From: Rhabdothermincola salaria
GTDB lineage: Bacteria > Actinomycetota > Acidimicrobiia > Acidimicrobiales > Acidimicrobilacustridaceae
Length of the DNA: 64,000 nt
Assembly: GCF_021246445.1 (NCBI RefSeq)
Contig: NZ_JAJQXW010000001.1
Coordinates: forward strand, 1,320,168 to 1,384,167
Direction: 5' to 3'
The notes below the pieces were generated by a model, which worked only from the letters and a program-made list of their open reading frames with translations, made no database searches and had not been told where the DNA came from. The stretch's first letter is position 1; every line of letters begins with the position of its first letter. Made by a program: the position numbers and the translations under genes. Positions 1 through 64,000 of this stretch are shown here, piece by piece.

Positions 1-67
1 TGGCCTCCAGGAACTGACGGACGATGTTGCGGAGCTCTTCCTGCTCCTCGGAAAAGGCGAAGTTCAT
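1..67 (-). CDS. Acyl-CoA dehydrogenase, N-terminal fragment (cut by window edge)
   Basis: Reading the minus strand from an ATG at 67 gives 22 codons beginning MNFAFSEEQEELRN, the usual start of the acyl-CoA dehydrogenase N-terminal helical domain (FSEEQEELR is typical). The rest of the gene lies beyond the left edge. The family oxidises acyl-CoA thioesters with FAD and passes electrons to electron-transfer flavoprotein; the substrate cannot be told from this piece. It is divergent from the vapBC pair, with about 80 bp shared between the two starts. No strong ribosome binding site is visible. Confidence 0.7.
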   Translation of the reverse strand, partial: MNFAFSEEQEELRNIVRQFLEA

Positions 68-111
68 GGGCCGGGACGCTACGAGGCGGCGCGCCGGGCT
101 GCAAACCATCT

Positions 112-139
112 TGTGTACACACGCGTCCACATCTACGGT
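112..139 (+). promoter_or_regulatory. vapBC promoter with palindromic operator
   Basis: A perfect 10-bp palindrome, TGTGTACACA (112-121), lies about 13 bp before a TACGGT -10 box (134-139). The -10 box ends 7 nt before the GTG at 147, so the transcript is probably leaderless. The palindrome covers the -35 position. That is where autoregulating antitoxin-toxin complexes normally bind, so it is read as the vapBC operator. This is inference from position and symmetry. Confidence 0.5.
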
Positions 140-146
140 GGGTGCC

Positions 147-413
147 GTGCAGATCGGCGTGCGAGAGCTCCGGGCCAACCTCGCCGGCCTCGTGCGACGG
201 GCCCAGGCGGGCGAGGCCATCGTGGTGACCGTCTCGGGTCGACCGGCGGCGGTGCTCGGACCTGTCGGCGGCGGCCACGAGGTCGGGCTCGACGACCTCG
301 TGGCCATGGGCGCGGTGCGGGCACCGCGGGCCCGCACGGGGCGGCCGGACGTGGCCCGCACTCCCCTGCCGGTCGACACCCGGTCCGACATCGAGCTGCG
401 CAAGGTCCGCTGA
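147..413 (+). CDS. vapB: Phd/YefM-type antitoxin (VapB partner of VapC)
   Basis: This 88-aa protein opens with IGVRELRANLAGLVRRAQAG, then EAIVVTVSGRPAAVLGP, the classic Phd/YefM antitoxin fold: an N-terminal DNA-binding and dimerisation part with a GRPAA turn. The C-terminal half is the usual variable toxin-binding tail. It should neutralise the PIN toxin encoded 3 nt downstream and repress the shared promoter. The open frame extends upstream to 24, but the extra residues look like no antitoxin. GTG 147 has a -10 box at leaderless spacing and starts directly at the conserved domain; GTG 138 is a weaker alternative. Confidence 0.85.
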   Translation: MQIGVRELRANLAGLVRRAQAGEAIVVTVSGRPAAVLGPVGGGHEVGLDDLVAMGAVRAPRARTGRPDVARTPLPVDTRSDIELRKVR

Positions 414-416
414 ACC

Positions 417-830
417 GTGGCGCTGGCCATCGACTCGAGCGCCCTGGTGAAGCGCTACGTGGACGAACCGGAGAGCGCCGCGGTCACCGCGCTGATGGAC
501 GCCGAGGCCCAGTGGTTCGCCTCGGACCTCGTGCGGTGCGAGACCACGATCCTGCTGGCCCGTCTGGCCACGAGCGCTCGCCAAGCCGAAGACCTCACCG
601 CCCGTTTCTACGCCGACTGGGACGCCTTCCACGTGGTGCCCGTCGACGAACGCTGCCTCTCACGCGCCGCCGAGATCGGCGCCGACTTCGGCCTGCGGGT
701 GGTCGACGCCATCCACCTGGCCGCCGCCACCCGGCTCCCCCGCCCCGTGCGCCTCTTGACCCTCGACCCTCGCCAGGTGCTGGCGGCGGTGGCCCTCGAC
801 CTCGAACCGGTACCCACGCCCGAGGACTGA
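417..830 (+). CDS. vapC: VapC-type PIN-domain ribonuclease toxin
   Basis: A 137-aa PIN domain of normal VapC length. The metal-binding acidic residues are in place: Asp in AIDSSALVK near the start, Glu in VRCETT, Asp in VVDAIHLAAA and a further Asp in LLTLDPRQ. VapC toxins are Mg-dependent endoribonucleases that cut tRNA or rRNA when the antitoxin is lost. The GTG start follows the antitoxin stop by 3 nt, so the genes form one coupled unit. The RNA target cannot be read from sequence. Confidence 0.9.
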   Translation: MALAIDSSALVKRYVDEPESAAVTALMDAEAQWFASDLVRCETTILLARLATSARQAEDLTARFYADWDAFHVVPVDERCLSRAAEIGADFGLRVVDAIHLAAATRLPRPVRLLTLDPRQVLAAVALDLEPVPTPED

Positions 831-890
831 CACCTCGGCGGCCGGGCGGACCCGGGTGCGAACAGGGCCCGGAGACGAGAGGATGGTCCC

Positions 891-1496
891 ATGACGCTGC
901 TGCTCTCCGACACCGGCTGGGAGCTCCACAACGTGGTGGTGGGGCCCGTCGACAACAACGTGTACGTGCTGCGCTGCACCGAGACGGGCGACGCGCTGCT
1001 CATCGACGCCGCCAACGAGCACGACCGCCTGCTCGACCTGTGCCGCACCCTCGAGGTGCGCACCGTGGTGGAGACCCACGGCCACTGGGACCACATCCAG
1101 GCCATCCCCGAGATCCGCGACGCCGGCTACGAGGTCGGCGTGACCGCGGCCGACGCCGGGATGCTGCCCAGCTACGACTACCTGCTCGAGGACGACACCG
1201 TGTTCGACGTGGGCCGTCTGAAGCTGCGCACCATCCTCACGCCGGGCCACACGCCGGGTTCGATCTGCTTCAAGGTCGAGGGCACCCCCCTGCTCTTCAC
1301 CGGCGACACCCTGTTCCCGGGCGGGCCGGGCAACACCAGCTTCGAGCACAGCGACTTCGACACGATCATCGAGTCGATCGACCGGCGTCTCTTCACCCTC
1401 CCCGAGGACCTCATCGTCCTGCCCGGCCACGGCGACCGCACCACGATCGGCACCGAACGGCCTCACCTGCAGGAGTGGGTCGACCGGGGCTGGTGA
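891..1496 (+). CDS. Metallo-beta-lactamase-fold hydrolase (glyoxalase II-like)
   Basis: A 201-aa MBL-fold protein with the zinc motif THGHWDH (H63, H65, D67, H68), a later PGHTPGS, a GDTLFPGG segment carrying the bridging Asp, and a final PGHGDRT His. This order matches the glyoxalase II/hydroxyacylglutathione-hydrolase-like branch, but it is shorter than true glyoxalase II and lacks its C-terminal helical domain. It may hydrolyse a thioester or lactone. A good Shine-Dalgarno (AGGA, 7 nt spacing) supports ATG 891. It stands alone, 60 bp after vapC. The exact substrate is unknown. Confidence 0.8.
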   Translation: MTLLLSDTGWELHNVVVGPVDNNVYVLRCTETGDALLIDAANEHDRLLDLCRTLEVRTVVETHGHWDHIQAIPEIRDAGYEVGVTAADAGMLPSYDYLLEDDTVFDVGRLKLRTILTPGHTPGSICFKVEGTPLLFTGDTLFPGGPGNTSFEHSDFDTIIESIDRRLFTLPEDLIVLPGHGDRTTIGTERPHLQEWVDRGW

Positions 1497-1575
1497 GCCG
1501 ACAGCTCTTCGCCGCCGAACCTCTGGTTCGGTGTCGCCGCTCGGTCGAGGTGAACGACACCTAGGATCGCCGTCC

Positions 1576-2478
1576 GTGCCTGTTCCTCGACGAGCTGCTC
1601 GCATGCTGCGCGCGCTGCTGGTGGCCTCGACGGTCTTGATCGCCTCGGCGTGCGGGACCTCGGGCTCAGCTCAGGTCGAGGCGCCGGGGAGCGACCGCTC
1701 CCTGGTGCACCCCGATGAGCTCTGTGACGAGGCACTCGAGAGCGACGACACGGTGCTCGTCACGGCTGCCCACGTCGTCACCGACGGGCGACTCGGCGCG
1801 CTGTGCTTCGGCGAACCCGACGACACCCTCGTCGAGGCGTGGGACGAGCTCGTCGCCATCACCCCACCCGGTCAGCTCTCCGACCTCGCCGTCGTCGTCG
1901 GCTTCGTCGCGGACGAAGACGACGACAGCCAGACCCTCGCCTTCGTGAACGCCTTGGACTCGGAGGGCCTGGCGTTCCAGATGTCGATCAACCTGCCCGC
2001 CTTCGACGCCGACCGCGACGAGGCGTCGCTCACCCTGGCCCACGAGTTCACACACGTGTTCACGCAGACCCCCGACCAGCTCGACCGTTCGGTGGCCGAT
2101 CCTGCTGCCTGTGAGACCCACTTCAACGGAGACGGCTGCTATCGGCCGGGATCGCTCATGGCGGCGTGGATCGAGGAGTTCTGGTCGGACGAGGAGCTCG
2201 CCACGGTGGATGTCGACGCCGACCCGTACCCGGAAGACGGCGACGACCGCTGCGACGTCGACGACAGCTTCTTCGGCTCCTACGCGGCCACCAACCCCGA
2301 GGAGGACTTCGCCGAGGCGTTCAGCGCCTTCGTCTACCGGGTCGCGCCGCTCACCGCGGGACAGCGGACCAAGCTCGACTGGCTGGCCGGCCAGGCCGGA
2401 CTGGCGGAGTTCCGATCTCAGGCCCTCGACGCCGGTCTCGGGCCGCTCGAGAACACCTTCGAGGTCTGCGGGTCCTGA
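1576..2478 (+). CDS. Putative zinc-metallopeptidase lipoprotein
   Basis: A roughly 300-aa protein with a lipoprotein signal: RRAARMLRALL, a hydrophobic stretch, then IASAC with the lipid-bearing Cys at about 26. It contains LAHEFTHVF (H156, E157, H160), a gluzincin-type HExxH zinc motif. An acidic PEEDFAEAF segment near residues 242-248 could give the third ligand. The mature protein is very acidic. It probably acts outside the membrane as a peptidase, but no named family was recognised. GTG 1576 was chosen because a TAGGAT -10 box (1562-1567) lies 8 nt upstream; ATG 1603 is possible. Confidence 0.6.
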   Translation: MPVPRRAARMLRALLVASTVLIASACGTSGSAQVEAPGSDRSLVHPDELCDEALESDDTVLVTAAHVVTDGRLGALCFGEPDDTLVEAWDELVAITPPGQLSDLAVVVGFVADEDDDSQTLAFVNALDSEGLAFQMSINLPAFDADRDEASLTLAHEFTHVFTQTPDQLDRSVADPAACETHFNGDGCYRPGSLMAAWIEEFWSDEELATVDVDADPYPEDGDDRCDVDDSFFGSYAATNPEEDFAEAFSAFVYRVAPLTAGQRTKLDWLAGQAGLAEFRSQALDAGLGPLENTFEVCGS

Positions 2479-2520
2479 TCCCGGGGAGGGCCGCCACGCT
2501 CGGGGCGAGCCGACCGGCGG

Positions 2521-2569
2521 CGGAATTTCTCCTACGGCGATAGTGCGAATGCGGGGGGCCGCCTAGACT
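2521..2569 (+). promoter_or_regulatory. suf motif copy 1 and sufC1 promoter
   Basis: The 30 bp at 2521-2550 contain the core GAATTTCTCCTA then GGCGATAGT, found again before sufD (28 of 30 identical) and before sufB (21 of 22 core bases). A TAGACT -10 box at 2564-2569 ends 6 nt before the sufC1 ATG. The motif covers the -35 region of this leaderless promoter, a good place for a repressor or activator. The regulator is unknown; an Fe-S sensing SufR or Rrf2/IscR-type protein is a natural guess. Confidence 0.6.
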
Positions 2570-2575
2570 GGCCTC

Positions 2576-3321
<746 letters not shown>

Positions 3322-3331
<10 letters not shown>

Positions 3332-4572
3332 CCATCTCCGATCCCCTCGACACCGCCGTCGTCAAGGCCGACTTCCCCCTGCTGTCCCGCTCGGTGCACG
3401 GCAAGCCCATCGTCTACCTCGACTCGGCAGCCACCGCCCAGAAGCCGACCTTGGTGCTCGACGCCATGGACGCGTACTACCGGTCCATCAACGCCAACGT
3501 GCACCGCGGCGTGTACGCCATCGCCGAGGACGCCACCAACGCCATGGAGGGCGCCCGCGAGAAGGTGCGCCGCTTCATCGGAGCGCCGTCGGTCAACGAG
3601 ATCGTCTTCACCAAGAACGCCACCGAGTCGCTGAACCTGGTCGCCCAATCGTGGGGCCGGGCCAACCTGGCCGAGGGCGACGTGGTGGTGCTCACCCACA
3701 TGGAGCACCACGCCGACATCGTCCCCTGGCAGATGCTCGCCGCCGAGAAGGGTCTCGAGCTGCGCTGGATCCCCCTCGACGCCCAGGGCCGCCTCGACCT
3801 CACCGACCTCGACCGTCTCCTCGACGGCGCCAAGGTCCTCGGCGTCACCGCCATGTCCAACGTGCTCGGCACGCTGACCCCGATACCCCTCCTCACCGCC
3901 GCCGCCCGCGCCGCCGGCGCCATCAGCGTCGTCGACGCCTGCCAGTCGGTGCCCCACACCCCCACCGACGTGACCGCCATGGGCGCCGACTTCGTGGCCT
4001 TCTCCGGCCACAAGATGGTGGGCCCCACCGGCATCGGCGTGCTCTGGGGTCGCCTCGAGCTGCTCGAGGCCATGCCCCCCTTCCTCGGCGGCGGCGAGAT
4101 GATCCGCGACGTGCGCCTCGACGGCTTCACCACCAACGAGGTGCCCTGGAAGTTCGAGGCGGGCACCCCGCCGATCGCCGAGATCGTCGGCCTCGGTGCC
4201 GCGGTCGACTACCTCGAGGGTCTGGGCATGAGCGCCGTGCGCGAGCACGAGATCGCCCTCACGACCTACGCCCTGGCCACCTTCGCCGAGCGCTTCGGCG
4301 ACGACCTCGTCGTGCACGGGCCACCGGATCCCGCCGAGCGTGGGGGCGTGTTCAGCTTCGCCTACAAGGACCTGCACCCCCACGACATCTCCCAGGTCCT
4401 CGACCAGCACGCCGTGTGCGTCCGGGCCGGACACCACTGCGCCAAGCCGCTCATGCGCCTGATGGGCGTGGGGGCCACGGCGCGGGCGTCGGTGTACGTC
4501 TACAACGACACCACCGACATCGACGCCCTGTGCGACGCCCTCGACGCCGCCGGCGACTTCTTCGCCTGGTGA
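3322..4572 (+). CDS. sufS: SufS cysteine desulfurase
   Basis: A 416-aa class V aminotransferase-fold enzyme. It removes sulfur from L-cysteine with PLP and hands it to SufU. The PLP lysine is K231 in SGHKMVG and the active cysteine is C373 in RAGHHCAKPLM, placed as in group II desulfurases. The N-terminal DFPLLSRSVHGKPIVYLDSA is typical SufS. The ATG overlaps the end of sufC1 by 10 bp, so the two are translationally coupled. The length is normal. Confidence 0.96.
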
Positions 4573-4659
4573 TCGTCCCGGCCGGGAACCCTCGGCCCGG
4601 TCCGACGCCCGCCTAGCCTGTCCCCCGCCCCCTCGACCATCCGCCAGGAAGTGCCCTCG

Positions 4660-5160
4660 ATGCCCGGCCTCGAAGACCTGTACCGCGAGATCATCCTCGA
4701 CCACTACCGCAACCCCCGGAACCGGGGCGAGCTCGAGTCGCCGCCCGCCCATCGGGTGGAGGGGTTCAACCCTCTGTGTGGCGACGAGATCGTCGTGTAC
4801 CTCGACGTGGCCGACGACGGCACCGTCGACGACATCAAGATCTCGGGTCAGGGGTGCTCGATCAGCCAGTCGTCGGCGTCGATGATGTCAGCCGCGGTGA
4901 AGGGCAAGACCGTCGAGGAGATCCGTGACCTGACCCGGGCCTTCAAGGCCATGATGTCGGTGCACGAGAGCTCGCTCGAGGGGGCCGAGGGCACCGACGC
5001 CGCCACCGGCGAGACCACCGATGTGCCCGACGTGAAGCTGGGCGACCTCGAGGCGCTGCGCGGCGTGGTCAAGTTCCCGGTGCGCATCAAGTGCGCCACC
5101 CTGGCGTGGAACACCCTCGGCCAGGGCCTCGACGAGTCCGCGGCCGGCGAGGACGCCTGA
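4660..5160 (+). CDS. sufU: SufU zinc-dependent sulfurtransferase
   Basis: A 166-aa SufU protein that accepts persulfide sulfur from SufS and feeds the SufBCD scaffold. The zinc-binding set is visible: C40 and D42 in NPLCGDE, C66 in GQGCSIS and C145 in IKCATLAW. The GEGTDAATG-like insertion between C66 and C145 marks SufU rather than IscU. ATG 4660 is preferred over GTG 4651 because AGGA at 4646-4649 is 10 nt upstream. It is 87 bp after sufS and probably shares its transcript. Confidence 0.93.
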   Translation: MPGLEDLYREIILDHYRNPRNRGELESPPAHRVEGFNPLCGDEIVVYLDVADDGTVDDIKISGQGCSISQSSASMMSAAVKGKTVEEIRDLTRAFKAMMSVHESSLEGAEGTDAATGETTDVPDVKLGDLEALRGVVKFPVRIKCATLAWNTLGQGLDESAAGEDA

Positions 5161-5197
5161 GGCGGCGCAGGACCGAGCGCCACGCCAGCCGGGCCGA

Positions 5198-5491
5198 TCA
5201 GCCCGATGCGGCCTCGTCCGCCCTCCGGGCCAACTCGAAGCACTCCGGGGTGAGTCCGCCGGCGTCGTGGTTGACGATGTCGATCACGACGCGGTTCCAG
5301 CTGTTGGACCAGTCCGGGTGGTGATCGAGCTTCTCCGCCACCAACGCCACGCGGGTCATGAAGCCGAAGGCCTCGACGAAGTCGGCGAACTCGAGCTCGC
5401 GGTGCAGACGACCGTCGACGACCTCCCACTCCGGGCGCTCCCGGAGCTGGGCGTCGACCTCGGCGGACGTGAGCGGGGTGGATCGGGCCAT
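5198..5491 (-). CDS. 4a-hydroxytetrahydrobiopterin dehydratase (PCD/DCoH-like)
   Basis: A 97-aa protein with the pterin-4a-carbinolamine dehydratase core: EKLDHHPDWSNSWNRV followed by VNHDAGGLT. The family dehydrates oxidised tetrahydrobiopterin formed by aromatic hydroxylases, and is also linked to molybdopterin-related chemistry in bacteria. Start ATG 5491 has an excellent AGGAGGT 6 nt upstream. It is the last gene of the sufD-Rieske-sufC2 unit, 35 nt after sufC2; why it belongs with Fe-S assembly is unclear. It converges on sufU. Confidence 0.9.
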   Translation of the reverse strand: MARSTPLTSAEVDAQLRERPEWEVVDGRLHRELEFADFVEAFGFMTRVALVAEKLDHHPDWSNSWNRVVIDIVNHDAGGLTPECFELARRADEAASG

Positions 5492-5526
5492 GAGACGACC
5501 TCCTGGCGGTCGGTGTCGCGGATCGG

Positions 5527-6372
5527 TCAGGCCAGCGGATCGGCGAAGGGGTCGTCGAACATGCCACCGGGGCCGCCCGCTCCTGGGTGCATCGAGGGGT
5601 CGAGGACCCGGGCCTTGGGGACTGCGTCCGCCATCTCGGCCTCCTCCTCCTGGTACTCGGCGTAGCCGGTGCGCTCGAGCTCGTCGGCCAGCTCGGGACC
5701 GCCCGTGGCGATGATCCGCCCCTTGACCAGCACGTGCACGACATCGGGCTTCAGCTCGTCGAGCAGCCGCTTGTAGTGGGTGATGGCCAGCACGCCGAGG
5801 CCGAACTCCTCGGTGGCCGCCTCGACCCGTCGGGCGCACGCCCGCAGGGCGTCGACGTCGAGGCCGGAGTCGAGCTCGTCGAGCACGGCGAAGCGGGGCT
5901 TGAGCACCGCCAGCTGCAAGGTCTCGTTGCGCTTCTTCTCGCCGCCGGAGAGGTCGACGTTGAGCGCCCGGGTGTGCAGGCGCTCGGCGAAGCCGATGCG
6001 TTCGGCCTCGGCGGCGATCTCGGCCGGCACGACCGAGACGTCGTGCCCGGCGGCACCGCGCGACTCCATGAGCAGGTCCTGGAGACTCACGCCGGGCACC
6101 TCGACGGGGTACTGCATGGCCAGGAAGAGGCCGGCCTGGGCTCGCTTCCAGGTGGGCAGACCGAGCAGGTCGACGCCGCCGACGGTGACCGAGCCACCGG
6201 TCACGGTGTAGCCGGGCTTGCCCATGAGCACGTGCGACAGGGTGGACTTCCCCGAGCCGTTGGGTCCCATGACGGCGTGCACTTCACCGGCGCGCACGAC
6301 GAGGTCGATGCCGTTGAGGATCGGCTTGCCGTCGACCTCGGCGGTGAGGTTCTCGATACGGAGCTCTGCCAT
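5527..6372 (-). CDS. sufC: SufC ATPase, copy 2, with C-terminal extension
   Basis: A 281-aa second SufC. It has GPNGSGKST (Walker A), VDLSGGEKKRNET (SufC-type signature), FAVLDELDSGLD (Walker B, with Leu where copy 1 has Thr) and AITHYKRLL. It runs about 35 residues past a normal SufC end, with an acidic EEEAEMAD stretch then a Gly/Pro/Met-rich tail ending FDDPFADPLA. It starts 1 nt after the Rieske gene, in one operon with sufD. Copies 1 and 2 are clearly diverged, not a recent duplication. Either could be the main SufBCD ATPase; operon context favours this one. Confidence 0.93.
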   Translation of the reverse strand: MAELRIENLTAEVDGKPILNGIDLVVRAGEVHAVMGPNGSGKSTLSHVLMGKPGYTVTGGSVTVGGVDLLGLPTWKRAQAGLFLAMQYPVEVPGVSLQDLLMESRGAAGHDVSVVPAEIAAEAERIGFAERLHTRALNVDLSGGEKKRNETLQLAVLKPRFAVLDELDSGLDVDALRACARRVEAATEEFGLGVLAITHYKRLLDELKPDVVHVLVKGRIIATGGPELADELERTGYAEYQEEEAEMADAVPKARVLDPSMHPGAGGPGGMFDDPFADPLA

Positions 6373-6373
6373 G

Positions 6374-6688
6374 TCAGTCGATCTCCACGAAGACGTCGTC
6401 ACCGTCGACGGTGACGGTGTAGGTGGGCGTGGGCTTGGTGGCGGGCATCGAGCTGGGCTCGCCGGTGACGAGCGAGAAGCAGCTGCCGTGCTTCCAGCAC
6501 TCGATCTCCAGGCGGTCCGGGTCGACGTCGCCCTCGGCGAGCGAGATGTCCTGGTGGGTGCACCGGTCGCCGATGACGTACCAGTCGTCGCCCAGGCGGA
6601 CCACGGCGAGGCGGTGGCCGGCCACGTCGATGCGGCGGGCCTCGCCGTCGGGGACGTCGGTGACCGAGCAGAGGCGCTGGGCGCTCAT
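6374..6688 (-). CDS. Rieske [2Fe-2S] ferredoxin-like protein
   Basis: A 104-aa small Rieske protein. Ligands are C43 and H45 (RCTHQDISL) and C64 and H67 (IECWKHGSCF), the CxH...CxxH pattern. Small Rieske proteins of this kind (NifD/BphF-like) accept or donate one electron in the cytosol. It sits between sufD and sufC2, overlapping the sufD stop by 4 nt (ATGA), an arrangement found in several Actinobacteria. It may supply electrons to the SUF machinery or be an early cluster recipient; that role is inference. Confidence 0.93.
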   Translation of the reverse strand: MSAQRLCSVTDVPDGEARRIDVAGHRLAVVRLGDDWYVIGDRCTHQDISLAEGDVDPDRLEIECWKHGSCFSLVTGEPSSMPATKPTPTYTVTVDGDDVFVEID

Positions 6689-7956
6689 GGCTGCTCCCGC
6701 CGGTCCAGGCGAGCCTCGATGGCGGCCTCGATGAGGGGTCGCACACCCGGCACCGGGAACTGCTCGAGGACCTCGTCGAAGAACCCGGCCACGATCAAGC
6801 GGTCGGCGATCTCGGTGGGCACGCCCCGGCTCTCGAGGTAGAAGCGCTGTTCCTCGTCGATGGGCCCGACGGTGGACGCATGGCTGCAGTGCACGTCGTT
6901 GTTCTCGATCTCGAGGTTGGGCACGGACTCCGCCCAGGCGTCCTCGGAGAGCTTGATGTTGCGGTTGGTCTGGAAGGCGTTGGTGCCCCGCGCCTCCTTC
7001 TCCACCCTGATGCGCCCGGTGTACACCGAGCGGGATTGGTCGCCCACGACGCCCTTGAACAGCAGGTTCGAGGTGGTGTCGGGGGCCACGTGGTCCTGGA
7101 AGGTGCGAAAGTCGAGTGTCTGGCTCCGTTCGCCGAAGTACACGGCCTGGAGGTTGCCGGTGGCTCCCCTGCCGACGAGCCCGCAGTCGGTGCGCACCCG
7201 GGCGTAGTCGCCACCGAGGCCGGCGTGCGAGCCGGTCAGCGTGGCGTCGGCGTCGGCCCGCCCCACCTGGGAGGTGATCTGCCAGACGCGTCCGGTGCGG
7301 TCCTGCACCTCGCCGTAGGACAGGCGGGCCGCCCGGGCCACGTCGAGCTCGACCACCGGGGCCACGAAGGCCGCCACGTCCTCGGACCCCTGCCACACGA
7401 CCACCTTGGCCTCGGCGTCCTCGCCGACGCGGACGACGAGCCGGGGGAACACCGCCGCGCCGTCCTGGTCGACCCAGTCGGCGATGACGATCGGCACATC
7501 GACGGTGAGCCCCCGCGGCACCGACACGAGCAGCGGCTCGGCCGTGCAGGCGTCGTTGAGCGCGGCGAACACGTCGATGGGATGCTCGGCGACCGCACCC
7601 AGAGCAGCCTCGGCGTCGGGGCCGTCGACCAACGGGCCCACATAGAGGCCCTTGGCCTCCCACGCGGGGTCGAGGTCGGCGCGGACGACGAAGCCGTTGC
7701 GCACCACGACGGTGGCGGCCCGATCGGGGACGGCGTCGAGCACGGCGGTCACCCCGGCCGGCGTGGCCGGGGCGGGGCTGTCGGTGGCCAGCTCCCACTG
7801 GTCGAGGTCGAGGTCGGCGATGCGGCTGTAGCGCCAGACCTCCTCCTCGGTGGACGGGAGAGTGGCGTCTCCCAGGAGTTCGACGGTGCGAGCCCGGCGC
7901 TCGTTCAGCCAGGCGGGGCCGCGGAGCTCGCGGGCGGCGGACGTCAGGCGGTTCAG
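6685..7956 (-). CDS. sufD: SufD scaffold subunit, probable CUG start
   Basis: SufD pairs with SufB and SufC in the cluster-building complex. The C-terminal beta-helix core is clear (FKGVVGDQSRSVYTGRI, NDVHCSHASTVGP, LIVAGFFDEVL). The first canonical start in frame, GTG 7752, would remove a conserved N-terminus: RELRGPAWLNERRA and STEEEVWRYSRI are encoded upstream with no stop. Between the in-frame stop at 8012-8014 and 7752 there is no ATG, GTG or TTG. A CTG at 7956 has a GAGG Shine-Dalgarno 8 nt upstream and gives a 423-aa protein of normal length, so it is proposed as the start. Confidence 0.9.
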   Translation of the reverse strand: MNRLTSAARELRGPAWLNERRARTVELLGDATLPSTEEEVWRYSRIADLDLDQWELATDSPAPATPAGVTAVLDAVPDRAATVVVRNGFVVRADLDPAWEAKGLYVGPLVDGPDAEAALGAVAEHPIDVFAALNDACTAEPLLVSVPRGLTVDVPIVIADWVDQDGAAVFPRLVVRVGEDAEAKVVVWQGSEDVAAFVAPVVELDVARAARLSYGEVQDRTGRVWQITSQVGRADADATLTGSHAGLGGDYARVRTDCGLVGRGATGNLQAVYFGERSQTLDFRTFQDHVAPDTTSNLLFKGVVGDQSRSVYTGRIRVEKEARGTNAFQTNRNIKLSEDAWAESVPNLEIENNDVHCSHASTVGPIDEEQRFYLESRGVPTEIADRLIVAGFFDEVLEQFPVPGVRPLIEAAIEARLDRREQP

Positions 7957-8006
7957 GGCGATACCTCGGCGAAGGGGCGCTGGGGGCGCCGGCGGGCTGG
8001 GAACGA

Positions 8007-8036
8007 ATTCACACTACCGCCGTAGGAGAAATTCCG
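8007..8036 (-). promoter_or_regulatory. suf motif copy 2, before sufD
   Basis: Read on the minus strand this matches the sufC1 copy at 28 of 30 bases, differing only by A to G and C to T changes. It lies 51-80 nt upstream of the proposed CTG start of sufD, in the same orientation relative to its gene as copy 1. It includes TAGTGT, which could itself be the -10 box, giving a leader of about 50 nt with the GAGG ribosome site. Confidence 0.6.
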
Positions 8037-8068
8037 GCCAGCCCGGACCGAGATCGGCGCCGCCAGGT

Positions 8069-8419
8069 TCAGCGGTCTCGGCGGAACCGGCCGAACAGGC
8101 GGGCCAGGCCCTTGCGCGATCCACGGGCCCGTTCCGCTTCCACCTCGGCGAGCACCGTGGGCCCGACGGCGTTCACGATGTCCTCGGCCGCGTCGAGCAG
8201 GGCCCCGATGTCCTCACCGACGGGTTCCGGGGGCGTGGCCGGGGTGACCAGGGTGCCGTGTCGCCAGTCCACGTCGACGAGGCGCGGCTCGTACTTGGCG
8301 CAGTTCGACGGGCACCGCCACGGTGCCTCGGGGGCCAGATCGAGGTTGCACTTCCGGACGGTGTCACCAGTCGCGTACGTCCGGCTCTCGAACTGCTTGC
8401 ACTCCTCACGCATGGGCAT
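8069..8419 (-). CDS. Cys-rich conserved protein of unknown function in the suf locus
   Basis: A 116-aa protein not assigned to a family. The N-terminal 45 residues carry four cysteines (EECKQFESR, VRKCNLDL, PWRCPSNCAKYEPR), enough to bind a metal or Fe-S cluster. The rest is an acidic helix (EDIGALLDAAEDIV) and a basic tail rich in Arg. It lies between sufB and sufD on their strand. A CAGACT box 6 nt before ATG 8419 suggests its own leaderless promoter; ATG 8413 is an alternative. Genes downstream of sufB are often SUF helpers, but no function can be claimed. Confidence 0.7.
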   Translation of the reverse strand: MPMREECKQFESRTYATGDTVRKCNLDLAPEAPWRCPSNCAKYEPRLVDVDWRHGTLVTPATPPEPVGEDIGALLDAAEDIVNAVGPTVLAEVEAERARGSRKGLARLFGRFRRDR

Positions 8420-8475
8420 GGGTCGAGTCTGCCTCGCGGACGAGCGTCGTAGATGTCAGGCGTCGGGGACCGGCG

Positions 8476-9879
8476 TCAGCCGACCGAGCCCTCCATCTGC
8501 AGCTCGATGAGGCGGCTCCACTCGACCGCGTACTCCATCGGGAGCGTGCGGGTGACGGGCTCGATGAAGCCGTTGACCACCATGCCCATGGCTTGCTCCT
8601 CGGAGAGGCCGCGGCTCATCAGGTAGAAGAGCTGCTCGTCGGCCACCTTGGACACCGTGGCCTCGTGGCCGACGATGGCGTCGCGAGAACCGACCTCCAT
8701 GTAGGGGAAGGTGTCCGAGACGGAATCGTCGTCGAGGATGAGGGCGTCGCACTGCACGTGGCTCTTGCACCCGTAGGCGTCGTCCTCCACCCGCACGAGC
8801 CCTCGGTACGAGGTGCGGCCGCCGTCCTTGGAGATGGACTTGGAGACGATCTTGGAGGTCGTCTCGGGCGCGGCGTGCACCATCTTGGCGCCGGCGTCCT
8901 GGTGCATGCCGTGGCCGGCGTAGGCCACCGACAGGACCTCACCGGAGGCCTTGGGCCCGACCATGTAGACCGCCGGGTACTTCATGGTGAGGCGACTGCC
9001 GATGTTTCCGTCGATCCACTCCATGTGGCCCTCGGTCTCGACCCGGGCCCGCTTGGTCACCAGGTTGAAGACGTTGTTCGACCAGTTCTGGATGGTCGTG
9101 TAGGTGACCCGGGCGCTGGGCTTCACGACGATCTCGACCACTGCGGAGTGCAGGGAGTCCGTGGTGTAGGTGGGTGCCGAGCACCCCTCGATGTAGTGCA
9201 CCGAGCTGCCCTCGTCGGCGATGATGAGAGTGCGTTCGAACTGGCCCATGTTCTCGGCGTTGATGCGGAAGTAGGCCTGCAGCGGCATCTCGACGTGCAC
9301 GCCGGGCGGCACGTAGATGAACGACCCACCGGACCACACCGCCGAGTTCAACGCCGCGAACTTGTTGTCGTTCTTGGGGATCACGGTGCCGAAGTAGGCC
9401 CGCACGATCTCGGGGTACTCGCGCAGCGCGGTGTCCATGTCGGTGAAGATGACGCCCTGGGCCTCGAGGTCCTCGCGGTTCTTGTGGTACACGACCTCGG
9501 ACTCGTACTGGGCGGTGACCCCGGCCAGGTACTTGCGCTCGGCCTCGGGGATGCCCAGCTTCTCGTAGGTCTGCTTGACCGAATCGGGCAGCTCGTCCCA
9601 CGCGTCGACCTGATGGTCGGTGGGCTTGATGTAGTAGAAGATGTCGTCGAAGTAGATCTCCGACATGTCGCCGCCCCAGTTGGGCATCGGGCGCCGCAGG
9701 AAGTGCTGGTAGGACTTCATGCGGTAGTCGCGCATCCAGTCCGGTTCGCCCTTCATCCACGACATCTCGCGGATGATGTCCTCGGTCAGCCCCTTCTTGG
9801 GCTTGAAGACGTAGTCCTCTTCGTCGGACCAACCCAGCTTGTAGCGGCCGAGGTCGAGATCGAGATCGGTGGTGGCCAT
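8476..9879 (-). CDS. sufB: SufB scaffold subunit
   Basis: A 467-aa SufB, the core subunit on which Fe-S clusters form with SufC and SufD. Recognisable segments include [51 protein letters not shown] with a conserved Cys, and the C-terminal [19 protein letters not shown]. The length is standard. In most Actinobacteria sufB and sufD are adjacent; here they are about 500 bp apart with a Cys-rich gene between, and each has its own upstream suf motif. No intein is present. Confidence 0.97.
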
Positions 9880-9936
9880 GCGGGCTCGCTCCTGGGATCG
9901 AGGGGGCGGGAGGACGGGGACGTACCCGACACCCGA

Positions 9937-9962
9937 GAATTTCTCCTATGGCGATAGTAACA
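9937..9962. promoter_or_regulatory. suf motif copy 3 and sufB promoter
   Basis: Bases 9937-9958 on the plus strand match the motif core at 21 of 22 positions, so the motif is inverted relative to sufB, unlike copies 1 and 2. On the sufB strand the same bases hold an extended -10 box, TG at 9962-9961 and TACTAT at 9959-9954. The motif therefore covers the -10 and the start of transcription, as expected of a repressor site. The leader would be about 70 nt. Confidence 0.55.
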
Positions 9963-10066
9963 AACCCCGGGGCCGGGACCACCAGTCCGGCGGGGATTTT
10001 CCCGGCATCCCCCGTGCAATCTCCGCGTGGCGGCGGGGAGAGCCCCGTCCGGCGGCGCGGTCGAAC

Positions 10067-10948
10067 TCAGCCGAGCAGGGCGGGGGCCAGACGACGCCAC
10101 TCGTCCATGGGGATGGCCGTGGGCTCGGCCGGCAGGACCTGGACGCAGACGTGGTCGGCACCGGCGGCGTGGTGGGCCGCCACCCGTTCGGCGATGGCGG
10201 CTTCGTCGCCCCAGGCCACGATGGCGTCGACCAGGGCGTCGCTGCCCCCGTCGGCGAAGTCGTCGTCGGTCCAGCCGAACCGCTTCAGGTTGTTGGTGTA
10301 GTTCGGCAGGGTGAGGTACATCGACATGTGGCCCCGGGCGATCTCGCGGGCCTTGGCGGGGTCCGTCTCCAGCACCGCCGCCTGCTCCGGGTAGAGCTTG
10401 GCGTCGGGACCCATCTGCTCGCGGGCGAAGGCCGTGTGCTCCACCGGGATGAAGTAGGGGTGGGCCCCGTCGGTGCGCTCGGCGGCTAGGGCGAGCATCC
10501 TGGGACCGAGCGCGGCGAGGACCCGGTGGGTGTCGGTGGTGGGCGGCGAAGCGGTGAACATGCCGTTGTCCATGGCCTCGAGGTAGGCCTGCATCGCCGA
10601 GAACGGGCGCGAGTAGTCGTGGCCCCGGAGGCCCTCCACCATCACCTGATGGCTCACCCCGAGCCCCATGAGGAAGCGATCGGGGAAGGCCTCGGTGATG
10701 GTGTGCAGCGCCGAGTTGGCGTTGAGGGCGTCGCGGGCCCAGATCGAGGCGATGCCGGTGGCGATGACGATGCGCTCGGTGCCCGAGAGCAAGAGAGTGG
10801 AGTTGACGAACGACTCCCGCCCCACCATCTCGGGGATCCAGATGGCCCCGTACCCGAGCTCCTCGATCTCGGCGGCCACCTCCTGGCTCTGCGCCGAGGG
10901 CACCTGGTCGAGCTGGTACTGCCACAGTCCTACGCGTCCGAGATCCAT
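10067..10948 (-). CDS. LLM-class F420-type oxidoreductase
   Basis: A 293-aa luciferase-like (bacterial TIM-barrel) protein close to the TIGR03620 group: LGYGAIWIPEMVGRESF, IATGIASIWARDA, FPDRFLMGLGVSH and AALGPRMLALAAER. Such enzymes usually use reduced cofactor F420; the substrate is unknown. A TAGGGT box 6 nt before ATG 10948 fits leaderless transcription. It is divergent from the DUF2752 gene, with 78 bp between starts. Confidence 0.88.
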   Translation of the reverse strand: MDLGRVGLWQYQLDQVPSAQSQEVAAEIEELGYGAIWIPEMVGRESFVNSTLLLSGTERIVIATGIASIWARDALNANSALHTITEAFPDRFLMGLGVSHQVMVEGLRGHDYSRPFSAMQAYLEAMDNGMFTASPPTTDTHRVLAALGPRMLALAAERTDGAHPYFIPVEHTAFAREQMGPDAKLYPEQAAVLETDPAKAREIARGHMSMYLTLPNYTNNLKRFGWTDDDFADGGSDALVDAIVAWGDEAAIAERVAAHHAAGADHVCVQVLPAEPTAIPMDEWRRLAPALLG

Positions 10949-11026
10949 GCCCCGACCCTACGCAACCAGCGCCGCACCGAGGGGATGGCCCGCGACCGCG
11001 GGATCCCCGTGCCTACACTCGAGGAC

Positions 11027-11536
11027 GTGAGTCTGGCGCCCCCACCCCCACCGCCGCCGCCGGTGCGCGACGACGACCGTGCCGATGTCGACACCGCCGG
11101 CGTGGGCACCGTTGCGCCGGGTGGCGTGTCGTGGTGGAGGATCGGCGCGCTCGGTGCCACCGCCCTGGCCGGGTGCGCCTACGTGGCCCTCTACGACCCC
11201 AACAGCTCCTCGTCGCTCTACCCGGCGTGCCCCTTCTTGGCCGTCACCGGCCTCGACTGCCCGGGCTGCGGCATCACCCGGGCGCTGCACGCCCTGGTCA
11301 CCGGCAACCCCCTGCAGGCGCTCGACCACAACGCCCTGTTCGTGCTGGCGCTGCCCTTCTTGCTCTTCTGGGCCGTGCGCAGCCTCCTGTTCGGGACCCA
11401 GCCCCGGAACCGGGCTCCCACGTGGCGCTGGACGCCCACCATGACGTGGGCGGCCGTCACGCTGGTGGGCGGGTTCTGGGTGATCCGCAACCTGCCGTGG
11501 TCGCCGTTCGACTGGTTGGCGTCCGGGTTGCTCTGA
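11027..11536 (+). CDS. DUF2752 membrane protein
   Basis: A 169-aa protein with the DUF2752 signature YPACPFLAVTGLDCPGCG followed by ITRALHAL. There are three likely membrane segments: WRIGALGATALAGCAYVAL near residue 45, NALFVLALPFLLFWAV near 105, and TMTWAAVTLVGGFWVI near 140. The N-terminus is proline-rich and disordered. The three closely placed cysteines are the family hallmark, but the function is unknown. GTG 11027 has a TACACT -10 box 7 nt upstream; the longer upstream frame is not supported. Confidence 0.85.
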   Translation: MSLAPPPPPPPPVRDDDRADVDTAGVGTVAPGGVSWWRIGALGATALAGCAYVALYDPNSSSSLYPACPFLAVTGLDCPGCGITRALHALVTGNPLQALDHNALFVLALPFLLFWAVRSLLFGTQPRNRAPTWRWTPTMTWAAVTLVGGFWVIRNLPWSPFDWLASGLL

Positions 11537-11558
11537 GCCCACACCGCTCCGGCGCCGA

Positions 11559-11575
11559 CGCTCGTGGTGCGAGCG
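11559..11575. terminator. Hairpin between convergent genes
   Basis: CGCTCG and CGAGCG form a 6-bp stem with a 5-nt TGGTG loop between the ends of the DUF2752 gene and the convergent gamma-carbonic anhydrase gene. There is no T-tract, which is common for high-GC terminators. It could act in both directions. Confidence 0.35.
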
Positions 11576-11615
11576 CCGCCGAACCGGAGCACCTCGGACC
11601 GAACGATGCGAGCGC

Positions 11616-12134
11616 TCAGTCGAGACGACGCAGCTCGGCCCTGTAGCGCTGGCCCTTCTTCACGTAGTCGCCGGCGGCGTAGAGGATGCCGTCGAGCTTG
11701 CCAGTGCCCTCGCGCAGCTTGGCGGGCACGCCGAGGGCCATCATCCCGGTGGGGACCTCCATGCGATCGGGCACGACTGCGTTGGAGCCGACCAGGGCCC
11801 CCGAACGCACGATGGCCTCGTGCAGCACCACCGAGCCGTTGCCGACCAGCGCGGCGTCCTCGATGGTGCACCCCTCGAGGTGGACGATGTGGCCGATCAC
11901 GCAGTCGTCGCCCACCAGGGTGGGGCGGGTGGGGATGCAGTGCACCACCGAGCCGTCCTGGATGGACGTGCGCGCCCCGATCACGATCCCCCCGTTGTCG
12001 CCCCGAAGGACCGAACAGGGCCAGATCGTGGACTCCGCGCCGATCTCGACGTCGCCGATGACGACGGCGTCGGGGTGCACGAACGCCGACGGGTGGATGC
12101 GGGGTTCGACGTCGCCGAGGGCGTAGATCGCCAT
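11616..12134 (-). CDS. Gamma-carbonic anhydrase family protein (left-handed beta-helix)
   Basis: A 172-aa hexapeptide-repeat protein of the gamma-CA/PaaY/YrdA group. It opens MAIYALGDVEPRIHPSAFVHP and has VVHCIPTRPTLVGDD and CVIGHIVHLEGC, which give the three zinc histidines of the trimer interface. It ends with a C-terminal helix. Members hydrate CO2 or hydrolyse CoA thioesters in the cytosol; activity cannot be assigned. The start lies 8 nt after the flavin reductase stop, so the two are cotranscribed. Confidence 0.9.
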   Translation of the reverse strand: MAIYALGDVEPRIHPSAFVHPDAVVIGDVEIGAESTIWPCSVLRGDNGGIVIGARTSIQDGSVVHCIPTRPTLVGDDCVIGHIVHLEGCTIEDAALVGNGSVVLHEAIVRSGALVGSNAVVPDRMEVPTGMMALGVPAKLREGTGKLDGILYAAGDYVKKGQRYRAELRRLD

Positions 12135-12142
12135 TGGGCGAT

Positions 12143-12637
12143 CTAGATGGTGTAGCGGCCGTAGCCGCCACGGAAGAACAGCAGCGGCCCGCCCTCGTGG
12201 CGCACCTCGAGGTCGTGCACGGCCCCGATGACGACGTAGTGGTCGCCGGCCTCGACGACGTCGGCCACGGTGCAGTCGACGTAGGCGAGGACCCCGTCGA
12301 TGATGGGCGAACCGTTGCCCGACTTCCGCCAACCGACCTCGGCGAACTTGTCGGCGGCGCTCGACGCGAAGACCCGGCAGACGTCCTCTTGGTCCTCGGC
12401 CAGGATGTTGACGCAGAAGGCACCGGACTGCTGGATCTTGGGCCACGTGCTCGACTGCTTCCCCGGGCAGAACAGCACCTGCGGGGGCTCGAGCGACAGC
12501 GAGGCGAACGATCCGACGGCGAGGCCGACCGGCGTGTCCTCGTACATCGAGGAGATGACCGTCACCCCGGTCGGGAAGTGCCCGAGGACCTGACGGAACT
12601 TGGCCGAATCGAAGCTGGGGACGTGTTCTGGGCTCAC
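12143..12637 (-). CDS. Flavin reductase-like, FMN-binding protein
   Basis: A 164-aa split-barrel flavin reductase domain: FRQVLGHFPTGVTVISS, TPVGLAVGSFASLSLEPPQV, FCVNILAEDQEDVCRVFA. These enzymes reduce FMN or FAD with NAD(P)H to supply a two-component monooxygenase. No partner monooxygenase is adjacent; the neighbouring LLM protein looks F420-type. The GTG start has a TAGACT -10 box 9 nt upstream. Confidence 0.9.
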   Translation of the reverse strand: MSPEHVPSFDSAKFRQVLGHFPTGVTVISSMYEDTPVGLAVGSFASLSLEPPQVLFCPGKQSSTWPKIQQSGAFCVNILAEDQEDVCRVFASSAADKFAEVGWRKSGNGSPIIDGVLAYVDCTVADVVEAGDHYVVIGAVHDLEVRHEGGPLLFFRGGYGRYTI

Positions 12638-12649
12638 AAGGAGGCGAGT

Positions 12650-13504
12650 CTAGGCCCCCACCGATGCCCGCTCGACGGAGACGGTGAGCCCCTCGGCGGC
12701 GGCGAACACCTTCGGGACCCCCCGTTCGCGCGCCCTCTCGGCTGCGGCGAGCTCCAGCAGATCGACGCTCTCGTCGTCGTGGCCGGGGTCGTGGTGGAAC
12801 AGCGCCAGCGCCCGCACGCCCGCCTCCGCCGCCACGTGCACGGCGTAGTCGACGGTGCAGTGGCCCCAGTGCGCCCGCAGGACGAACTCGTCGGGCGTGT
12901 ACTGGGCGTCGTGGATCAAGAGGTCGGCACCCTGGCACAGCGAGAGCACGGCCGGAGCGATGTGGCTGGGGTCGTCGACCGGCTGTTGGTGGTCGCTGAT
13001 GTAGACGACGGCGACGCCGTCACGCTCGATGCGGTACCCGAACGTCTCGCCGGTGTGGGGCACCAGGGCGGCGGTGACCGACGCCCCGGCGATCTGGTGG
13101 GTGCCGGCCGGGAGGGTGACGAACACGATGTCGCCGGAGAGCTCGTGGGCCCGTACCGGGAAGAACGGCGGGGCCATGAGCTGGTCGAAGGCCTCACCGA
13201 AGCTGCGGGAGCCGTCGGCCGGACCGTAGACGGTCAGCTCGGCCCCCGGCGAGAGCAGCGGAGGGCAGAAGGGCAGGCCCTGGACGTGGTCCCAGTGCAG
13301 GTGGGTGACGAGGGCGTGGGCCCGCATCATCTCGCCCTCGGCCTGGTCGAGACCGAAGAAGCGCAGACCGGTGCCCAGGTCGAGCAGGATCGGATCGGCA
13401 CCGGGAGCCCGCAGCACCACGCAGGACGTGTTGCCGCCGTACCGACGGTTCTCGTCGCACGAGCAGGGAGTGGAACCTCGGACTCCGTAGAACGTCACGT
13501 CCAA
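12650..13504 (-). CDS. MBL-fold metallo-hydrolase, RNase Z/phosphodiesterase-like
   Basis: A 284-aa MBL protein starting FYGVRGSTPCSCDENRRYGG, a hallmark of the RNase Z-like branch that also includes cyclic-nucleotide phosphodiesterases. Zinc ligands are visible in THLHWDHVQG, VPHTGETFGY, ISDHQQ and LIHDAQYT; the final His is in WGHCT. It lacks the long flexible arm of true tRNA-processing RNase Z. TTG 13504 is preferred because GGAG lies 8 nt upstream; GTG 13498 is possible. It is divergent from the selenoprotein operon. Confidence 0.8.
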   Translation of the reverse strand: MDVTFYGVRGSTPCSCDENRRYGGNTSCVVLRAPGADPILLDLGTGLRFFGLDQAEGEMMRAHALVTHLHWDHVQGLPFCPPLLSPGAELTVYGPADGSRSFGEAFDQLMAPPFFPVRAHELSGDIVFVTLPAGTHQIAGASVTAALVPHTGETFGYRIERDGVAVVYISDHQQPVDDPSHIAPAVLSLCQGADLLIHDAQYTPDEFVLRAHWGHCTVDYAVHVAAEAGVRALALFHHDPGHDDESVDLLELAAAERARERGVPKVFAAAEGLTVSVERASVGA

Positions 13505-13602
13505 ACGAGTAACTCCCCCTCGCGAGTGCCCGGCCGAGGGTAAACCACCGTGTCGAGCGCGTGAACCCCGAGTGACAAGTCTCACATCGACTCCGGGACC
13601 GG

Positions 13603-13709
13603 TAGCTTCGCGCACCATGCAGGGGGACACGATCCGCACCGGACGAGCCGGGGGCGCCGGCGGCCACCCCAGGGGCACCCGCGCCGGGCGCGAGAGGGAG
13701 CCAGGATGA
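13603..13709 (+). CDS. Possible 30-aa leader peptide of the UGSC operon
   Basis: An ATG at 13617 opens a 30-codon frame that ends at 13709, its TGA overlapping the ATG of the next gene (ATGA). A TAGCTT -10 box (13603-13608, included here) lies 8 nt before it, the leaderless spacing used by many genes in the window. The peptide is Gly- and Arg-rich, with six Arg and ten Gly, and resembles no protein. It could couple translation or act as a regulatory leader. It may also be chance. Confidence 0.35.
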
Positions 13710-15184
13710 GCGACGACGCACCAGCCGCCGTCTCGGCGGAGACGACCCCGCCGGACCTGCCCGACGACGGCCTGGTGGTGGTCGTCAAGCGGGACTGCCC
13801 CACCTGCCTGCTGGTCGTCCCCGTCCTCGAGCAGTTGGCCGACGACGGGGAGCTCACCGTGCTCGTCCAGGACGACACCGAGCCCTTCGCCCATCTCCCC
13901 CGCTGCTCGGCCGACGACGACCTCGACGTCTCGTGGGCGCTGCAGGTGACCACCGTGCCGACCCTCGTGCGGCGCCAGGGCGGTCAGGAGGTGGCCCGCA
14001 CCGAGGGGTGGCTCCGCGAGGAGTGGCAGGGCCTCACCGGGCGGTCGGACCTCGGCCCGCAGCTCCCCGACTTCCGTCCGGGGTGCGGCTCGCTCAGCGA
14101 GGAGCCCGCCCGATGGGCTCGTCTCCAGGTCCGCCACGAGGGCGGCCGGCTCCGCTCCCGCCGCATCCAGATCTCCGCCCTCGACGACGAGATGGAGTCG
14201 CTGTTCGAGCGGGGCTTCACCGATGGCCTCCCCGTGGTGCCACCCACGCCCGAGCGCGTGCTGCGCATGCTCGACGCCACCTCCCGGTCGCCCGACGACC
14301 TGGTGGCCGTGGTACCACCCGACCTGGTGGAGTGCACGGTCGAGAAGGTGGCGATCAACGCGGTGATGGCGGGCTGCAAGCCCGAGTACCTCCCCGTGGT
14401 GCTGACCGCCGTCGAAGCGGCCTGCACCGACGAGTTCAACATCCACGGGGTCCTGGCCACGACCTGGTTCGCCGGGCCGCTCGTGGTCGTCAACGGCCCG
14501 ATGGCGCGAGCCATCGGCATGAACAGCGGCATCAACGCGCTCGGCCAGGGCAACCGGGCCAACGCCACCATCGGGCGAGCCCTGCAGCTGGTGATCCGCA
14601 ACGTGGGCGGCGGCCGGCCGGGCGGCATCGATCGGGCCACGCTCGGCAACCCCGGCAAGTACACCTTCTGCTTCGCCGAGGACGAGGAGGGGTCCCCCTG
14701 GGAGTCCCTGGCCACCGAACGCGGCGTCGCCGAGGACCGCTCGGCGGTCACGCTCTTCGCCGCCGAGGGCGTGCGCGGGCTCGCCGACCAGGACTCCCGC
14801 ACCCCGGAATCGCTGGCCCGCACGTTCGCCGCCTGCCTGCGCACCGTGGCCCACCCCCGGGCCCTCGTCGCCTTCGACGCCATGGTGGTCGTGAGCCCGG
14901 AGCACGGTCGGGTCTTCGCCGAGGCCGGGTGGAGCAAGGCCCGCCTGCACCGGGAGCTCGCCGAGCTGTTGATGACCGACACCGACTCCGTCCTCAAGGG
15001 CCTCGACGGCATGGCCCCGGGCCTCGACCCCTCCCTCGCCGGCCTCCGGCTGCCCAAGTTCCGCGACGGCGGGCTGCTCATCACCTACGCCGGCGGCGGG
15101 GCGGGCATGTTCAGTGCCATCATCGGCTCCTGGGCCTCTGGCGCCATCGGCAGCCAACCCGTCACCTTGGAGGTGCGTCCGTGA
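13706..15184 (+). CDS. Thioredoxin-domain protein of the UGSC selenoprotein operon
   Basis: A 492-aa two-part protein. Residues about 22-115 form a thioredoxin fold with the active site CPTC (C31, C34) and the cis-proline in TTVPTL. The C-terminal 340 residues form a large domain of unknown function with LFERGFTDGLPVVPPTPERV, VAINAVMAGCKPEYLPVV, NSGINALGQGNRANATIGRA and a Gly-rich end LLITYAGGGAGMFSAIIG. Its stop overlaps the GTG of the UGSC selenoprotein (GTGA). A thioredoxin donor fused to this domain and coupled to a Sec protein suggests a redox enzyme system; the substrate is unknown. Confidence 0.75.
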   Translation: MSDDAPAAVSAETTPPDLPDDGLVVVVKRDCPTCLLVVPVLEQLADDGELTVLVQDDTEPFAHLPRCSADDDLDVSWALQVTTVPTLVRRQGGQEVARTEGWLREEWQGLTGRSDLGPQLPDFRPGCGSLSEEPARWARLQVRHEGGRLRSRRIQISALDDEMESLFERGFTDGLPVVPPTPERVLRMLDATSRSPDDLVAVVPPDLVECTVEKVAINAVMAGCKPEYLPVVLTAVEAACTDEFNIHGVLATTWFAGPLVVVNGPMARAIGMNSGINALGQGNRANATIGRALQLVIRNVGGGRPGGIDRATLGNPGKYTFCFAEDEEGSPWESLATERGVAEDRSAVTLFAAEGVRGLADQDSRTPESLARTFAACLRTVAHPRALVAFDAMVVVSPEHGRVFAEAGWSKARLHRELAELLMTDTDSVLKGLDGMAPGLDPSLAGLRLPKFRDGGLLITYAGGGAGMFSAIIGSWASGAIGSQPVTLEVRP

Positions 15185-15714
15185 CCGACCACGAGGGACT
15201 GACCGTGCTCGACCCCACCGGCGAGCTCCGGCCCACCCCGCGGGAGCGGGCCCCGCGGGTCGCCTCCCTCGAGGGTCGCCGAGTGGGCCTGCTCGACATC
15301 ACCAAGGCACGCGGCGACGTCTTCCTCGATCGGGTCGAGGAGCACCTGGCCCGCCGGGGGGCGGTGGTGAGCCGCTACCGCAAGCCCACCTTCACCAAGC
15401 CGGCGCCCGTCGACCTGCGCCAGGAGATCGCCATGCAGTGCGAGGTGGTCATCGAGGCGCTCGCCGACTGAGGGAGCTGCACGTCGTGCAGTGTGCACGA
15501 CATCGTGGATCTCGAGAGCCGGGGCGTGGTGGGCGTGTTCGTCGCCTCCACCGAGTTCGTCGACGCCGCCGCCACCCAGTCGTCGGCCCGGGGGGCCGAC
15601 CCGGCTGCGGTCTTCGTCGCCCATCCCATCCAGGACCGCACCGACGACGAGATCCGGGCCCTGGCCGACGACGCCGTCGACGCCATCGTGGCCGCCCTCA
15701 CCACCGAGTCCTGA
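15181..15714 (+). CDS. UGSC-family selenoprotein (in-frame UGA = Sec97)
   Basis: Ordinary translation stops at TGA 15469-15471 after 96 codons (ending VVIEALAD). The frame then continues without a break as GSCTSCSVHDIVDLESRG to a stop at 15712-15714. Reading UGA as selenocysteine gives ALAD-U-GSC-TSC-SVHD in one 177-aa protein, matching the UGSC (seleno)protein family whose motif gives it its name. U97, C100 and C103 would make a selenenyl-sulfide redox centre. The protein is hydrophilic apart from short core strands and is likely cytosolic. It overlaps the thioredoxin-domain gene by 4 nt. Standard gene callers would split or truncate it. Confidence 0.88.
15472..15501 (+). promoter_or_regulatory. 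Bacterial SECIS element
   Basis: Eleven nt after the UGA a perfect 8-bp stem begins: GTCGTGCA (15483-15490), loop GTG (15491-15493), TGCACGAC (15494-15501). The UGA-to-loop distance is 19 nt, within the range known for bacterial SECIS elements, and the loop starts with G followed by U, the bases SelB reads in the E. coli fdhF element. An overlapping alternative stem, CTGCAC/GTGCAG at 15477-15491, is shorter. Confidence 0.75.
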
Positions 15715-15716
15715 CC

Positions 15717-15735
15717 GGCCCGGCCCTCCCGGGCC
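15717..15735. terminator. GC hairpin after the selenoprotein gene
   Basis: GGCCCGG, loop CCCTC, CCGGGCC: a 7-bp perfect stem starting 3 nt after the selenoprotein stop and before the convergent mutY. No T-tract follows. It is a likely factor-assisted or high-GC terminator for the UGSC operon. Confidence 0.45.
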
Positions 15736-15788
15736 GCCCGGGCGGCGACGCGGACGCCGAGGGATCGGCGACCCGGTGTGGCTCTGCG

Positions 15789-16730
15789 CTACGACGGCAG
15801 GGTGAGACGCCCGTCGGCGGTGAAGGTCGCCAGGCGATCTCGCACCAACGACTCGGCGGCGCGGGTCGCCGAGTCGTCGGTCCACTCGTGGGACGCAGCG
15901 GAGCCGTCGGCGGGGCCGACATCGGCCTCGGTGTCGGCTCGACCGTCGCAGAGGGCCCGCCACTGCGACGGGTCGGGCCGCTGACCGGCCCGCAGGGCGT
16001 CGAGCAGGCGGGCCCGACCCTGGCGGAACGACCCCTCGAAGCGGCTCTGGGGCCGGCTGACCGCATGGGAGCCGAGCGCGGGGTCGGGGTCGGGACGGCC
16101 GGCCTGCCACCACCGGCAGGTCGACGCGACCGGGCAGCGTTCGCAGGCCGGCGACCGCTTGGTGCACACGGTGGCGCCGAGGTCGAGGAGGGCCTGGTTC
16201 CACTGCCAGCCCTCCCCTTCGGGCACCAGCTCGTCGGCGGCCGCCTGGGCCTGGCGGGCGGTGAGCGCCGTCCCGGCCGTGCGGGCCAGGATGCGACCCA
16301 CGTTGGTGTCCACCACGGCGACGTCGCGCTCGAAGGCGAAGGCCAACACTGCCCGAGCCGTGTAGGGCCCGACCCCCGGGAGAGCCAGGAGGGCGGGGAG
16401 GTCGTCGGGGAAGGTGCCGTCGTGGTCGTCGAGCACGGCGGCGGCACACCCGTGGAGGGCCACCGCCCGGCGGTTGTAGCCGAGCCCGGCCCATTCCTCG
16501 ACGACCGCGCCCGACCCGGCGGCGACGCAGCTCTCGACGTCGGGGAAGCGGTCCAGGAAGCGGCGCCAACGGGGCACCACCCGATCGACCTGGGTCTGTT
16601 GCAGCATCACCTCGCTGACCAGCACGGCCCAGGGGTCCCGGGTGCGACGCCATGGGAGGTCGCGGCGGGTGGCCTCCCACCAGCCGAGGACCTCGTGGCT
16701 CGCCTCGGCCTGCGACCGACTCCCGCTCAT
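15789..16730 (-). CDS. mutY: A/G-specific adenine DNA glycosylase MutY
   Basis: A 313-aa MutY that removes adenine mispaired with 8-oxoguanine. The helix-hairpin-helix motif is LPGVGPYTARAVLAFAF, the catalytic Asp is in AVVDTNVGRIL, and the [4Fe-4S] ligands follow the C-x6-C-x2-C-x5-C rule in CTKRSPACERCPVASTC. LVSEVMLQQTQVDRVVPRW is the QQTQV signature. The C-terminal region is shorter than the full E. coli NUDIX-like domain, as in other Actinobacteria. ATG 16730 is preferred over GTG 16736. Confidence 0.95.
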   Translation of the reverse strand: MSGSRSQAEASHEVLGWWEATRRDLPWRRTRDPWAVLVSEVMLQQTQVDRVVPRWRRFLDRFPDVESCVAAGSGAVVEEWAGLGYNRRAVALHGCAAAVLDDHDGTFPDDLPALLALPGVGPYTARAVLAFAFERDVAVVDTNVGRILARTAGTALTARQAQAAADELVPEGEGWQWNQALLDLGATVCTKRSPACERCPVASTCRWWQAGRPDPDPALGSHAVSRPQSRFEGSFRQGRARLLDALRAGQRPDPSQWRALCDGRADTEADVGPADGSAASHEWTDDSATRAAESLVRDRLATFTADGRLTLPS

Positions 16731-16755
16731 GGCCACGAGTGTGGCCCAGACCGCC

Positions 16756-16773
16756 GGTCCGACGGCTCGGACC
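16756..16773. terminator. Hairpin after the MaoC gene
   Basis: GGTCCGA, loop CGGC, TCGGACC: a 7-bp perfect stem with a tetraloop, 38 nt past the stop of the MaoC gene on the minus strand and upstream of mutY. It probably separates the two transcription units. No T-tract. Confidence 0.4.
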
Positions 16774-16810
16774 GACGGCTCGGGCCGACCGCGGCCGCTC
16801 GTCTCGGCGC

Positions 16811-17326
16811 CTACTCGTCGGCGAAGACGTCGTCGCCGTAGGGCAGGCCGCGCGCGGGGGCGAACGCCCGCTTCCAGACGATGATCTTGCGCCGGAAGAA
16901 GCAGACCTCTTCGGAGCGCTGGTTGATGCCCTTGGTCTCGACGGTGACGATCCCGCGCTCGCCGTCGGAGGTCTCCTTCTTGGCCAGCACCTTGGTGACG
17001 GCGTAGATGGTGTCGCCGTGGAACGTGGGCTTGGCGTGCTTGAGCGTCTCGACCTCGAGGTTGGCGATGGCGGCTCCGCTCACGTCGGGCACGCTCATGC
17101 CCAACACCAGCGAGTACACGAGGTTGCCGACCACCAGCGGCTTGCCCACCGGGGACTCGTTCTCCGCATACCAGTTGTTGGTGTGCGTGGGGTGGTGGTT
17201 CATGGTGATCATGCAGAAGAGGTGGTCGTCGGCCTCGGTGATGGTCTTGCCGGGCCAGTGGCGGTACACGTCGCCGACCTCGAAGTCCTCGAAGTGACGG
17301 CCGAAGGGACGATCGATCACGGTCAC
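16811..17326 (-). CDS. MaoC-like hydratase, probable mesaconyl-CoA hydratase
   Basis: A 171-aa hot-dog protein: FGRHFEDFEVGDVYRHWPGK, ITEADDHLFCMITMNHHPTH, GKPLVVGNLVYSLVLGMSVPD and VKHAK-like TLKHAKPTFHGDTIYA. It adds water to an enoyl-CoA. Genes of this type beside a FadE19-like dehydrogenase and a CitE-like lyase are known from mycobacteria and from ethylmalonyl-CoA pathway clusters, where the substrate is mesaconyl-CoA. It is divergent from the dehydrogenase at 17427. GTG 17326 has GGAG 6 nt upstream. Confidence 0.75.
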   Translation of the reverse strand: MTVIDRPFGRHFEDFEVGDVYRHWPGKTITEADDHLFCMITMNHHPTHTNNWYAENESPVGKPLVVGNLVYSLVLGMSVPDVSGAAIANLEVETLKHAKPTFHGDTIYAVTKVLAKKETSDGERGIVTVETKGINQRSEEVCFFRRKIIVWKRAFAPARGLPYGDDVFADE

Positions 17327-17400
17327 GGCAGGCTCCTCACGACAAGGCGGAGGCCGTCCGCCGCGGGAGGCGGCGAAGGCTCCGCACGATCTCGTCGTCC

Positions 17401-17420
17401 AACCTACCCCTGAGTAACCT
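17401..17420. promoter_or_regulatory. Divergent promoter motif, copy A (maoC / mcd-like)
   Basis: AACCTACCC (17401-17409) and GTAACC (17414-17419) occur again before the malyl-CoA lyase-like gene at 22025-22043; 16 of 19 bases agree. The half sites make an imperfect inverted repeat (ACC...GGT type). It holds TAACCT (17415-17420), the -10 box 6 nt before the dehydrogenase ATG, and on the other strand TAGGTT for the MaoC gene. A shared regulator for the cluster is inferred. Confidence 0.5.
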
Positions 17421-17426
17421 CGGGGG

Positions 17427-19040
17427 ATGACCGTGATCGACCCGGACCTCACCGCCGCCGCAGCCGTCACCGAGACCGCCCACGGCATCGTCGAGACCTG
17501 CACCCGCCACCTGGCCGCGGCCGGCGACCCGGACGCCCACCAGGTCGTCACCTACGACCTGGCCCACGCCGCCGCTGCCGTCGAGACGGGCCGGGCCATG
17601 CTCACCTACGGGGCCAAGGGCGACCTCGAGGCCCGCATCGCCTGCGCGTTCGTGGCCGACGCGGTCGCCGAGCTGGCGCCCAAGCTCTTCGGTCGCGAGG
17701 CGCAGTGGGGCATCGAACCGGGAGCGCTCGACGGCACCCGTGACTTCGTGGCGGCCTATCGGGCCCCGGAGTTCCTGGCCGCGCTGGCCGACACCGCCGG
17801 ACCCCGCCACCTCGACAGCGACTTCGAGATGGTGCAGGACACGTTCCGGCGCTTCGCCACCGAGAAGATCGCCCCTGTCGCCGAGCACATCCATCGCGAG
17901 AACGCCGACATCCCCGAGGACCTCATCGAGGGCCTGGCCGAGATGGGTGGCTTCGGGTTGTCCGTACCGGTCGAGTACGACGGCTTCTCCGAGGGTGGCG
18001 AGAGCGAGTACATCGGCATGGTCGTGGCCACCGAGGAGCTGTCCAAGGCGTCGCTCGGGGCCGGCGGGTCGCTCATCACCCGCCCCGAGATCCTCACCCG
18101 GGCCCTGCTGGCCGGCGGCACCGAGGCCCAGAAGGCCCACTGGCTGCCCAAGCTGGCCTCCGCCGAGGTCATGGCCGCCGTCGCCGTCACCGAGCCCGAC
18201 TACGGCTCCGACGTCGCCGGCGTGAAGTGCACCGCCACCCCCACCGAGGGAGGCTGGCTGCTCAACGGGGTGAAGACCTGGTGCACGTTCGGCGCCCGCG
18301 CCGACGTGCTCATGCTGCTGGCCCGCACCAACCCCGACAAGTCCCTCACCCACAAGGGTCTGTCGATGTTCGTGGTGCCCAAGCCGCGCGGCGAGGGCCA
18401 CGGCTTCGCGTTCGCCCAGGAGGCCGGCGCCGACGGCGGGGCCCCCGGCGGCGGGAAGATGGAGGGTCGGGCCATCGACACCATCGGCTACCGGGGCATG
18501 CACTCCTACGAGATCGCCCTCGAGGACTGGTTCGTGGCGGCCGACAACCAGGTCGGCGGCGACGACGGCCTGGGCAAGGGCTTCTACTACCAGATGGCCG
18601 GCTTCGAGAACGGCCGGCTGCAGACCGCCGCCCGTGCCGTCGGGGTCATGCAGGCCGCCTACGAGGACGCCCACCAGTACGCCCTCGACCGCGTCGTCTT
18701 CGGCCAGCCCATCGCCGAGTACCAGCTCACGCGGGCCAAGCTCGGTCGCATGGTGGTGCTCATCCAGGCCGGTCGCCAGTTCGGCTACGAGGTGGCCAGG
18801 CTCATGGCCGAGGGCCGCGGCCAGCTCGAAGCGTCGATGGTGAAGGCGTACGTCTGCAAGGCCGCCGAGTGGGTCACCCGTGAGGCCATGCAGATCCACG
18901 GTGGCTTCGGCTATGCCGAGGAGTACCCGGTGAGCCGGTACTTCGTCGACGCCCGCGTGCTGTCCATCTTCGAAGGGGCCGACGAGACCCTGTGCCTCAA
19001 GGTGATCGCCCGTCGCATGATGGACAACGCCAAGAGCTGA
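17427..19040 (+). CDS. mcd: Acyl-CoA dehydrogenase, probable methylsuccinyl-CoA dehydrogenase
   Basis: A 537-aa flavoprotein, longer than the usual 380-400 aa because of an N-terminal helical extension of about 130 residues. That extra domain is typical of methylsuccinyl-CoA dehydrogenase (Mcd) of the ethylmalonyl-CoA pathway. The core shows VAVTEPDYGSDVAG (FAD motif) and IHGGFGYAEEYPVSRYFVDA with IFEGADETLCLKV near the end. Mcd turns (2S)-methylsuccinyl-CoA into mesaconyl-CoA, the substrate proposed for the divergent MaoC protein. Function by family and context; a branched-chain acyl-CoA role (FadE19-like) is the alternative. Confidence 0.65.
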   Translation: MTVIDPDLTAAAAVTETAHGIVETCTRHLAAAGDPDAHQVVTYDLAHAAAAVETGRAMLTYGAKGDLEARIACAFVADAVAELAPKLFGREAQWGIEPGALDGTRDFVAAYRAPEFLAALADTAGPRHLDSDFEMVQDTFRRFATEKIAPVAEHIHRENADIPEDLIEGLAEMGGFGLSVPVEYDGFSEGGESEYIGMVVATEELSKASLGAGGSLITRPEILTRALLAGGTEAQKAHWLPKLASAEVMAAVAVTEPDYGSDVAGVKCTATPTEGGWLLNGVKTWCTFGARADVLMLLARTNPDKSLTHKGLSMFVVPKPRGEGHGFAFAQEAGADGGAPGGGKMEGRAIDTIGYRGMHSYEIALEDWFVAADNQVGGDDGLGKGFYYQMAGFENGRLQTAARAVGVMQAAYEDAHQYALDRVVFGQPIAEYQLTRAKLGRMVVLIQAGRQFGYEVARLMAEGRGQLEASMVKAYVCKAAEWVTREAMQIHGGFGYAEEYPVSRYFVDARVLSIFEGADETLCLKVIARRMMDNAKS

Positions 19041-19105
19041 CACCCCGGCGCGCCGCACACCCCGACCCTTCGACAGACGCGCCGGCGCTCTGCGACGCCG
19101 TGTCG

Positions 19106-19132
19106 GGTTCTACGAGCCCCCTGAACGGGTAG
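19106..19132 (+). promoter_or_regulatory. SigB/SigF-type stress promoter
   Basis: GGTTC (19106-19110), a 16-bp spacer, then GGGTAG (19127-19132), close to the actinobacterial SigF/SigB consensus GGTTT-N15-17-GGGTA. It is 35 nt before the start of the DUF1206 gene, which has an AGGGG ribosome site. This is unlike the leaderless TAnnnT promoters of most genes here. Confidence 0.5.
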
Positions 19133-19167
19133 CGACTCTCGCACATCCACACCCGAGGGGCTCCACG

Positions 19168-19995
19168 ATGCCGAGCGTCACCGACACCGTCCGTCATGGC
19201 TCACCCGGCCGTGGTGACTGGAAGGAGACGCTCGGCCGCGTCGGCCTGGTCGGCAAGGGGGTGGTCTTCGCCGTCATCGGCGTCCTGGCCATCCAGCTAG
19301 CCCTCGGGGATGCATCGGGTGACACCACCAAGAACGGCGCCATCGAGTGGGTCGGCGCCCAGCCCCTCGGCAAGTTCCTGCTGGTGGCCCTCACCATCGC
19401 CCTCTTCGCGCTGGCCGCCTGGCGGCTGCTCGATGCGCTGACCGGCGACCCGGTGGAGGGATCCGAGCCCAAGGACCGCGCCAAGTTCGCCGTCCTCGGC
19501 CTGCTCTACCTGTCGCTGGCCACCGCCGCCCTCTCCGCCACCATCGCCAACTGGAACGACGCCGGTCAGACGTCGCAGGGCGGCGGCACCGAGACCCGCC
19601 AGCAGGCCACCGCCGTGGTGCTCGACTGGCCGGCCGGGCGGTGGATCGTGGCCCTCATCGGGCTCGCCATCATCGGCTTCGCCGCCTACCAGGTGAAGAA
19701 GTACGTCATCGACATGCAGTTCCTCGAGCGCGTCGACGTCGGCGAGGAGAGTTGGATCGCCTCCGCCGGCCGCTGGGGCTATCTGGCCCGGGCCATCGTC
19801 CTGGCCATGGTCGGCGTCTTCTTCATCCAGGCCGGCCTCACCTACGACGCCAGCGAGGCCGAGGGCCTCTCTGCGGCCCTGCAGAGTCTGTCCGGCGAGG
19901 GCTGGGGCCAGTTCGTGCTGTGGGTGGTGGCCCTCGGCCTGCTGGCGTTCGGCGTCTTCACCGTCGCCGAGGCCAAGCACCGCAAGGCGGCCTGA
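19168..19995 (+). CDS. DUF1206 integral membrane protein
   Basis: A 275-aa protein made of three related two-helix units, the DUF1206 pattern. Each begins with a Gly-Arg/Lys-rich turn (LGRVGLVGKGVVFAVIGVLA, then KFAVLGLLYLSLATAA, then RWGYLARAIVLAMVGVFFIQ). Six membrane segments are visible and the C-terminus is basic. Function is unknown. A SigF-like promoter upstream suggests general stress control. It lies between the dehydrogenase and the lyase genes, but on its own promoter. Confidence 0.85.
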   Translation: MPSVTDTVRHGSPGRGDWKETLGRVGLVGKGVVFAVIGVLAIQLALGDASGDTTKNGAIEWVGAQPLGKFLLVALTIALFALAAWRLLDALTGDPVEGSEPKDRAKFAVLGLLYLSLATAALSATIANWNDAGQTSQGGGTETRQQATAVVLDWPAGRWIVALIGLAIIGFAAYQVKKYVIDMQFLERVDVGEESWIASAGRWGYLARAIVLAMVGVFFIQAGLTYDASEAEGLSAALQSLSGEGWGQFVLWVVALGLLAFGVFTVAEAKHRKAA

Positions 19996-20036
19996 GACCG
20001 GTCCCCTCCCCGCCACCGGCCCTGGATCGCCGTCGG

Positions 20037-20915
20037 TCAGCCCGGCTGGCGAGCAGCGATGGCCTCGGCCTGGGCGAGGACCCGGCGGGCCTCGTCGACG
20101 TGCAGGTTCTCGATCATGCGGCCGTTCACCGTGACCACGCCACGACCGGCGGCGGTGGCTTCCTCGAAGGCGGCGATGATCTCGCCAGCCGACTCGATCT
20201 CGGCGGCCGTGGGGGCGAACGCCTCGTTGCAGGGCTCCACCTGGCTGGGGTGGATGAGCGTCTTGCCGTCGAACCCGAACTGGCGCCCCTGCGCGCACTC
20301 GGCGGCGAAGCCCTCGGCGTCGGCGATGTCGTTGTAGACGCCGTCGAGGATCACCTTGTCCGCCATGCGGGCCGCGAGGAGGCAGGCCTGCAGCCCGTGG
20401 CGCAGCGGCTCTCGCCCGGGCACGTGCTGGGCCCGGAGCTCCTTGACCAGGTCGTTGGTGCCCATGACCACCACGGCGAGGCGGTCGTGGGCCCCGACGA
20501 TCTCGGCGGCGTGCAGCACCGCGACCGGGGTCTCGAGCATGGCCCACAGCGCGGTGCGCTCCGGGGCCCCGGCGGCCTCCAGCGCCGCCACCAGCGTGCG
20601 CACCTCGTCGGCGGAGTTCACCTTGGGCACCAGCACGGCGTCGGGCCCGGCGGCTGCCGCGGCGGCGATGTCGGCCTCGTGCCACTGCGTCCCGATGCCG
20701 TTGACCCGGATGGCGAGCTCCTTGGAGCCGTACGCCCCCGACTGCACGGCGGCGCACACCCGATCGCGGGCGTCGGGCTTGGCGTCGGGTGCCACCGCGT
20801 CCTCGAGGTCGAGGATCAGGGCGTCGGCGGGGATGGTCTTGGCCTTCTCGAGGGCGCGCTCGTTGGCTCCGGGCATGTAGAGCACGGACCGGCGGGGACG
20901 GAGGTCGTCGGACAT
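20037..20915 (-). CDS. CitE-like CoA-ester lyase (HpcH/HpaI family)
   Basis: A 292-aa TIM-barrel lyase: RRSVLYMPGANERALEKAK, DALILDLEDAVAPDAKPDAR (metal-binding acidic pair), IRVNGIGTQWH, VLVPKVNSADEV, ALWAMLETPVAVL and GFDGKTLIHPSQV. It is CitE-like, related to (S)-malyl-CoA thioesterase Mcl2 and to mycobacterial Rv2498c, which cleaves citramalyl-CoA and related 3-hydroxyacyl-CoAs. It follows the 349-aa lyase after 53 bp on the same strand. ATG 20915 has GGAG upstream. Confidence 0.85.
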   Translation of the reverse strand: MSDDLRPRRSVLYMPGANERALEKAKTIPADALILDLEDAVAPDAKPDARDRVCAAVQSGAYGSKELAIRVNGIGTQWHEADIAAAAAAGPDAVLVPKVNSADEVRTLVAALEAAGAPERTALWAMLETPVAVLHAAEIVGAHDRLAVVVMGTNDLVKELRAQHVPGREPLRHGLQACLLAARMADKVILDGVYNDIADAEGFAAECAQGRQFGFDGKTLIHPSQVEPCNEAFAPTAAEIESAGEIIAAFEEATAAGRGVVTVNGRMIENLHVDEARRVLAQAEAIAARQPG

Positions 20916-20968
20916 CGGGGCTCCTGACGGGATGGGTCGGGGCGGGGTCGGGGCGGGAACGGGTCGGG

Positions 20969-22018
20969 TCAGAACCCGTACGCCGCGGCCAGCTCGGGAT
21001 CGTCGGCGGCGAGCGCTTCGGCCAACTCGACCATCACCTTGCACTGCTTGACGGAGGCGTCGTCCTCCATCTTGCCGTCGAGCATGAGGGCACCCGTGCC
21101 GTCGCCCATGGCGTCGATCACCCGCTTGGCGTGGGCGACGTCGGCGGGGTCGGGCGAGAAGACCTTCTTGGCGATGCCGATCTGCACCGGGTGCAGGCTC
21201 CACGCCCCCACGCACCCGAGCAGGAACGCGTTGCGGAACTGGTCCTCGCAGGCCACGACGTCGGCGATGTCGCCGAACGGGCCGTAGTAGGGCAGGATCC
21301 CGTTGGCGGCACAGGCGTCGACCATGCGGGCGATCGTGTAGTGCCAGAGGTCCTGCTGGTAGATCCTGCGGTCGCCTTCGATGTCGCCGTCGACCGGGTC
21401 CTGGCGCACCAGGTAGCCAGGGTGGCCGCCGCCGACCCGGGTGGTCTTCATGCGGCGGTTGGCGGCGAGGTCCGCGGGCCCGAGCGACAGGCCCTGCATG
21501 CGGGGGCTGGCGGCGCAGATCTCCTCGACGTTGGCCACCCCGCGCGCCGTCTCCAGGATGGCGTGCACCAGGATCGGCCGATCGAGCCCGGCTCGGGCCT
21601 CGAGCTGGGCCAGCAGACGATCCACGTAGTGGATGTCCTCGGGCCCCTCGACCTTGGGGATCATGACCACGTCGAGCTTGTCGCCCACCTCGAGCACCGC
21701 TGCGGTGAGGTCGTCGAGGCACCAGGGCGAGTCGAGGGAGTTGACGCGGGTCCAGAACTGGGTGCGGCCGAGCTCGACCGTCCGACCGACCTCCACCAGC
21801 CCGGCCCGGGCCGCCTCCTTGGCGTCGGCGGGGATGGCGTCTTCGAGGTTGGCCAGCAACACGTCGACGGTGGGGGCGATCTCGGGGAGCTTGGCCACCA
21901 CCTTCTCGAGGTGCGGGGGGAAGAAGTGGATCATCCGTGACGGCTTGACCGGGATCTCCCGCAGCGGCTCGGGTGCGCCCACGGCGAGGGGACGGAAGAA
22001 GTCCTTGGGGTTCCGCAT
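20969..22018 (-). CDS. Malyl-CoA/beta-methylmalyl-CoA lyase-like protein
   Basis: A 349-aa HpcH/HpaI-type lyase. The N-terminus is specific: [20 protein letters not shown], then [15 protein letters not shown]. Metal-site acids are in [18 protein letters not shown] and [19 protein letters not shown]; further motifs are [14 protein letters not shown] and [16 protein letters not shown]. In the ethylmalonyl-CoA pathway this step splits beta-methylmalyl-CoA into glyoxylate and propionyl-CoA. With Mcd-like and hydratase genes nearby, that role fits, but it rests on context. The promoter carries the shared motif and a leaderless TAGGTT box. Confidence 0.75.
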
Positions 22019-22024
22019 ACGCGA

Positions 22025-22043
22025 AACCTACCCTCGGGTAACC
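22025..22043. promoter_or_regulatory. Divergent promoter motif, copy B (malyl-CoA lyase-like)
   Basis: AACCTACCC, TCGG, GTAACC on the plus strand. The centre is an inverted repeat TACCC-TC-GGGTA. On the gene strand TAGGTT (22030-22025) is a -10 box 6 nt before ATG 22018. It matches copy A at 16 of 19 bases, and in both copies the -10 box lies inside the motif, so a bound protein would block transcription. Confidence 0.5.
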
Positions 22044-22062
22044 CGATCCGGCGAACGTCGGG

Positions 22063-22842
22063 TCAGGCCCCGCCCAGCTCCTTCACCTGGTAGCCGCTGC
22101 GCTGGCGCAGGAGCAGCTCGGCCGCCAGGTCGAGCACCCGGCGGGCCGCCTCGTCGGGCGCCACGCCGTCGGCGTGGATGTTGGACACGAGGTTGCGGTC
22201 CGCATCGGTGTGGCCGGGGCGGGGCCGGAAGGCGAGGTAGGCCGACAGGCTCTCGGCGATGGCCAGACCGGGCCGCTCGCCGACGAGCAGCACGACGACC
22301 TCGGGATCCAGGGCCGCACCGATGTCGTTGAGCAGGCCCACCCGGCAGTGGCGGACGAAGAACGGCCGCCCCACGCTCCAGCCCCGGGCCGCGGCGCCGT
22401 CGAGGAGCCCCGGGAGCAGGACCGGCACCTGGGCGTGCACCGCTCGGGCGGAGAGGCCGTCACCGACCACGACCTGCACGTCGACGCCGGTGGGGCACTC
22501 GGCCCGGAGGTGCTCGGCCTCGCCGTCGGCCAGGCGGCGGCCGAGATCGGGGCGGGCGAGGTGCTCCGCCGGCGACGAGGCACCCGAGCGCACCTCGAAC
22601 AGGCCGACGCGCTCGACCAGCGGCGCCATCACCTCGTCGTCGAGGGCGATCCGCTCGTGGAGCGCGTCGCGAGCGGCGGCGTGGTCGGCGCGGAGGCGGA
22701 GGTGGGTCGAGGTGCGGTAGGAGGTGCCGGCCCGGCCGAGCAGCACCCGGGCGGGCGTGACGCCGGGGACCTCGACCCCGTCGAGCACCTCGAAGGCCCC
22801 GGGGACGTCGGATCCCTCCGCCGGCTCGAGCTCGCCGCTCAC
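22063..22842 (-). CDS. eutC: Ethanolamine ammonia-lyase small subunit EutC
   Basis: A 259-aa small subunit of the B12-dependent enzyme that converts ethanolamine to acetaldehyde and ammonia. Family segments: ADHAAARDALHERIA, DVQVVVGDGLSARAVHAQVP, VGRPFFVRHCRVGLLNDIGA, VVLLVGERPGLAIAESLSAYL and RNLVSNIHADGVAPDEAARR. The GTG start overlaps the eutB stop (GTGA). It ends the operon. No microcompartment shell genes are nearby. Confidence 0.95.
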   Translation of the reverse strand: MSGELEPAEGSDVPGAFEVLDGVEVPGVTPARVLLGRAGTSYRTSTHLRLRADHAAARDALHERIALDDEVMAPLVERVGLFEVRSGASSPAEHLARPDLGRRLADGEAEHLRAECPTGVDVQVVVGDGLSARAVHAQVPVLLPGLLDGAAARGWSVGRPFFVRHCRVGLLNDIGAALDPEVVVLLVGERPGLAIAESLSAYLAFRPRPGHTDADRNLVSNIHADGVAPDEAARRVLDLAAELLLRQRSGYQVKELGGA

Positions 22843-24239
22843 GCGCCGATCTCCCGCACGGCGGCCGCCAGCAGGGCCATCGACCCCGGCCCGTCGGCCG
22901 TGGCCTCGGTGAGGCGACCCGCCCGCATCACGCCCACCGACTCCAACCACGCCTCGAACTCGGGCGCGGGCCGGAGGTCGAGCAGCTCGCGCACTCCGGC
23001 CGCGTCGTGGTAGCTGGTCGACTGGTAGTTGAGCATCACGTCGTCGGAGCCCGGCACGCCCATCACGTAGTTGCAGCCCGCGGTGGCCAGCAGGACCAGC
23101 AGCTGGTCGGTGGTGTCCTGGTCGGCCTCGACGTGGTTCGTGTAGCAGACGTCGCAGCCCATGGGCAGGCCCAGGAGCTTGCCGACGAAGTGGTCCTCGA
23201 GCCCGGCTCGGATGATCTGGCGACCGTCGGCGAGGTACTCCGGGCCGATGAAGCCCACCACCGAGTTCACGAGGAACGGGTCGAAGGCGCGGGCCACGCC
23301 GTAGGCGCGGGCCTCGCAGGTGAGCTGGTCGACACCGTGGTCGGCGCCCGCCGACAGCGAGCTCCCCTGCCCGGTCTCGAAGTACATGACCTGCTCGCCG
23401 AGGAAGCCACCACGTTCGCGGTGGTGGGCCACGACGGCGTCGCGCCCCTCGGCCAGCACCGACAGCGACACGCCGTAGCTGTCGTTGGTGGCCGTGGTGC
23501 CGCCGATGCTCTGGAACAGCAGGTCGACCGGGGCCCCTCGGTCGAGGGCGGCGAGCTGGGTGGTGACGTGGGCCAGCACGCACGTCTGGGTGGGGGCGCC
23601 CGTCCGCTCGAGCAGGGCGGCGAGGGCCCGCTCGAGACCGGCCACGACCTCCACCGAGTCGCCGGCCGGGTTCACCCCGATGACGGCGTCGCCGCAGCCG
23701 AACAGCAGGCCGTCGGCGGCGGAGAGGAGCACGCCACCCAGGTCGTCGCTGGGGTGGTTGGGCTGCACCCGCACGCCGAACACGCCCGGCCCACCCATGG
23801 TGTTGCGGCAGCGGGTGACGACCCGGAGCGGCGCCGCCCCCTGGATGAGGTCGCGGGTCCCCATGAGCTTGGCCACCGCGGCGCCCACCTCGGGCGTGAT
23901 GCCTCGGTGCAGACCGGCCGCCCACTCGTCGGCGAAGCCCGGCCCCAGGATGCGCTCGCGCAGCTCGCCGACGGTGAGCCCGGCGATCGTGGCCTGCTGG
24001 TCGCGATCGAGGCGGTCGAGGACCAGCGCGGTGACGTCGTCCTCGACGAGCGGGGTGCCCACGATCTCGGCCACCGCCACGTCGGCCAGCGCCCACTGGG
24101 CGGCGACCCGTTCGCGCTCCGAGCGGGCTCCCACCCCGGCCAGGGCGTCGCCGGCCTTCGGGGCACCGGCCCGCCCGAGGAGCTCTCGCAGGTCACTGAA
24201 GGTGAACGTCTCGCCCCGAAGCGTGGAGCGGTAGGTCAT
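22839..24239 (-). CDS. eutB: Ethanolamine ammonia-lyase large subunit EutB
   Basis: A 466-aa large subunit, close to E. coli EutB along its length: LRGETFTFSDLRELLGRAG, CVLAHVTTQLAALDRGAPV, YFETGQGSSLSAGADHGVDQ, FIGPEYLADGRQIIRAGLED and GCDVCYTNHVEADQDTTDQL. It holds the substrate and the base-off B12 cofactor. ATG 24239 overlaps the stop of the DUF885-like gene (ATGA). The enzyme lets the cell use ethanolamine from phospholipids as nitrogen source. No EutA reactivase is seen in the window. Confidence 0.97.
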   Translation of the reverse strand: MTYRSTLRGETFTFSDLRELLGRAGAPKAGDALAGVGARSERERVAAQWALADVAVAEIVGTPLVEDDVTALVLDRLDRDQQATIAGLTVGELRERILGPGFADEWAAGLHRGITPEVGAAVAKLMGTRDLIQGAAPLRVVTRCRNTMGGPGVFGVRVQPNHPSDDLGGVLLSAADGLLFGCGDAVIGVNPAGDSVEVVAGLERALAALLERTGAPTQTCVLAHVTTQLAALDRGAPVDLLFQSIGGTTATNDSYGVSLSVLAEGRDAVVAHHRERGGFLGEQVMYFETGQGSSLSAGADHGVDQLTCEARAYGVARAFDPFLVNSVVGFIGPEYLADGRQIIRAGLEDHFVGKLLGLPMGCDVCYTNHVEADQDTTDQLLVLLATAGCNYVMGVPGSDDVMLNYQSTSYHDAAGVRELLDLRPAPEFEAWLESVGVMRAGRLTEATADGPGSMALLAAAVREIGA

Positions 24240-25435
24240 GCCGCGGCGGCGGCCAGATCGGCGGGGACCAGTTGCTCGGTGAGCAGGGTGGCGAAGCGCG
24301 ACGGGTCGCCGGCCACGTAGCGCCGGCACAGCGGCAGGCCCTCGACGTAGCAGGAGATGTAGGCCCGCCAGGTGGGTGAGGTCAGGAACTCGACGGCCTT
24401 CTCGGCCCGGTTGCGCGGGAGCAGGGCCCAGCGTTCGGCGTAGGCGACGGCATCGTCGACCGACGCCCCCTCCTCGTGGAGCCGCCAGGCCACGTTGGCT
24501 CGCACCGCGTTGAGCGCCTCGCCGGCCTGGGCCACGGCGGCCACGACCTCGGGGTCATAGGCGATCCCGAGGGGGCGCAGGTGGGCGGCCACCTCCTGTT
24601 CGGGGTGCTCCCCCATGACCACCTCGAGCGCCAGGTCGGCGAGCCCTTCGGCCAGCAGGCACTGTGGGGTGCCCACCAGGAAGATGGTCTCCTCCTGCCA
24701 TCCACGCTGACGCACCAACCCCGCTTCCTTGCGGGAGTGCTCGGTGTGGTGGCCCGGGTAGGCCTCGTGGGCCACCAGGTGGGCCAGGCTCGGCGAGAGC
24801 ACCGGCAGGTCGGTGTTGATGGCCACCCGGCTGCGTAGCCCACCCAGGTAGTAGTTGAACCCGGACCACGGTTGGTCGCGGGCCAGCTCCCACTCGACGT
24901 GCTCGCCTTCGGGGAGGCCGAACCGGGCGTCGGTGCGCTCGCGCAGATCGTCGGCCAGGGAGTGCAGGGCGGCCGGCAACGTGTCGACGGGCACGGCCTG
25001 GGACTCGCGCCAGGCGATGTAGCGGTCTCGCAGCGGGCCCGACCCGGGCAGCGCGTCGTCGAGGCGGGCGTGGGCGGCGCCGAAGACCTCGGTGTCGACC
25101 GGTGCCGGTCGGACGCCGTAGCACCACTCGACCTCGTCGGCATACCCGATGGGCTCCCCGGCCAGCTTGCGCGCACTGGTGTGCAGGCCCACGATCTGGG
25201 CTCGCAGCCATCGGCGACGCCCGGCATCGAGGTCGGGCTCACCGACCCCGGCGTCGAGGTCGACCAACAGGTCGGCCGCCTCGCGCACCAACCCCGCCGG
25301 CGGGGTGACCGCCTCGCGGGCCACTCGCTCGGCCAGGGCGGGCGGTCCGTAGTAGGCGTCGACGAACCCGTCGACGTGACGGCCCAGCGCCAGCCCCAGG
25401 ACGAGGTAGCGCTCGACGAGCGACGAGTCCGACAC
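24236..25435 (-). CDS. DUF885-like putative metallo-hydrolase
   Basis: A 399-aa protein with VAHEAYPGHHTEHSRKEAG, the HExxPGHH-type zinc motif of DUF885 metallopeptidase-like proteins, plus a Glu-rich helix further on (CLLAEGLADLALEVVMGEH). It is shorter than typical DUF885 proteins of about 550-600 aa. It is the first gene of the operon with eutB and eutC (4-nt overlap with eutB), so it may release ethanolamine or a related amine from a conjugate. That link is inference. Confidence 0.65.
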   Translation of the reverse strand: MSDSSLVERYLVLGLALGRHVDGFVDAYYGPPALAERVAREAVTPPAGLVREAADLLVDLDAGVGEPDLDAGRRRWLRAQIVGLHTSARKLAGEPIGYADEVEWCYGVRPAPVDTEVFGAAHARLDDALPGSGPLRDRYIAWRESQAVPVDTLPAALHSLADDLRERTDARFGLPEGEHVEWELARDQPWSGFNYYLGGLRSRVAINTDLPVLSPSLAHLVAHEAYPGHHTEHSRKEAGLVRQRGWQEETIFLVGTPQCLLAEGLADLALEVVMGEHPEQEVAAHLRPLGIAYDPEVVAAVAQAGEALNAVRANVAWRLHEEGASVDDAVAYAERWALLPRNRAEKAVEFLTSPTWRAYISCYVEGLPLCRRYVAGDPSRFATLLTEQLVPADLAAAAA

Positions 25436-25444
25436 GGGGTGGCT

Positions 25445-26131
25445 CTACGCCAGGTTCTCGCGCAGGAACACGGTGGTCTGCTCCCACGTCTGCGCCGACA
25501 TCTCGGGGTCGTGAACCTCGGGTCGGGTGTCGTTGAAGAAGGCGTGGTCGACGCCGGGATGGATGATGAGCTCGGCGGCCTTGCCGTGCTCGCGGAGGCG
25601 TTCCTCGAGCTGGCGGACCTGGTCGGGGCCGAACATGGCGTCCTGCTCGGCGAAGTGGCCGAGGATGGCGCAGTCGATGCGTGACCAGTCGGGCTGCAGG
25701 TTGGGCCAGGGGATGACGCCGTAGTAGGGGACGGCCGCCCCGATGGCGTCGGGGCGGGCGCAGGCGAGCGCGAGGGCCAGGCCTCCCCCCATGCAGAAGC
25801 CGACGACCCCGACCTGGTCGGAGGTGACGGCGTCGAGGCTGCGGAGGTGGTCGACGGCGCCGCTCATGTCCTTGACCGCCTGGTCGAGGTTGAGCGCCAT
25901 CATGAGCTTGCCGGCCTCGTCGGGCTCGGTGGTGCTCTCGCCGTGGTAGAGGTCCGGCGCCAGGGCGACGAAGCCGGCCGCGGCGAAGCGGTCGCACACG
26001 TCGCGGATGTGCGGGACCAGGCCCCACCACTCCTGGATCACCACCACACCGGGGCCGGAGCCACCGACCGGCACCGCCAGGTAGCCGTCCGTCTCGTGGC
26101 CGTTGGTCGGGAAGGAGACGAGTTCACCCAT
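25445..26131 (-). CDS. Dienelactone hydrolase family protein
   Basis: A 228-aa alpha/beta hydrolase. The nucleophile is Cys in GVVGFCMGGGLAL, the Asp is in AEQDAMFGPDQV and the His in GVDHAFFNDTRPEVH, the DLH triad. VVVIQEWWGLVPHIRDVCDR is the family oxyanion segment. DLH enzymes open dienelactones in aromatic degradation, but many relatives have other esters as substrates. A TAGGGT box lies 6 nt before ATG 26131. It ends 9 nt before the DUF885-like gene, so it may head the eut operon. Confidence 0.9.
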   Translation of the reverse strand: MGELVSFPTNGHETDGYLAVPVGGSGPGVVVIQEWWGLVPHIRDVCDRFAAAGFVALAPDLYHGESTTEPDEAGKLMMALNLDQAVKDMSGAVDHLRSLDAVTSDQVGVVGFCMGGGLALALACARPDAIGAAVPYYGVIPWPNLQPDWSRIDCAILGHFAEQDAMFGPDQVRQLEERLREHGKAAELIIHPGVDHAFFNDTRPEVHDPEMSAQTWEQTTVFLRENLA

Positions 26132-26160
26132 GCCGCGACCCTATCGACCCCCTGCCCCCA

Positions 26161-26258
26161 CTGCCCCGACCGCCCCAGCTGCCCCGACCGCCCCCCCCCC
26201 CCGCGGCTTCTTGTATGAGATCAGCGCACTCCACCGCGACGATTCCATGCAAGAACGG
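26161..26258. repeat. Short direct repeat, poly-C tract and inverted repeat
   Basis: CTGCCCCGACCGCCCC occurs at 26161-26176 and 26179-26194, running into a tract of 12 C at 26191-26202. A separated inverted repeat follows: TTCTTGTATG near 26210 against CATGCAAGAA near 26248 (9 of 10). This noncoding gap separates the dienelactone hydrolase and the IF-2B-like gene. No gene seen in it. Confidence 0.5.
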
Positions 26259-26304
26259 GTGGGGAGGTCGACTCGACGGCTACGAGCGGCGGATCGGAGG
26301 CGTC

Positions 26305-26325
26305 GTGCTCGACGGTTGCGAGCAC
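26305..26325. terminator. Hairpin after the IF-2B-like gene
   Basis: GTGCTCG, 7-nt loop, CGAGCAC: a perfect 7-bp stem starting 8 nt after the stop of the minus-strand gene that ends at 26333. No T-tract follows. Confidence 0.45.
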
Positions 26326-26332
26326 CGAGGGC

Positions 26333-27133
26333 TCAGAGGATGTCGCCCTTGAAGAGCTCGGGGGCGACGGGGCAGTCGGTGCGACGGAGGGCCTCGGCGA
26401 CCTCGAGGGGCCCGGTGGGCCCGACGATCCGGTCGACGAGATCGAGGGGGACCACTTCGTCGTCGTCGTCCCACGGTTCGGCCGAGACGATGCGAGCGCG
26501 CAACGGCTCCCACATGCGCTCGGGGAGCAGGCGCCCCACCCCGGCCACCAGCCACACCGGGACGCCGGCCGCCCGGGCCACGGCCGCCGCCGCCCGCGAT
26601 CCGCTGGGGGCCAGCAGCTCCCGGGGGGACACGACCGCCGCCTCGAGCAGGACGAGGTCGGCCTCGGCCACCGCCGCACCCAGCCCGGCGACGGGGACGT
26701 CGACCACGTCGACCTCGGCGTGGGCGAGGCGCCGGACCAACCCCGAGCCCTCGGACGCCACGTCGACCACCAGCACCTCGACGTCGCCTCGGCGGGGCAG
26801 GGCCGCGCCCGCGGTCTCGGGCCAGCCCAGCACGACGACCGAGGCGTCGTCGGGCAGCGCGTTGGCCAATGCGGCCGCCGTGCGATCGTCCTCGAGGTCG
26901 CGCAACGCGGCGCGGATCTCGGCCACCGGGTCGCCCGCGGTGAGGACCCGGGCGCACAACCACACCAGGGCGCCGGAGCGCGGCTGGCGCGACACCATGC
27001 GCCGGCAGGCCGTGACCAGCCCCTGGGGGTCGTGGGCGAAGGCGCCCAGGGCCCGAGCCGTCTCGGCGACGACGAGGTCCTGGGGCGCACCGGTGGCGCG
27101 GGCCACGTGCCGGAGCCGCTCGACGGGATGCAT
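26333..27133 (-). CDS. Initiation factor 2B-like protein (eIF-2B/MtnA fold)
   Basis: A 266-aa protein of the IF-2B-like superfamily. The N-terminal helical part (ALGAFAHDPQGLVTACRRMV, ASQP-like) is followed by a Rossmann part: VVVLGWPETAGAALPRRGDV, EADLVLLEAAVVSPRELLAP, GVPVWLVAGVGRLLPERMWE. The family includes ribose-bisphosphate and methylthioribose-phosphate isomerases; the catalytic Cys and Asp are not obvious here. Function is unassigned. A TAGCGT box 8 nt upstream favours ATG 27133 over GTG 27136. Confidence 0.65.
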   Translation of the reverse strand: MHPVERLRHVARATGAPQDLVVAETARALGAFAHDPQGLVTACRRMVSRQPRSGALVWLCARVLTAGDPVAEIRAALRDLEDDRTAAALANALPDDASVVVLGWPETAGAALPRRGDVEVLVVDVASEGSGLVRRLAHAEVDVVDVPVAGLGAAVAEADLVLLEAAVVSPRELLAPSGSRAAAAVARAAGVPVWLVAGVGRLLPERMWEPLRARIVSAEPWDDDDEVVPLDLVDRIVGPTGPLEVAEALRRTDCPVAPELFKGDIL

Positions 27134-27165
27134 CACCGCTGACGCTAACCGGCGGCGAGACCGTC

Positions 27166-27609
27166 CTACAGGCCGGGCTTCCAGATCATCAGGTAGAGGG
27201 TGACCACGAGGATCAGGTGCGTCACCCCGGTGCCGGCCATCACGATCTTGCGGGCGTTGGCGTCACCGTTGCCGAAGGCCTTGATGGCCGGTCGGGTGAC
27301 GAAGAGCATCACGGCGAGCACCACGAGCCAGAGCAGGGCAGAGGTCATGAGCCAGGGCTGGGCCACCCGATAGACCCTGTCGCTCATCCCGGCCAGCCCG
27401 AAGCCCAGCAGGCCGGCCACCCCGAGGAAGGGCAGCGAGAGCCGAACGATGGCCATCTCGAGCGCCTCGGCGGCGGCACGGTCGCCGTTGGCGGTGAGGC
27501 GCACCAGCACCGGGGTGAGCCACGCCGGCGCGAACCCCACGAACATCCCGAGCACGTGCAGCAACAACACGATGTTGTAGCCGGTGTCTCCGACGGCGGC
27601 GAACAGCAC
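27166..27609 (-). CDS. Four-helix integral membrane protein (DUF2269-like)
   Basis: A 147-aa membrane protein with four hydrophobic segments: YNIVLLLHVLGMFVGFAPAW, LSLPFLGVAGLLGFGLAG, PWLMTSALLWLVVLAVMLFV and GVTHLILVVTLYLMIW. The HVLGMFVGF pattern in helix 1 resembles DUF2269 proteins. Function unknown. GTG 27609 has GGGAGAG a few nt upstream. It is divergent from the thioredoxin-like gene. Confidence 0.65.
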   Translation of the reverse strand: MLFAAVGDTGYNIVLLLHVLGMFVGFAPAWLTPVLVRLTANGDRAAAEALEMAIVRLSLPFLGVAGLLGFGLAGMSDRVYRVAQPWLMTSALLWLVVLAVMLFVTRPAIKAFGNGDANARKIVMAGTGVTHLILVVTLYLMIWKPGL

Positions 27610-27752
27610 GGATCTCTCCCAGGGTCTCGACGGTGAGGACGCGCCGAAGGTAGCGCCCGCGCCGGCCCCGACCCTCATCCACGACCTCGGCTCGGGGCCA
27701 CCCCCGGCCCCATTTCACGGCGTCGTGGTGGGGCGCGCTACCTTTCGGGGCC

Positions 27753-28235
27753 GTGATCACCGACGTCCCCGCCGACCTCGAGCTCGCGTCCCTCACCGGC
27801 TCGAGCCGCCCGATCAGCGAGTGGACCACCACCTTCCATCTGGCGGTCGTGGCCCTCGATCCCTTCACCCTCGAGAGCTCGTGGATCCTGCCTCCGGCGA
27901 TCCGCATCCTCTCGCGCTACAAGGAAGCCGACGTGCGGTGCGCCTTCCTGGTGGCCGGCACGCCCGACGAAGCCCGCCGGTTCCTCGGGCCGTTGGCCTC
28001 GGAGTACCTGGTCTTCACCGATCCCGACCGCACTGCGGTGAAGGGCCTCGGCTGTGCCACCCTCCCCGCCTTCGTGCACGTGAACCAGCACCACCAGGTC
28101 GAGACGGCGGCCGAGGGCTGGAACCCCGAGGAGTGGCGGACCGTGGCCGAGAACCTCTCGGACCGCATGGACTGGACCGTCCCCCTCGTGCCGGACGTGG
28201 GCGACCCGAGCCCCTTCCACGGCACGCCCGTCTGA
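27753..28235 (+). CDS. Thioredoxin-fold protein without catalytic cysteines
   Basis: A 160-aa protein with the shape of a thioredoxin or peroxiredoxin: a central VALDPFTLESSWILPPAIRI where the CxxC would sit, AFLVAGTPDEARRFLG, and a cis-Pro-like TLPAFVHVNQHHQV. The active-site cysteines are replaced by Ser and Leu, so it is not a standard reductase. It may be a scaffold or a binding protein. GTG 27753 has a TACCTT -10 box 8 nt upstream. It converges on fumC. Confidence 0.6.
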   Translation: MITDVPADLELASLTGSSRPISEWTTTFHLAVVALDPFTLESSWILPPAIRILSRYKEADVRCAFLVAGTPDEARRFLGPLASEYLVFTDPDRTAVKGLGCATLPAFVHVNQHHQVETAAEGWNPEEWRTVAENLSDRMDWTVPLVPDVGDPSPFHGTPV

Positions 28236-28284
28236 GCCGCCTCCCTGCGAGGTCGGCCCAGCCGGTGGGGTCGAGGCCCCGGGT

Positions 28285-29742
28285 TCAGCGCTGCACGCCG
28301 CCCTTGGTCATGGACAGCACGTCGAGGGCACGGTCGAGCTCCTCCTCGGTCATGAGGCCGGTCTCGAGGGCCAGCTCACGGATCGAGCGGCCGGTGCTCA
28401 CCGACACCTTCACCAGCTCGGCGGCTGCCTCGTAGCCGATGAAGGGGTTCAACGAGGTGCCGAGCGACGGCGAGGACTCGGCGTAGTCCCGGCAGCGCTC
28501 CTCGTCGGCCTCGATGCCGTCGATGCAGCGTTCGGCGAAGAGTCGGCTCACGTTGGCCAGCAGGCGGATCGACTCCAGCACGTTGCGGGCCATCATCGGC
28601 ATGTACACGTTCAGCTCGAAGTTGCCCTGAGAACCGCCGAAGGCCACGGCGGCGTCGTTTCCGATCACCTGGGCGGCGACCTGGGTGACCGCCTCGGGCA
28701 GCACCGGGTTGACCTTGCCCGGCATGATCGACGAGCCGGGTTGGAGGTCGGGCAGGCGGATCTCGGCCAGACCCGTGCGGGGCCCCGACGCCATCCAGCG
28801 CACGTCGTTGGCGATCTTGGTGAGGGCCACCGCCGCCACCCGCAGCTGGCCGGAGGCCTCGACCAGCGCGTCACGGGCGCCCTGCGAGGCGAAGTGGTCG
28901 GAGGCCTCCGAGAGCGGCAGGCCGGTGCGCTCCCGCAACGTCTCGATGACCTTGGGGGCGAAGCGACGCGGCGCGTTGATCCCCGTTCCGACGGCGGTGC
29001 CGCCGAGGGGGAGCTCCCCCAGGCGGGGCAGCACGTCGTGGAGGCGGGCCACGCACTGCTCCACCTGGGTGGCGTACCCCCCGAACTCCTGGCCCAGGGT
29101 GACCGGGGTGGCGTCCATGAGGTGGGTGCGGCCGGACTTCACCACGGTTCGGAAGCGACGGGCCCGCCGACGCAGCGAGGCCTCGAGCTGGGTGAGGGCG
29201 GGGATCAGCTCGAAGGCGATGGCCTCCGACGCGGCCAGGTGCACGGCGCTGGGGAACACGTCGTTGGAGCTCTGCGAGGCGTTCACGTGGTCGTTGGGGT
29301 GAACCTCGGCGGCGCCGCCCAGGTGCTGTGAGGCGAGGGTGGCGATGACCTCGTTGGCGTTCATGTTCGACGACGTGCCCGACCCTGTCTGGAAGACGTC
29401 GACCGGGAACTCGTCGTCCCAGCGACCCTCGGCCACCTCATCGGCGGCCGCGGCGATGGCCTCGCCCATGCGGCGGTCGACCGCCGGCACGTCGCGCAGC
29501 GAGGCGTTCACCGGTCCGGCTGCGCCCTTGACCAGGGCCAGGGCCCGGATCAGCGCCCGATCGATGGGCTGGCCCGAGATGGGGAAGTTCTCGACGGCCC
29601 GCTGGGTCTGGGCCCGGTAGAGCGCACCGGCGGGCACCAGGACCTCGCCCATCGAGTCGTGCTCGACCCGGTGGGTCGGGCGGTCGGGCAGGTCGTCGCC
29701 CGGCGAATCGCCGGTTTCGGGCAGGCGGGTCTCGTCGCTCAT
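28285..29742 (-). CDS. fumC: Class II fumarate hydratase
   Basis: A 485-aa fumarase of the iron-independent class II type, converting fumarate to malate in the TCA cycle. The signature [11 protein letters not shown] is present with the catalytic Ser loop; [18 protein letters not shown] and [17 protein letters not shown] are the other conserved blocks. About 25 extra N-terminal residues are acidic and likely disordered. A TAGGTT box 6 nt upstream fits a leaderless transcript. It lies 9 nt after the solute-binding protein on the same strand. Confidence 0.97.
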
Positions 29743-29751
29743 GCGGCGAAC

Positions 29752-31530
29752 CTACCCAGGCCCTCCCGTGAGCGACGTCGCGGTGGTCGGCGTGGTCGGC
29801 GCTCCGTCGACGGGGTCGTCGGTCCGACCGGCGTCGCCGGCGCGCTCTGCGGTGTCGGTCGTGGCCGTCGGGTCGAGCCAGATCTGGGCGAGGGCGACGG
29901 TCACACCGTCCTGTCCGAGGCCGCGCCCGCCTCCGGGGAGCTCCCAGCTGGTGACGTCGCGCACGCCGGGCACGAAGGCCACGCCCTGGCGCAGCTGCAC
30001 CAGGAAGAGCCAGGGCACGTCGTTGAACAGCTGCTCCTGGACGATGCGGTAGGCCTCCACCTGGGCGGCCACGTCGGCGGTGGCCCGCGCTTCATCGAAC
30101 GACTCGGTGACGACCGGGTTGACGTAGCGCGTGAGGTTGGGGTTCACGAGGGGCTGCTCACCCGGGAGGCCCCGGAACTCAGGCTCGTAGAGGTCCGGGT
30201 GGGCGGCCACGAACCCGATGGTGATGGCGGCCTGGTACTGGCCCCGGGCGAGGCGGTCGGCGAGCTCGGCGTCGGTGACGGGGACGAGCGTCACCGAGAT
30301 GTCGACCTCGGCGAGCTGCCGGCGCCACAGGCGGGCCGTGTCGCCCAGCAAGGGGTCGGGCGGGACCAGCAACTCGACCGCCAACGGCTCCCCCGCCTCC
30401 TCGGCGTAGGTGGCGGCCTCCCCCCGGGATCGAGGGCCGTCGGGAACGGGCAGGGGCAGGTCGGAGAACCACGGAGAGGGGTCGCTGATCAGGCTGCGGG
30501 CCAAGGTGCCCTCGCCGTCGAGCACGTCGTCGACCATCTCGTCTCGATCGGTGGCCAGACCGACGGCCCGACGGGCACTGATGCGGTCGAAGGGGGCCTG
30601 GGCGGTGTTGAGGGCGATGGCCACCTTGGGCGACTCGGCGTTGCGATCCTCGACCACGGTCACGGTGTCGCGGCGCGCGGCCCGGTCGAGGCGAACGAGC
30701 TGATCGGGACGGTCCGCCGCCACCAGATCGGCCTCGCCGGCGATGACCGCCGCCACGCGCTCCATCGGATCGACCAGCACCGGGAAGGCCACCGCATCGA
30801 GCCGCGGCAACCCGGCCTGCCAGTAGAAGTCGTTGGCCACCAAGACGATGCCGCCCTGGGCCGCGTCGGTGGCGACGGTCGCCTCGTCGGCCCGAGGCAT
30901 CCGGAACGGACCCGTGCCGACCGGGAGGGCTCCCCCACCGACCAGCGTGGCCGGCGAGGCCACGTAGCCGACCTGGGTGGCCAGCGTCTCGGCGAAGGTG
31001 GACCACGGCCCCGACATCGCGACCTCGACCGTCAACGACGACGGCGTGCTCACCGACACCACGGGGGCGAGGAGGTCGGCTCCGACCACCGACGCCCGCT
31101 GGGCCTCCAGGTTGGCGGCCACGGCCGAGGCGTCGAGCGGGGTGCCGTCGTGGAAGAGGACGCCCCGCCGCAGACGGATGGTCCACGTGGTGAAGTCGTC
31201 GTTGGGTTCGAGGGCCTCGACCAGCTGCCCCACTGCGGAGCCGTTGGCGTCGTAGACGACGAGGCGGTCGTAGAGCCCGCGCGCCACCTGGGCCGCGGAG
31301 CTGTCCCACACCTGGGCCGCAGGGCTCCAGTCGAGCGGCAGAGGTCCGCTGGCCACCCGGAGCACCCCGCCCTCGACGGGCACGACCGGCTCGTCGGTCG
31401 GGACGGGGGGAGGTGGAACGACGGGCGGATCGGCCGTCCCGCCGTCGGTGCAGGCACCGACGAACACCACCACGGCCAGCACCCAGGCCAGCCACCGGAC
31501 CGTCGCCCGCCCAGAGCGCCTCGGGGTCAC
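29752..31530 (-). CDS. ABC transporter solute-binding lipoprotein (family 5)
   Basis: A 592-aa extracellular solute-binding protein of the peptide/nickel type. The signal has WLAWVLAVVVFVGAC with the lipid Cys at 27 and a Pro-rich linker (PPVVPPPPVPTDEP). Domain features include QVARGLYDRLVVYDANG and WTIRLRRGVLFHDGTPLDA, typical of DppA/OppA relatives. GTG 31530 overlaps the SDR stop (GTGA); TTG 31542 is an alternative. No permease or ATPase genes are next to it, so its transporter must be elsewhere. Confidence 0.88.
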   Translation of the reverse strand: MTPRRSGRATVRWLAWVLAVVVFVGACTDGGTADPPVVPPPPVPTDEPVVPVEGGVLRVASGPLPLDWSPAAQVWDSSAAQVARGLYDRLVVYDANGSAVGQLVEALEPNDDFTTWTIRLRRGVLFHDGTPLDASAVAANLEAQRASVVGADLLAPVVSVSTPSSLTVEVAMSGPWSTFAETLATQVGYVASPATLVGGGALPVGTGPFRMPRADEATVATDAAQGGIVLVANDFYWQAGLPRLDAVAFPVLVDPMERVAAVIAGEADLVAADRPDQLVRLDRAARRDTVTVVEDRNAESPKVAIALNTAQAPFDRISARRAVGLATDRDEMVDDVLDGEGTLARSLISDPSPWFSDLPLPVPDGPRSRGEAATYAEEAGEPLAVELLVPPDPLLGDTARLWRRQLAEVDISVTLVPVTDAELADRLARGQYQAAITIGFVAAHPDLYEPEFRGLPGEQPLVNPNLTRYVNPVVTESFDEARATADVAAQVEAYRIVQEQLFNDVPWLFLVQLRQGVAFVPGVRDVTSWELPGGGRGLGQDGVTVALAQIWLDPTATTDTAERAGDAGRTDDPVDGAPTTPTTATSLTGGPG

Positions 31531-32297
31531 CGAGCCGTCCAACCACCATCGACGGGAAGGGTGTGGCCGGTCACGTAGGCACTGGCGTCGGACGCCAGGA
31601 ACAGCAGGGCGCCGTCGAGCTCATGAGGCTCACCACCGCGGCCGATCGGTGTGTTGCGTTCGACGAAGCGAACCGAACCCGGATCGGTGAACATCACCTC
31701 GGCCATCTCGGTGCGGAACCAGCCCGGCGCCAGCGCGTTCACCCGCACCCCACGTCGGACCCACTCGGATCCGAGCTGACGGGTCAGCCCCACGACCGCG
31801 TGCTTGGAGGCCACGTAGCTGGCCTCGTTGATCGGGGTGGAGGCCACCAGGCCGAGGATGGAGCTCACGTTGACGATCGACCCCCGACCGGCCTCCAGCA
31901 TCGGACGCGCGGCCAGCTGCGAGAGCCGGTAGACGGAGTCGACGTTGACGTCCATCACCCAGCGATAGTGCTCGACGGTCTCCTCCTCGGCCCGCATGGG
32001 GTCGGAGACGCCGGCGTTGTTCACCAAGACGTCGATGCGACCGTGGGCATCCATGGCGGTCGCCACCAGCCGTTCGAGGTCGGCTTCGACGCTGACGTCG
32101 GTGGGCACCGCTATCGATCCGGGCAGGTCGGCGGCGAGCGCCTCGAGGCGGTCGGCCCGCCGGGCGGCGAGCACCACCCGGGCGCCAGCCGCGTGCAGCA
32201 CGCGGGCGAAGCGATCGCCGAGGCCGCTCGAGGCCCCGGTGACGATGGCGACACGGTCGTCGAGGCGGAACAGGTCGGAGAGATCGAGATCGGACAC
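31527..32297 (-). CDS. Short-chain dehydrogenase/reductase (SDR)
   Basis: A 256-aa classical SDR: cofactor motif VTGASSGLGDRFA, DVSVEADLERL, NNAGVSDP, and the catalytic Ser in VNVSSILG with YVASK. It ends TGHTLPVDGGWTAR. It oxidises or reduces a hydroxy or keto group with NAD(P); the substrate is unknown. GTG 32297 has TACGGT 8 nt upstream. It is the first gene of a coupled pair with the solute-binding lipoprotein. Confidence 0.92.
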   Translation of the reverse strand: MSDLDLSDLFRLDDRVAIVTGASSGLGDRFARVLHAAGARVVLAARRADRLEALAADLPGSIAVPTDVSVEADLERLVATAMDAHGRIDVLVNNAGVSDPMRAEEETVEHYRWVMDVNVDSVYRLSQLAARPMLEAGRGSIVNVSSILGLVASTPINEASYVASKHAVVGLTRQLGSEWVRRGVRVNALAPGWFRTEMAEVMFTDPGSVRFVERNTPIGRGGEPHELDGALLFLASDASAYVTGHTLPVDGGWTAR

Positions 32298-32360
32298 GGT
32301 CGACGACCGTACTCGCCCGTCCCCCTGCCCCGGACCTCACCGCCATGGCAGGATCGCCCG

Positions 32361-33287
32361 ATGACCACCGCCTCGACCACCACCCGCCGCGGCACCAAGG
32401 TGCGCATCGGGGTGGGGCTGGGCACGGCCACGACCGCAGTCAGCGGCCCCGGCTTCGGCCCCCTCGTCGACCGCCTCGAGGCGCTGCGCTTCGACAGCCT
32501 ATGGCTCTCGGAACGGATCAGCGGCCCCGCCCCCGATCCTCTCGTGGCCCTCGCCGTGGCCGCCGGACGGACCGAGCGCTTGAAGCTGGGCACGTCCGTG
32601 CTCGTCGTCCCCGGCCGCAACCCGGTGCTGTTGGCCAAGGAGATGGCCTCGCTCGACGTGCTGTCCCAGGGACGGTTCCTCCCCGCCGTGGGGCTGGGGG
32701 CGGTCGACCCCGTCGAACAGCAGGCCTTCGGGGTCCGGCGCGAGGAGCGCGGCCGACGCCTCGACGAGGCCCTCGAGCTGATGCGGCGCCTCTGGTCCGG
32801 TGAGCCCGTCGACCACCAGGGCGACTTCTACGAGGTGCAGGGGGTCCGTGTCCTGCCCCGGCCTCACCAGGACACGCTCGACGTGTGGCTCGGAGGCATC
32901 GCCCCGAGCGAGTTGCGCCGCGTCGGACGCATCGGCGACGGCTGGCTGCCGTCGTTCTGCACACCCGAGGACGTGATCGAGGGGATCGCCGTGATCGAGG
33001 AGGCCGCGACCGCCGCCGGGCGGACGTCCGACCCCGAGCACTACGGGGTGCTTCTGGCGTATTGCGACGGACCGGTGCCGCCGCGCATCGCCGAGCTGGT
33101 CGCCCGCCGACGTCCCGGTCTCGATCCCCGCCGGGTGGTGCCGGACTTCTCCCAGCTGTCGGGCCTCGTCAACGACTTCATCGCGGCCGGGGCCACCAAG
33201 TTCGTGGCCATGCCGCTCGGCGACGCCGACGACTGGGATGCCGAGCTGGGGCGCCTCGCCGATGCCCTGCTCCCGCTCGAGACCTGA
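32361..33287 (+). CDS. LLM-class flavin/F420-dependent oxidoreductase
   Basis: A 308-aa luciferase-like protein: KVRIGVGLGTATT, LEALRFDSLWLSERISGPAP, LGTSVLVVPGRNPVLLAKEM, QGRFLPAVGLGAVDPVEQQ, LMRRLWSGEPVDHQGDFYEV. The set is typical of TIGR03854/F420-type enzymes; the substrate is unknown. ATG 32361 has AGGA 9 nt upstream. It is divergent from the SDR and convergent with the VOC protein. Confidence 0.9.
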   Translation: MTTASTTTRRGTKVRIGVGLGTATTAVSGPGFGPLVDRLEALRFDSLWLSERISGPAPDPLVALAVAAGRTERLKLGTSVLVVPGRNPVLLAKEMASLDVLSQGRFLPAVGLGAVDPVEQQAFGVRREERGRRLDEALELMRRLWSGEPVDHQGDFYEVQGVRVLPRPHQDTLDVWLGGIAPSELRRVGRIGDGWLPSFCTPEDVIEGIAVIEEAATAAGRTSDPEHYGVLLAYCDGPVPPRIAELVARRRPGLDPRRVVPDFSQLSGLVNDFIAAGATKFVAMPLGDADDWDAELGRLADALLPLET

Positions 33288-33318
33288 CCCGACGCTCGCG
33301 GCGGGGCCGACGCGACGC

Positions 33319-33771
33319 TCAGGCCGGATCCATGACGAAGGCCATCAGTTCGACCCGGGTGCCGTCGGGGTCGGCCAGGAAGAGCAGCTCGGTGCGACCC
33401 CCGGGGAAGGGGATGACCGTGCGGGTGGACTCCAGGACGGTGCAGCCCAGCTCGACGAGGCGAGCCTCGACCGGGGCGATCTCGTCGACCGTGACGGAGA
33501 GATGGGTGATCCCGAGCTGGTTGCGCTGGGTCGAGGGCGTGCCCTCGACCGGAGGGCTGACCCATCCCAGCAGCTCGATCTTGAAGCCGTCGCGGGCGAT
33601 CATCTGCGAGACCAGCTCGACGCCGTGCGGCACCTCCAGTGTGTCGGCGACCTCGTCGCCGATGTCGTAACGCTCCGCCGGCTCGAAGCCGAGACCGTCG
33701 CAGTAGATGCGCATGGACCGGTCGAGGTCGGACACGCACAGGCCGATGTGGGAAACCGAGATCTGAGCCAT
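33319..33771 (-). CDS. VOC-superfamily (glyoxalase-like) protein
   Basis: A 150-aa protein with two beta-alpha-beta-beta-beta units. Metal-ligand candidates: His in VSHIGLCVSDLDRS, Glu in FKIELLGW, His in GITHLSVTVDE and Glu in GTRVELMAF, the full HE/HE glyoxalase set. It could be a lyase, a dioxygenase or methylmalonyl-CoA epimerase-like; no substrate is visible. A TAGGGT box sits 6 nt before ATG 33771. Confidence 0.88.
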   Translation of the reverse strand: MAQISVSHIGLCVSDLDRSMRIYCDGLGFEPAERYDIGDEVADTLEVPHGVELVSQMIARDGFKIELLGWVSPPVEGTPSTQRNQLGITHLSVTVDEIAPVEARLVELGCTVLESTRTVIPFPGGRTELLFLADPDGTRVELMAFVMDPA

Positions 33772-33879
33772 CGGGGCACCCTACGACGCCCACACGAAGC
33801 CAGTCAGTGCTGGGGTCACGCTCGCGGTCACCGACAGCAGCCCAGCACCATCACCAGGCTGCGAGAGCGATCCTCACGG

Positions 33880-34002
33880 TCAGTACTCGGCGTCGAGGTC
33901 GTCGACCTCGGTGGCCTCGTAGGCCCGACGGCGTCGCTGCAGGCTCAGCCAGGCCCCCACCACGACGAGGGCCAACAGGGCGAAGATCAACGTGAGCAGC
34001 AC
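33880..34002 (-). CDS. Small single-span membrane protein (40 aa)
   Basis: A 41-codon frame starting at GTG 34002. It encodes LLTLIFALLALVVVGAWLSL (one membrane helix), then RRRR, then an acidic tail ending in VDDLDAEY. The charge pattern predicts N-out, C-in. Small proteins of this design are common beside actinobacterial genes, but this one has no clear homologue known to me. The ribosome site is weak, so the start is uncertain. Confidence 0.45.
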   Translation of the reverse strand: MLLTLIFALLALVVVGAWLSLQRRRRAYEATEVDDLDAEY

Positions 34003-34039
34003 CCGCCCAGCATCGCAGACCCGCGGGGCGACCTCTCGT

Positions 34040-34594
34040 TCAGCTCACCATCTCGATCTCGGCCACCACCACCGGCGACGACTCGACGGTGCAGTCGGCG
34101 ACGACCTGGTCGCCGCCACTGGAGAAGGTGAACCGGTAGTCGACGTCGACGAAGGCGATGGTGACCGTGCCCGGTCCGGTGGTGTCGATGATGTGGTCGA
34201 ACGTCTCGAACGGCACGGTCGTCCCGACCGGATAGTCGGCGGGGCCCTGGTCGAACTGGACCGTTCCGGGCGATGCGACGGGCCCGGTGATCTCGTAGGT
34301 GCTGGTGATCACGAGGTCGTAGACCGTGATGCTCGCCGGCGAGAGACCGGGCATCTCGAGCTGCACGCTCACGGGGACGTCGACGCCGGCCAGGGCGGTC
34401 TCCGGGGCGGTGACGGTGACGATGCCGATCTGCTCGCTCACCACCGGGGACTGAGGATCGAACACGCAGGTGAAGTCCACCTGCGTGGAGTTGGTGACGG
34501 GTGGACCGCATGCCGAGGCCAGCAGCGCCGCGGCCCCGACCACGACCAGCGATGGGAAGCGGGATCGGCGTGCCCGCGAACGTCCTCGACTCAT
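34040..34594 (-). CDS. Putative lipoprotein of unknown function
   Basis: A 184-aa protein with a basic start (SRGRSRARRSRFPS), a hydrophobic stretch and LLASAC lipobox. The mature part is beta-rich and has repeated ITSTYEITGP and TIAFVDVDYRFTFSSGG segments, like dehydratase-type immunoglobulin folds. Two cysteines remain in the mature chain (FTCVF and DCTVE). Function is not recognised. ATG 34594 is chosen because GGAG is 10 nt upstream; GTG 34603 is too close to it. Confidence 0.6.
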   Translation of the reverse strand: MSRGRSRARRSRFPSLVVVGAAALLASACGPPVTNSTQVDFTCVFDPQSPVVSEQIGIVTVTAPETALAGVDVPVSVQLEMPGLSPASITVYDLVITSTYEITGPVASPGTVQFDQGPADYPVGTTVPFETFDHIIDTTGPGTVTIAFVDVDYRFTFSSGGDQVVADCTVESSPVVVAEIEMVS

Positions 34595-34687
34595 CGTCAA
34601 CACGCTCCTCCTGCGACGACCGGGAAGGGGCTCAGACCTGGTCGGCTCGGTGCCGACGCGGCGACCCGTCCACGGGGCGACCATGGT

Positions 34688-37234
34688 TCACGACGGTTCG
34701 GACGTTACGCCGATCTGTGCCGGTTGTGAACCCCCACGGTCCTCGACGAGGACGAGGCCGACCACAGCCAGGTCGTCGTCGCGACGGCGACCGGCGAGGA
34801 GGCCTTCGACCGTGTGGGAGAGCACTTCGTCCGCAGGCGATGCAGGGCCAGATGCCAACACCGCACAGACGCGTTCGAGGCCGACGTCGATGATCTCGCC
34901 GCGCCGCTCCACGAGACCGTCGGTGAACAGGACCATCACGTCGCCCCGTTCGAGACCGACCCCGGAGGTCTCGTAGGACACCGACCGACGGACACCGAGG
35001 GGCAGCCCCACGACCTGGTCGAGGGTCGCGGCGCGGTCGCCCCGACGCAGCAGCGGCGGGTAGTGGCCGGCGGAGGCCCATCGGGCCGAGCGCTGGTCCT
35101 CGGAGATGACCATGTAGCTGCACGTCACGAAGGGTCGGTCGTCGCCCTCGGCGGCGATGGCCCCGTTGGCCCGACGCAGCACCTCGTCCGGCTCGAGCCC
35201 CTCGAGGGCGAGGGCTCGCACCACGTTGCGCACCTGCACCATGGTGCGGGCGGCCTCGTCTCCGTGTCCGGCGACATCGGCCACGACCACGCCCACGTCT
35301 CCACAGGAGGGCAGCGAGAAGACGTCGTACCAATCGCCCCCGACGGGCATCTCGGCCCGCGCCGGCTCGTAGCGCACGGCGATGTCGAGCCCGTCCACCC
35401 GGGGGAGCTCGTCGGGCAGGCAGGCCGCTTGGAGGAGCTCCACGGCCATGCGGGTCCTCTCCTGCTCCGATCGGGCCTGGCGCAGCTCGCGCTCGGCCAG
35501 CACGGCCGACGTCTCGTCGCGGGCCGCCGCCAGGTACCCGTCCTCGAACGGGACGACCTGCAACGTCCACCACCCGTCGATCGGCCGTCCCTCCGCCGTG
35601 GTGCCCTCGTAGCGCTGCCGCTCGAGCACCAGGGGCTCCTGGCGATCGACCACGGCCCGGAACGCGTCGAACAAGCCGAGCTCCACCCAGCCGGGATAGA
35701 GCTCCAGGACCCGCTGTCCGATCAACTCGGGCGCAGAGCGGCCGGCACCGTCGGCGGTGCCGGCGTTCATGTACTCGACGGTGAAGTCCACGATGTCGCC
35801 GGCCTCGTCGCGGATCGGACGGCAGATGGTGACCTGGTCGAGGAGGGCATCGAGGGCTCGCCGGAACTGGTCCCGGTGGAGCCGCTCGCGCAGGCGCATG
35901 TTCTCGATCGCCGCACCCACGCGCTCGCCGACCACCTGGGCGAGCGCCACGTCGTCGTGGGTGAAGGGACGGCTCCCGGCGACGTTCACGAAGAGGATGG
36001 CGCCCAGCACCCCGTGGCCGGCCTCGACGGGGACGGTGATCGCGCTGTGCAGCCGGAGCTCGCGGGCCACCTCTTTGGCCCCCTCCGGGGCATCGAGCCC
36101 ATCGATGAACGACTCGTCCAACTCGGCGATGAACTCCGTCCCTCCCCCTCTGAGCACGGCCGCGACTCCACCGGTCGCATCGGGGTCGTAGGGGTAGCGG
36201 ACCTGGAGCTCCTGAGCGAGCGCCACCATCTCCGGGTCGACGTGGGCGACCTCGACGACCGGCGGCTCGTCGTCCTCCTCGGGCATCACGGTGACCGAGC
36301 ACCAGTCACCCAGGCGACGGACGGCCGAGAACGCCACGTTGGTCATGAGGGACCGCTCGTCGGTCGCGCTGTCGATCGCGTCGTTGAGGTGCACGAGGAA
36401 CTCGAGTCGCTCGGCATTGAGGCGCTCGGCCGCGGCGGCGCCCTCGAGGGCGTCGAGCGCCCGGCGCAGCTCCTCGGTGGCGAGGACCCGCTCGGTGACG
36501 TCGGCCGCGCAGCCGATGGTGCCCGTGACCGTGCCGGCGTCATCGACGGTGACGGCGCCGCGACCCTCCAGCCAGCGCACGGTCCCGTCCGGCCACACCG
36601 CTCGGTGGTTCACGACGTAGGAGCCACGCGAGGCGATGGCCTGGTCGACGGCGGCGAGCGACTGCGCCCGGTCGTCGGGGTGGAGACGCTCGACCCAGCC
36701 CTCGAAGGTGCCGTCGAACGCCCCGTGGTCGAGACCGAAGAGCTCCTCGAGACGGGGGCTCCACTGGGTGCGGCCCGTCGCCCGGTCCCACCGCCAGGTG
36801 CCGAGCCCGCCGGCATCGAGCGCCAGCCGGAGCCGGTCGGCGAGCTCGCCCAGACGCCGGGCGACGCCCTGGCGTTCGCGCAGGTCCTCGAACGCCCAGA
36901 TCCACCAGCCCTCCTCGGAACCCTCCTTCGGCAGCGGCCGCTCGTAGAGGAGGACCTTGACCGACGATCCGTCACGGTGGGCGAGGGTGGCGACCCCCTG
37001 CCACGGGAGGCCGGCGATGGCCGAGCGCAGGACCTCCTCGGCCATGTCCCGGTCGGCGAAGGGCACCACCACGTCGGTGCAGAACCGGCCGACCACGTCG
37101 TCCTCGGACCACCCGAGCAACTCGCGGGCCGAGCGGTTCCACAACCTCAGGATCCCTGCGGCATCGGTGACCGCCACCCCTCGTGGCAGCGCGTCGATGG
37201 CCGCTCTGAGAGGGAGCAGCTCGTGGCCAGCCAT
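34688..37234 (-). CDS. PAS-PAS-GAF-PAS sensor with SpoIIE-type PP2C phosphatase
   Basis: An 848-aa signalling protein. PAS 1 covers about residues 10-130 (GVAVTDAAGILRLWNRSARE), PAS 2 about 135-255 (WRWDRATGRTQWSPRLEELF), a GAF domain about 285-450, a third PAS-like domain about 460-590, and a SpoIIE phosphatase from about 610 to 835. The phosphatase has PVGGDWYDVF, VVVADVAGHGDEAA, VLFTDGLVERR and RDDDLAVVGLVL, so the metal-binding Asps are intact. Such proteins dephosphorylate anti-anti-sigma factors in stress pathways. The TAATGT box 8 nt before ATG 37234 supports this start. Confidence 0.92.
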   Translation of the reverse strand: MAGHELLPLRAAIDALPRGVAVTDAAGILRLWNRSARELLGWSEDDVVGRFCTDVVVPFADRDMAEEVLRSAIAGLPWQGVATLAHRDGSSVKVLLYERPLPKEGSEEGWWIWAFEDLRERQGVARRLGELADRLRLALDAGGLGTWRWDRATGRTQWSPRLEELFGLDHGAFDGTFEGWVERLHPDDRAQSLAAVDQAIASRGSYVVNHRAVWPDGTVRWLEGRGAVTVDDAGTVTGTIGCAADVTERVLATEELRRALDALEGAAAAERLNAERLEFLVHLNDAIDSATDERSLMTNVAFSAVRRLGDWCSVTVMPEEDDEPPVVEVAHVDPEMVALAQELQVRYPYDPDATGGVAAVLRGGGTEFIAELDESFIDGLDAPEGAKEVARELRLHSAITVPVEAGHGVLGAILFVNVAGSRPFTHDDVALAQVVGERVGAAIENMRLRERLHRDQFRRALDALLDQVTICRPIRDEAGDIVDFTVEYMNAGTADGAGRSAPELIGQRVLELYPGWVELGLFDAFRAVVDRQEPLVLERQRYEGTTAEGRPIDGWWTLQVVPFEDGYLAAARDETSAVLAERELRQARSEQERTRMAVELLQAACLPDELPRVDGLDIAVRYEPARAEMPVGGDWYDVFSLPSCGDVGVVVADVAGHGDEAARTMVQVRNVVRALALEGLEPDEVLRRANGAIAAEGDDRPFVTCSYMVISEDQRSARWASAGHYPPLLRRGDRAATLDQVVGLPLGVRRSVSYETSGVGLERGDVMVLFTDGLVERRGEIIDVGLERVCAVLASGPASPADEVLSHTVEGLLAGRRRDDDLAVVGLVLVEDRGGSQPAQIGVTSEPS

Positions 37235-37446
37235 CGACGGGGACATTACGCCCGAGGCCCCCAGGCTGCCCACCGATCGCCGCCGCCCGAGCACGCTCGG
37301 TAGCCGTGCGCCCGGTTGGGCGGGCTCCTGGTCACGGGCGGGCGCGGCGACATGGTGCGCGGCGCCGACCCCAGGGGCTCGATCCTGCTCGCCCGCGACA
37401 GCCGCCTCCACTGACCACGACGAGCCTCGACGAGGTCGAGACGACG

Positions 37447-37532
37447 TGCCCGGGGCGGGGTTCGAACCCGCACGCCCCGTGAGGGGCTGGGGGGTTTAAG
37501 CCCCCTGCGTCTGCCAGTTCCGCCACCCGGGC
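37447..37532 (-). tRNA. tRNA-Leu (anticodon UAA)
   Basis: An 86-nt class II tRNA. The acceptor stem GCCCGGG pairs with CCCGGGC followed by discriminator A. The anticodon arm is GGGGG-CTTAAAC-CCCCC, giving anticodon TAA. A long variable arm follows, and the T arm contains GTTCGAACC-type sequence. No CCA is encoded. A TACCGT box at 37548-37543 is a likely promoter. It reads UUA, a rare codon in so GC-rich a genome. Confidence 0.97.
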
Positions 37533-37577
37533 CGGTGGCCTCACGGTAGCCAGGGCCCCACCCGCGAGCGCAGGCAG

Positions 37578-38048
37578 TCAGGCCACCCGACGACCGGGCA
37601 CCACCCGGAGCGGGGGCCGCCCCGGGCGACGCTGGTCGGGCGCCGGGAGGGGGCGGCGGGCGGCGAAGCGTCGGGGAGGAGCCTCCCGCCCGTCCGAGGC
37701 GGCCACCTCTTCGGCGTGACGACGGGAACGGGCCACGCTGTCACGGGTGCGCTGCGCCTCGACCTCCACCGCCGCCCACAGCGCGGTGCGCGCCCGGTCG
37801 GCATCGGGACCGACGAGGCGATTGGCGGCCACCACACCTTCGATCATGTCCGCCACCACCGCCGACCACGGACGTTCACGTAGCCGTACCGACACGGTGG
37901 CGCCCCCGGAGCGATGACGTCGAAGCGAACGATCGGCCCCCTCGAGTCGGGGTGGGCTGCGGAACGAGGGCACGTCGAGACCCCGGCGGCGGGCGACCTG
38001 GCCCAGCACTCGGGCAGCGGCGGCGAACCGCACGGACGTGGCTTGCAT
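37578..38048 (-). CDS. Hypothetical Arg-rich protein
   Basis: A 156-aa basic protein not recognised. It has RFAAAARVLGQVARRRGLDVP near the N-terminus, a middle segment with WSAVVADMIEGVVAANRLVG and a C-terminal Pro/Arg-rich end (PLPAPDQRRPGRPPLRVVPG). It is likely cytosolic and possibly nucleic-acid binding because of charge only. It lies between tRNA-Leu and the divergent nuclease. ATG 38048 has GAGG 9 nt upstream. Confidence 0.5.
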   Translation of the reverse strand: MQATSVRFAAAARVLGQVARRRGLDVPSFRSPPRLEGADRSLRRHRSGGATVSVRLRERPWSAVVADMIEGVVAANRLVGPDADRARTALWAAVEVEAQRTRDSVARSRRHAEEVAASDGREAPPRRFAARRPLPAPDQRRPGRPPLRVVPGRRVA

Positions 38049-38171
38049 GCCTCCCATCCTCCCCACCGCCTGTGACACTCCCCCGGTGGCCCACCCCGGG
38101 GTCGGCCGAGCGGCCGGCTCCCGGCGGGGCTCATCACCCGGGATGTCGTCGACCCTCCGTACCATCCTCGG

Positions 38172-39143
38172 GTGACCTCCCTCGAGCCTCCGCCCCTCAA
38201 CCCGGCCCAGCGCGACCTGCTCGACCTGCTCGGCGCCCCCGCCGAGGCCCGCCCGGTGTTCGACGCCGGCCTGCGCCACGAGCTGCGCGCCGAGCTCGAG
38301 GAGGGCCTGGCACCGGTGGCCGAGGAGCTGGGCCCGGACGACTCGCTGTGGGTGGCCAAGCACACGCTGACCAGCGTGCACGGGTGCGAGGGCCGTCACC
38401 TGGCCGAGAAGGCGGGCGACTTCGCCTGGAGCCCGGCGCTGGCTCGCGGTGCGGTGGTCCACAAGGCGGTGGAGCTCTCGGTGCACTGGCGGGGCGAGCT
38501 GATCCCGCTCGACCTGGTCGACGAGGCCATGGCCCGGTTGGCCAACGACGACAAGTCGATCTCCGATTGGCTGCGCACCTGCACCGAGAGCGATCGGGCC
38601 GAGCTGCGATCGGTCGCCGGCGAGCGGGTGACCTCCTTCCTCGAGTGCTTCCCCCCGTTGTCGTCGCGCTGGGTCCCCGTCACCGAGGGCCGCCTCCGCG
38701 CCGACCTGCTCGGCGGCAAGGTGGTGCTGCAGGGTCGCACCGACCTCACGCTCGGCCGGGCCGACGGCACCCGGGCCGGCAAGGTCGTGGTCGACCTGAA
38801 GACCGGCGGCTTCTCCCCCGCGCACACCGACGACCTGCGCTTCTACGCCCTCGTCGACACCCTGCGCATCGGCACGCCGCCCCGTCTCATCGCCTCGTAC
38901 TATCTCGACCAGGCCCGGGCCCAGCCCGAAGCCGTCACCGAGCACGTGCTGCGCGCCGCCGTGGCCCGCACCATCGACGGGGTCCGCAAGCTCCACGAGC
39001 TCGAGGGGGGTCGCGCCCCGGAGCTGCGGCCGGGCCCGCCGTGTCGCTGGTGCCCCGTGCTGGCCTCCTGCGCCACCGGTCGGGAACACCTGGGCGACGA
39101 CGCCGATGACGAGCGCTGGGACGACGCAGACGACGAGATCTGA
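38172..39143 (+). CDS. PD-(D/E)XK (RecB/Cas4-like) nuclease with probable Fe-S cluster
   Basis: A 323-aa RecB-family nuclease. H97 in RGAVVHKAVEL is the first motif and GKVVVDLKTGGFSP is the DxK core with the metal-binding Asp. C72 near the N-terminus and CRWCPVLASC near residue 295 form the four-Cys cluster pattern of Cas4/AddB-like nucleases. No CRISPR array or cas gene is nearby, so it is a stand-alone DNA nuclease for repair or processing. The GTG start has a TACCAT box 6 nt upstream. Confidence 0.85.
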   Translation: MTSLEPPPLNPAQRDLLDLLGAPAEARPVFDAGLRHELRAELEEGLAPVAEELGPDDSLWVAKHTLTSVHGCEGRHLAEKAGDFAWSPALARGAVVHKAVELSVHWRGELIPLDLVDEAMARLANDDKSISDWLRTCTESDRAELRSVAGERVTSFLECFPPLSSRWVPVTEGRLRADLLGGKVVLQGRTDLTLGRADGTRAGKVVVDLKTGGFSPAHTDDLRFYALVDTLRIGTPPRLIASYYLDQARAQPEAVTEHVLRAAVARTIDGVRKLHELEGGRAPELRPGPPCRWCPVLASCATGREHLGDDADDERWDDADDEI

Positions 39144-39195
39144 CCGCAGCCGGGCCCAGGCCTCACGGGACCCGGGTGCTCGAGCGAGGGACCGC

Positions 39196-40581
39196 TCAGC
39201 GCCCTTCGACGGCGGCCTCGACGGCCTCGCTCTCGGCCACATCGAGCTGCAGCTCCCCCTCGTGGACCCGGTCGTGGTCGGGGACGTCGTCCATGTGGAC
39301 GAAGAGGTCCGTGGCGAAGCGCAGGACGAAGAAGACGCCGAGGAACAACACGCCCGCCCCGGCCACCGTCCACTGCGGTCCGATGACGTCGATCAGGGCG
39401 CCCTGGACCAGCGAGCCGATGGGCATGGCCAGGGTGAGCGACATCACGTAGAGGGCGAGCACCCGGCCTCGCATGAGCTCGGTGACCTGCATCTGGATGG
39501 TGGTGTTGAGCGTCGAGGAGATGCCCAGGTATCCCGCCCCCGACACCAGCAGGGCCGCGGCACCCACCGCGTAGACGGGGGCCGCACCGACCGCCACGAG
39601 GGCGGCGCCGTAGCCGACCATGGCCAGCGACACCATGGACCCGCGGCGCTGGCGGGACCCCCAGCCCGCCCACACCGGAGCGGAGAGGATGGATCCGATG
39701 CCGATGCACGCCGCCAGCACGCCGTAGGCGCCGTCGCCGACGTCGTACACCTCCTGGGCGAACACCACGACCAGGTTGAACAGCGGCCCGCCGAGGAGCC
39801 CCAGGGCGAAGACGACGGCCAGCGACGCCACGATGCCCCGCTGGGTGCGCACGTAGCGCATGGCGGTCCACATCTCGGCCAGGACCCGTGGTCGACCCTG
39901 GGACGGGGGACGTTCGATGCGGGGCACCTTCACGAGGACGAGACCGCCCACGATGGCGAAGAACGACACCGCGTTGACGAAGAAGGCCCACGAGGGCCCG
40001 GCGGTGGCGATGACCAGGCCGCCGAGCGCGGGCCCGAACGCTCGGGCCGCGTTGAACTGGGCGGAGTTCAAGGTGACCGCGTTGAGCAGGAGGCGACGCG
40101 GCACCAGCGACGGGACGAACGCCTGCCACGACGCCACCGTGATGCCCGCCACGCACGACACGGCGGTGACCAGGACGATCAGGACCCCCACGGACCGCAC
40201 CCCCGCGGCCCAGGTGAGCCACAGTCCGGCGGTCAGCAGGCCCTGCAGGCCGGCGCCGATGGCCAAGACCCTGCGCCGGTCGAAGCGGTCGGCCACCGAG
40301 CCCGCCATGGGGCCCAGCAAGACCATCGGGAGCAGCATCATGAAGGCGGTGAACCCCAGCCAGGCCCCGCTGCCGGTGAGCTGGAAGACCACGAAGGGCA
40401 CGGCCACGTTCTGGAGCCACTGGCCGGTCTGGGACACCAGCGACGCCGTCCACATCACCGCGAAGTTCCGCTCTCGGAAGGAGGCGAACGCCGAGATCCG
40501 CTCGGCCGTCGATGCGTCGTCGGGCGACGCGGCTGGTGTCGCCCGAGCCGGAGCGGGGGCGGGCTCCGGGGCGTGGTCCAT
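39196..40581 (-). CDS. MFS transporter (EntS-like exporter)
   Basis: A 461-aa major facilitator with 12 predicted helices after a 30-residue disordered N-terminus. FRERNFAVMWTASLVSQTGQ at the first helix and LPMVLLGPMAGSVADRFDRR between helices 2 and 3 match the MFS_3/EntS group, which exports siderophores, macrolides and other compounds. The substrate is unknown. The TAAGGT box 8 nt upstream supports ATG 40581. Confidence 0.92.
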   Translation of the reverse strand: MDHAPEPAPAPARATPAASPDDASTAERISAFASFRERNFAVMWTASLVSQTGQWLQNVAVPFVVFQLTGSGAWLGFTAFMMLLPMVLLGPMAGSVADRFDRRRVLAIGAGLQGLLTAGLWLTWAAGVRSVGVLIVLVTAVSCVAGITVASWQAFVPSLVPRRLLLNAVTLNSAQFNAARAFGPALGGLVIATAGPSWAFFVNAVSFFAIVGGLVLVKVPRIERPPSQGRPRVLAEMWTAMRYVRTQRGIVASLAVVFALGLLGGPLFNLVVVFAQEVYDVGDGAYGVLAACIGIGSILSAPVWAGWGSRQRRGSMVSLAMVGYGAALVAVGAAPVYAVGAAALLVSGAGYLGISSTLNTTIQMQVTELMRGRVLALYVMSLTLAMPIGSLVQGALIDVIGPQWTVAGAGVLFLGVFFVLRFATDLFVHMDDVPDHDRVHEGELQLDVAESEAVEAAVEGR

Positions 40582-40664
40582 GGCGATCGACCTTACCGGC
40601 GCGCTCGTCGAACCATCGAAGCCACCGGACGCCCTCGCGCCGCCTCACGAGGGGCGCCCGGACG

Positions 40665-41255
40665 TCAGTCCAGCCACTCCCGGCCGAGCTCGAGCCGCCG
40701 CTCGTCCCACTCCTCGGCGGTGATGGCGTAGCGCACGTGGTCCTCCCACTCGCCGTTGATCTCGAGGTAGCGCACGGCGACGCCCTCCTCGCGTATGGCG
40801 AGCTTCTCCACCACGCGCCGACTGGCGGCGTTGCGGGGGATGATGGCGATCTGGATGCGATGGAGGCGCAGCTCCTCGAAGGCGAAGCGGGCCACCACCA
40901 CCAGCGCCTCGGGGGTGTAGCCCTGGCCCGCGTGGGCCTCGTCGATCCAGTAGCCCACGTACGCGCTCTGGAACGGTCCCCGCTGGATGGACGACAGGTT
41001 GATCTCCCCGGCGAACGACCCGTCGACGAAGACCCCGAAGCCGTACCCCGCGCCGAGCTGGCGCTCGCGTTGGCGCGCCGAGCAGCGCACCGCGAACGCG
41101 TCGCGATCCTCGACGACGTCGGGCTGCCCCGGAACCCGGGTGGGCTCCCAACGGGTGAGCCACTCCTCGTTGCGGCGACGGACCTCGCGCCACGAGGGGA
41201 AGTCCGAGACCACGAGGGGGCGCAGGAGCACTCGCCGGCCGAACAGGGTGGTCAC
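40665..41255 (-). CDS. GNAT N-acetyltransferase (RimJ/RimL-like)
   Basis: A 196-aa GNAT protein. FGRRVLLRPLVVSDFPSWRE is the RimJ-like start, the acetyl-CoA loop is AHAGQGYTPEALVVVARFAF and the final strands are RIQIAIIPRNAASRRVVEKL. RimJ/RimL relatives acetylate the N-termini of ribosomal proteins, though many have other substrates. GTG 41255 has TAGGAT 8 nt upstream. It lies 83 bp after the MFS gene on the same strand, with its own promoter. Confidence 0.9.
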   Translation of the reverse strand: MTTLFGRRVLLRPLVVSDFPSWREVRRRNEEWLTRWEPTRVPGQPDVVEDRDAFAVRCSARQRERQLGAGYGFGVFVDGSFAGEINLSSIQRGPFQSAYVGYWIDEAHAGQGYTPEALVVVARFAFEELRLHRIQIAIIPRNAASRRVVEKLAIREEGVAVRYLEINGEWEDHVRYAITAEEWDERRLELGREWLD

Positions 41256-41368
41256 GGGCGGCGATCCTACCCATGAGGGGTGATGGTCGAGCCGCCCCCG
41301 GTCGCCGCCGGGACGGCGTTCGGTCCGCGGTTCCGACGGGGGCAGGCCCGCGCCGGGCGTGGCCGAGC

Positions 41369-42280
41369 TCACCCGGCGATCGACATGGCCAGACCGTCGA
41401 GGATGTCGGCCTCGGAGACCAGTACCTCGCCGATGGCGAAGCGCCGCATGACCGTGACCAGCACGCACAGGCCACCGACGATGACGTCGGCCCGCTGGGC
41501 TTCGAGGCCCGGGTTGTGCACGCGGTCGGCCAGCGCCTCGGTGGCGAGCGTGCGAAAGACGTCCTCGGCTGCGTCCTTGGTGAGACGGAAGTGATGGATC
41601 CGGTCGCGGTCGTAGGCGGCCAGGCCCATCTCGACCGCCGCCGCGGTGGACACGGTTCCGGCCAACCCCACGAAGGTGCGCGTGTCGGAGAAGTCGGGCA
41701 GCTCGCGCAGCACGTCGTCGAGGTGGATGTCGATCACCGAGATGGCCTGGCTGAGCTCGGTGGCCGTGGGGGGATCGTGGTGCAACCACGCCTCGGTCAT
41801 GCGCACGCAGCCCATGTCGGTGGAGATCGCCCCCTCCGCCTGCCGGTGCCCGTAGACGAACTCGGTGGATCCTCCGCCGATGTCGAACACGAGGAACGGC
41901 CCTTGGGCGGGGTCGAGGTCGGCGGTGGCCCCGAGGAAGGAGAGCCGGCCCTCCTCGTCGCCGGTCAACAGCTCGGGTCGGGCGCCGACGATCTCGCCGG
42001 CCGCAGCGAAGAAGTCCTCGCGGTTGGCGGCGTCGCGCGCCGCCGACGTGGCGGCCATCCGGACCCGTTCGACGCCGAAGCGGTCCATCACCCCGCGGTA
42101 CTCGCGCAACACGTCGAGGGTGCGCTCGACAGCCGCCGGGTCGAGGCGTCCGGTGGCACCGACGCCCTGACCGAGGCGGGTGATGCGCATGAGCCGCTCG
42201 AGGGTGGTGGTGCCGTCCTGGCTGACGAGGAGGCGGACCGAGTTGGTGCCGCAGTCGATGGCGGCGACCGGGGCGCTCAT
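41369..42280 (-). CDS. ppx: Exopolyphosphatase/guanosine pentaphosphatase family protein
   Basis: A 303-aa Ppx/GppA protein of the actin-like ATPase fold. The phosphate loops are AIDCGTNSVRLLV and FLVFDIGGGSTEFVYG, and LAGTVSTAAAVEMG is the third nucleotide segment. It has the short actinobacterial form without the C-terminal HD domain. It degrades polyphosphate or pppGpp. ATG 42280 overlaps the stop of the DUF501 gene. The pair DUF501-ppx is conserved in mycobacteria next to ftsB and eno. Confidence 0.93.
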   Translation of the reverse strand: MSAPVAAIDCGTNSVRLLVSQDGTTTLERLMRITRLGQGVGATGRLDPAAVERTLDVLREYRGVMDRFGVERVRMAATSAARDAANREDFFAAAGEIVGARPELLTGDEEGRLSFLGATADLDPAQGPFLVFDIGGGSTEFVYGHRQAEGAISTDMGCVRMTEAWLHHDPPTATELSQAISVIDIHLDDVLRELPDFSDTRTFVGLAGTVSTAAAVEMGLAAYDRDRIHHFRLTKDAAEDVFRTLATEALADRVHNPGLEAQRADVIVGGLCVLVTVMRRFAIGEVLVSEADILDGLAMSIAG

Positions 42281-42765
42281 GAGGTGATCCTCCCGGGGGC
42301 ATCGGCGGGCATGAGGTCGGTGTCGAGGAGTTGCTCGTGCACCCACGCTCCCACCGGGTCGGCACCGCCGGCCAACCAGTGGGCGTAGTGGGCGTGGAGG
42401 CACTTCACGCCGCGGCGGGTGCCCCCGACCCCGCCGAAGGGCTTCGGGCCCTCGTAGCCCGTCGGGAGGTCGCCGTCGCGCTCCGCGGCGTGGGCGGCGT
42501 GGGCTCGGGCGATCGCCTCTGCGTCGAGCTCGGCTTCGGCCCGGCGCACCCCGCCATGGGACTCGAGCGTGCCGATCGCCGCCCGTAGGCCGGAGTGAAC
42601 CAGCCAGTGGCGGGTGGGCATGGGAGTGCCGTCGTCGAGCAAGGGCGCGTTGCGCAGCACCGCGGGGTCGCCGGACACCGTGCGCACGACGACGTCGAAG
42701 TCGCCCCGTGGGATCCGGCCGAGGAGCACGGCGACGCGCTCGCGGTCGGCCGGAGACGCGGTCAC
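42277..42765 (-). CDS. DUF501 family protein
   Basis: A 162-aa DUF501 protein: VVVRTVSGDPAVLRNAPLLD, GTPMPTRHWLVHSGLRAAIG, GGVGGTRRGVKCLHAHYAHW and DPVGAWVHEQLLD. The H and C residues in VKCLHAHYAHW are conserved in the family. The function is unknown. GTG 42765 overlaps the stop of the coxG-like gene and its own stop overlaps ppx, so these three genes are translationally coupled. In mycobacteria the gene upstream is ftsB, not coxG. Confidence 0.93.
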   Translation of the reverse strand: MTASPADRERVAVLLGRIPRGDFDVVVRTVSGDPAVLRNAPLLDDGTPMPTRHWLVHSGLRAAIGTLESHGGVRRAEAELDAEAIARAHAAHAAERDGDLPTGYEGPKPFGGVGGTRRGVKCLHAHYAHWLAGGADPVGAWVHEQLLDTDLMPADAPGRITS

Positions 42766-43568
42766 CGCCGGCGGCGAAGGAGGCGCCACACCACCACCGC
42801 GGCGATGGTGAGGCCGAGCAGCGGGACCAACCGCTTGAGCATCGGCGAGCCGGCGTGCTCGAGCAGGTCGATCGCCTCGGGCTCGGGGGCCTCGACGCGG
42901 CGGACTCCGCCGGGACGGCCGGTGGCCCCCTCGGCGTCGGACTCGGCGGCCTCGGCGGCCACCGCCGCTTGCTGGTCGACGATGCCCGCGGCGTCCTCGG
43001 ACTCGGCGACGGCGGCCTCGCCCGCAGCCGCTTCGACCGCGGCGTCGTCGGCCGCGGCCTCGACCGCCGCCAGGTCGGCTGCGACCCCCGCCTGCTCGCC
43101 GGCGCCACCCTCGGTGTCGTCGAGGTCGACGAGGACGGTCGTCTCGAGGTTGTCGACGAACTGCGTGAGCAACTTGGCGCTGACGTCGGCCAGAACACCA
43201 CGGCCGAACTGGGCGACCTTGCCGGTGACGGTGAGATCGGTGGTCACCTCGACGTGCGTGCCGCCGTCGGCTTCGGTGAGCACCGCCGTGATGGTGGCGT
43301 TGGCGTTGCCCGCCCCCCGGGTGTCGCGCCCGGTGGCGTCGAGCACGGCTCGGTGGTTGGCCTCGTCGAGCTCGGCGAAGGTGGCCTTGCCCTTGTACTG
43401 GGCGGTGATGGGGCCGACCTTCACCTTCACGATGCCCCGGTACTCGTCGCCCTCGACCTCCTGGAGCTGCGCGCCGGGAAGGCACGGAGCGATCCGCTCG
43501 ACGTCGGTGAGCACTGCCCAGGCCTGATCGACCGGCACACTCACGTCGAAGGTGTTGATCAGCTCCAT
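42762..43568 (-). CDS. coxG: CoxG-like SRPBCC protein with C-terminal membrane anchor
   Basis: A 268-aa protein with an N-terminal SRPBCC (START-like) domain of about 145 residues: MELINTFDVSVPVDQAWAVL, CLPGAQLQEVEG and VKVGPITAQYKGKATFAELD, as in CoxG of CO dehydrogenase clusters. An Ala/Glu/Asp-rich linker of about 90 residues follows, then LVPLLGLTIAAVVVWRLLRRR as a membrane anchor. CoxG in Oligotropha attaches the enzyme to the membrane. The start overlaps the nucleotidyltransferase by 10 bp. Confidence 0.85.
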   Translation of the reverse strand: MELINTFDVSVPVDQAWAVLTDVERIAPCLPGAQLQEVEGDEYRGIVKVKVGPITAQYKGKATFAELDEANHRAVLDATGRDTRGAGNANATITAVLTEADGGTHVEVTTDLTVTGKVAQFGRGVLADVSAKLLTQFVDNLETTVLVDLDDTEGGAGEQAGVAADLAAVEAAADDAAVEAAAGEAAVAESEDAAGIVDQQAAVAAEAAESDAEGATGRPGGVRRVEAPEPEAIDLLEHAGSPMLKRLVPLLGLTIAAVVVWRLLRRRR

Positions 43569-44140
43569 CGGTCGAGATCCTCCACTGTGTCGATGTCGAG
43601 CGCGTCGCCCGGGCACGCTACCTCGCCGACGAGTTCGGGCCTCCCACGCATGAGCGTCCGCGCGCCCTCGTCGCCGGTCTGGGCCAGCAGGGGCCACACC
43701 TCGCGGTCGAGGCGGACGGGGTTGCCGCGCTGACCGCCGTAGGTGGCGGCGGCGATGGGTCGTCCCACGTCCTCGGTGGCCACGAGCCGCCAGGCGTCGG
43801 CGCCGACGAAGGGCTGGTCGGCCAGGCCCACGACGAGGGCGTCGAATCCCCCGACGGTGGCGGCGTGGACGGCCACCGCCAGCGACGTCGCCTGCCCCTC
43901 GGCCCACCTCGGGTTGTCGAGCACGACCACCCCGCCGGGAAGCGCCCCGGTGAGGTCCGCCGCGCCGGTCACGACGAACACCGCCGCGAACACCTCGGCG
44001 CCGACGGCCGCCTCCACCGCGTGGGTCACCAGGGCCCGACCGCGCAGCGTCGCCAACTGCTTGGGTCCGCCCTCGAACCGGCTGGAGCCGCCGGCGGCGA
44101 GCACGGCGGCCGCCACCAGCGGCGCGTCGACGTCGGCCAT
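43559..44140 (-). CDS. MocA/MobA-like molybdenum cofactor nucleotidyltransferase
   Basis: A 193-aa NTP transferase: AAAVLAAGGSSRFEGGPKQL is the nucleotide-binding motif and VGLADQPFVGADAW the metal-binding Asp with QPF motif of MocA. MocA adds CMP to molybdopterin, making the MCD form used by xanthine-dehydrogenase-family enzymes. This fits the form II cox cluster next to it. It overlaps coxG by 10 bp. It is divergent from the DUF6941-like gene, with 52 bp between starts. Confidence 0.85.
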   Translation of the reverse strand: MADVDAPLVAAAVLAAGGSSRFEGGPKQLATLRGRALVTHAVEAAVGAEVFAAVFVVTGAADLTGALPGGVVVLDNPRWAEGQATSLAVAVHAATVGGFDALVVGLADQPFVGADAWRLVATEDVGRPIAAATYGGQRGNPVRLDREVWPLLAQTGDEGARTLMRGRPELVGEVACPGDALDIDTVEDLDRWS

Positions 44141-44192
44141 CGACCCAGTCAACCAGCGTGGTGGCCGGGGCGGGGTCGATAGGGTGCGGCCC

Positions 44193-44639
44193 ATGGCCCC
44201 CCTCACCCCGCCCAACATCATCGCGTCGGTGATCCTCGCCGAGTCGGCCCAGGTGGCCGAGGGCAAGCTGTTCCTCCTCGGAGGTGGGCTCGCCATCCTC
44301 CCCGCCCAGCCCAAGCCCATCTCGCTGGCTCTGCTGTTGCAGGTGCCGTGGGATCGGGCCGAGGAGCGCCTCGACTGGGTGTGCGAGCTCCTCGACGAAG
44401 ACGGCGTGCCCGTCCTCGTGGGCGAGCGTCCGGTGATGGTCAACGGCCAGTTCCAGGCCGGTCGGCCGGCCCAGTGGCCCGAGGGGGCACCGCTCAGCGT
44501 GCCCATCGCGATCAACTTCTCCGCCCTCCCGCTGCAGGCCGGCCGCCGCTACACCTGGCGCCTGGTCATCGACGGGTCCACCGAGCCCGAGTGGCAGACC
44601 AGCTTCTCGGTGGCCAACCCTCCGGAGCGCCCGGCCTGA
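44193..44639 (+). CDS. DUF6941-like conserved protein
   Basis: A 148-aa protein starting [20 protein letters not shown], which resembles DUF6941 proteins. It is beta-rich ([29 protein letters not shown]). The function is unknown. A TAGGGT box 7 nt before ATG 44193 supports the start. It stands before coxS on the plus strand with an 83-bp gap. Confidence 0.6.
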
Positions 44640-44722
44640 GCCACGCGTCGGGGAGGCCGCCAGCCGGGCCACCGGTCAACAGGTACTGTGCCGGGGGAAT
44701 CGCCGCAGAATCGAGGGGGACG

Positions 44723-45219
<497 letters not shown>

Positions 45220-45223
<4 letters not shown>

Positions 45224-46044
45224 TCCCCGCCGCCTTCGACTACCAGCGCGCCGACTCCGCCGACGAGGCCATCTCACTGCTCACCGAGCACGGCGACGAG
45301 GCCAAGCTGCTGGCCGGCGGCCACTCGCTGCTGCCGCTCATGAAGCTCCGCCTGGCCGCCCCTTCGGTGCTGGTCGACGTCGGACGCCTCGACGACCTGC
45401 GCTACGTGCGCGACGAGGGCGACCACGTGGCCATCGGGGCCCTCACCCGCCATCGCGACCTCGAGACCGACGCCCTCCTGGCCACCGAGGTGCCGCTGCT
45501 GGCCCACGCCGCCGGCGAGGTGGGTGACCCGCAGGTCCGGCATCGGGGCACCTTCGGGGGCTCTCTCGCCCACGCCGATCCGGCATCGGACCTCCCGGCC
45601 GTGCTGTTGGCTCTCGGGGGCACGCTCGTCGCCCGCGGCCCCGGCGGCGAGCGCACCATCGCCGCCGGCGACTTCTTCGAGGGGTTCCTCGAGTCGGCCC
45701 TGGCCCCCGACGAGCTCCTCACCGAGATCCGCGTGCCCAAGTGCCCCGGCGCCGGCTGGTCGTTCCAGAAGTTCAACCGCCGGGCCCAGGACTGGGCCAT
45801 CGTCGGGGTGGCGGCCGTGGTCGGCGACTCCGTCACCGGCGTCGGGCTGGTCAACATGGGTTCCACCCCGCTCTACGCCGCCGGTGTCGTCGACGCGCTC
45901 GGCCAGGGTGCCGACGCCGCCTCCGCCGCCGACCGGGCGACCGAGGGCACCGAGGCCCAAGCCGACAACAACGCGAGCGTCGAGTACCGCGAGCACCTCG
46001 CCCGCGTCCTCACCCGCCGCGCCCTCGAAGCCTGCGGCCGATAA
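45220..46044 (+). CDS. coxM: CO dehydrogenase-like medium FAD subunit (CoxM)
   Basis: A 274-aa FAD-binding subunit. [20 protein letters not shown] and [20 protein letters not shown] are the two FAD motifs of the xanthine dehydrogenase family. The tail ([19 protein letters not shown]) is normal. It overlaps coxS. The large subunit is not next to it but faces it from 49.8-52.2 kb on the other strand, so the three subunits come from two operons. Confidence 0.96.
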
Positions 46045-46466
46045 CACTCAGCTCCGGTCGGCAAGCCGCGACATCTTGCTCCGGTCGGCAAGCCTCCCTC
46101 CGCCGCCTTCGGCGAAGCGCGTGGCCTGTCTGAGGCTCCGTCGCTGGCGCTCCTCCGCCTGTTGCGAGTCGGCTGACGGCCTGCGCCAGCAACTCGGGGC
46201 CGAGCGGGTTCCGGGGGGTGGCCCGCACCACCGGTTCTGACGCGCGCACGGGAGCGAGTGCGGCTCGGCGGCCGGCGCCGGCGATCGACGAAGGGTTCGT
46301 CGACCACTGCCCGAGCTCGACGAAGCTGCCGCTGCGAGCGACCGAGCACGTCAGGTTCTGGTGCGGGACAGGACCCGCCGGGACCCCGAGGACCCGAACA
46401 GGCGGTGCGTGGGGTCCGGGGGTGGCCCGCACCGCGGCCCGACGAGCTCGCGAGGGGGGCCCCGTG
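46045..46466. repeat. 422-bp gene-free gap with direct repeats
   Basis: The gap lies between the convergent coxM and xdhC ends. GCTCCGGTCGGCAAGCC occurs twice (46051-46067 and 46078-46094). A palindromic CGCCTTCGGCGAAGCG lies near 46107. A 20-bp-class repeat around GGTGGCCCGCACC occurs at about 46213-46227 and again at about 46421-46435. No convincing protein frame is seen. It may be an old repeat element or structured noncoding sequence. Confidence 0.5.
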
Positions 46467-47252
46467 TCAGTGGATCGGGCCGGTGGTGGTGCGCAGGCTG
46501 GAGGAGGGACGACCGGTGCGGGTGGCGATGATCTCGGCCACGATGGCCACCGCCGTCTCCTCGGGGGTGCGGGCCCCGAGGTCGAGGCCGATCGGGGCGT
46601 GCAACCGGGCGTCGACCGCCGCCATGTCGGCTCCCTCGGCCTCCAAGCGGTCGAGGCGCTCGGCACACGTGCGGCGGCTGCCCATGGCACCGAGGTAGCC
46701 GACGTCGGTGGTGAGGGCGGCGAGGATGGCCGGCACGTCGAACTTGTGGTCGTGGGTCAGCACGCACACCGCGTCGCGCGGGCCGAGCCGCTCCCCCACC
46801 CGGTCCAAGAGGCGGTGGGGCCAGTCGACCACGACCTCGTCGGCGTCGGGGAAGCGCCGCTCGGTGGCGAACACCTCGCGGGCGTCGCACACCGTCACCC
46901 GGTAGCCGAGGACCTTGGCCACCTTCACCAGGGCGCCGGTGAAGTCGACCGCCCCGAACACGAGCATCTGCGGGGGCGGGGCGAAGCTCTCGACGAACAC
47001 GGCCACGGCCTGCTCGCGGGCCTCGCCGTGCGGGCCGTAGTGGCGCACGCTGGTGCGACCGGACTCGAGCTCGCCGAGGGCGTCGCGCACGACGACCCGG
47101 TCGAGGTCGGGGTCACCCAGGGTGCCCATGGCCTCCACGCCCTCGCCGACGAGGATCTTGGCCCCGGTACCGGGACCCTCGATGACGGTGGCCAGCACCA
47201 CCGGACGCTGGTCGGCGACGGCATCGCGCCAGGTGTCGTAGAGGGATGCCAT
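46467..47252 (-). CDS. XdhC/CoxI-family protein, C-terminal (Rossmann) half
   Basis: A 261-aa XdhC protein carrying the Rossmann-type C-terminal domain: PPPQMLVFGAVDFTGALVKV, LGYRVTVCDAREVFATERRF, DAVCVLTHDHKFDVPAILAA and YLGAMGSRRTCAERLDRL. A short XdhC N-like region is at the start. XdhC proteins bind and sulfurate the molybdenum cofactor and deliver it to the enzyme. The companion N-terminal domain is encoded separately 11 bp upstream. It ends the coxL operon. Confidence 0.9.
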   Translation of the reverse strand: MASLYDTWRDAVADQRPVVLATVIEGPGTGAKILVGEGVEAMGTLGDPDLDRVVVRDALGELESGRTSVRHYGPHGEAREQAVAVFVESFAPPPQMLVFGAVDFTGALVKVAKVLGYRVTVCDAREVFATERRFPDADEVVVDWPHRLLDRVGERLGPRDAVCVLTHDHKFDVPAILAALTTDVGYLGAMGSRRTCAERLDRLEAEGADMAAVDARLHAPIGLDLGARTPEETAVAIVAEIIATRTGRPSSSLRTTTGPIH

Positions 47253-47263
47253 CGTCGAGCCGA

Positions 47264-47584
47264 CTACCAGTCCAGCGGTTCGAGGAAGAGGTGGACCGTG
47301 CCGCCGCAGGTGAGCCCGACGGCGAAGGCCTCGTCGTCGCTGTAGCCGAAGGTGACCAGCCGGGCCTCGCCGCTGTCGTGCACCTCGAGGGCCTCGGACA
47401 CGACGGCGCCTTCGACGCAGCCGCCCGACACCGAGCCGGCCACCTCGCCGTCGTCGGCCACGGCCATGGCCGCCCCGGGCAGCCGAGGACCGGAGCCCTC
47501 GATGTCGACCACGCGGGCCACCACGATGCGGCGACCGTCGGCTCGCCACCGTTCGATGTCGGGGATGAGTTCCTTCACCGGCAC
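47264..47584 (-). CDS. XdhC/CoxI-family protein, N-terminal domain
   Basis: A 106-aa stand-alone XdhC/CoxI N-domain: RIVVARVVDIEGSGPRLPGA, EVAGSVSGGCVEGAVVSEAL and FAVGLTCGGTVHLFLEP. The Cys in SGGCVEG and TCGGT are the conserved pair. In many organisms this is fused to the Rossmann half, while in some Actinobacteria it is separate as here. GTG 47584 has no clear ribosome site; coupling to coxE 22 bp upstream is likely. Confidence 0.9.
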   Translation of the reverse strand: MPVKELIPDIERWRADGRRIVVARVVDIEGSGPRLPGAAMAVADDGEVAGSVSGGCVEGAVVSEALEVHDSGEARLVTFGYSDDEAFAVGLTCGGTVHLFLEPLDW

Positions 47585-47606
47585 TGCTCGCGGTCTGGTC
47601 GGGGGG

Positions 47607-48731
47607 TCACCGGGCGATCACCCGGGCCAGCTCCTCGAGGGCATCCACGGAGTGGCCCTCGACGAAGTCGTCGACGAACGGTAGCGCCGCGGCCATGCCC
47701 TGCGCGAGGGGGGCGTACTCAGGTGAGGCCTTCAGGGGGTTCACCCACACCACCCGGTGCGCCACCCGGGACAGGCGAGCCATCTGCTCGGCCAGCTCGG
47801 CGGGGTCACCCCGGTCCCAGCCGTCGGAGAGGATCACCACGGTGGCGCCCCGGGCCATGCCCCGCACCCCCCAGGCGTCGTTGAAGGCCTGCAGGCCCTC
47901 CCCCAGCCGGGTGCCGCCGGACCAGTCGGGCACGGCCGCCGCGGCCCTGGTCAGCGCCGCGTCGGGGTCGCGGGTGGTGAGCTCCCGGGTGAGGCGGGTG
48001 AGTCGGGTGCCGAGGGTGAAGACCTCGACCCGCGTGCGTCCGCTCACGGCCGCGTGGGCGAAGCGCAGCAGGGCCCGGCTGTAGGTCTCCATGGAACCGC
48101 TGACGTCGAGCAGCACCACGATGCGCCGGGGTCGGGTGCGGCGTTCCAGCGTGCGGCGTTGCAGCGGCTCTCCCCCGGTGCGCAGGGCGGCGCCCACGGT
48201 CCGACGCAGGTCCGGGTGCCCCCGAGGGCGGCGGCTCGGGCGCAGCCGGCGGGACCGTCGGGCGGCGCCCAGCAGCCTCAGGTCGGCCATCAACCGCCGG
48301 GCCTCGGCCAGCTCGGCCTCGTCGTAGTCGGCGAAGTCCTTGGCCCGCAACACCTCGTGGGCGCTGAAGCGCAGGGCCTGCACCGCCCCGGCGTCGTCCG
48401 CCGCTGGTGGCGGGGTCCCGTCACCGCCGTCGTCCTCGTCGTCGGTGACCAACGTCGTCGGGACGACCGGCTCGTCGCGGTCCGGCCCGGCCTCGCCGCC
48501 CAGCCACCACCGGGCGAACACGGCGTCATGGGTGGCCGTCTGCTCGGGGCCGGTGAGCAGGGTGGCCCGGCCCGCCCAGTACAGCTCGTCGAGGCTGCCC
48601 CCGAGCTCGGCCAGGGCCCGCAGGTACGACACGGCGGCCGTGACCGGCACCGCCACACCGGCGCCGCGCAGGGCGGCCACGAAGCCGAGGGCGGTCTCCT
48701 CGGCGGTGGCCGGTGCCGGCGCAGAGGTCAT
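47607..48731 (-). CDS. coxE: CoxE-like VWA-domain protein
   Basis: A 374-aa protein. The C-terminal von Willebrand A domain has the metal site IVVLLDVSGSMETYSRALLR with the second motif DWSGGTRLGEGLQAF and VVILSDGWDRGD. The N-terminal 170 residues are the CoxE helical region. With CoxD (MoxR) it helps assemble the Mo active site. ATG 48731 overlaps the moxR stop (ATGA). Confidence 0.93.
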   Translation of the reverse strand: MTSAPAPATAEETALGFVAALRGAGVAVPVTAAVSYLRALAELGGSLDELYWAGRATLLTGPEQTATHDAVFARWWLGGEAGPDRDEPVVPTTLVTDDEDDGGDGTPPPAADDAGAVQALRFSAHEVLRAKDFADYDEAELAEARRLMADLRLLGAARRSRRLRPSRRPRGHPDLRRTVGAALRTGGEPLQRRTLERRTRPRRIVVLLDVSGSMETYSRALLRFAHAAVSGRTRVEVFTLGTRLTRLTRELTTRDPDAALTRAAAAVPDWSGGTRLGEGLQAFNDAWGVRGMARGATVVILSDGWDRGDPAELAEQMARLSRVAHRVVWVNPLKASPEYAPLAQGMAAALPFVDDFVEGHSVDALEELARVIAR

Positions 48732-49648
48732 GCCCGGGCCAGGGCGGCGGTGACCAGCTCCTCGAGGCCGTGGCGACGGGTGCGCTCCGCGTCCTCGCGG
48801 TACTTGAGCACGGCCCCGAGGGTGACCGACACGGTGCCGGCGTCGAGGTCGTGGTGTCCGAGGAGGGCGAGGGCCTGCGCCCAGTCGATCGTCTCGGCCA
48901 CACCGGGCGGCTTGTACAGGCCGAGCTCCCGCAACGCTTCGGTGGCCGCCGCCACCTGGCGGGCCAGGGCCTCGGGCACCTCGGGGGCCCGGGAGCGCAC
49001 GATGGCCACCTCGCGCTCGAAGTCGGGGTGCTCCACCCAGTGGTAGAGGCACCGGCGCTTGAGGGCGTCGTGGACGTCGCGGGTGCGGTTGGAGGTGATG
49101 ACCACCACGGGCGGCACCTCGGCGGTGAACGTGCCCAACTCGGGGACGGTCACCGAGAAGTCGGCCAGCACCTCGAGCAGGAAGGCCTCGAACTCGTCGT
49201 CGGCCCGGTCGACCTCGTCGACGAGCAGCACCGGGGCGGGACCGTCGGCCGCCGCGGTGATGGCCTGCAGCAGGGGGCGGGCGACGAGGAAGCGCTCGCT
49301 GTAGAGCTCGTGCTCGAGTTGGTCGGCGTCGACGTCGCTGCGAGCGGTCTCGGCCGCCCGCAGGTGCAGCAGCTGACGGGAGTAGTCCCACTCGTAGAGG
49401 GCCTGGGAGGCGTCGATGCCCTCGTAGCACTGCAGGCGCAGGAGGGGGCCGCCGGTCCAGGCGCTGAGCACCTTGGCCACCTCGGTCTTGCCGACGCCGG
49501 CCTCGCCCTCGAGCAGGAGCGGTCGGTGCAGGCGCAGCGCCAGGAAGACGGCGGTGGCCAACCCCTCGTCGGGCAGGTAGCCGTGGGCCTCGAGCGCGGC
49601 GGCGACCTCGTCGACGGAGGTCGGGGCGGGCAGCGGGGCAGGGGTCAC
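48728..49648 (-). CDS. coxD: CoxD-like MoxR-family AAA ATPase
   Basis: A 306-aa AAA+ ATPase. Walker A is LLLEGEAGVGKTEVAKVLS, Walker B is VLLVDEVDRADDEFEAFLLE, with VVVITSNRTRDVHDALKRRC as sensor 1 and arginine region. CoxD partners CoxE in inserting or sulfurating the Mo centre. A TACGGT box 7 nt before GTG 49648 favours that start over GTG 49657. It may therefore have its own promoter within the cox operon. Confidence 0.93.
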   Translation of the reverse strand: MTPAPLPAPTSVDEVAAALEAHGYLPDEGLATAVFLALRLHRPLLLEGEAGVGKTEVAKVLSAWTGGPLLRLQCYEGIDASQALYEWDYSRQLLHLRAAETARSDVDADQLEHELYSERFLVARPLLQAITAAADGPAPVLLVDEVDRADDEFEAFLLEVLADFSVTVPELGTFTAEVPPVVVITSNRTRDVHDALKRRCLYHWVEHPDFEREVAIVRSRAPEVPEALARQVAAATEALRELGLYKPPGVAETIDWAQALALLGHHDLDAGTVSVTLGAVLKYREDAERTRRHGLEELVTAALARA

Positions 49649-49682
49649 GGGGGTCACCGTAGGAGTCGCGGGCGAGCGGGGT

Positions 49683-49841
49683 TCAGCTCAGGACGAGCCA
49701 GTAGAAGCCGCCACCGCCGACCACGACCACCAGGGCCACGGCCACGAGGGTCCACTTGGCCGAGCTCTGCCACCTGGTCTCGGGCGCCGCCGGGTCGCGG
49801 CGGCGCTTGTCGAGGTGCTCGGGGCGCAGCGGCTCGGTCAT
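49683..49841 (-). CDS. Small single-span membrane protein in the cox operon (52 aa)
   Basis: A 52-aa protein: a charged N-terminus (RPEHLDKRRRDPAAPETRWQ), then KWTLVAVALVVVVGGGGFYW as one membrane helix and a three-residue end. ATG 49841 overlaps the coxL stop (ATGA), so it is translated with coxL. Its place between coxL and coxD suggests a membrane anchor or small partner of the enzyme. No family was recognised. Confidence 0.65.
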   Translation of the reverse strand: MTEPLRPEHLDKRRRDPAAPETRWQSSAKWTLVAVALVVVVGGGGFYWLVLS

Positions 49842-52153
49842 GCGCCGCCGTCCCGGATGGCTCGCCACACCCGCTCGGCGTCGAGGGGCATGTCGAGGTG
49901 CTCGACCCCGTAGGGCGACAAGGCGTCGATCACCGCGCTCTGCACGGCGGGCGTCGAGCCGATGGTGCCGGACTCGCCGATGCCCTTGGCCCCCAGCGGG
50001 TTGACCGGAGTGGGGGTCTCCATGGGCACGAGCTCGAAGCTGGGCAGCTCGGCGGCCGACACGAACGCGTAGTCGGCCAGGTTGGCGGTCTGGGGGTTGC
50101 CGTCGTCGTCGTAGAGGACGGCTTCGTAGAGCGCCTGGGCCACGCCCTGGGCGATGCCCCCGTGGCGCTGGCCCTCGACGATCAGCGGGTTGAGCATGCG
50201 GCCGGCGTCGTCGCAGGCCACGATGCGATCGAGGGTGACCTCGCCGGTCTCGGTGTCGACCTCGACGACGGCGAGGTGCGCACCGAACGGGAACGTCGCC
50301 TTGTCCGCGGTGTGGGTGAGGGCTGCTTCGAGCGGTTGGCCGGTGGGGCCCTCACCCATGGGCGCGGTGAGGTCGCCCGCCGCGCCCACGTCGGCCCACG
50401 ACCGGGTGACGCTCGGCGTACCGGCCACGTGGAAGACGCCGCGGTCGACGTCGAGGACCACGTCGGCGACGGCCGCCTCGAGCAGGTCGGCGGCGACCTC
50501 GCGCGCCTTGTCGACGACGATCTCGGTGGCCTTCCAGACGGCGGTGCCGCCCAGCTGCAACGAGCGCGACCCGAACGTGCCGGTGCCCTCGGCCACCCGG
50601 TCGGTGTCGCCGGCCACCACCTCGATGCGATCCATGTCGACGCCGGTGGCGTCGTGGACGAGCATGGCCCACGACGTGGAGTGGCCCTGGCCGTGAGCCG
50701 AGGTCCCGGTGTGCACCACGACGGAACCGTCGGGGCGCACGTGCACCTTGGCGTACTCGCCCTGGGTGCCGGCAGGACCGGCGGTGATCTCGACGTAGAT
50801 GCTCACCCCGATGCCCATCTGCACGCGGTCGCCGCGCTCCCGGCGGCCCTTCTGCTCGGCTCGGAGGCCGGCGTAGTCGGCGGCGTCGAGGATGCGGTCG
50901 AGCGCCCCGGCGTAGTCGCCGACGTCGTACTCGGCGCCGGTGGGGGTGGTGAACGGGAAGGCGTCCGCGGCGATGAGGTTGCGGCGGCGCACGTCGGCGG
51001 GATCCATGCCGATCTCGGCGGCGAAGAGGTCGATGGCGCGCTCGACGGCCGCGGTGGCCTCGGGGCGACCGGCGCCGCGGTAGGCCTCGACCGGCGTGGT
51101 GTTGGTGACCACGCTCTTGACGTTGCACTCGACCTTGGCGATGTCGTAGACGCCCGGGGCCATGGTGCGGGTCATGAAGGGCAGGAAGGCGCCCATGCCC
51201 GGGTAGGCCCCGGCGTCCTGCACGACGCTCAGGCGATAGGCCTCGACGGTGCCGTCACGCCGCCCGCCGATCTCGATGCTGTGGTGCTGGCCCCGGCCAT
51301 GGGGCATCGACACCATCGACTCGCTGCGGGTCTCGGCCCAGCGGATGGGGCGGCCGAGCCGGCGCGAGATCCAGGGCAGCAGGGCCTCATCGGCCTGCAG
51401 GTTGATCTTGGCCCCGAAGCCGCCACCGACGGCGGGCGCGATGACGTGGACCTGCTCGGGCTCGAGGCCGTACATGCCGGCCAGCTTGTTGCGGGCCCCG
51501 TGGGGAGCCTGGGTGGAGACGTACGCCACCAGCCGCCCGTCGTGCCAGGTGGTGGCCACCGCACGGGGCTCGAGCGGGCACACCGCCACGCGCTGGTTGA
51601 CCAGGTCACGGCGGACGACGACCTCGCAGCCGTCGAAGAGGTCGTCGGTCGTGCCGAAGTCGACGCCCAGCGCGGTGTTGGTGCCGTGCTCGGGGAACAG
51701 CAGCAGCTCGTCGGTGGCGGCGGCGAGGGGATCGACGAGGGTCTCGAGGGGATCGACGTCGACGATGACCAGCTCGGCGGCGTCCTCGGCGGCCTCCTTG
51801 GTCTCGGCGATGACCACGGCCACGGCCTCCCCGACGAAGCGGACGACGTCGGTGGCCAGCCAGGGCCGGGCCAGCCCGTCGGGGATCATGCCGGGGATGG
51901 GCACGGGGAAGGGGGCGAGGTCGCCGGCCGCCGCGATGTCGGCGGCGGTGTAGACGGCCACCACGCCCGGCGCCTCCCGGGCCTCGGAGGCATCGACCTC
52001 GACGAGCCGAGCATGGGCGATCGTGGAGCGCACGAACTGGGCGTGCAGGGCCCCCTCGAGGAGCGGCTCGTCGAGGTCGGCCGTGTAGACGCCGCCCGTG
52101 GTCAGGAAGACCGGGTCCTCCCGCCTCGCCACCCGCGTTCCCATCACGCTCAT
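49838..52153 (-). CDS. coxL: CO dehydrogenase-like large subunit, form II (CoxL)
   Basis: A 771-aa molybdopterin-binding subunit of the xanthine dehydrogenase family. The active-site loop is A357-Y-R-G-A-G-R, the form II signature; true CO dehydrogenase has AYXCSFR. The catalytic Glu is near residue 727 in KGIGESGTIG, and VGGGFGAKINLQADEALLP binds the cofactor. Form II enzymes may oxidise CO poorly or act on other substrates, so CO use is unproven. ATG 52153 has GGGGGAG 7 nt upstream. Confidence 0.94.
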   Translation of the reverse strand: MSVMGTRVARREDPVFLTTGGVYTADLDEPLLEGALHAQFVRSTIAHARLVEVDASEAREAPGVVAVYTAADIAAAGDLAPFPVPIPGMIPDGLARPWLATDVVRFVGEAVAVVIAETKEAAEDAAELVIVDVDPLETLVDPLAAATDELLLFPEHGTNTALGVDFGTTDDLFDGCEVVVRRDLVNQRVAVCPLEPRAVATTWHDGRLVAYVSTQAPHGARNKLAGMYGLEPEQVHVIAPAVGGGFGAKINLQADEALLPWISRRLGRPIRWAETRSESMVSMPHGRGQHHSIEIGGRRDGTVEAYRLSVVQDAGAYPGMGAFLPFMTRTMAPGVYDIAKVECNVKSVVTNTTPVEAYRGAGRPEATAAVERAIDLFAAEIGMDPADVRRRNLIAADAFPFTTPTGAEYDVGDYAGALDRILDAADYAGLRAEQKGRRERGDRVQMGIGVSIYVEITAGPAGTQGEYAKVHVRPDGSVVVHTGTSAHGQGHSTSWAMLVHDATGVDMDRIEVVAGDTDRVAEGTGTFGSRSLQLGGTAVWKATEIVVDKAREVAADLLEAAVADVVLDVDRGVFHVAGTPSVTRSWADVGAAGDLTAPMGEGPTGQPLEAALTHTADKATFPFGAHLAVVEVDTETGEVTLDRIVACDDAGRMLNPLIVEGQRHGGIAQGVAQALYEAVLYDDDGNPQTANLADYAFVSAAELPSFELVPMETPTPVNPLGAKGIGESGTIGSTPAVQSAVIDALSPYGVEHLDMPLDAERVWRAIRDGGA

Positions 52154-52250
52154 CGTTCTGCTCCCCCTGGGCCGTCCGCGACGTACGTCAGGCACGCTAC
52201 CGCTTGCCCGTCGGGGCGGGTGTCGCCGCACCCCTCTTCGGCGTCGGGGG

Positions 52251-54754
<2,504 letters not shown>

Positions 54755-56128
54755 TCAGCCGCCCGTGGCCTGCTCGGCCCCGCGCACCTCGTCGCGGTAC
54801 CGCGACGAGGCGACGCGCAGGGCGTTCTCGGGATCGATGCCGGCCGAACGGGCGAGGTCCACGAGGGCGAACAGGGCGGCGCCGACGGCCTCCTCGCCGG
54901 GGTCGGCGGCGGCCGTCGCGGTGGCCTCGGCCAGGCCGGGCGGGGCCACCACCGAGGCGAGGTCGAGCCCGCTCTCGGCCAGGGTCGCCGCCTTCTTCTG
55001 CACCTTGGTGGCGTGGAGGAGGGCGGGCAGGGCGTCGGGGATGCCGTCGAAGACGCTCTCGCGCTGCTTCTCGGCCTTCTTGAGCTGCTCCCAGTTGCGC
55101 ACCACGTCGTCGGGACCGCCGACCACGACGTCGCCGAACACGTGGGGGTGCCGCGACCACAGCTTGTCGTGGATGGTGGCGGCCACGTCGGCCAGGGTGA
55201 AGTGCCCCTCCTCCTCGGCCAGCCGGCTGTGGAACAGCACCTGGAACATGAGGTCGCCCAGCTCCTCCTCGAGGTGCTCGAAACCGGTGCCGGCCTCCAC
55301 GTCGAGATGGTCGATGGCCTCGAGGACCTCGTAGGCCTCCTCGAGCAGGTGGCGGCGCAGGGACTCGTGGGTCTGCTGGCGATCCCACGGGCAGCCGACG
55401 CGGAGGTCGGCCACCAGCTGCACCAGCCGGGCCATCTCCCGTGAGACGGGGGCGGCCAGCTCGGGGATCCACAGGGAGGTGAGGTGGTCCGGCTCGACGA
55501 CCCGGTCGAGGTCGTGCCAGGCCACGGTGCGGATCGACTCGTCCGCCAGCCCGAGGCGTTGGAGGACGACGACGGTGGTGTCCGGGCCCACGGCCGGCGT
55601 GGGACCGGCGTCGAGGACCAACTTCACCTCCGAGAGCACGTCGACCGAATCGCACTGGCCCACCAGCAGCGGTCCGCGCTCGCCGGCGGCTTCGACGGCG
55701 AAGCGGTGTCCGTCGACGACGCGGGCCCCGGCGGCGAAGGGGTCGACGCCGAGGCGGACCCAGGCCAGATCGAGGAACGAGAGCGCCGGCACCACGTCGG
55801 TGCGCACCCGGGGGTCGGCCACGAGCGCCTCGACGGTGCGCTCGGCCACGACCGGCGAGCCGGGCACGCCGTAGAGCACCGTGCCGTGGTCGCCGGCGGC
55901 GGCCACCAGCCGCTCGACGATGGTCGTGTACACCTCGTCGAGCGTGGCGGCATCGTCGTAGACGTCGTCGAAAGAGGTGGCGTCGAGCACCAGGCGGGCC
56001 GACGGGTGCCGCTCGGTGCGCAGGAAGCGGATCGGGTGGGCCTCGATCTCGGCGAGCGTGCCCCCGGTGACCAGGTCGGGGCCGCCCGGCCCCAGTCCGA
56101 CGACGACGACGCGGGGCGTGACGCTCAC
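54755..56128 (-). CDS. mazG: MazG nucleotide pyrophosphohydrolase with methylase-like N-domain
   Basis: A 457-aa fusion. Residues about 1-220 are a tetrapyrrole methylase-like domain (RVVVVGLGPGGPDLVTGGTL, VLYGVPGSPVVAERTVEAL), as in YabN. The rest is MazG: CPWDRQQTHESLRRHLLEEA, LEEELGDLMFQVLFHSRLAE with the EExxE and ExxD metal residues, and HPHVFGDVVVGGPDDVV. It clears non-canonical NTPs. A repeat of the MazG core is absent; the C-terminal half has a decayed second copy at best. It ends a chain with ppiC and mfd. Confidence 0.93.
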   Translation of the reverse strand: MSVTPRVVVVGLGPGGPDLVTGGTLAEIEAHPIRFLRTERHPSARLVLDATSFDDVYDDAATLDEVYTTIVERLVAAAGDHGTVLYGVPGSPVVAERTVEALVADPRVRTDVVPALSFLDLAWVRLGVDPFAAGARVVDGHRFAVEAAGERGPLLVGQCDSVDVLSEVKLVLDAGPTPAVGPDTTVVVLQRLGLADESIRTVAWHDLDRVVEPDHLTSLWIPELAAPVSREMARLVQLVADLRVGCPWDRQQTHESLRRHLLEEAYEVLEAIDHLDVEAGTGFEHLEEELGDLMFQVLFHSRLAEEEGHFTLADVAATIHDKLWSRHPHVFGDVVVGGPDDVVRNWEQLKKAEKQRESVFDGIPDALPALLHATKVQKKAATLAESGLDLASVVAPPGLAEATATAAADPGEEAVGAALFALVDLARSAGIDPENALRVASSRYRDEVRGAEQATGG

Positions 56129-56135
56129 CGGGTCG

Positions 56136-57236
56136 CTACCCCTCGGCCGGGAAGAGGCCCTCGGGGAGGCCGTCGAGGCCCTCGAGGTCGGGCGTGGGCA
56201 TCGGCGGGGGCTGGGCCCCGGCCGGCGGCAGCACCTGGCCGGACTCGGCGTCCCACCGACCCCACTTGGGGTCGACGCTCACGTCGGCGTCGGTGAGGAG
56301 CCCGGCGAGGGCGTCGCCGATGATGGCCTGTCCGTTCTGCTGCACGGCGCGGGCCAACTGGCTGCGGGCGTCCTCGAACGACACCTCACCGCGGGCGGTG
56401 ACGAGGATCAGGTGGTACCCGAAGCTGGTGCGCACCGGCTCGCTCACCTCGCCGATCGGCTGGGACCACACGACCTCGTCGAACTCGGCCACGTAGGTGC
56501 CCTCGGGAGCGCAGCCCAGCTCGCCGCCCGCTGAGGCGCTGCCGGGGTCGTCGGAGAACTCGGCGGCCAGGGCCCCGAAGTCATCGGTGCCGTCGAGCTG
56601 CCCGGCGATGGTCTCGATCTCGGCCAGCGCCTCGGCGAACTGCGCCTCGGTGGGTTCGGCGGAGCCGTCGCCGGCCTGGACCAGGATGTGGTTGGCGCAG
56701 GCCCGGTCCTCCTGGGTCTGGGCCTCGTAGAGCTCACGGAGCCCTTCGTCGCTGGCGGCCCGGTCGAGGATGTCGGCCCCGAGGACCAGGAAGCTGGCAT
56801 AGCCGCTCACGAGGTCTTGGCGGTTGGAGTCGGGGAGCTCGTCGAGCACGGCGAGGCCGGCCGGATCGGCGGTGCTGCCACCACCCTGGCCACCGGTGGG
56901 CGAGAACTGGAAGCTGAGCTGCACCTCGGCGTTGCGCAGGTCGGTCTCGCTGACCTCGAGGCCACGCTGGGCGACCTCGGCGGACGCCACCCGGAACAGC
57001 ACCTGGGCGTTGAGCAGCTGGGCGGCCAGGGCGGTGGACCACCCGTTGCCCACCTCGCCCTCGGGGGTGAGGGCGTCGAGCTGGTCGACGAGCGCTTCCT
57101 CGGAGAGGCTCCACCCCTCCACGGTGAGGGCCTTCGGCGTGACCGAGGAACACGAGGCCCCGACCAGAGCGGCGGCCAGGACCAGGGCGAGCAGGGCGAG
57201 AGAGCTGCGAGCGTTCGTCTTCACAAGGTCGCTCAC
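56136..57236 (-). CDS. PpiC/SurA-like peptidyl-prolyl isomerase, probable lipoprotein
   Basis: A 366-aa secreted foldase. Signal LLALVLAAALVGASC ends in a Cys, so it may be lipidated, though Gly at -3 is unusual. A SurA N-like helical part is followed by a parvulin domain: CANHILVQAGDG, FGALAAEFSDDPGSASAGGE, FDEVVWSQPIGEVSEPVRTS, FGYHLILVTARG. The C-terminus is Pro-rich. GTG 57236 overlaps the mfd stop (GTGA); GTG 57224 is an alternative that begins closer to the signal. It helps fold exported proteins. Confidence 0.88.
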   Translation of the reverse strand: MSDLVKTNARSSLALLALVLAAALVGASCSSVTPKALTVEGWSLSEEALVDQLDALTPEGEVGNGWSTALAAQLLNAQVLFRVASAEVAQRGLEVSETDLRNAEVQLSFQFSPTGGQGGGSTADPAGLAVLDELPDSNRQDLVSGYASFLVLGADILDRAASDEGLRELYEAQTQEDRACANHILVQAGDGSAEPTEAQFAEALAEIETIAGQLDGTDDFGALAAEFSDDPGSASAGGELGCAPEGTYVAEFDEVVWSQPIGEVSEPVRTSFGYHLILVTARGEVSFEDARSQLARAVQQNGQAIIGDALAGLLTDADVSVDPKWGRWDAESGQVLPPAGAQPPPMPTPDLEGLDGLPEGLFPAEG

Positions 57237-60200
57237 ACTACCGAAGGGGTCTTGTCCGGCGAAGTCGACACCTCGGCGGGTACGAGGTCGGCGAGGGCAG
57301 CCACGATCTCCCCCGCCGCGCCCGCCGCGGTCTTCACCGCGAGCAGGACCTGCTCGACCGCCGGCTTGATCACCGTGCCCTTGTAGAGGCGCTCGACGCG
57401 CACCGACTTCGACGCGGGAAGGGTGAGCGGGAACAGGCGGGCCACATACTTGGGTCCCCCGAAGCCGGGGCCCTTGGTGACCACGACCTCGCGGATGCCG
57501 GTGCGCACGCACTCGGCACGGAGGCGGGCCACCTCGAGCAGGGCCTCGGCGGCAGCCGGAAGCGGCCCGTAGCGGTCCTCCCACTCGGACCGGATGTCGT
57601 CGACCTCGGCTTCGGTGGTGACACCGGCCAGGCGCCGATAGGCCTCGAGTCGCAGCTCCTCGCGCTCGACGTACTGGCGCGGGAGGTTGGCGTCGAACGG
57701 CAGCTCGATCTTGATCTCGGCCGGCTCACGGGGCGTCTCGCCCTTCAACTCGGCCACGGCCTCGGTGACCATCTGGCAGTACAGGTCGTAGCCGACCGCG
57801 GCGATGTGTCCGCTCTGCCCGGTGCCCAACAGGTTGCCCGCACCGCGGATCTCGAGGTCGCGCATGGCGATCTTGAACCCCGACCCCAGCTCGGTGGCCT
57901 CGCCGATGGTCTTGAGCCGTTCGTAGGCCTCCTCGGTGAGGGAGCGGTCCGGCGGGAAGAACAGGTAGGCGTAGGCCCGCTGCCCCGAGCGACCCACCCG
58001 CCCCCGCAGCTGGTGGAGCTGGCCGAGGCCGAGCAGGTCGGCGCGGTCGACCACCAGGGTGTTCACCGTGGGCATGTCGATGCCCGACTCGATGATGGTG
58101 GTGCAGACCAGGACGTCGAACTCGCCTTCCCAGAAGTCGAGGACGACCTTCTCGAGCGTGCCTTCGTCCATCTGGCCGTGGGCCACGGCGATGCGGGCCT
58201 CGGGCACCAGCTCTCGCAGCTGCGCGGCCACCCGCTCGATGTCCTGCACCCGGTTGTGCACGAAGAACACCTGGCCCTCGCGCAGCAGCTCCCGTCGCAG
58301 CGACTCGGCGATGGCCCGCTCGTCCTGCTCACCGACGTAGGTGAGGATGGGCTGGCGCTCGCTGGGGGGCGTGTTGAGCAGCGTGAGGTCGCGGATGCCG
58401 GTGAGGCTCATCTCCAGGGTGCGGGGGATGGGTGTGGCCGACAGGGTGAGCACGTCGACGCCCACCTTGAGGTTCTTGATGGACTCCTTGTGGTTGACGC
58501 CGAAGCGCTGCTCCTCGTCGACCACCAGCAGTCCGAGGTCCTTGAACCGCAGGTCGGGGGCCAGGAGTCGATGGGTGCCGATGACCAGGTCGACGTCGCC
58601 GCTGGCGAGGCCCTCGACGACCTTCTTGGCCTGGGCGTTGGTGAGGAACCGGCTGAGCACCTCGACCCGGATCGGGTAGCTGGCGAACCGTTCGGCGAAG
58701 GTGGTGAAGTGCTGTTGGGCCAGCAGGGTGGTGGGCACCAACACCGCGGTCTGCTTGCCGTCCTGGATGGCCTTGAAGACCGCCCGGATGGCGACCTCGG
58801 TCTTGCCGAACCCGACGTCGCCGCAGACGAGGCGGTCCATGGGGGCGTCGGCCTCCATGTCGGCCTTGACCTCGGTGATGGCCTTGAGCTGGTCGGGGGT
58901 CGGCTCGAAGGGGAAGGACTCCTCGAGCTCGCGCTGCCATGGCGTGTCCGACCCGAAGGCGTGCCCGGGGGCCGTCACCCGCTTCTGGTAGAGCACCACC
59001 AGCTCCTGGGCGATCTCGGTGACCGCGGCCCGGACCTTGGCCTTGCTCTTCTGCCACTCACCGCCGCCCAACCGGCTGAGGCTGGGCGAGTCGCCGCCGG
59101 TGTAGTGGCGCACGGCGTCGATCTGGTCCGACGGCACGTAGAGCTTGTCGTCGCCGCGGTACTCGAGGAGCAGGTAGTCGCGCTCGACGCCCCCGATGGC
59201 CCGCTTGACCATGCCGCCGTAACGGGCCACGCCGTGCTGGAAGTGCACCACGTGATCGCCGACCTTGAGGTCGTCGAAGTAGCCCTGGGCGGCCGCCTTG
59301 CGGGGCTTGGCCCGCCGGTGGGCCCGGCGCCGGCCGGTGACGTCGGCCTCGGCCAGCACGGCCAGGCGCACCGACGGCAACAGGAACCCTCGCTCGATGG
59401 GAGCGACGACGACGTGGCCCCCGGCGACGGTGAGGTCGGCGACGCCCCGCTCGTCGAGGTCGAGGTGGATGCCCTGCTCCCCCAGCAGCGACACCAGCCG
59501 GGCACCGGAACCGGCGCCGTCGGCCGCCACCACCACGCGGTAGTCGTCGTCGAGGAGCTCACGGAGCTGGCGCACGAGGCCCTCGCCGTCGCCCACGACC
59601 GGGTTCCAGCCGGCCGCCGCCACGGTGGCCACGTCGGGTCCCTCGGGGGCGGTGGTCACGGTCCACGAGGGAGCCGTGGTGCGCACGAGGAGCCGCTCGA
59701 ACGGCAGGTGGAGCCGGGGGAACGGCGACCGGTGGGTGTCGGCGCGATGGCCGGCGGAGGGCGTGTCCTCGGCCGACGTGCCCGCCCCTTCGCCGCCCGC
59801 GGCCTGGTCGGCCTCGTCGGCATCGGCGCCCGGCACCGGACCGTCGTCGAGGGCCCCCCAGGTGCGGGCCAGGGTGACGGCGAGGTCGTCCTCCTCGGCG
59901 AGGATGTCACCGGCGCGGTCGCGCATGCGTCGGGGCTCGAACAACAGCACCTGGGCGTCGTCGTCGAGCAGGTCGAAGAGCACCTCGGCGTCGTCGCTGT
60001 CGCGGCCGTCGGCGACCAACCAGGGCAGCCACGACTCCATGCCGTCGAAGGTCTGGCCCTCGGCCAGGCGCTCCCATTGCTCGCGTCCCCACGGCTCGGC
60101 GGCGATGAGCTTCTCGGCCCGGGCCCTGACCTCGGCGGTGGGCAGCAGCTCGCGGCACGGGAACAGCTCGACCTCGGCCAGGTCGACCGTGGAGCGCTGA

Positions 60201-60826
60201 TCGGCGGGCGAGAACTCGGTGAGGCGGTCGACCTCGTCACCCCAGAGATCGATGCGTACCGGGGCGTCGGCCGTGCTCGGGTAGACGTCGACGATGGAGC
60301 CTCGCACCGCGACCTCGCCGCGGTGCTCCACCTGGTACTCGCGGCGGTAGCCGAACGCGACCAGCTCCTCGACGAGCTCGGTGGGGTCGACCCGGTCGCC
60401 GGCGCCGACCACGATGGGCTCGACGTCGGCCACGTGGGGACCGAGGCGCTGGACCAGCGCCCGGACCGGGGCCACCACGACCCGCGGGGCCCGCTGCGGG
60501 TCGCGGAGGTGCCACAGGGTGCGCAACCGCCGGCCCATGGTGTCGGTGTTGGGGCTGACCCGCTCGAAGGGCAGGGTCTCCCAGGCGGGGAACAGGTCGA
60601 CCTCGTCGGGACCGAGGAAGGCCACCAGGTCGTTGGTGAGACGCTCCGCCTCGCCGGAGGTGGGCACTGCCACCACGATGGGTTGACGGTCGGAGCGGTG
60701 GGCCAGGCCGGCCACCACCACGGCCCGGGCCGGTTCGGGGACGGCCAGGACGGCATCGCGACGGCCCATGACCTCAGTGAGGCCGGGCTCGTCGGCGAGG
60801 AGCGGGGGGAGATCGGAGAGCGCCAT
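57233..60826 (-). CDS. mfd: Transcription-repair coupling factor Mfd
   Basis: A 1197-aa Mfd. The N-terminal UvrB-homology region (residues 1-350) has an acidic insert near residue 350 (DADEADQAAGGEGAG). The RNA-polymerase interaction module follows (VGDHVVHFQHGVARYGGM, YVPSDQIDAVRHYTGG), then the RecG-like motor: Walker A CGDVGFGKTEVAIRA, DEEQRFGVNHKE as DEEQ box and LHQLRGRVGRSGQRAYAYLF. It removes stalled RNA polymerase and recruits UvrA. GAGG 5 nt before ATG 60826. Confidence 0.97.
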   Translation of the reverse strand: MALSDLPPLLADEPGLTEVMGRRDAVLAVPEPARAVVVAGLAHRSDRQPIVVAVPTSGEAERLTNDLVAFLGPDEVDLFPAWETLPFERVSPNTDTMGRRLRTLWHLRDPQRAPRVVVAPVRALVQRLGPHVADVEPIVVGAGDRVDPTELVEELVAFGYRREYQVEHRGEVAVRGSIVDVYPSTADAPVRIDLWGDEVDRLTEFSPADQRSTVDLAEVELFPCRELLPTAEVRARAEKLIAAEPWGREQWERLAEGQTFDGMESWLPWLVADGRDSDDAEVLFDLLDDDAQVLLFEPRRMRDRAGDILAEEDDLAVTLARTWGALDDGPVPGADADEADQAAGGEGAGTSAEDTPSAGHRADTHRSPFPRLHLPFERLLVRTTAPSWTVTTAPEGPDVATVAAAGWNPVVGDGEGLVRQLRELLDDDYRVVVAADGAGSGARLVSLLGEQGIHLDLDERGVADLTVAGGHVVVAPIERGFLLPSVRLAVLAEADVTGRRRAHRRAKPRKAAAQGYFDDLKVGDHVVHFQHGVARYGGMVKRAIGGVERDYLLLEYRGDDKLYVPSDQIDAVRHYTGGDSPSLSRLGGGEWQKSKAKVRAAVTEIAQELVVLYQKRVTAPGHAFGSDTPWQRELEESFPFEPTPDQLKAITEVKADMEADAPMDRLVCGDVGFGKTEVAIRAVFKAIQDGKQTAVLVPTTLLAQQHFTTFAERFASYPIRVEVLSRFLTNAQAKKVVEGLASGDVDLVIGTHRLLAPDLRFKDLGLLVVDEEQRFGVNHKESIKNLKVGVDVLTLSATPIPRTLEMSLTGIRDLTLLNTPPSERQPILTYVGEQDERAIAESLRRELLREGQVFFVHNRVQDIERVAAQLRELVPEARIAVAHGQMDEGTLEKVVLDFWEGEFDVLVCTTIIESGIDMPTVNTLVVDRADLLGLGQLHQLRGRVGRSGQRAYAYLFFPPDRSLTEEAYERLKTIGEATELGSGFKIAMRDLEIRGAGNLLGTGQSGHIAAVGYDLYCQMVTEAVAELKGETPREPAEIKIELPFDANLPRQYVEREELRLEAYRRLAGVTTEAEVDDIRSEWEDRYGPLPAAAEALLEVARLRAECVRTGIREVVVTKGPGFGGPKYVARLFPLTLPASKSVRVERLYKGTVIKPAVEQVLLAVKTAAGAAGEIVAALADLVPAEVSTSPDKTPSVV

Positions 60827-60890
60827 GAGGACCTCGGAGGCTACCGGCCGCGGCACCCGGCCGGAGCGGGCGGCGAACGTGTCAGTTGCC

Positions 60891-61511
60891 TCAGCGCCGT
60901 CGGGTGTTGACCTGGTTCATGGCCGCCTCGGGACCCTCGGCGAGGATCAGCTCCACGGCGTCGGCGGCTTCCTGCACGGCGATGTCGAGCTCGGTGCGCT
61001 CGGACTTGCCGACCCGCTTGAGCACGTGGTCGGCTCCTTGCTCCTTGCTCGGTGGCTTGCCCACGCCGATGCGCACCCGCACGAAATCGGCGGTGTGGAG
61101 GTGGGCCTTGATCGACCGCAATCCGTTGTGGCCGGCGAGCCCGCCGCCCACCTTGACCTTGACCTGCCCCAGCGGGAGGTCGAGCTCGTCGTGGACGACG
61201 ACGAGCGCCTGGGGGTCCTCGATGCCGTGGCGGCGCACGAGCGGACCGACGGCATCACCCGACAGGTTCATGTAGGTCAGCGGCTGGGCCAGCGTCACGC
61301 GCCGGCCGTCGATGCGCACCTCGGCCACCAGGGAGTTCTCGCGCCCGCCCTTCAGCGAGCCGGCGTGGCGCTGGGCCAGCAGCTCGATCACGTCGAAGCC
61401 GACGTTGTGGCGGGTGTGGGCGTACTCCTTGCCGGGGTTGCCGAGCCCCACGACCAACAGGTCGGCCGGGGTCCCGCGGCGAGCGTGCTCACGCCGTCTG
61501 CCGAAGGCCAT
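60891..61511 (-). CDS. pth: Peptidyl-tRNA hydrolase
   Basis: A 206-aa Pth, which frees tRNA from stalled peptidyl-tRNA. LLVVGLGNPGKEYAHTRHNV holds the catalytic His, PLTYMNLSGDAVGPLVRR and VVHDELDLPLGQVKVKVGGG the catalytic Asp, and GHNGLRSIKAHL is the next block. About 17 extra N-terminal residues are basic. It is between rplY and mfd, a conserved order. Confidence 0.97.
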   Translation of the reverse strand: MAFGRRREHARRGTPADLLVVGLGNPGKEYAHTRHNVGFDVIELLAQRHAGSLKGGRENSLVAEVRIDGRRVTLAQPLTYMNLSGDAVGPLVRRHGIEDPQALVVVHDELDLPLGQVKVKVGGGLAGHNGLRSIKAHLHTADFVRVRIGVGKPPSKEQGADHVLKRVGKSERTELDIAVQEAADAVELILAEGPEAAMNQVNTRRR

Positions 61512-61579
61512 GGTCGTCGCGCGCTCCCGGTTCGGTGGCGGCCGCCCCGTCCCTCAGCCGAGGGCCGCGGCGGCGAGGA

Positions 61580-62266
61580 TCACTCGCTGTCGCCCTCGGA
61601 CTCGGACTCGTCCGACGCCTCGGCCCCTTCGGCGCCCTCGGCCTCGTAGCCCGTGCCCTCCTCGTCGAAGGCGGCGTCGCTGGGATCGACGCCGGCATCG
61701 ATGAGGGTGGTGAAGCGGGTGCCCACGCCGACGACGACGGGGGCCTCCGGGTCGAGATCGGTGGAGACGCCCCGGGGCAGCTCCACGTCGGCGACGGTGA
61801 TGACCCCACCGATGGTGAGGTCGGTGACGTCGATCTCGAACTGGGTCGGGATGTCGGCCGGCTTGGCGTTGACCGTGAAGGTCTTGAGGGTCTGGTCGAC
61901 GATGCCGCGACGGTCCTCGACGTCCTTGGCGAAGCCGGTGAGGAGGATGGGCACGTCGACGGAGGTCTCGGCGTCGCGGTCGAGGCGGAGGAAGTCGACG
62001 TGTAGGACGTCGCGCCGCACCGGGTCGCGCTGCATGTCCTTGACCAGGGTGAGCTCGGTCTCGCCGTCGATCTCGAGGTCGATGAGGGCGTTGAGGCCGG
62101 CATCGGTGGTGAGCACCCGGCGCAGCTCGGTCCACTCCACGGCGACGGCGACGGCGTCACGCCCCAGCCCGTAGACGACGCCGGGGACCTTGCCCTCGTT
62201 GCGGAGACGGCCGGACGTGCGCGAGCCGAGCTCGCGACCGGTGGTGGCGGTGAGGGTGAGTTCCAT
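61580..62266 (-). CDS. rplY: Ribosomal protein bL25 (CTC form)
   Basis: A 228-aa bL25 of the general stress protein CTC type, which binds 5S rRNA. TATTGRELGSRTSGRLRNEG and KVPGVVYGLGRDAVAVAVEW form the L25 domain, followed by the beta-rich TL5 C-domain (DVPILLTGFAKDVEDRRGIV). The last 40 residues are very acidic. A TAGGAT box at 62340-62335 and an AGGAG ribosome site are upstream. It is followed by pth. Confidence 0.96.
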   Translation of the reverse strand: MELTLTATTGRELGSRTSGRLRNEGKVPGVVYGLGRDAVAVAVEWTELRRVLTTDAGLNALIDLEIDGETELTLVKDMQRDPVRRDVLHVDFLRLDRDAETSVDVPILLTGFAKDVEDRRGIVDQTLKTFTVNAKPADIPTQFEIDVTDLTIGGVITVADVELPRGVSTDLDPEAPVVVGVGTRFTTLIDAGVDPSDAAFDEEGTGYEAEGAEGAEASDESESEGDSE

Positions 62267-62412
62267 GGTCTGTCAGGTGCTCCTGGGGCGGCGGCCGGTG
62301 CGCGCGCCGGCGGGTGGCGGAAGAACGGCAGGCAATCCTACCGGGGGCCGGCCGAACCCGGGAAATCCTCCGGCGACCGTGCCCGCGGGCCGAGGGCGTG
62401 CCGCCCCCGAGG

Positions 62413-63393
62413 TCAGGACTGGTTGGCTCCCCCGAAGATCTCCGAGACGGAGGTGTCCTCGAAGACGGCGTCGATCGCGTCGGCAATCACGCTGGCCACG
62501 GACAGCACCTCGATCTTGTCGAGCTGCTTCTCCGACGGCAGGGGCAGGGTGTTGGTGACGATGACGCGGGTGATCACCGAGTTCTTGAGCCGGTCGATGG
62601 CCGGGCCCGAGAGCACCCCGTGGGTGCAGGCGGCGTGGACCTCGGCGGCACCGTGCTCCATGAGCTGCTCGGCGGCGGCGACGATGGTGCCGCCGGTGTC
62701 GATCATGTCGTCGATGAGCACGCACGTGCGCCCCTGCACCTCGCCCACGACGTCGCGGGCCTCGACCGCGTTCTTCTGTCCCTTCACCCGGCGCTTGTGC
62801 ACGATGGCGAGGTCGGCGTGCAAGGAGTTGGCGTAGCGCTCGGCCACCTTCACCCGGCCGGCGTCCGGCGACACCACCACCAGGTCGTCGCCCAGGCTGC
62901 GCATGTGCTCGACGAGCACGGGCATGGCGGTGAGGTGGTCGACGGGGCCGTCGAAGAAGCCCTGGATCTGCCCCGAGTGCAGGTCGACGCTGATGAGGCG
63001 CTTGGCGCCGGCCGACTTGAACATGTTGGCGACGAGCTTGGCGGTGATCGGCTCTCGTCCCTCGGACTTGCGGTCCTGGCGGCCGTATCCGTAGAAGGGC
63101 GCGACTGCAGTGATCCGCTTGGCCGAGGCCCGCTGGGCGGCATCGACCATGATCAGCTGCTCCATGAGGGCGTCGTTCACCGACATGGTGTCGGTGCCGA
63201 CGTGGCTCTGGATGATGAACACGTCGGTGCCCCGCACGGACTCACCGAAGCGGCAGTGCAGCTCGCCGTTGGCGAAGCGACCCAGGTTGGCGTCACCGAG
63301 CTCCACCCCCAGCTGCTCGGCGATCTCGGTCGCCAGAGGGAGATTCGCCCGCCCCGACACGAGGTGCAGGCGCTTCTTGGTGACCAACTCCAT
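62413..63393 (-). CDS. prs: Ribose-phosphate pyrophosphokinase
   Basis: A 326-aa PRPP synthetase. It transfers pyrophosphate from ATP to ribose 5-phosphate for nucleotide, His and Trp synthesis. GRFANGELHCRFGESVRGTD, PFYGYGRQDRKSEGREPITA, DLHSGQIQGFFDGPVDHL, and the PRPP loop TCVLIDDMIDTGGTIVAAAE are the family marks. GGGGAAGC just upstream of ATG 63393. It follows glmU by 36 nt. Confidence 0.98.
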   Translation of the reverse strand: MELVTKKRLHLVSGRANLPLATEIAEQLGVELGDANLGRFANGELHCRFGESVRGTDVFIIQSHVGTDTMSVNDALMEQLIMVDAAQRASAKRITAVAPFYGYGRQDRKSEGREPITAKLVANMFKSAGAKRLISVDLHSGQIQGFFDGPVDHLTAMPVLVEHMRSLGDDLVVVSPDAGRVKVAERYANSLHADLAIVHKRRVKGQKNAVEARDVVGEVQGRTCVLIDDMIDTGGTIVAAAEQLMEHGAAEVHAACTHGVLSGPAIDRLKNSVITRVIVTNTLPLPSEKQLDKIEVLSVASVIADAIDAVFEDTSVSEIFGGANQS

Positions 63394-63429
63394 GTGCTTC
63401 CCCTGGGGTGGGTGGCGGATGCCCCGGCG

Positions 63430-64000
63430 CTACTGGGCCGGGTCGGCGAGAGTCGCAGTGTAGAACGGCCCCGTGCGCACGCCGTCGGGCACCCGGCTGC
63501 CCGCATCCAGGGCGGCGAAGGGACCGACCACGGTGCCCTCACCGATCTCGGCGTCTCGCCCGACGGTGTGCTCGACCACCGAGGCGGCGCCCACGACGCA
63601 GTCGACGAGGCGGGTGTCGGGGCCGATCTCGGCCCCCGAGCCGATGACGCACCGTCCTTGCAGCATGGTGCCGGGGAACAAGGTGACGTCGGTGGCCAGC
63701 TCGACGGTGGCGTCGACGTAGGTGCGCTCGGGATCGAGCATGGTGACCCCCTTGCGCAGCCAGGCCTCGTTGGTGCGCCGGCGCAGCTCGGCCTCGGCCG
63801 TCGAGAGCTGGACGCGGTCGTTCACCCCCTGGGTGTCGGCTGCGTCGTCGGCCGCGACGGCGGCGACCTGGTAGCCGGCGGCGGCGAGGACCCCGACCAC
63901 GTCGGTGAGGTAGTACTCGCCCTGGACGTTCTCGGGGCTGAGCCGGCGCAGGGCCGGGGCCAACAGGCTGGCCCGGAAGCAATAGATCGAGGTGTTGACC
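63430..64000 (-). CDS. glmU: GlmU-like UDP-GlcNAc pyrophosphorylase, C-terminal part, truncated
   Basis: The C-terminal 189 residues of a GlmU-like protein run off the right edge. GEYYLTDVVGVLAAAGYQVA and QGVNDRVQLSTAEAELRRRT are the end of the nucleotidyltransferase domain. A left-handed beta-helix follows (ATDVTLFPGTMLQGRCVIGS), but the protein stops at VGPFAALDAGSRVPDGVRTG plus ten residues. Normal GlmU continues about 130 residues, with the acetyltransferase catalytic Lys, His and Tyr. No shifted continuation exists in the 36 bp to prs. It probably keeps only the uridylyltransferase activity. Confidence 0.85.
   Translation of the reverse strand, partial: VNTSIYCFRASLLAPALRRLSPENVQGEYYLTDVVGVLAAAGYQVAAVAADDAADTQGVNDRVQLSTAEAELRRRTNEAWLRKGVTMLDPERTYVDATVELATDVTLFPGTMLQGRCVIGSGAEIGPDTRLVDCVVGAASVVEHTVGRDAEIGEGTVVGPFAALDAGSRVPDGVRTGPFYTATLADPAQ

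Follow-up and report, generated by a model that had tools for sequence, protein, structure and literature searches.

A UGSC-family selenoprotein gene in Rhabdothermincola salaria, its thioredoxin-fused partner and a remote relation to glycine and proline reductases

Results

Layout of the locus

The window, a stretch of 64,000 nucleotides from the R. salaria genome, contains two overlapping genes on the forward strand, with the following features.

13706..15184, + strand: partner gene, 492 aa, with a thioredoxin-like domain, linker Cys127 (PGCGS) and a ~340-aa orphan domain
13706..14044, + strand: thioredoxin-like domain at the partner's N-terminus (residues ~13-113; VIA-align Z 9-10 against thioredoxins)
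14153..15181, + strand: orphan 'Unknown_1'-type domain of the partner, with conserved Cys224, Cys322, Arg291 and Glu325
15168..15172, + strand: Shine-Dalgarno-like GGAGG upstream of the GTG start, read directly from the sequence
15181..15714 (stop included), + strand: predicted UGSC family selenoprotein gene, 177 aa, selenocysteine (Sec) as residue 97
15469..15471, + strand: in-frame UGA, predicted to be read as selenocysteine; relatives have U, Cys or UAG at the aligned site
15483..15501, + strand: predicted bacterial SECIS-type hairpin, 8-bp stem GUCGUGCA/UGCACGAC, apical loop GUG at 15491-15493

The frame of the UGSC gene starts with GTG 15181, 8-9 nt after GGAGG, and meets TGA at codon 97. 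It continues for 80 sense codons until the TGA stop at 15712-15714. The residues around U97 read ADUGSCTSCSVHD. With the upstream gene it shares a 4-nt overlap, GTGA. Start, internal TGA, length of the continuation, motif and overlap with a thioredoxin-domain gene had all been given in an initial annotation of this DNA, and each was found exactly as claimed. The clean continuation had also been used as an argument for readthrough, and here the claim holds in part: the open codons are present, but at 72% GC a run of 80 beyond a stop is expected by chance in about 25% of cases, so the openness is weak evidence. It would also fit UGA as a real stop, followed by a separate or decayed frame (pseudogene or sequencing error). 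What lifts readthrough far beyond chance is that one family profile spans both sides of the TGA and that Cys or TAG replaces it in relatives.

Family membership

The 177-aa readthrough product matched the family models PF24696 with 150.6 bits (cut-off 25, residues 8-174) and NF041046 with 155.8 bits (cut-off 125), in both cases on both sides of the UGA. The assignment to the UGSC family is thus supported by full-length matches above curated cut-offs. The U-G-S-C motif lies at residues 97-100; with U counted as C, positions 97, 98 and 100 do not vary among 61 aligned members. Alternation of Sec and Cys is also shared with the family, and nothing puts the protein outside of it. Its subclade is distinguished by a partner with a fused thioredoxin domain. 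The gene had been described as missed by normal gene calling. This applies to ab initio callers, but Pfam and NCBIfam both hold a model of the family.

UGSC selenoproteins have been known since 2008 from the GOS ocean metagenome paper (PMC2398784). In its passages on the family, 255 UGSC proteins are counted, one of the most numerous groups of selenoproteins in aquatic metagenomes, and the fold is called likely Trx-like. Reviews of 2022 and 2026 list the family again. Neither biochemistry nor an assigned function was found in the literature passages on the family. By its sequence, the 177-aa protein is a correctly identified member of a known, uncharacterised selenoprotein family, and the identification as such is not new. 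New are the remote homology to GrdB, GrdF and PrdB, the near-obligatory partner, the putative selenocysteine in the partner, the clustering with selA and selB, and the location of paralogues next to trxA/trxB and genes of carboxylate catabolism.

The Sec codon in relatives

Of the 296 class genomes, 104 carry UGSC genes. An in-frame TGA stands at the Sec site in about 120 distinct homologous sequences, which come from several phyla, and others have TAG or Cys. Among 80 named loci, 72 contain the UGSC gene: 69 with TGA, two with TAG, none with Cys and one ending before the site. The two TAG cases are Blastococcus massiliensis and Geodermatophilus obscurus (L087, L123); UAG-encoded Sec in UGSC proteins of Geodermatophilaceae was reported earlier (PMC5330540). 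Versions with Cys were seen only among paralogues at a greater distance, including one in the same genome (C2:720564-721013). Comparison with Cys versions, as proposed in the initial annotation, supported its reading, with both sides of the UGA matching the family and Cys at the site in these paralogues. The Cys-type paralogue of the same genome (CGSCTAY) is accompanied by its own orphan-domain partner, which lacks a thioredoxin domain (C2:720564-722180, L049).

The hairpin downstream of the UGA

The putative SECIS-type hairpin begins 11 nt past the UGA, and in three of its pairs both bases are silent third positions of codons. On average, ~7.7 of the 8 stem pairs are retained among 93 distinct Sec genes from the clade of this gene, compared with 4.7 of 8 in 15 Cys paralogues. 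Where valine is encoded in the hairpin, the codon is GTG in 69 of 69 cases. Sec paralogues with TGG in place of TGC mostly have GTC, by which the pair is restored (7/8). Shuffling of the three silent pairs never reached the observed pairing (0/2000), a test that is inflated by the relatedness of the sequences. The folding energy of the single sequence was unremarkable (z -1.1) and weak taken alone, so the case for the hairpin rests on comparison. The retention of silent-site pairs in Sec but not in Cys relatives supports its reading as a SECIS-type element.

Selenocysteine machinery

The assembly carrying the window has 3.9 Mb and is 97.8% complete. A tRNA-Sec was detected with 70.6 bits, with the anticodon tca (UCA) assigned by ARAGORN. 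The same genome contains selD and an adjacent selA-selB pair, in which selA ends 50 bases before selB. The initial annotation had suggested a search for these four genes and had named a lack of selB and tRNA-Sec as the finding that would speak against it; all four are present. Of at least 82 class genomes with an in-frame-TGA UGSC gene among the matches listed, 80 have selA. For 22 genomes with UGSC no such gene is among the matches listed, and 12 of these are without selA. No selA was detected in two genomes with a TGA-type gene among the matches listed, one of which is only 79% complete.

With the profile across the UGA, the complete machinery, the kept hairpin and Cys or TAG at the site in relatives, UGA 15469 almost certainly encodes selenocysteine in a genuine selenoprotein, as had been proposed. 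A real stop is highly improbable in view of the TGA shared by homologues of several phyla, the maintained hairpin and the complete Sec machinery.

The partner protein

The upstream gene had been called a thioredoxin-domain protein. The thioredoxin fold was confirmed (Z 9-10), with CPTC at residues 31-34, but most of the protein is a separate orphan domain which that description overlooked. In this domain Arg291 and Glu325 are invariant and Cys224 and Cys322 near-invariant. No sequence match was found for it in Pfam, NCBIfam or PDB. In Foldseek the list for the partner was filled by the thioredoxin domain and by weak fumarate hydratase rows (rmsd 16).

Across the 296 class genomes, both genes occur in 102, only one of them in 2 and 4, and neither in 188; the partner is therefore present in 102 of the 104 genomes with UGSC. 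In Acidimicrobiia loci with 9-14 kb around UGSC, the ~340-aa orphan domain directly adjoins it. Among 77 assessable named loci with a partner, UGSC adjoins it in 70, lies 5-7 kb away in two and is not nearby in five. In five loci (L138, L155, L164, L165, L166) no UGSC gene was found in the flanks covered around the Trx-fused partner gene.

A domain 'Unknown_1' fused to UGSC is reported in the passages on the family in the 2008 metagenome paper (PMC2398784). The orphan domain is probably the same domain as described there. In contrast to that fusion, the Unknown_1-type domain is here encoded apart from UGSC and is preceded by a thioredoxin domain in its own protein. Single proteins encoded near aconitase X genes on plasmids of Vibrio europaeus and Sporomusa termitida (L172:8365-10050, L173:8329-10053) look like fusions of the orphan domain with a diverged UGSC-like part.

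An in-frame TGA takes the place of the partner's linker Cys127 (PGCGS) in Acidimicrobiia lineages (L150, L035) and in two Betaproteobacteria (L145, L160). An 8-bp hairpin follows this TGA in L035 and L150, and one TGA within the partner match was found in additional class genomes. Judged by these codons, both subunits may be selenoproteins in the four named loci. A second selenocysteine, in the partner, was not found in the literature passages on the family.

Relation to glycine and proline reductases

In a scan of 61 single UGSC proteins, with matches counted up to E 1, TIGR01917 (glycine reductase selenoprotein B) matched 43, with a best E of 1e-6, GrdF 39, TIGR01918 18, GrdH 11 and PrdB 5. 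In hhalign the family aligned to three GrdB proteins with E 5.8e-5, and in this alignment Sec was paired with Sec and HPIQD with HPVGD. Against 26 short PrdB-like proteins, the majority of which have an in-frame TGA, E was 7.7e-5 and the Sec columns were aligned. The controls gave E 0.06 against GrdE and 0.17 against the partner. The hhalign probability for the relation was 62-66%, and a single-protein match to GrdF reached 12 bits against a cut-off of 800. The matches to GrdF and GrdB were confined to their last 80-95 residues. Thus, UGSC is a remote homologue of the Sec domain at the C-terminal end of GrdB, GrdF and PrdB of glycine, sarcosine and proline reductase. This relation is not stated in the literature passages naming both families.

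With GrdB, GrdF and GrdH (TIGR01917, TIGR01918, PF07355) UGSC shares a strand, a Sec motif (UGTxTRC vs UGSCTSC), a helix, an HP(V/I)xD motif and the link to thioredoxin. In contrast, the 177-aa protein lacks the ~330 N-terminal residues that precede the match in GrdB, its partner is not GrdE, and no grd subunit genes recur beside it. A relation of the partner to GrdE, the pyruvoyl subunit, was considered and rejected (hhalign E 0.73, no detectable relation). Since the partner shows no similarity to GrdE, the substrate is probably not activated in the same way. PrdB of D-proline reductase and the short PrdB-like selenoproteins are also small Sec proteins with UxxC and a similar C-terminal architecture, but their motif is UPxC instead of UGSC. 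Matches to DUF116 (E 0.015-0.03) were set aside as too weak.

Other genes of this kind were noticed. The same genome encodes a PrdB-like candidate selenoprotein with an in-frame TGA in LTPVUPLCTRTV (C1 ~775525-776655; L200:1501-2631, + strand), and similar genes with in-frame TGA recur across the class. In three class relatives (L208, L209, L210), GrdB-like genes with in-frame TGA lie next to GrdE-like genes. In L208 and L209 GrdC-like genes seem to come after these, a glycine-reductase-like cluster in an unexpected class.

The predicted model of UGSC, with a mean pLDDT of 94.3, shows an alpha-beta sandwich in which Sec97 is flanked by a strand and a helix. It matched Rossmann/flavodoxin-like folds, and no thioredoxin was among the matches listed. 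By sequence, the single protein found nothing in PDB at E 1, and the profile gave a chance-level flavodoxin.

Gene neighbourhoods

The order partner-UGSC-selA-selB was found on one strand in five proteobacterial loci and selA-selB-partner-UGSC, also on one strand, in four actinobacterial loci; in one further locus selA precedes the pair. The pair is thus clustered with selA and selB in several phyla. Apart from the pair itself, no neighbour occurs in more than 18 of the 97 loci of the Trx-fused clade, and among the annotated neighbour clusters only selA and selB are clearly spread across phyla. The common neighbours in Acidimicrobiia look like class synteny. No neighbour gene naming a substrate was found around these 97 loci.

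UGSC paralogues on plasmids adjoin trxB and trxA in Arthrobacter and trxB in Roseovarius and Variovorax. They lie near genes for CoA-transferases, TRAP or TTT transport proteins, aconitase X and the like. In Acidimicrobiia, paralogues lie near genes for SDR, acyl-CoA dehydrogenase, CoA-transferase III and pyridine nucleotide-disulfide reductase. A carboxylate-type substrate is suggested solely by these paralogue neighbourhoods.

Discussion

The UGA stands at a conserved selenol/thiol position, the genome encodes the insertion of Sec and the pair is conserved as a unit. UGSC and its partner probably form one two-subunit, thioredoxin-linked redox enzyme. UGSC would be a stand-alone relative of the catalytic C-terminal domain of GrdB and PrdB, presenting Sec97 on a Rossmann-like sheet, at the N-terminus of a helix. 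Substrate binding would fall to the orphan domain, which has the invariant Arg and Glu and the near-invariant Cys224 and Cys322. Sec97 would attack the substrate and then be freed as a Sec97-Cys100 selenylsulfide, with Cys100 as resolving residue. The fused thioredoxin domain (Cys31/Cys34), perhaps via linker Cys127, would reduce the selenylsulfide again. As the outcome, a small metabolite, probably of carboxylate type, would be reduced or reductively cleaved with electrons from thioredoxin. Such chemistry would be analogous to that of glycine and D-proline reductase, yet it would occur in many lineages regarded as aerobic. For the pair we rate the chances of GrdB/PrdB-like reductive chemistry as about even. 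The explanation as a whole, a selenoprotein acting with a near-obligate partner as thioredoxin-driven GrdB/PrdB-like reductase, is on balance the one we favour.

UGSC could instead be a general thiol/selenol oxidoreductase or peroxidase which acts on disulfides or peroxides and is recycled by the thioredoxin partner. The UxxC motif, the thioredoxin domain of the partner and the likely Trx-like fold named in the family passages of the GOS paper (PMC2398784) agree with this. However, the predicted fold (pLDDT 94) is Rossmann/flavodoxin-like, the family resembles GrdB and PrdB, and its paralogues multiply beside CoA-transferase, acyl-CoA dehydrogenase, SDR and transporter genes, as substrate-specific enzymes do. 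We regard a general oxidoreductase as unlikely.

A similarly low probability is given to a reductive lyase for one class of organic acids, in which the orphan domain is truly catalytic and UGSC merely the electron donor. The conservation of Arg291, Glu325, Cys224 and Cys322 would fit a catalytic orphan domain, as would the tolerance of Cys at the Sec position in UGSC paralogues. In the Trx-fused clade, however, Sec is kept in all readable named loci (69 TGA and two TAG of 71). Because Sec and not Cys is retained there, the selenol is more likely to take part directly in a difficult step.

A wider proposal is made tentatively, at somewhat less than even odds. UGSC and the orphan domain may represent a widespread class of selenoenzymes, driven by thioredoxin, that has so far gone unrecognised. 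It would be a reduced counterpart of glycine and proline reductase with a new substrate-activating subunit and, in some lineages, two Sec residues, one per subunit.

Placed in the GrdB/PrdB superfamily and given a named partner and a probable electron donor, an orphan selenoprotein would become a testable enzyme. Furthermore, the clusters with selA and selB suggest the UGSC enzyme as a possible main reason for the retention or acquisition of selenocysteine in some lineages.
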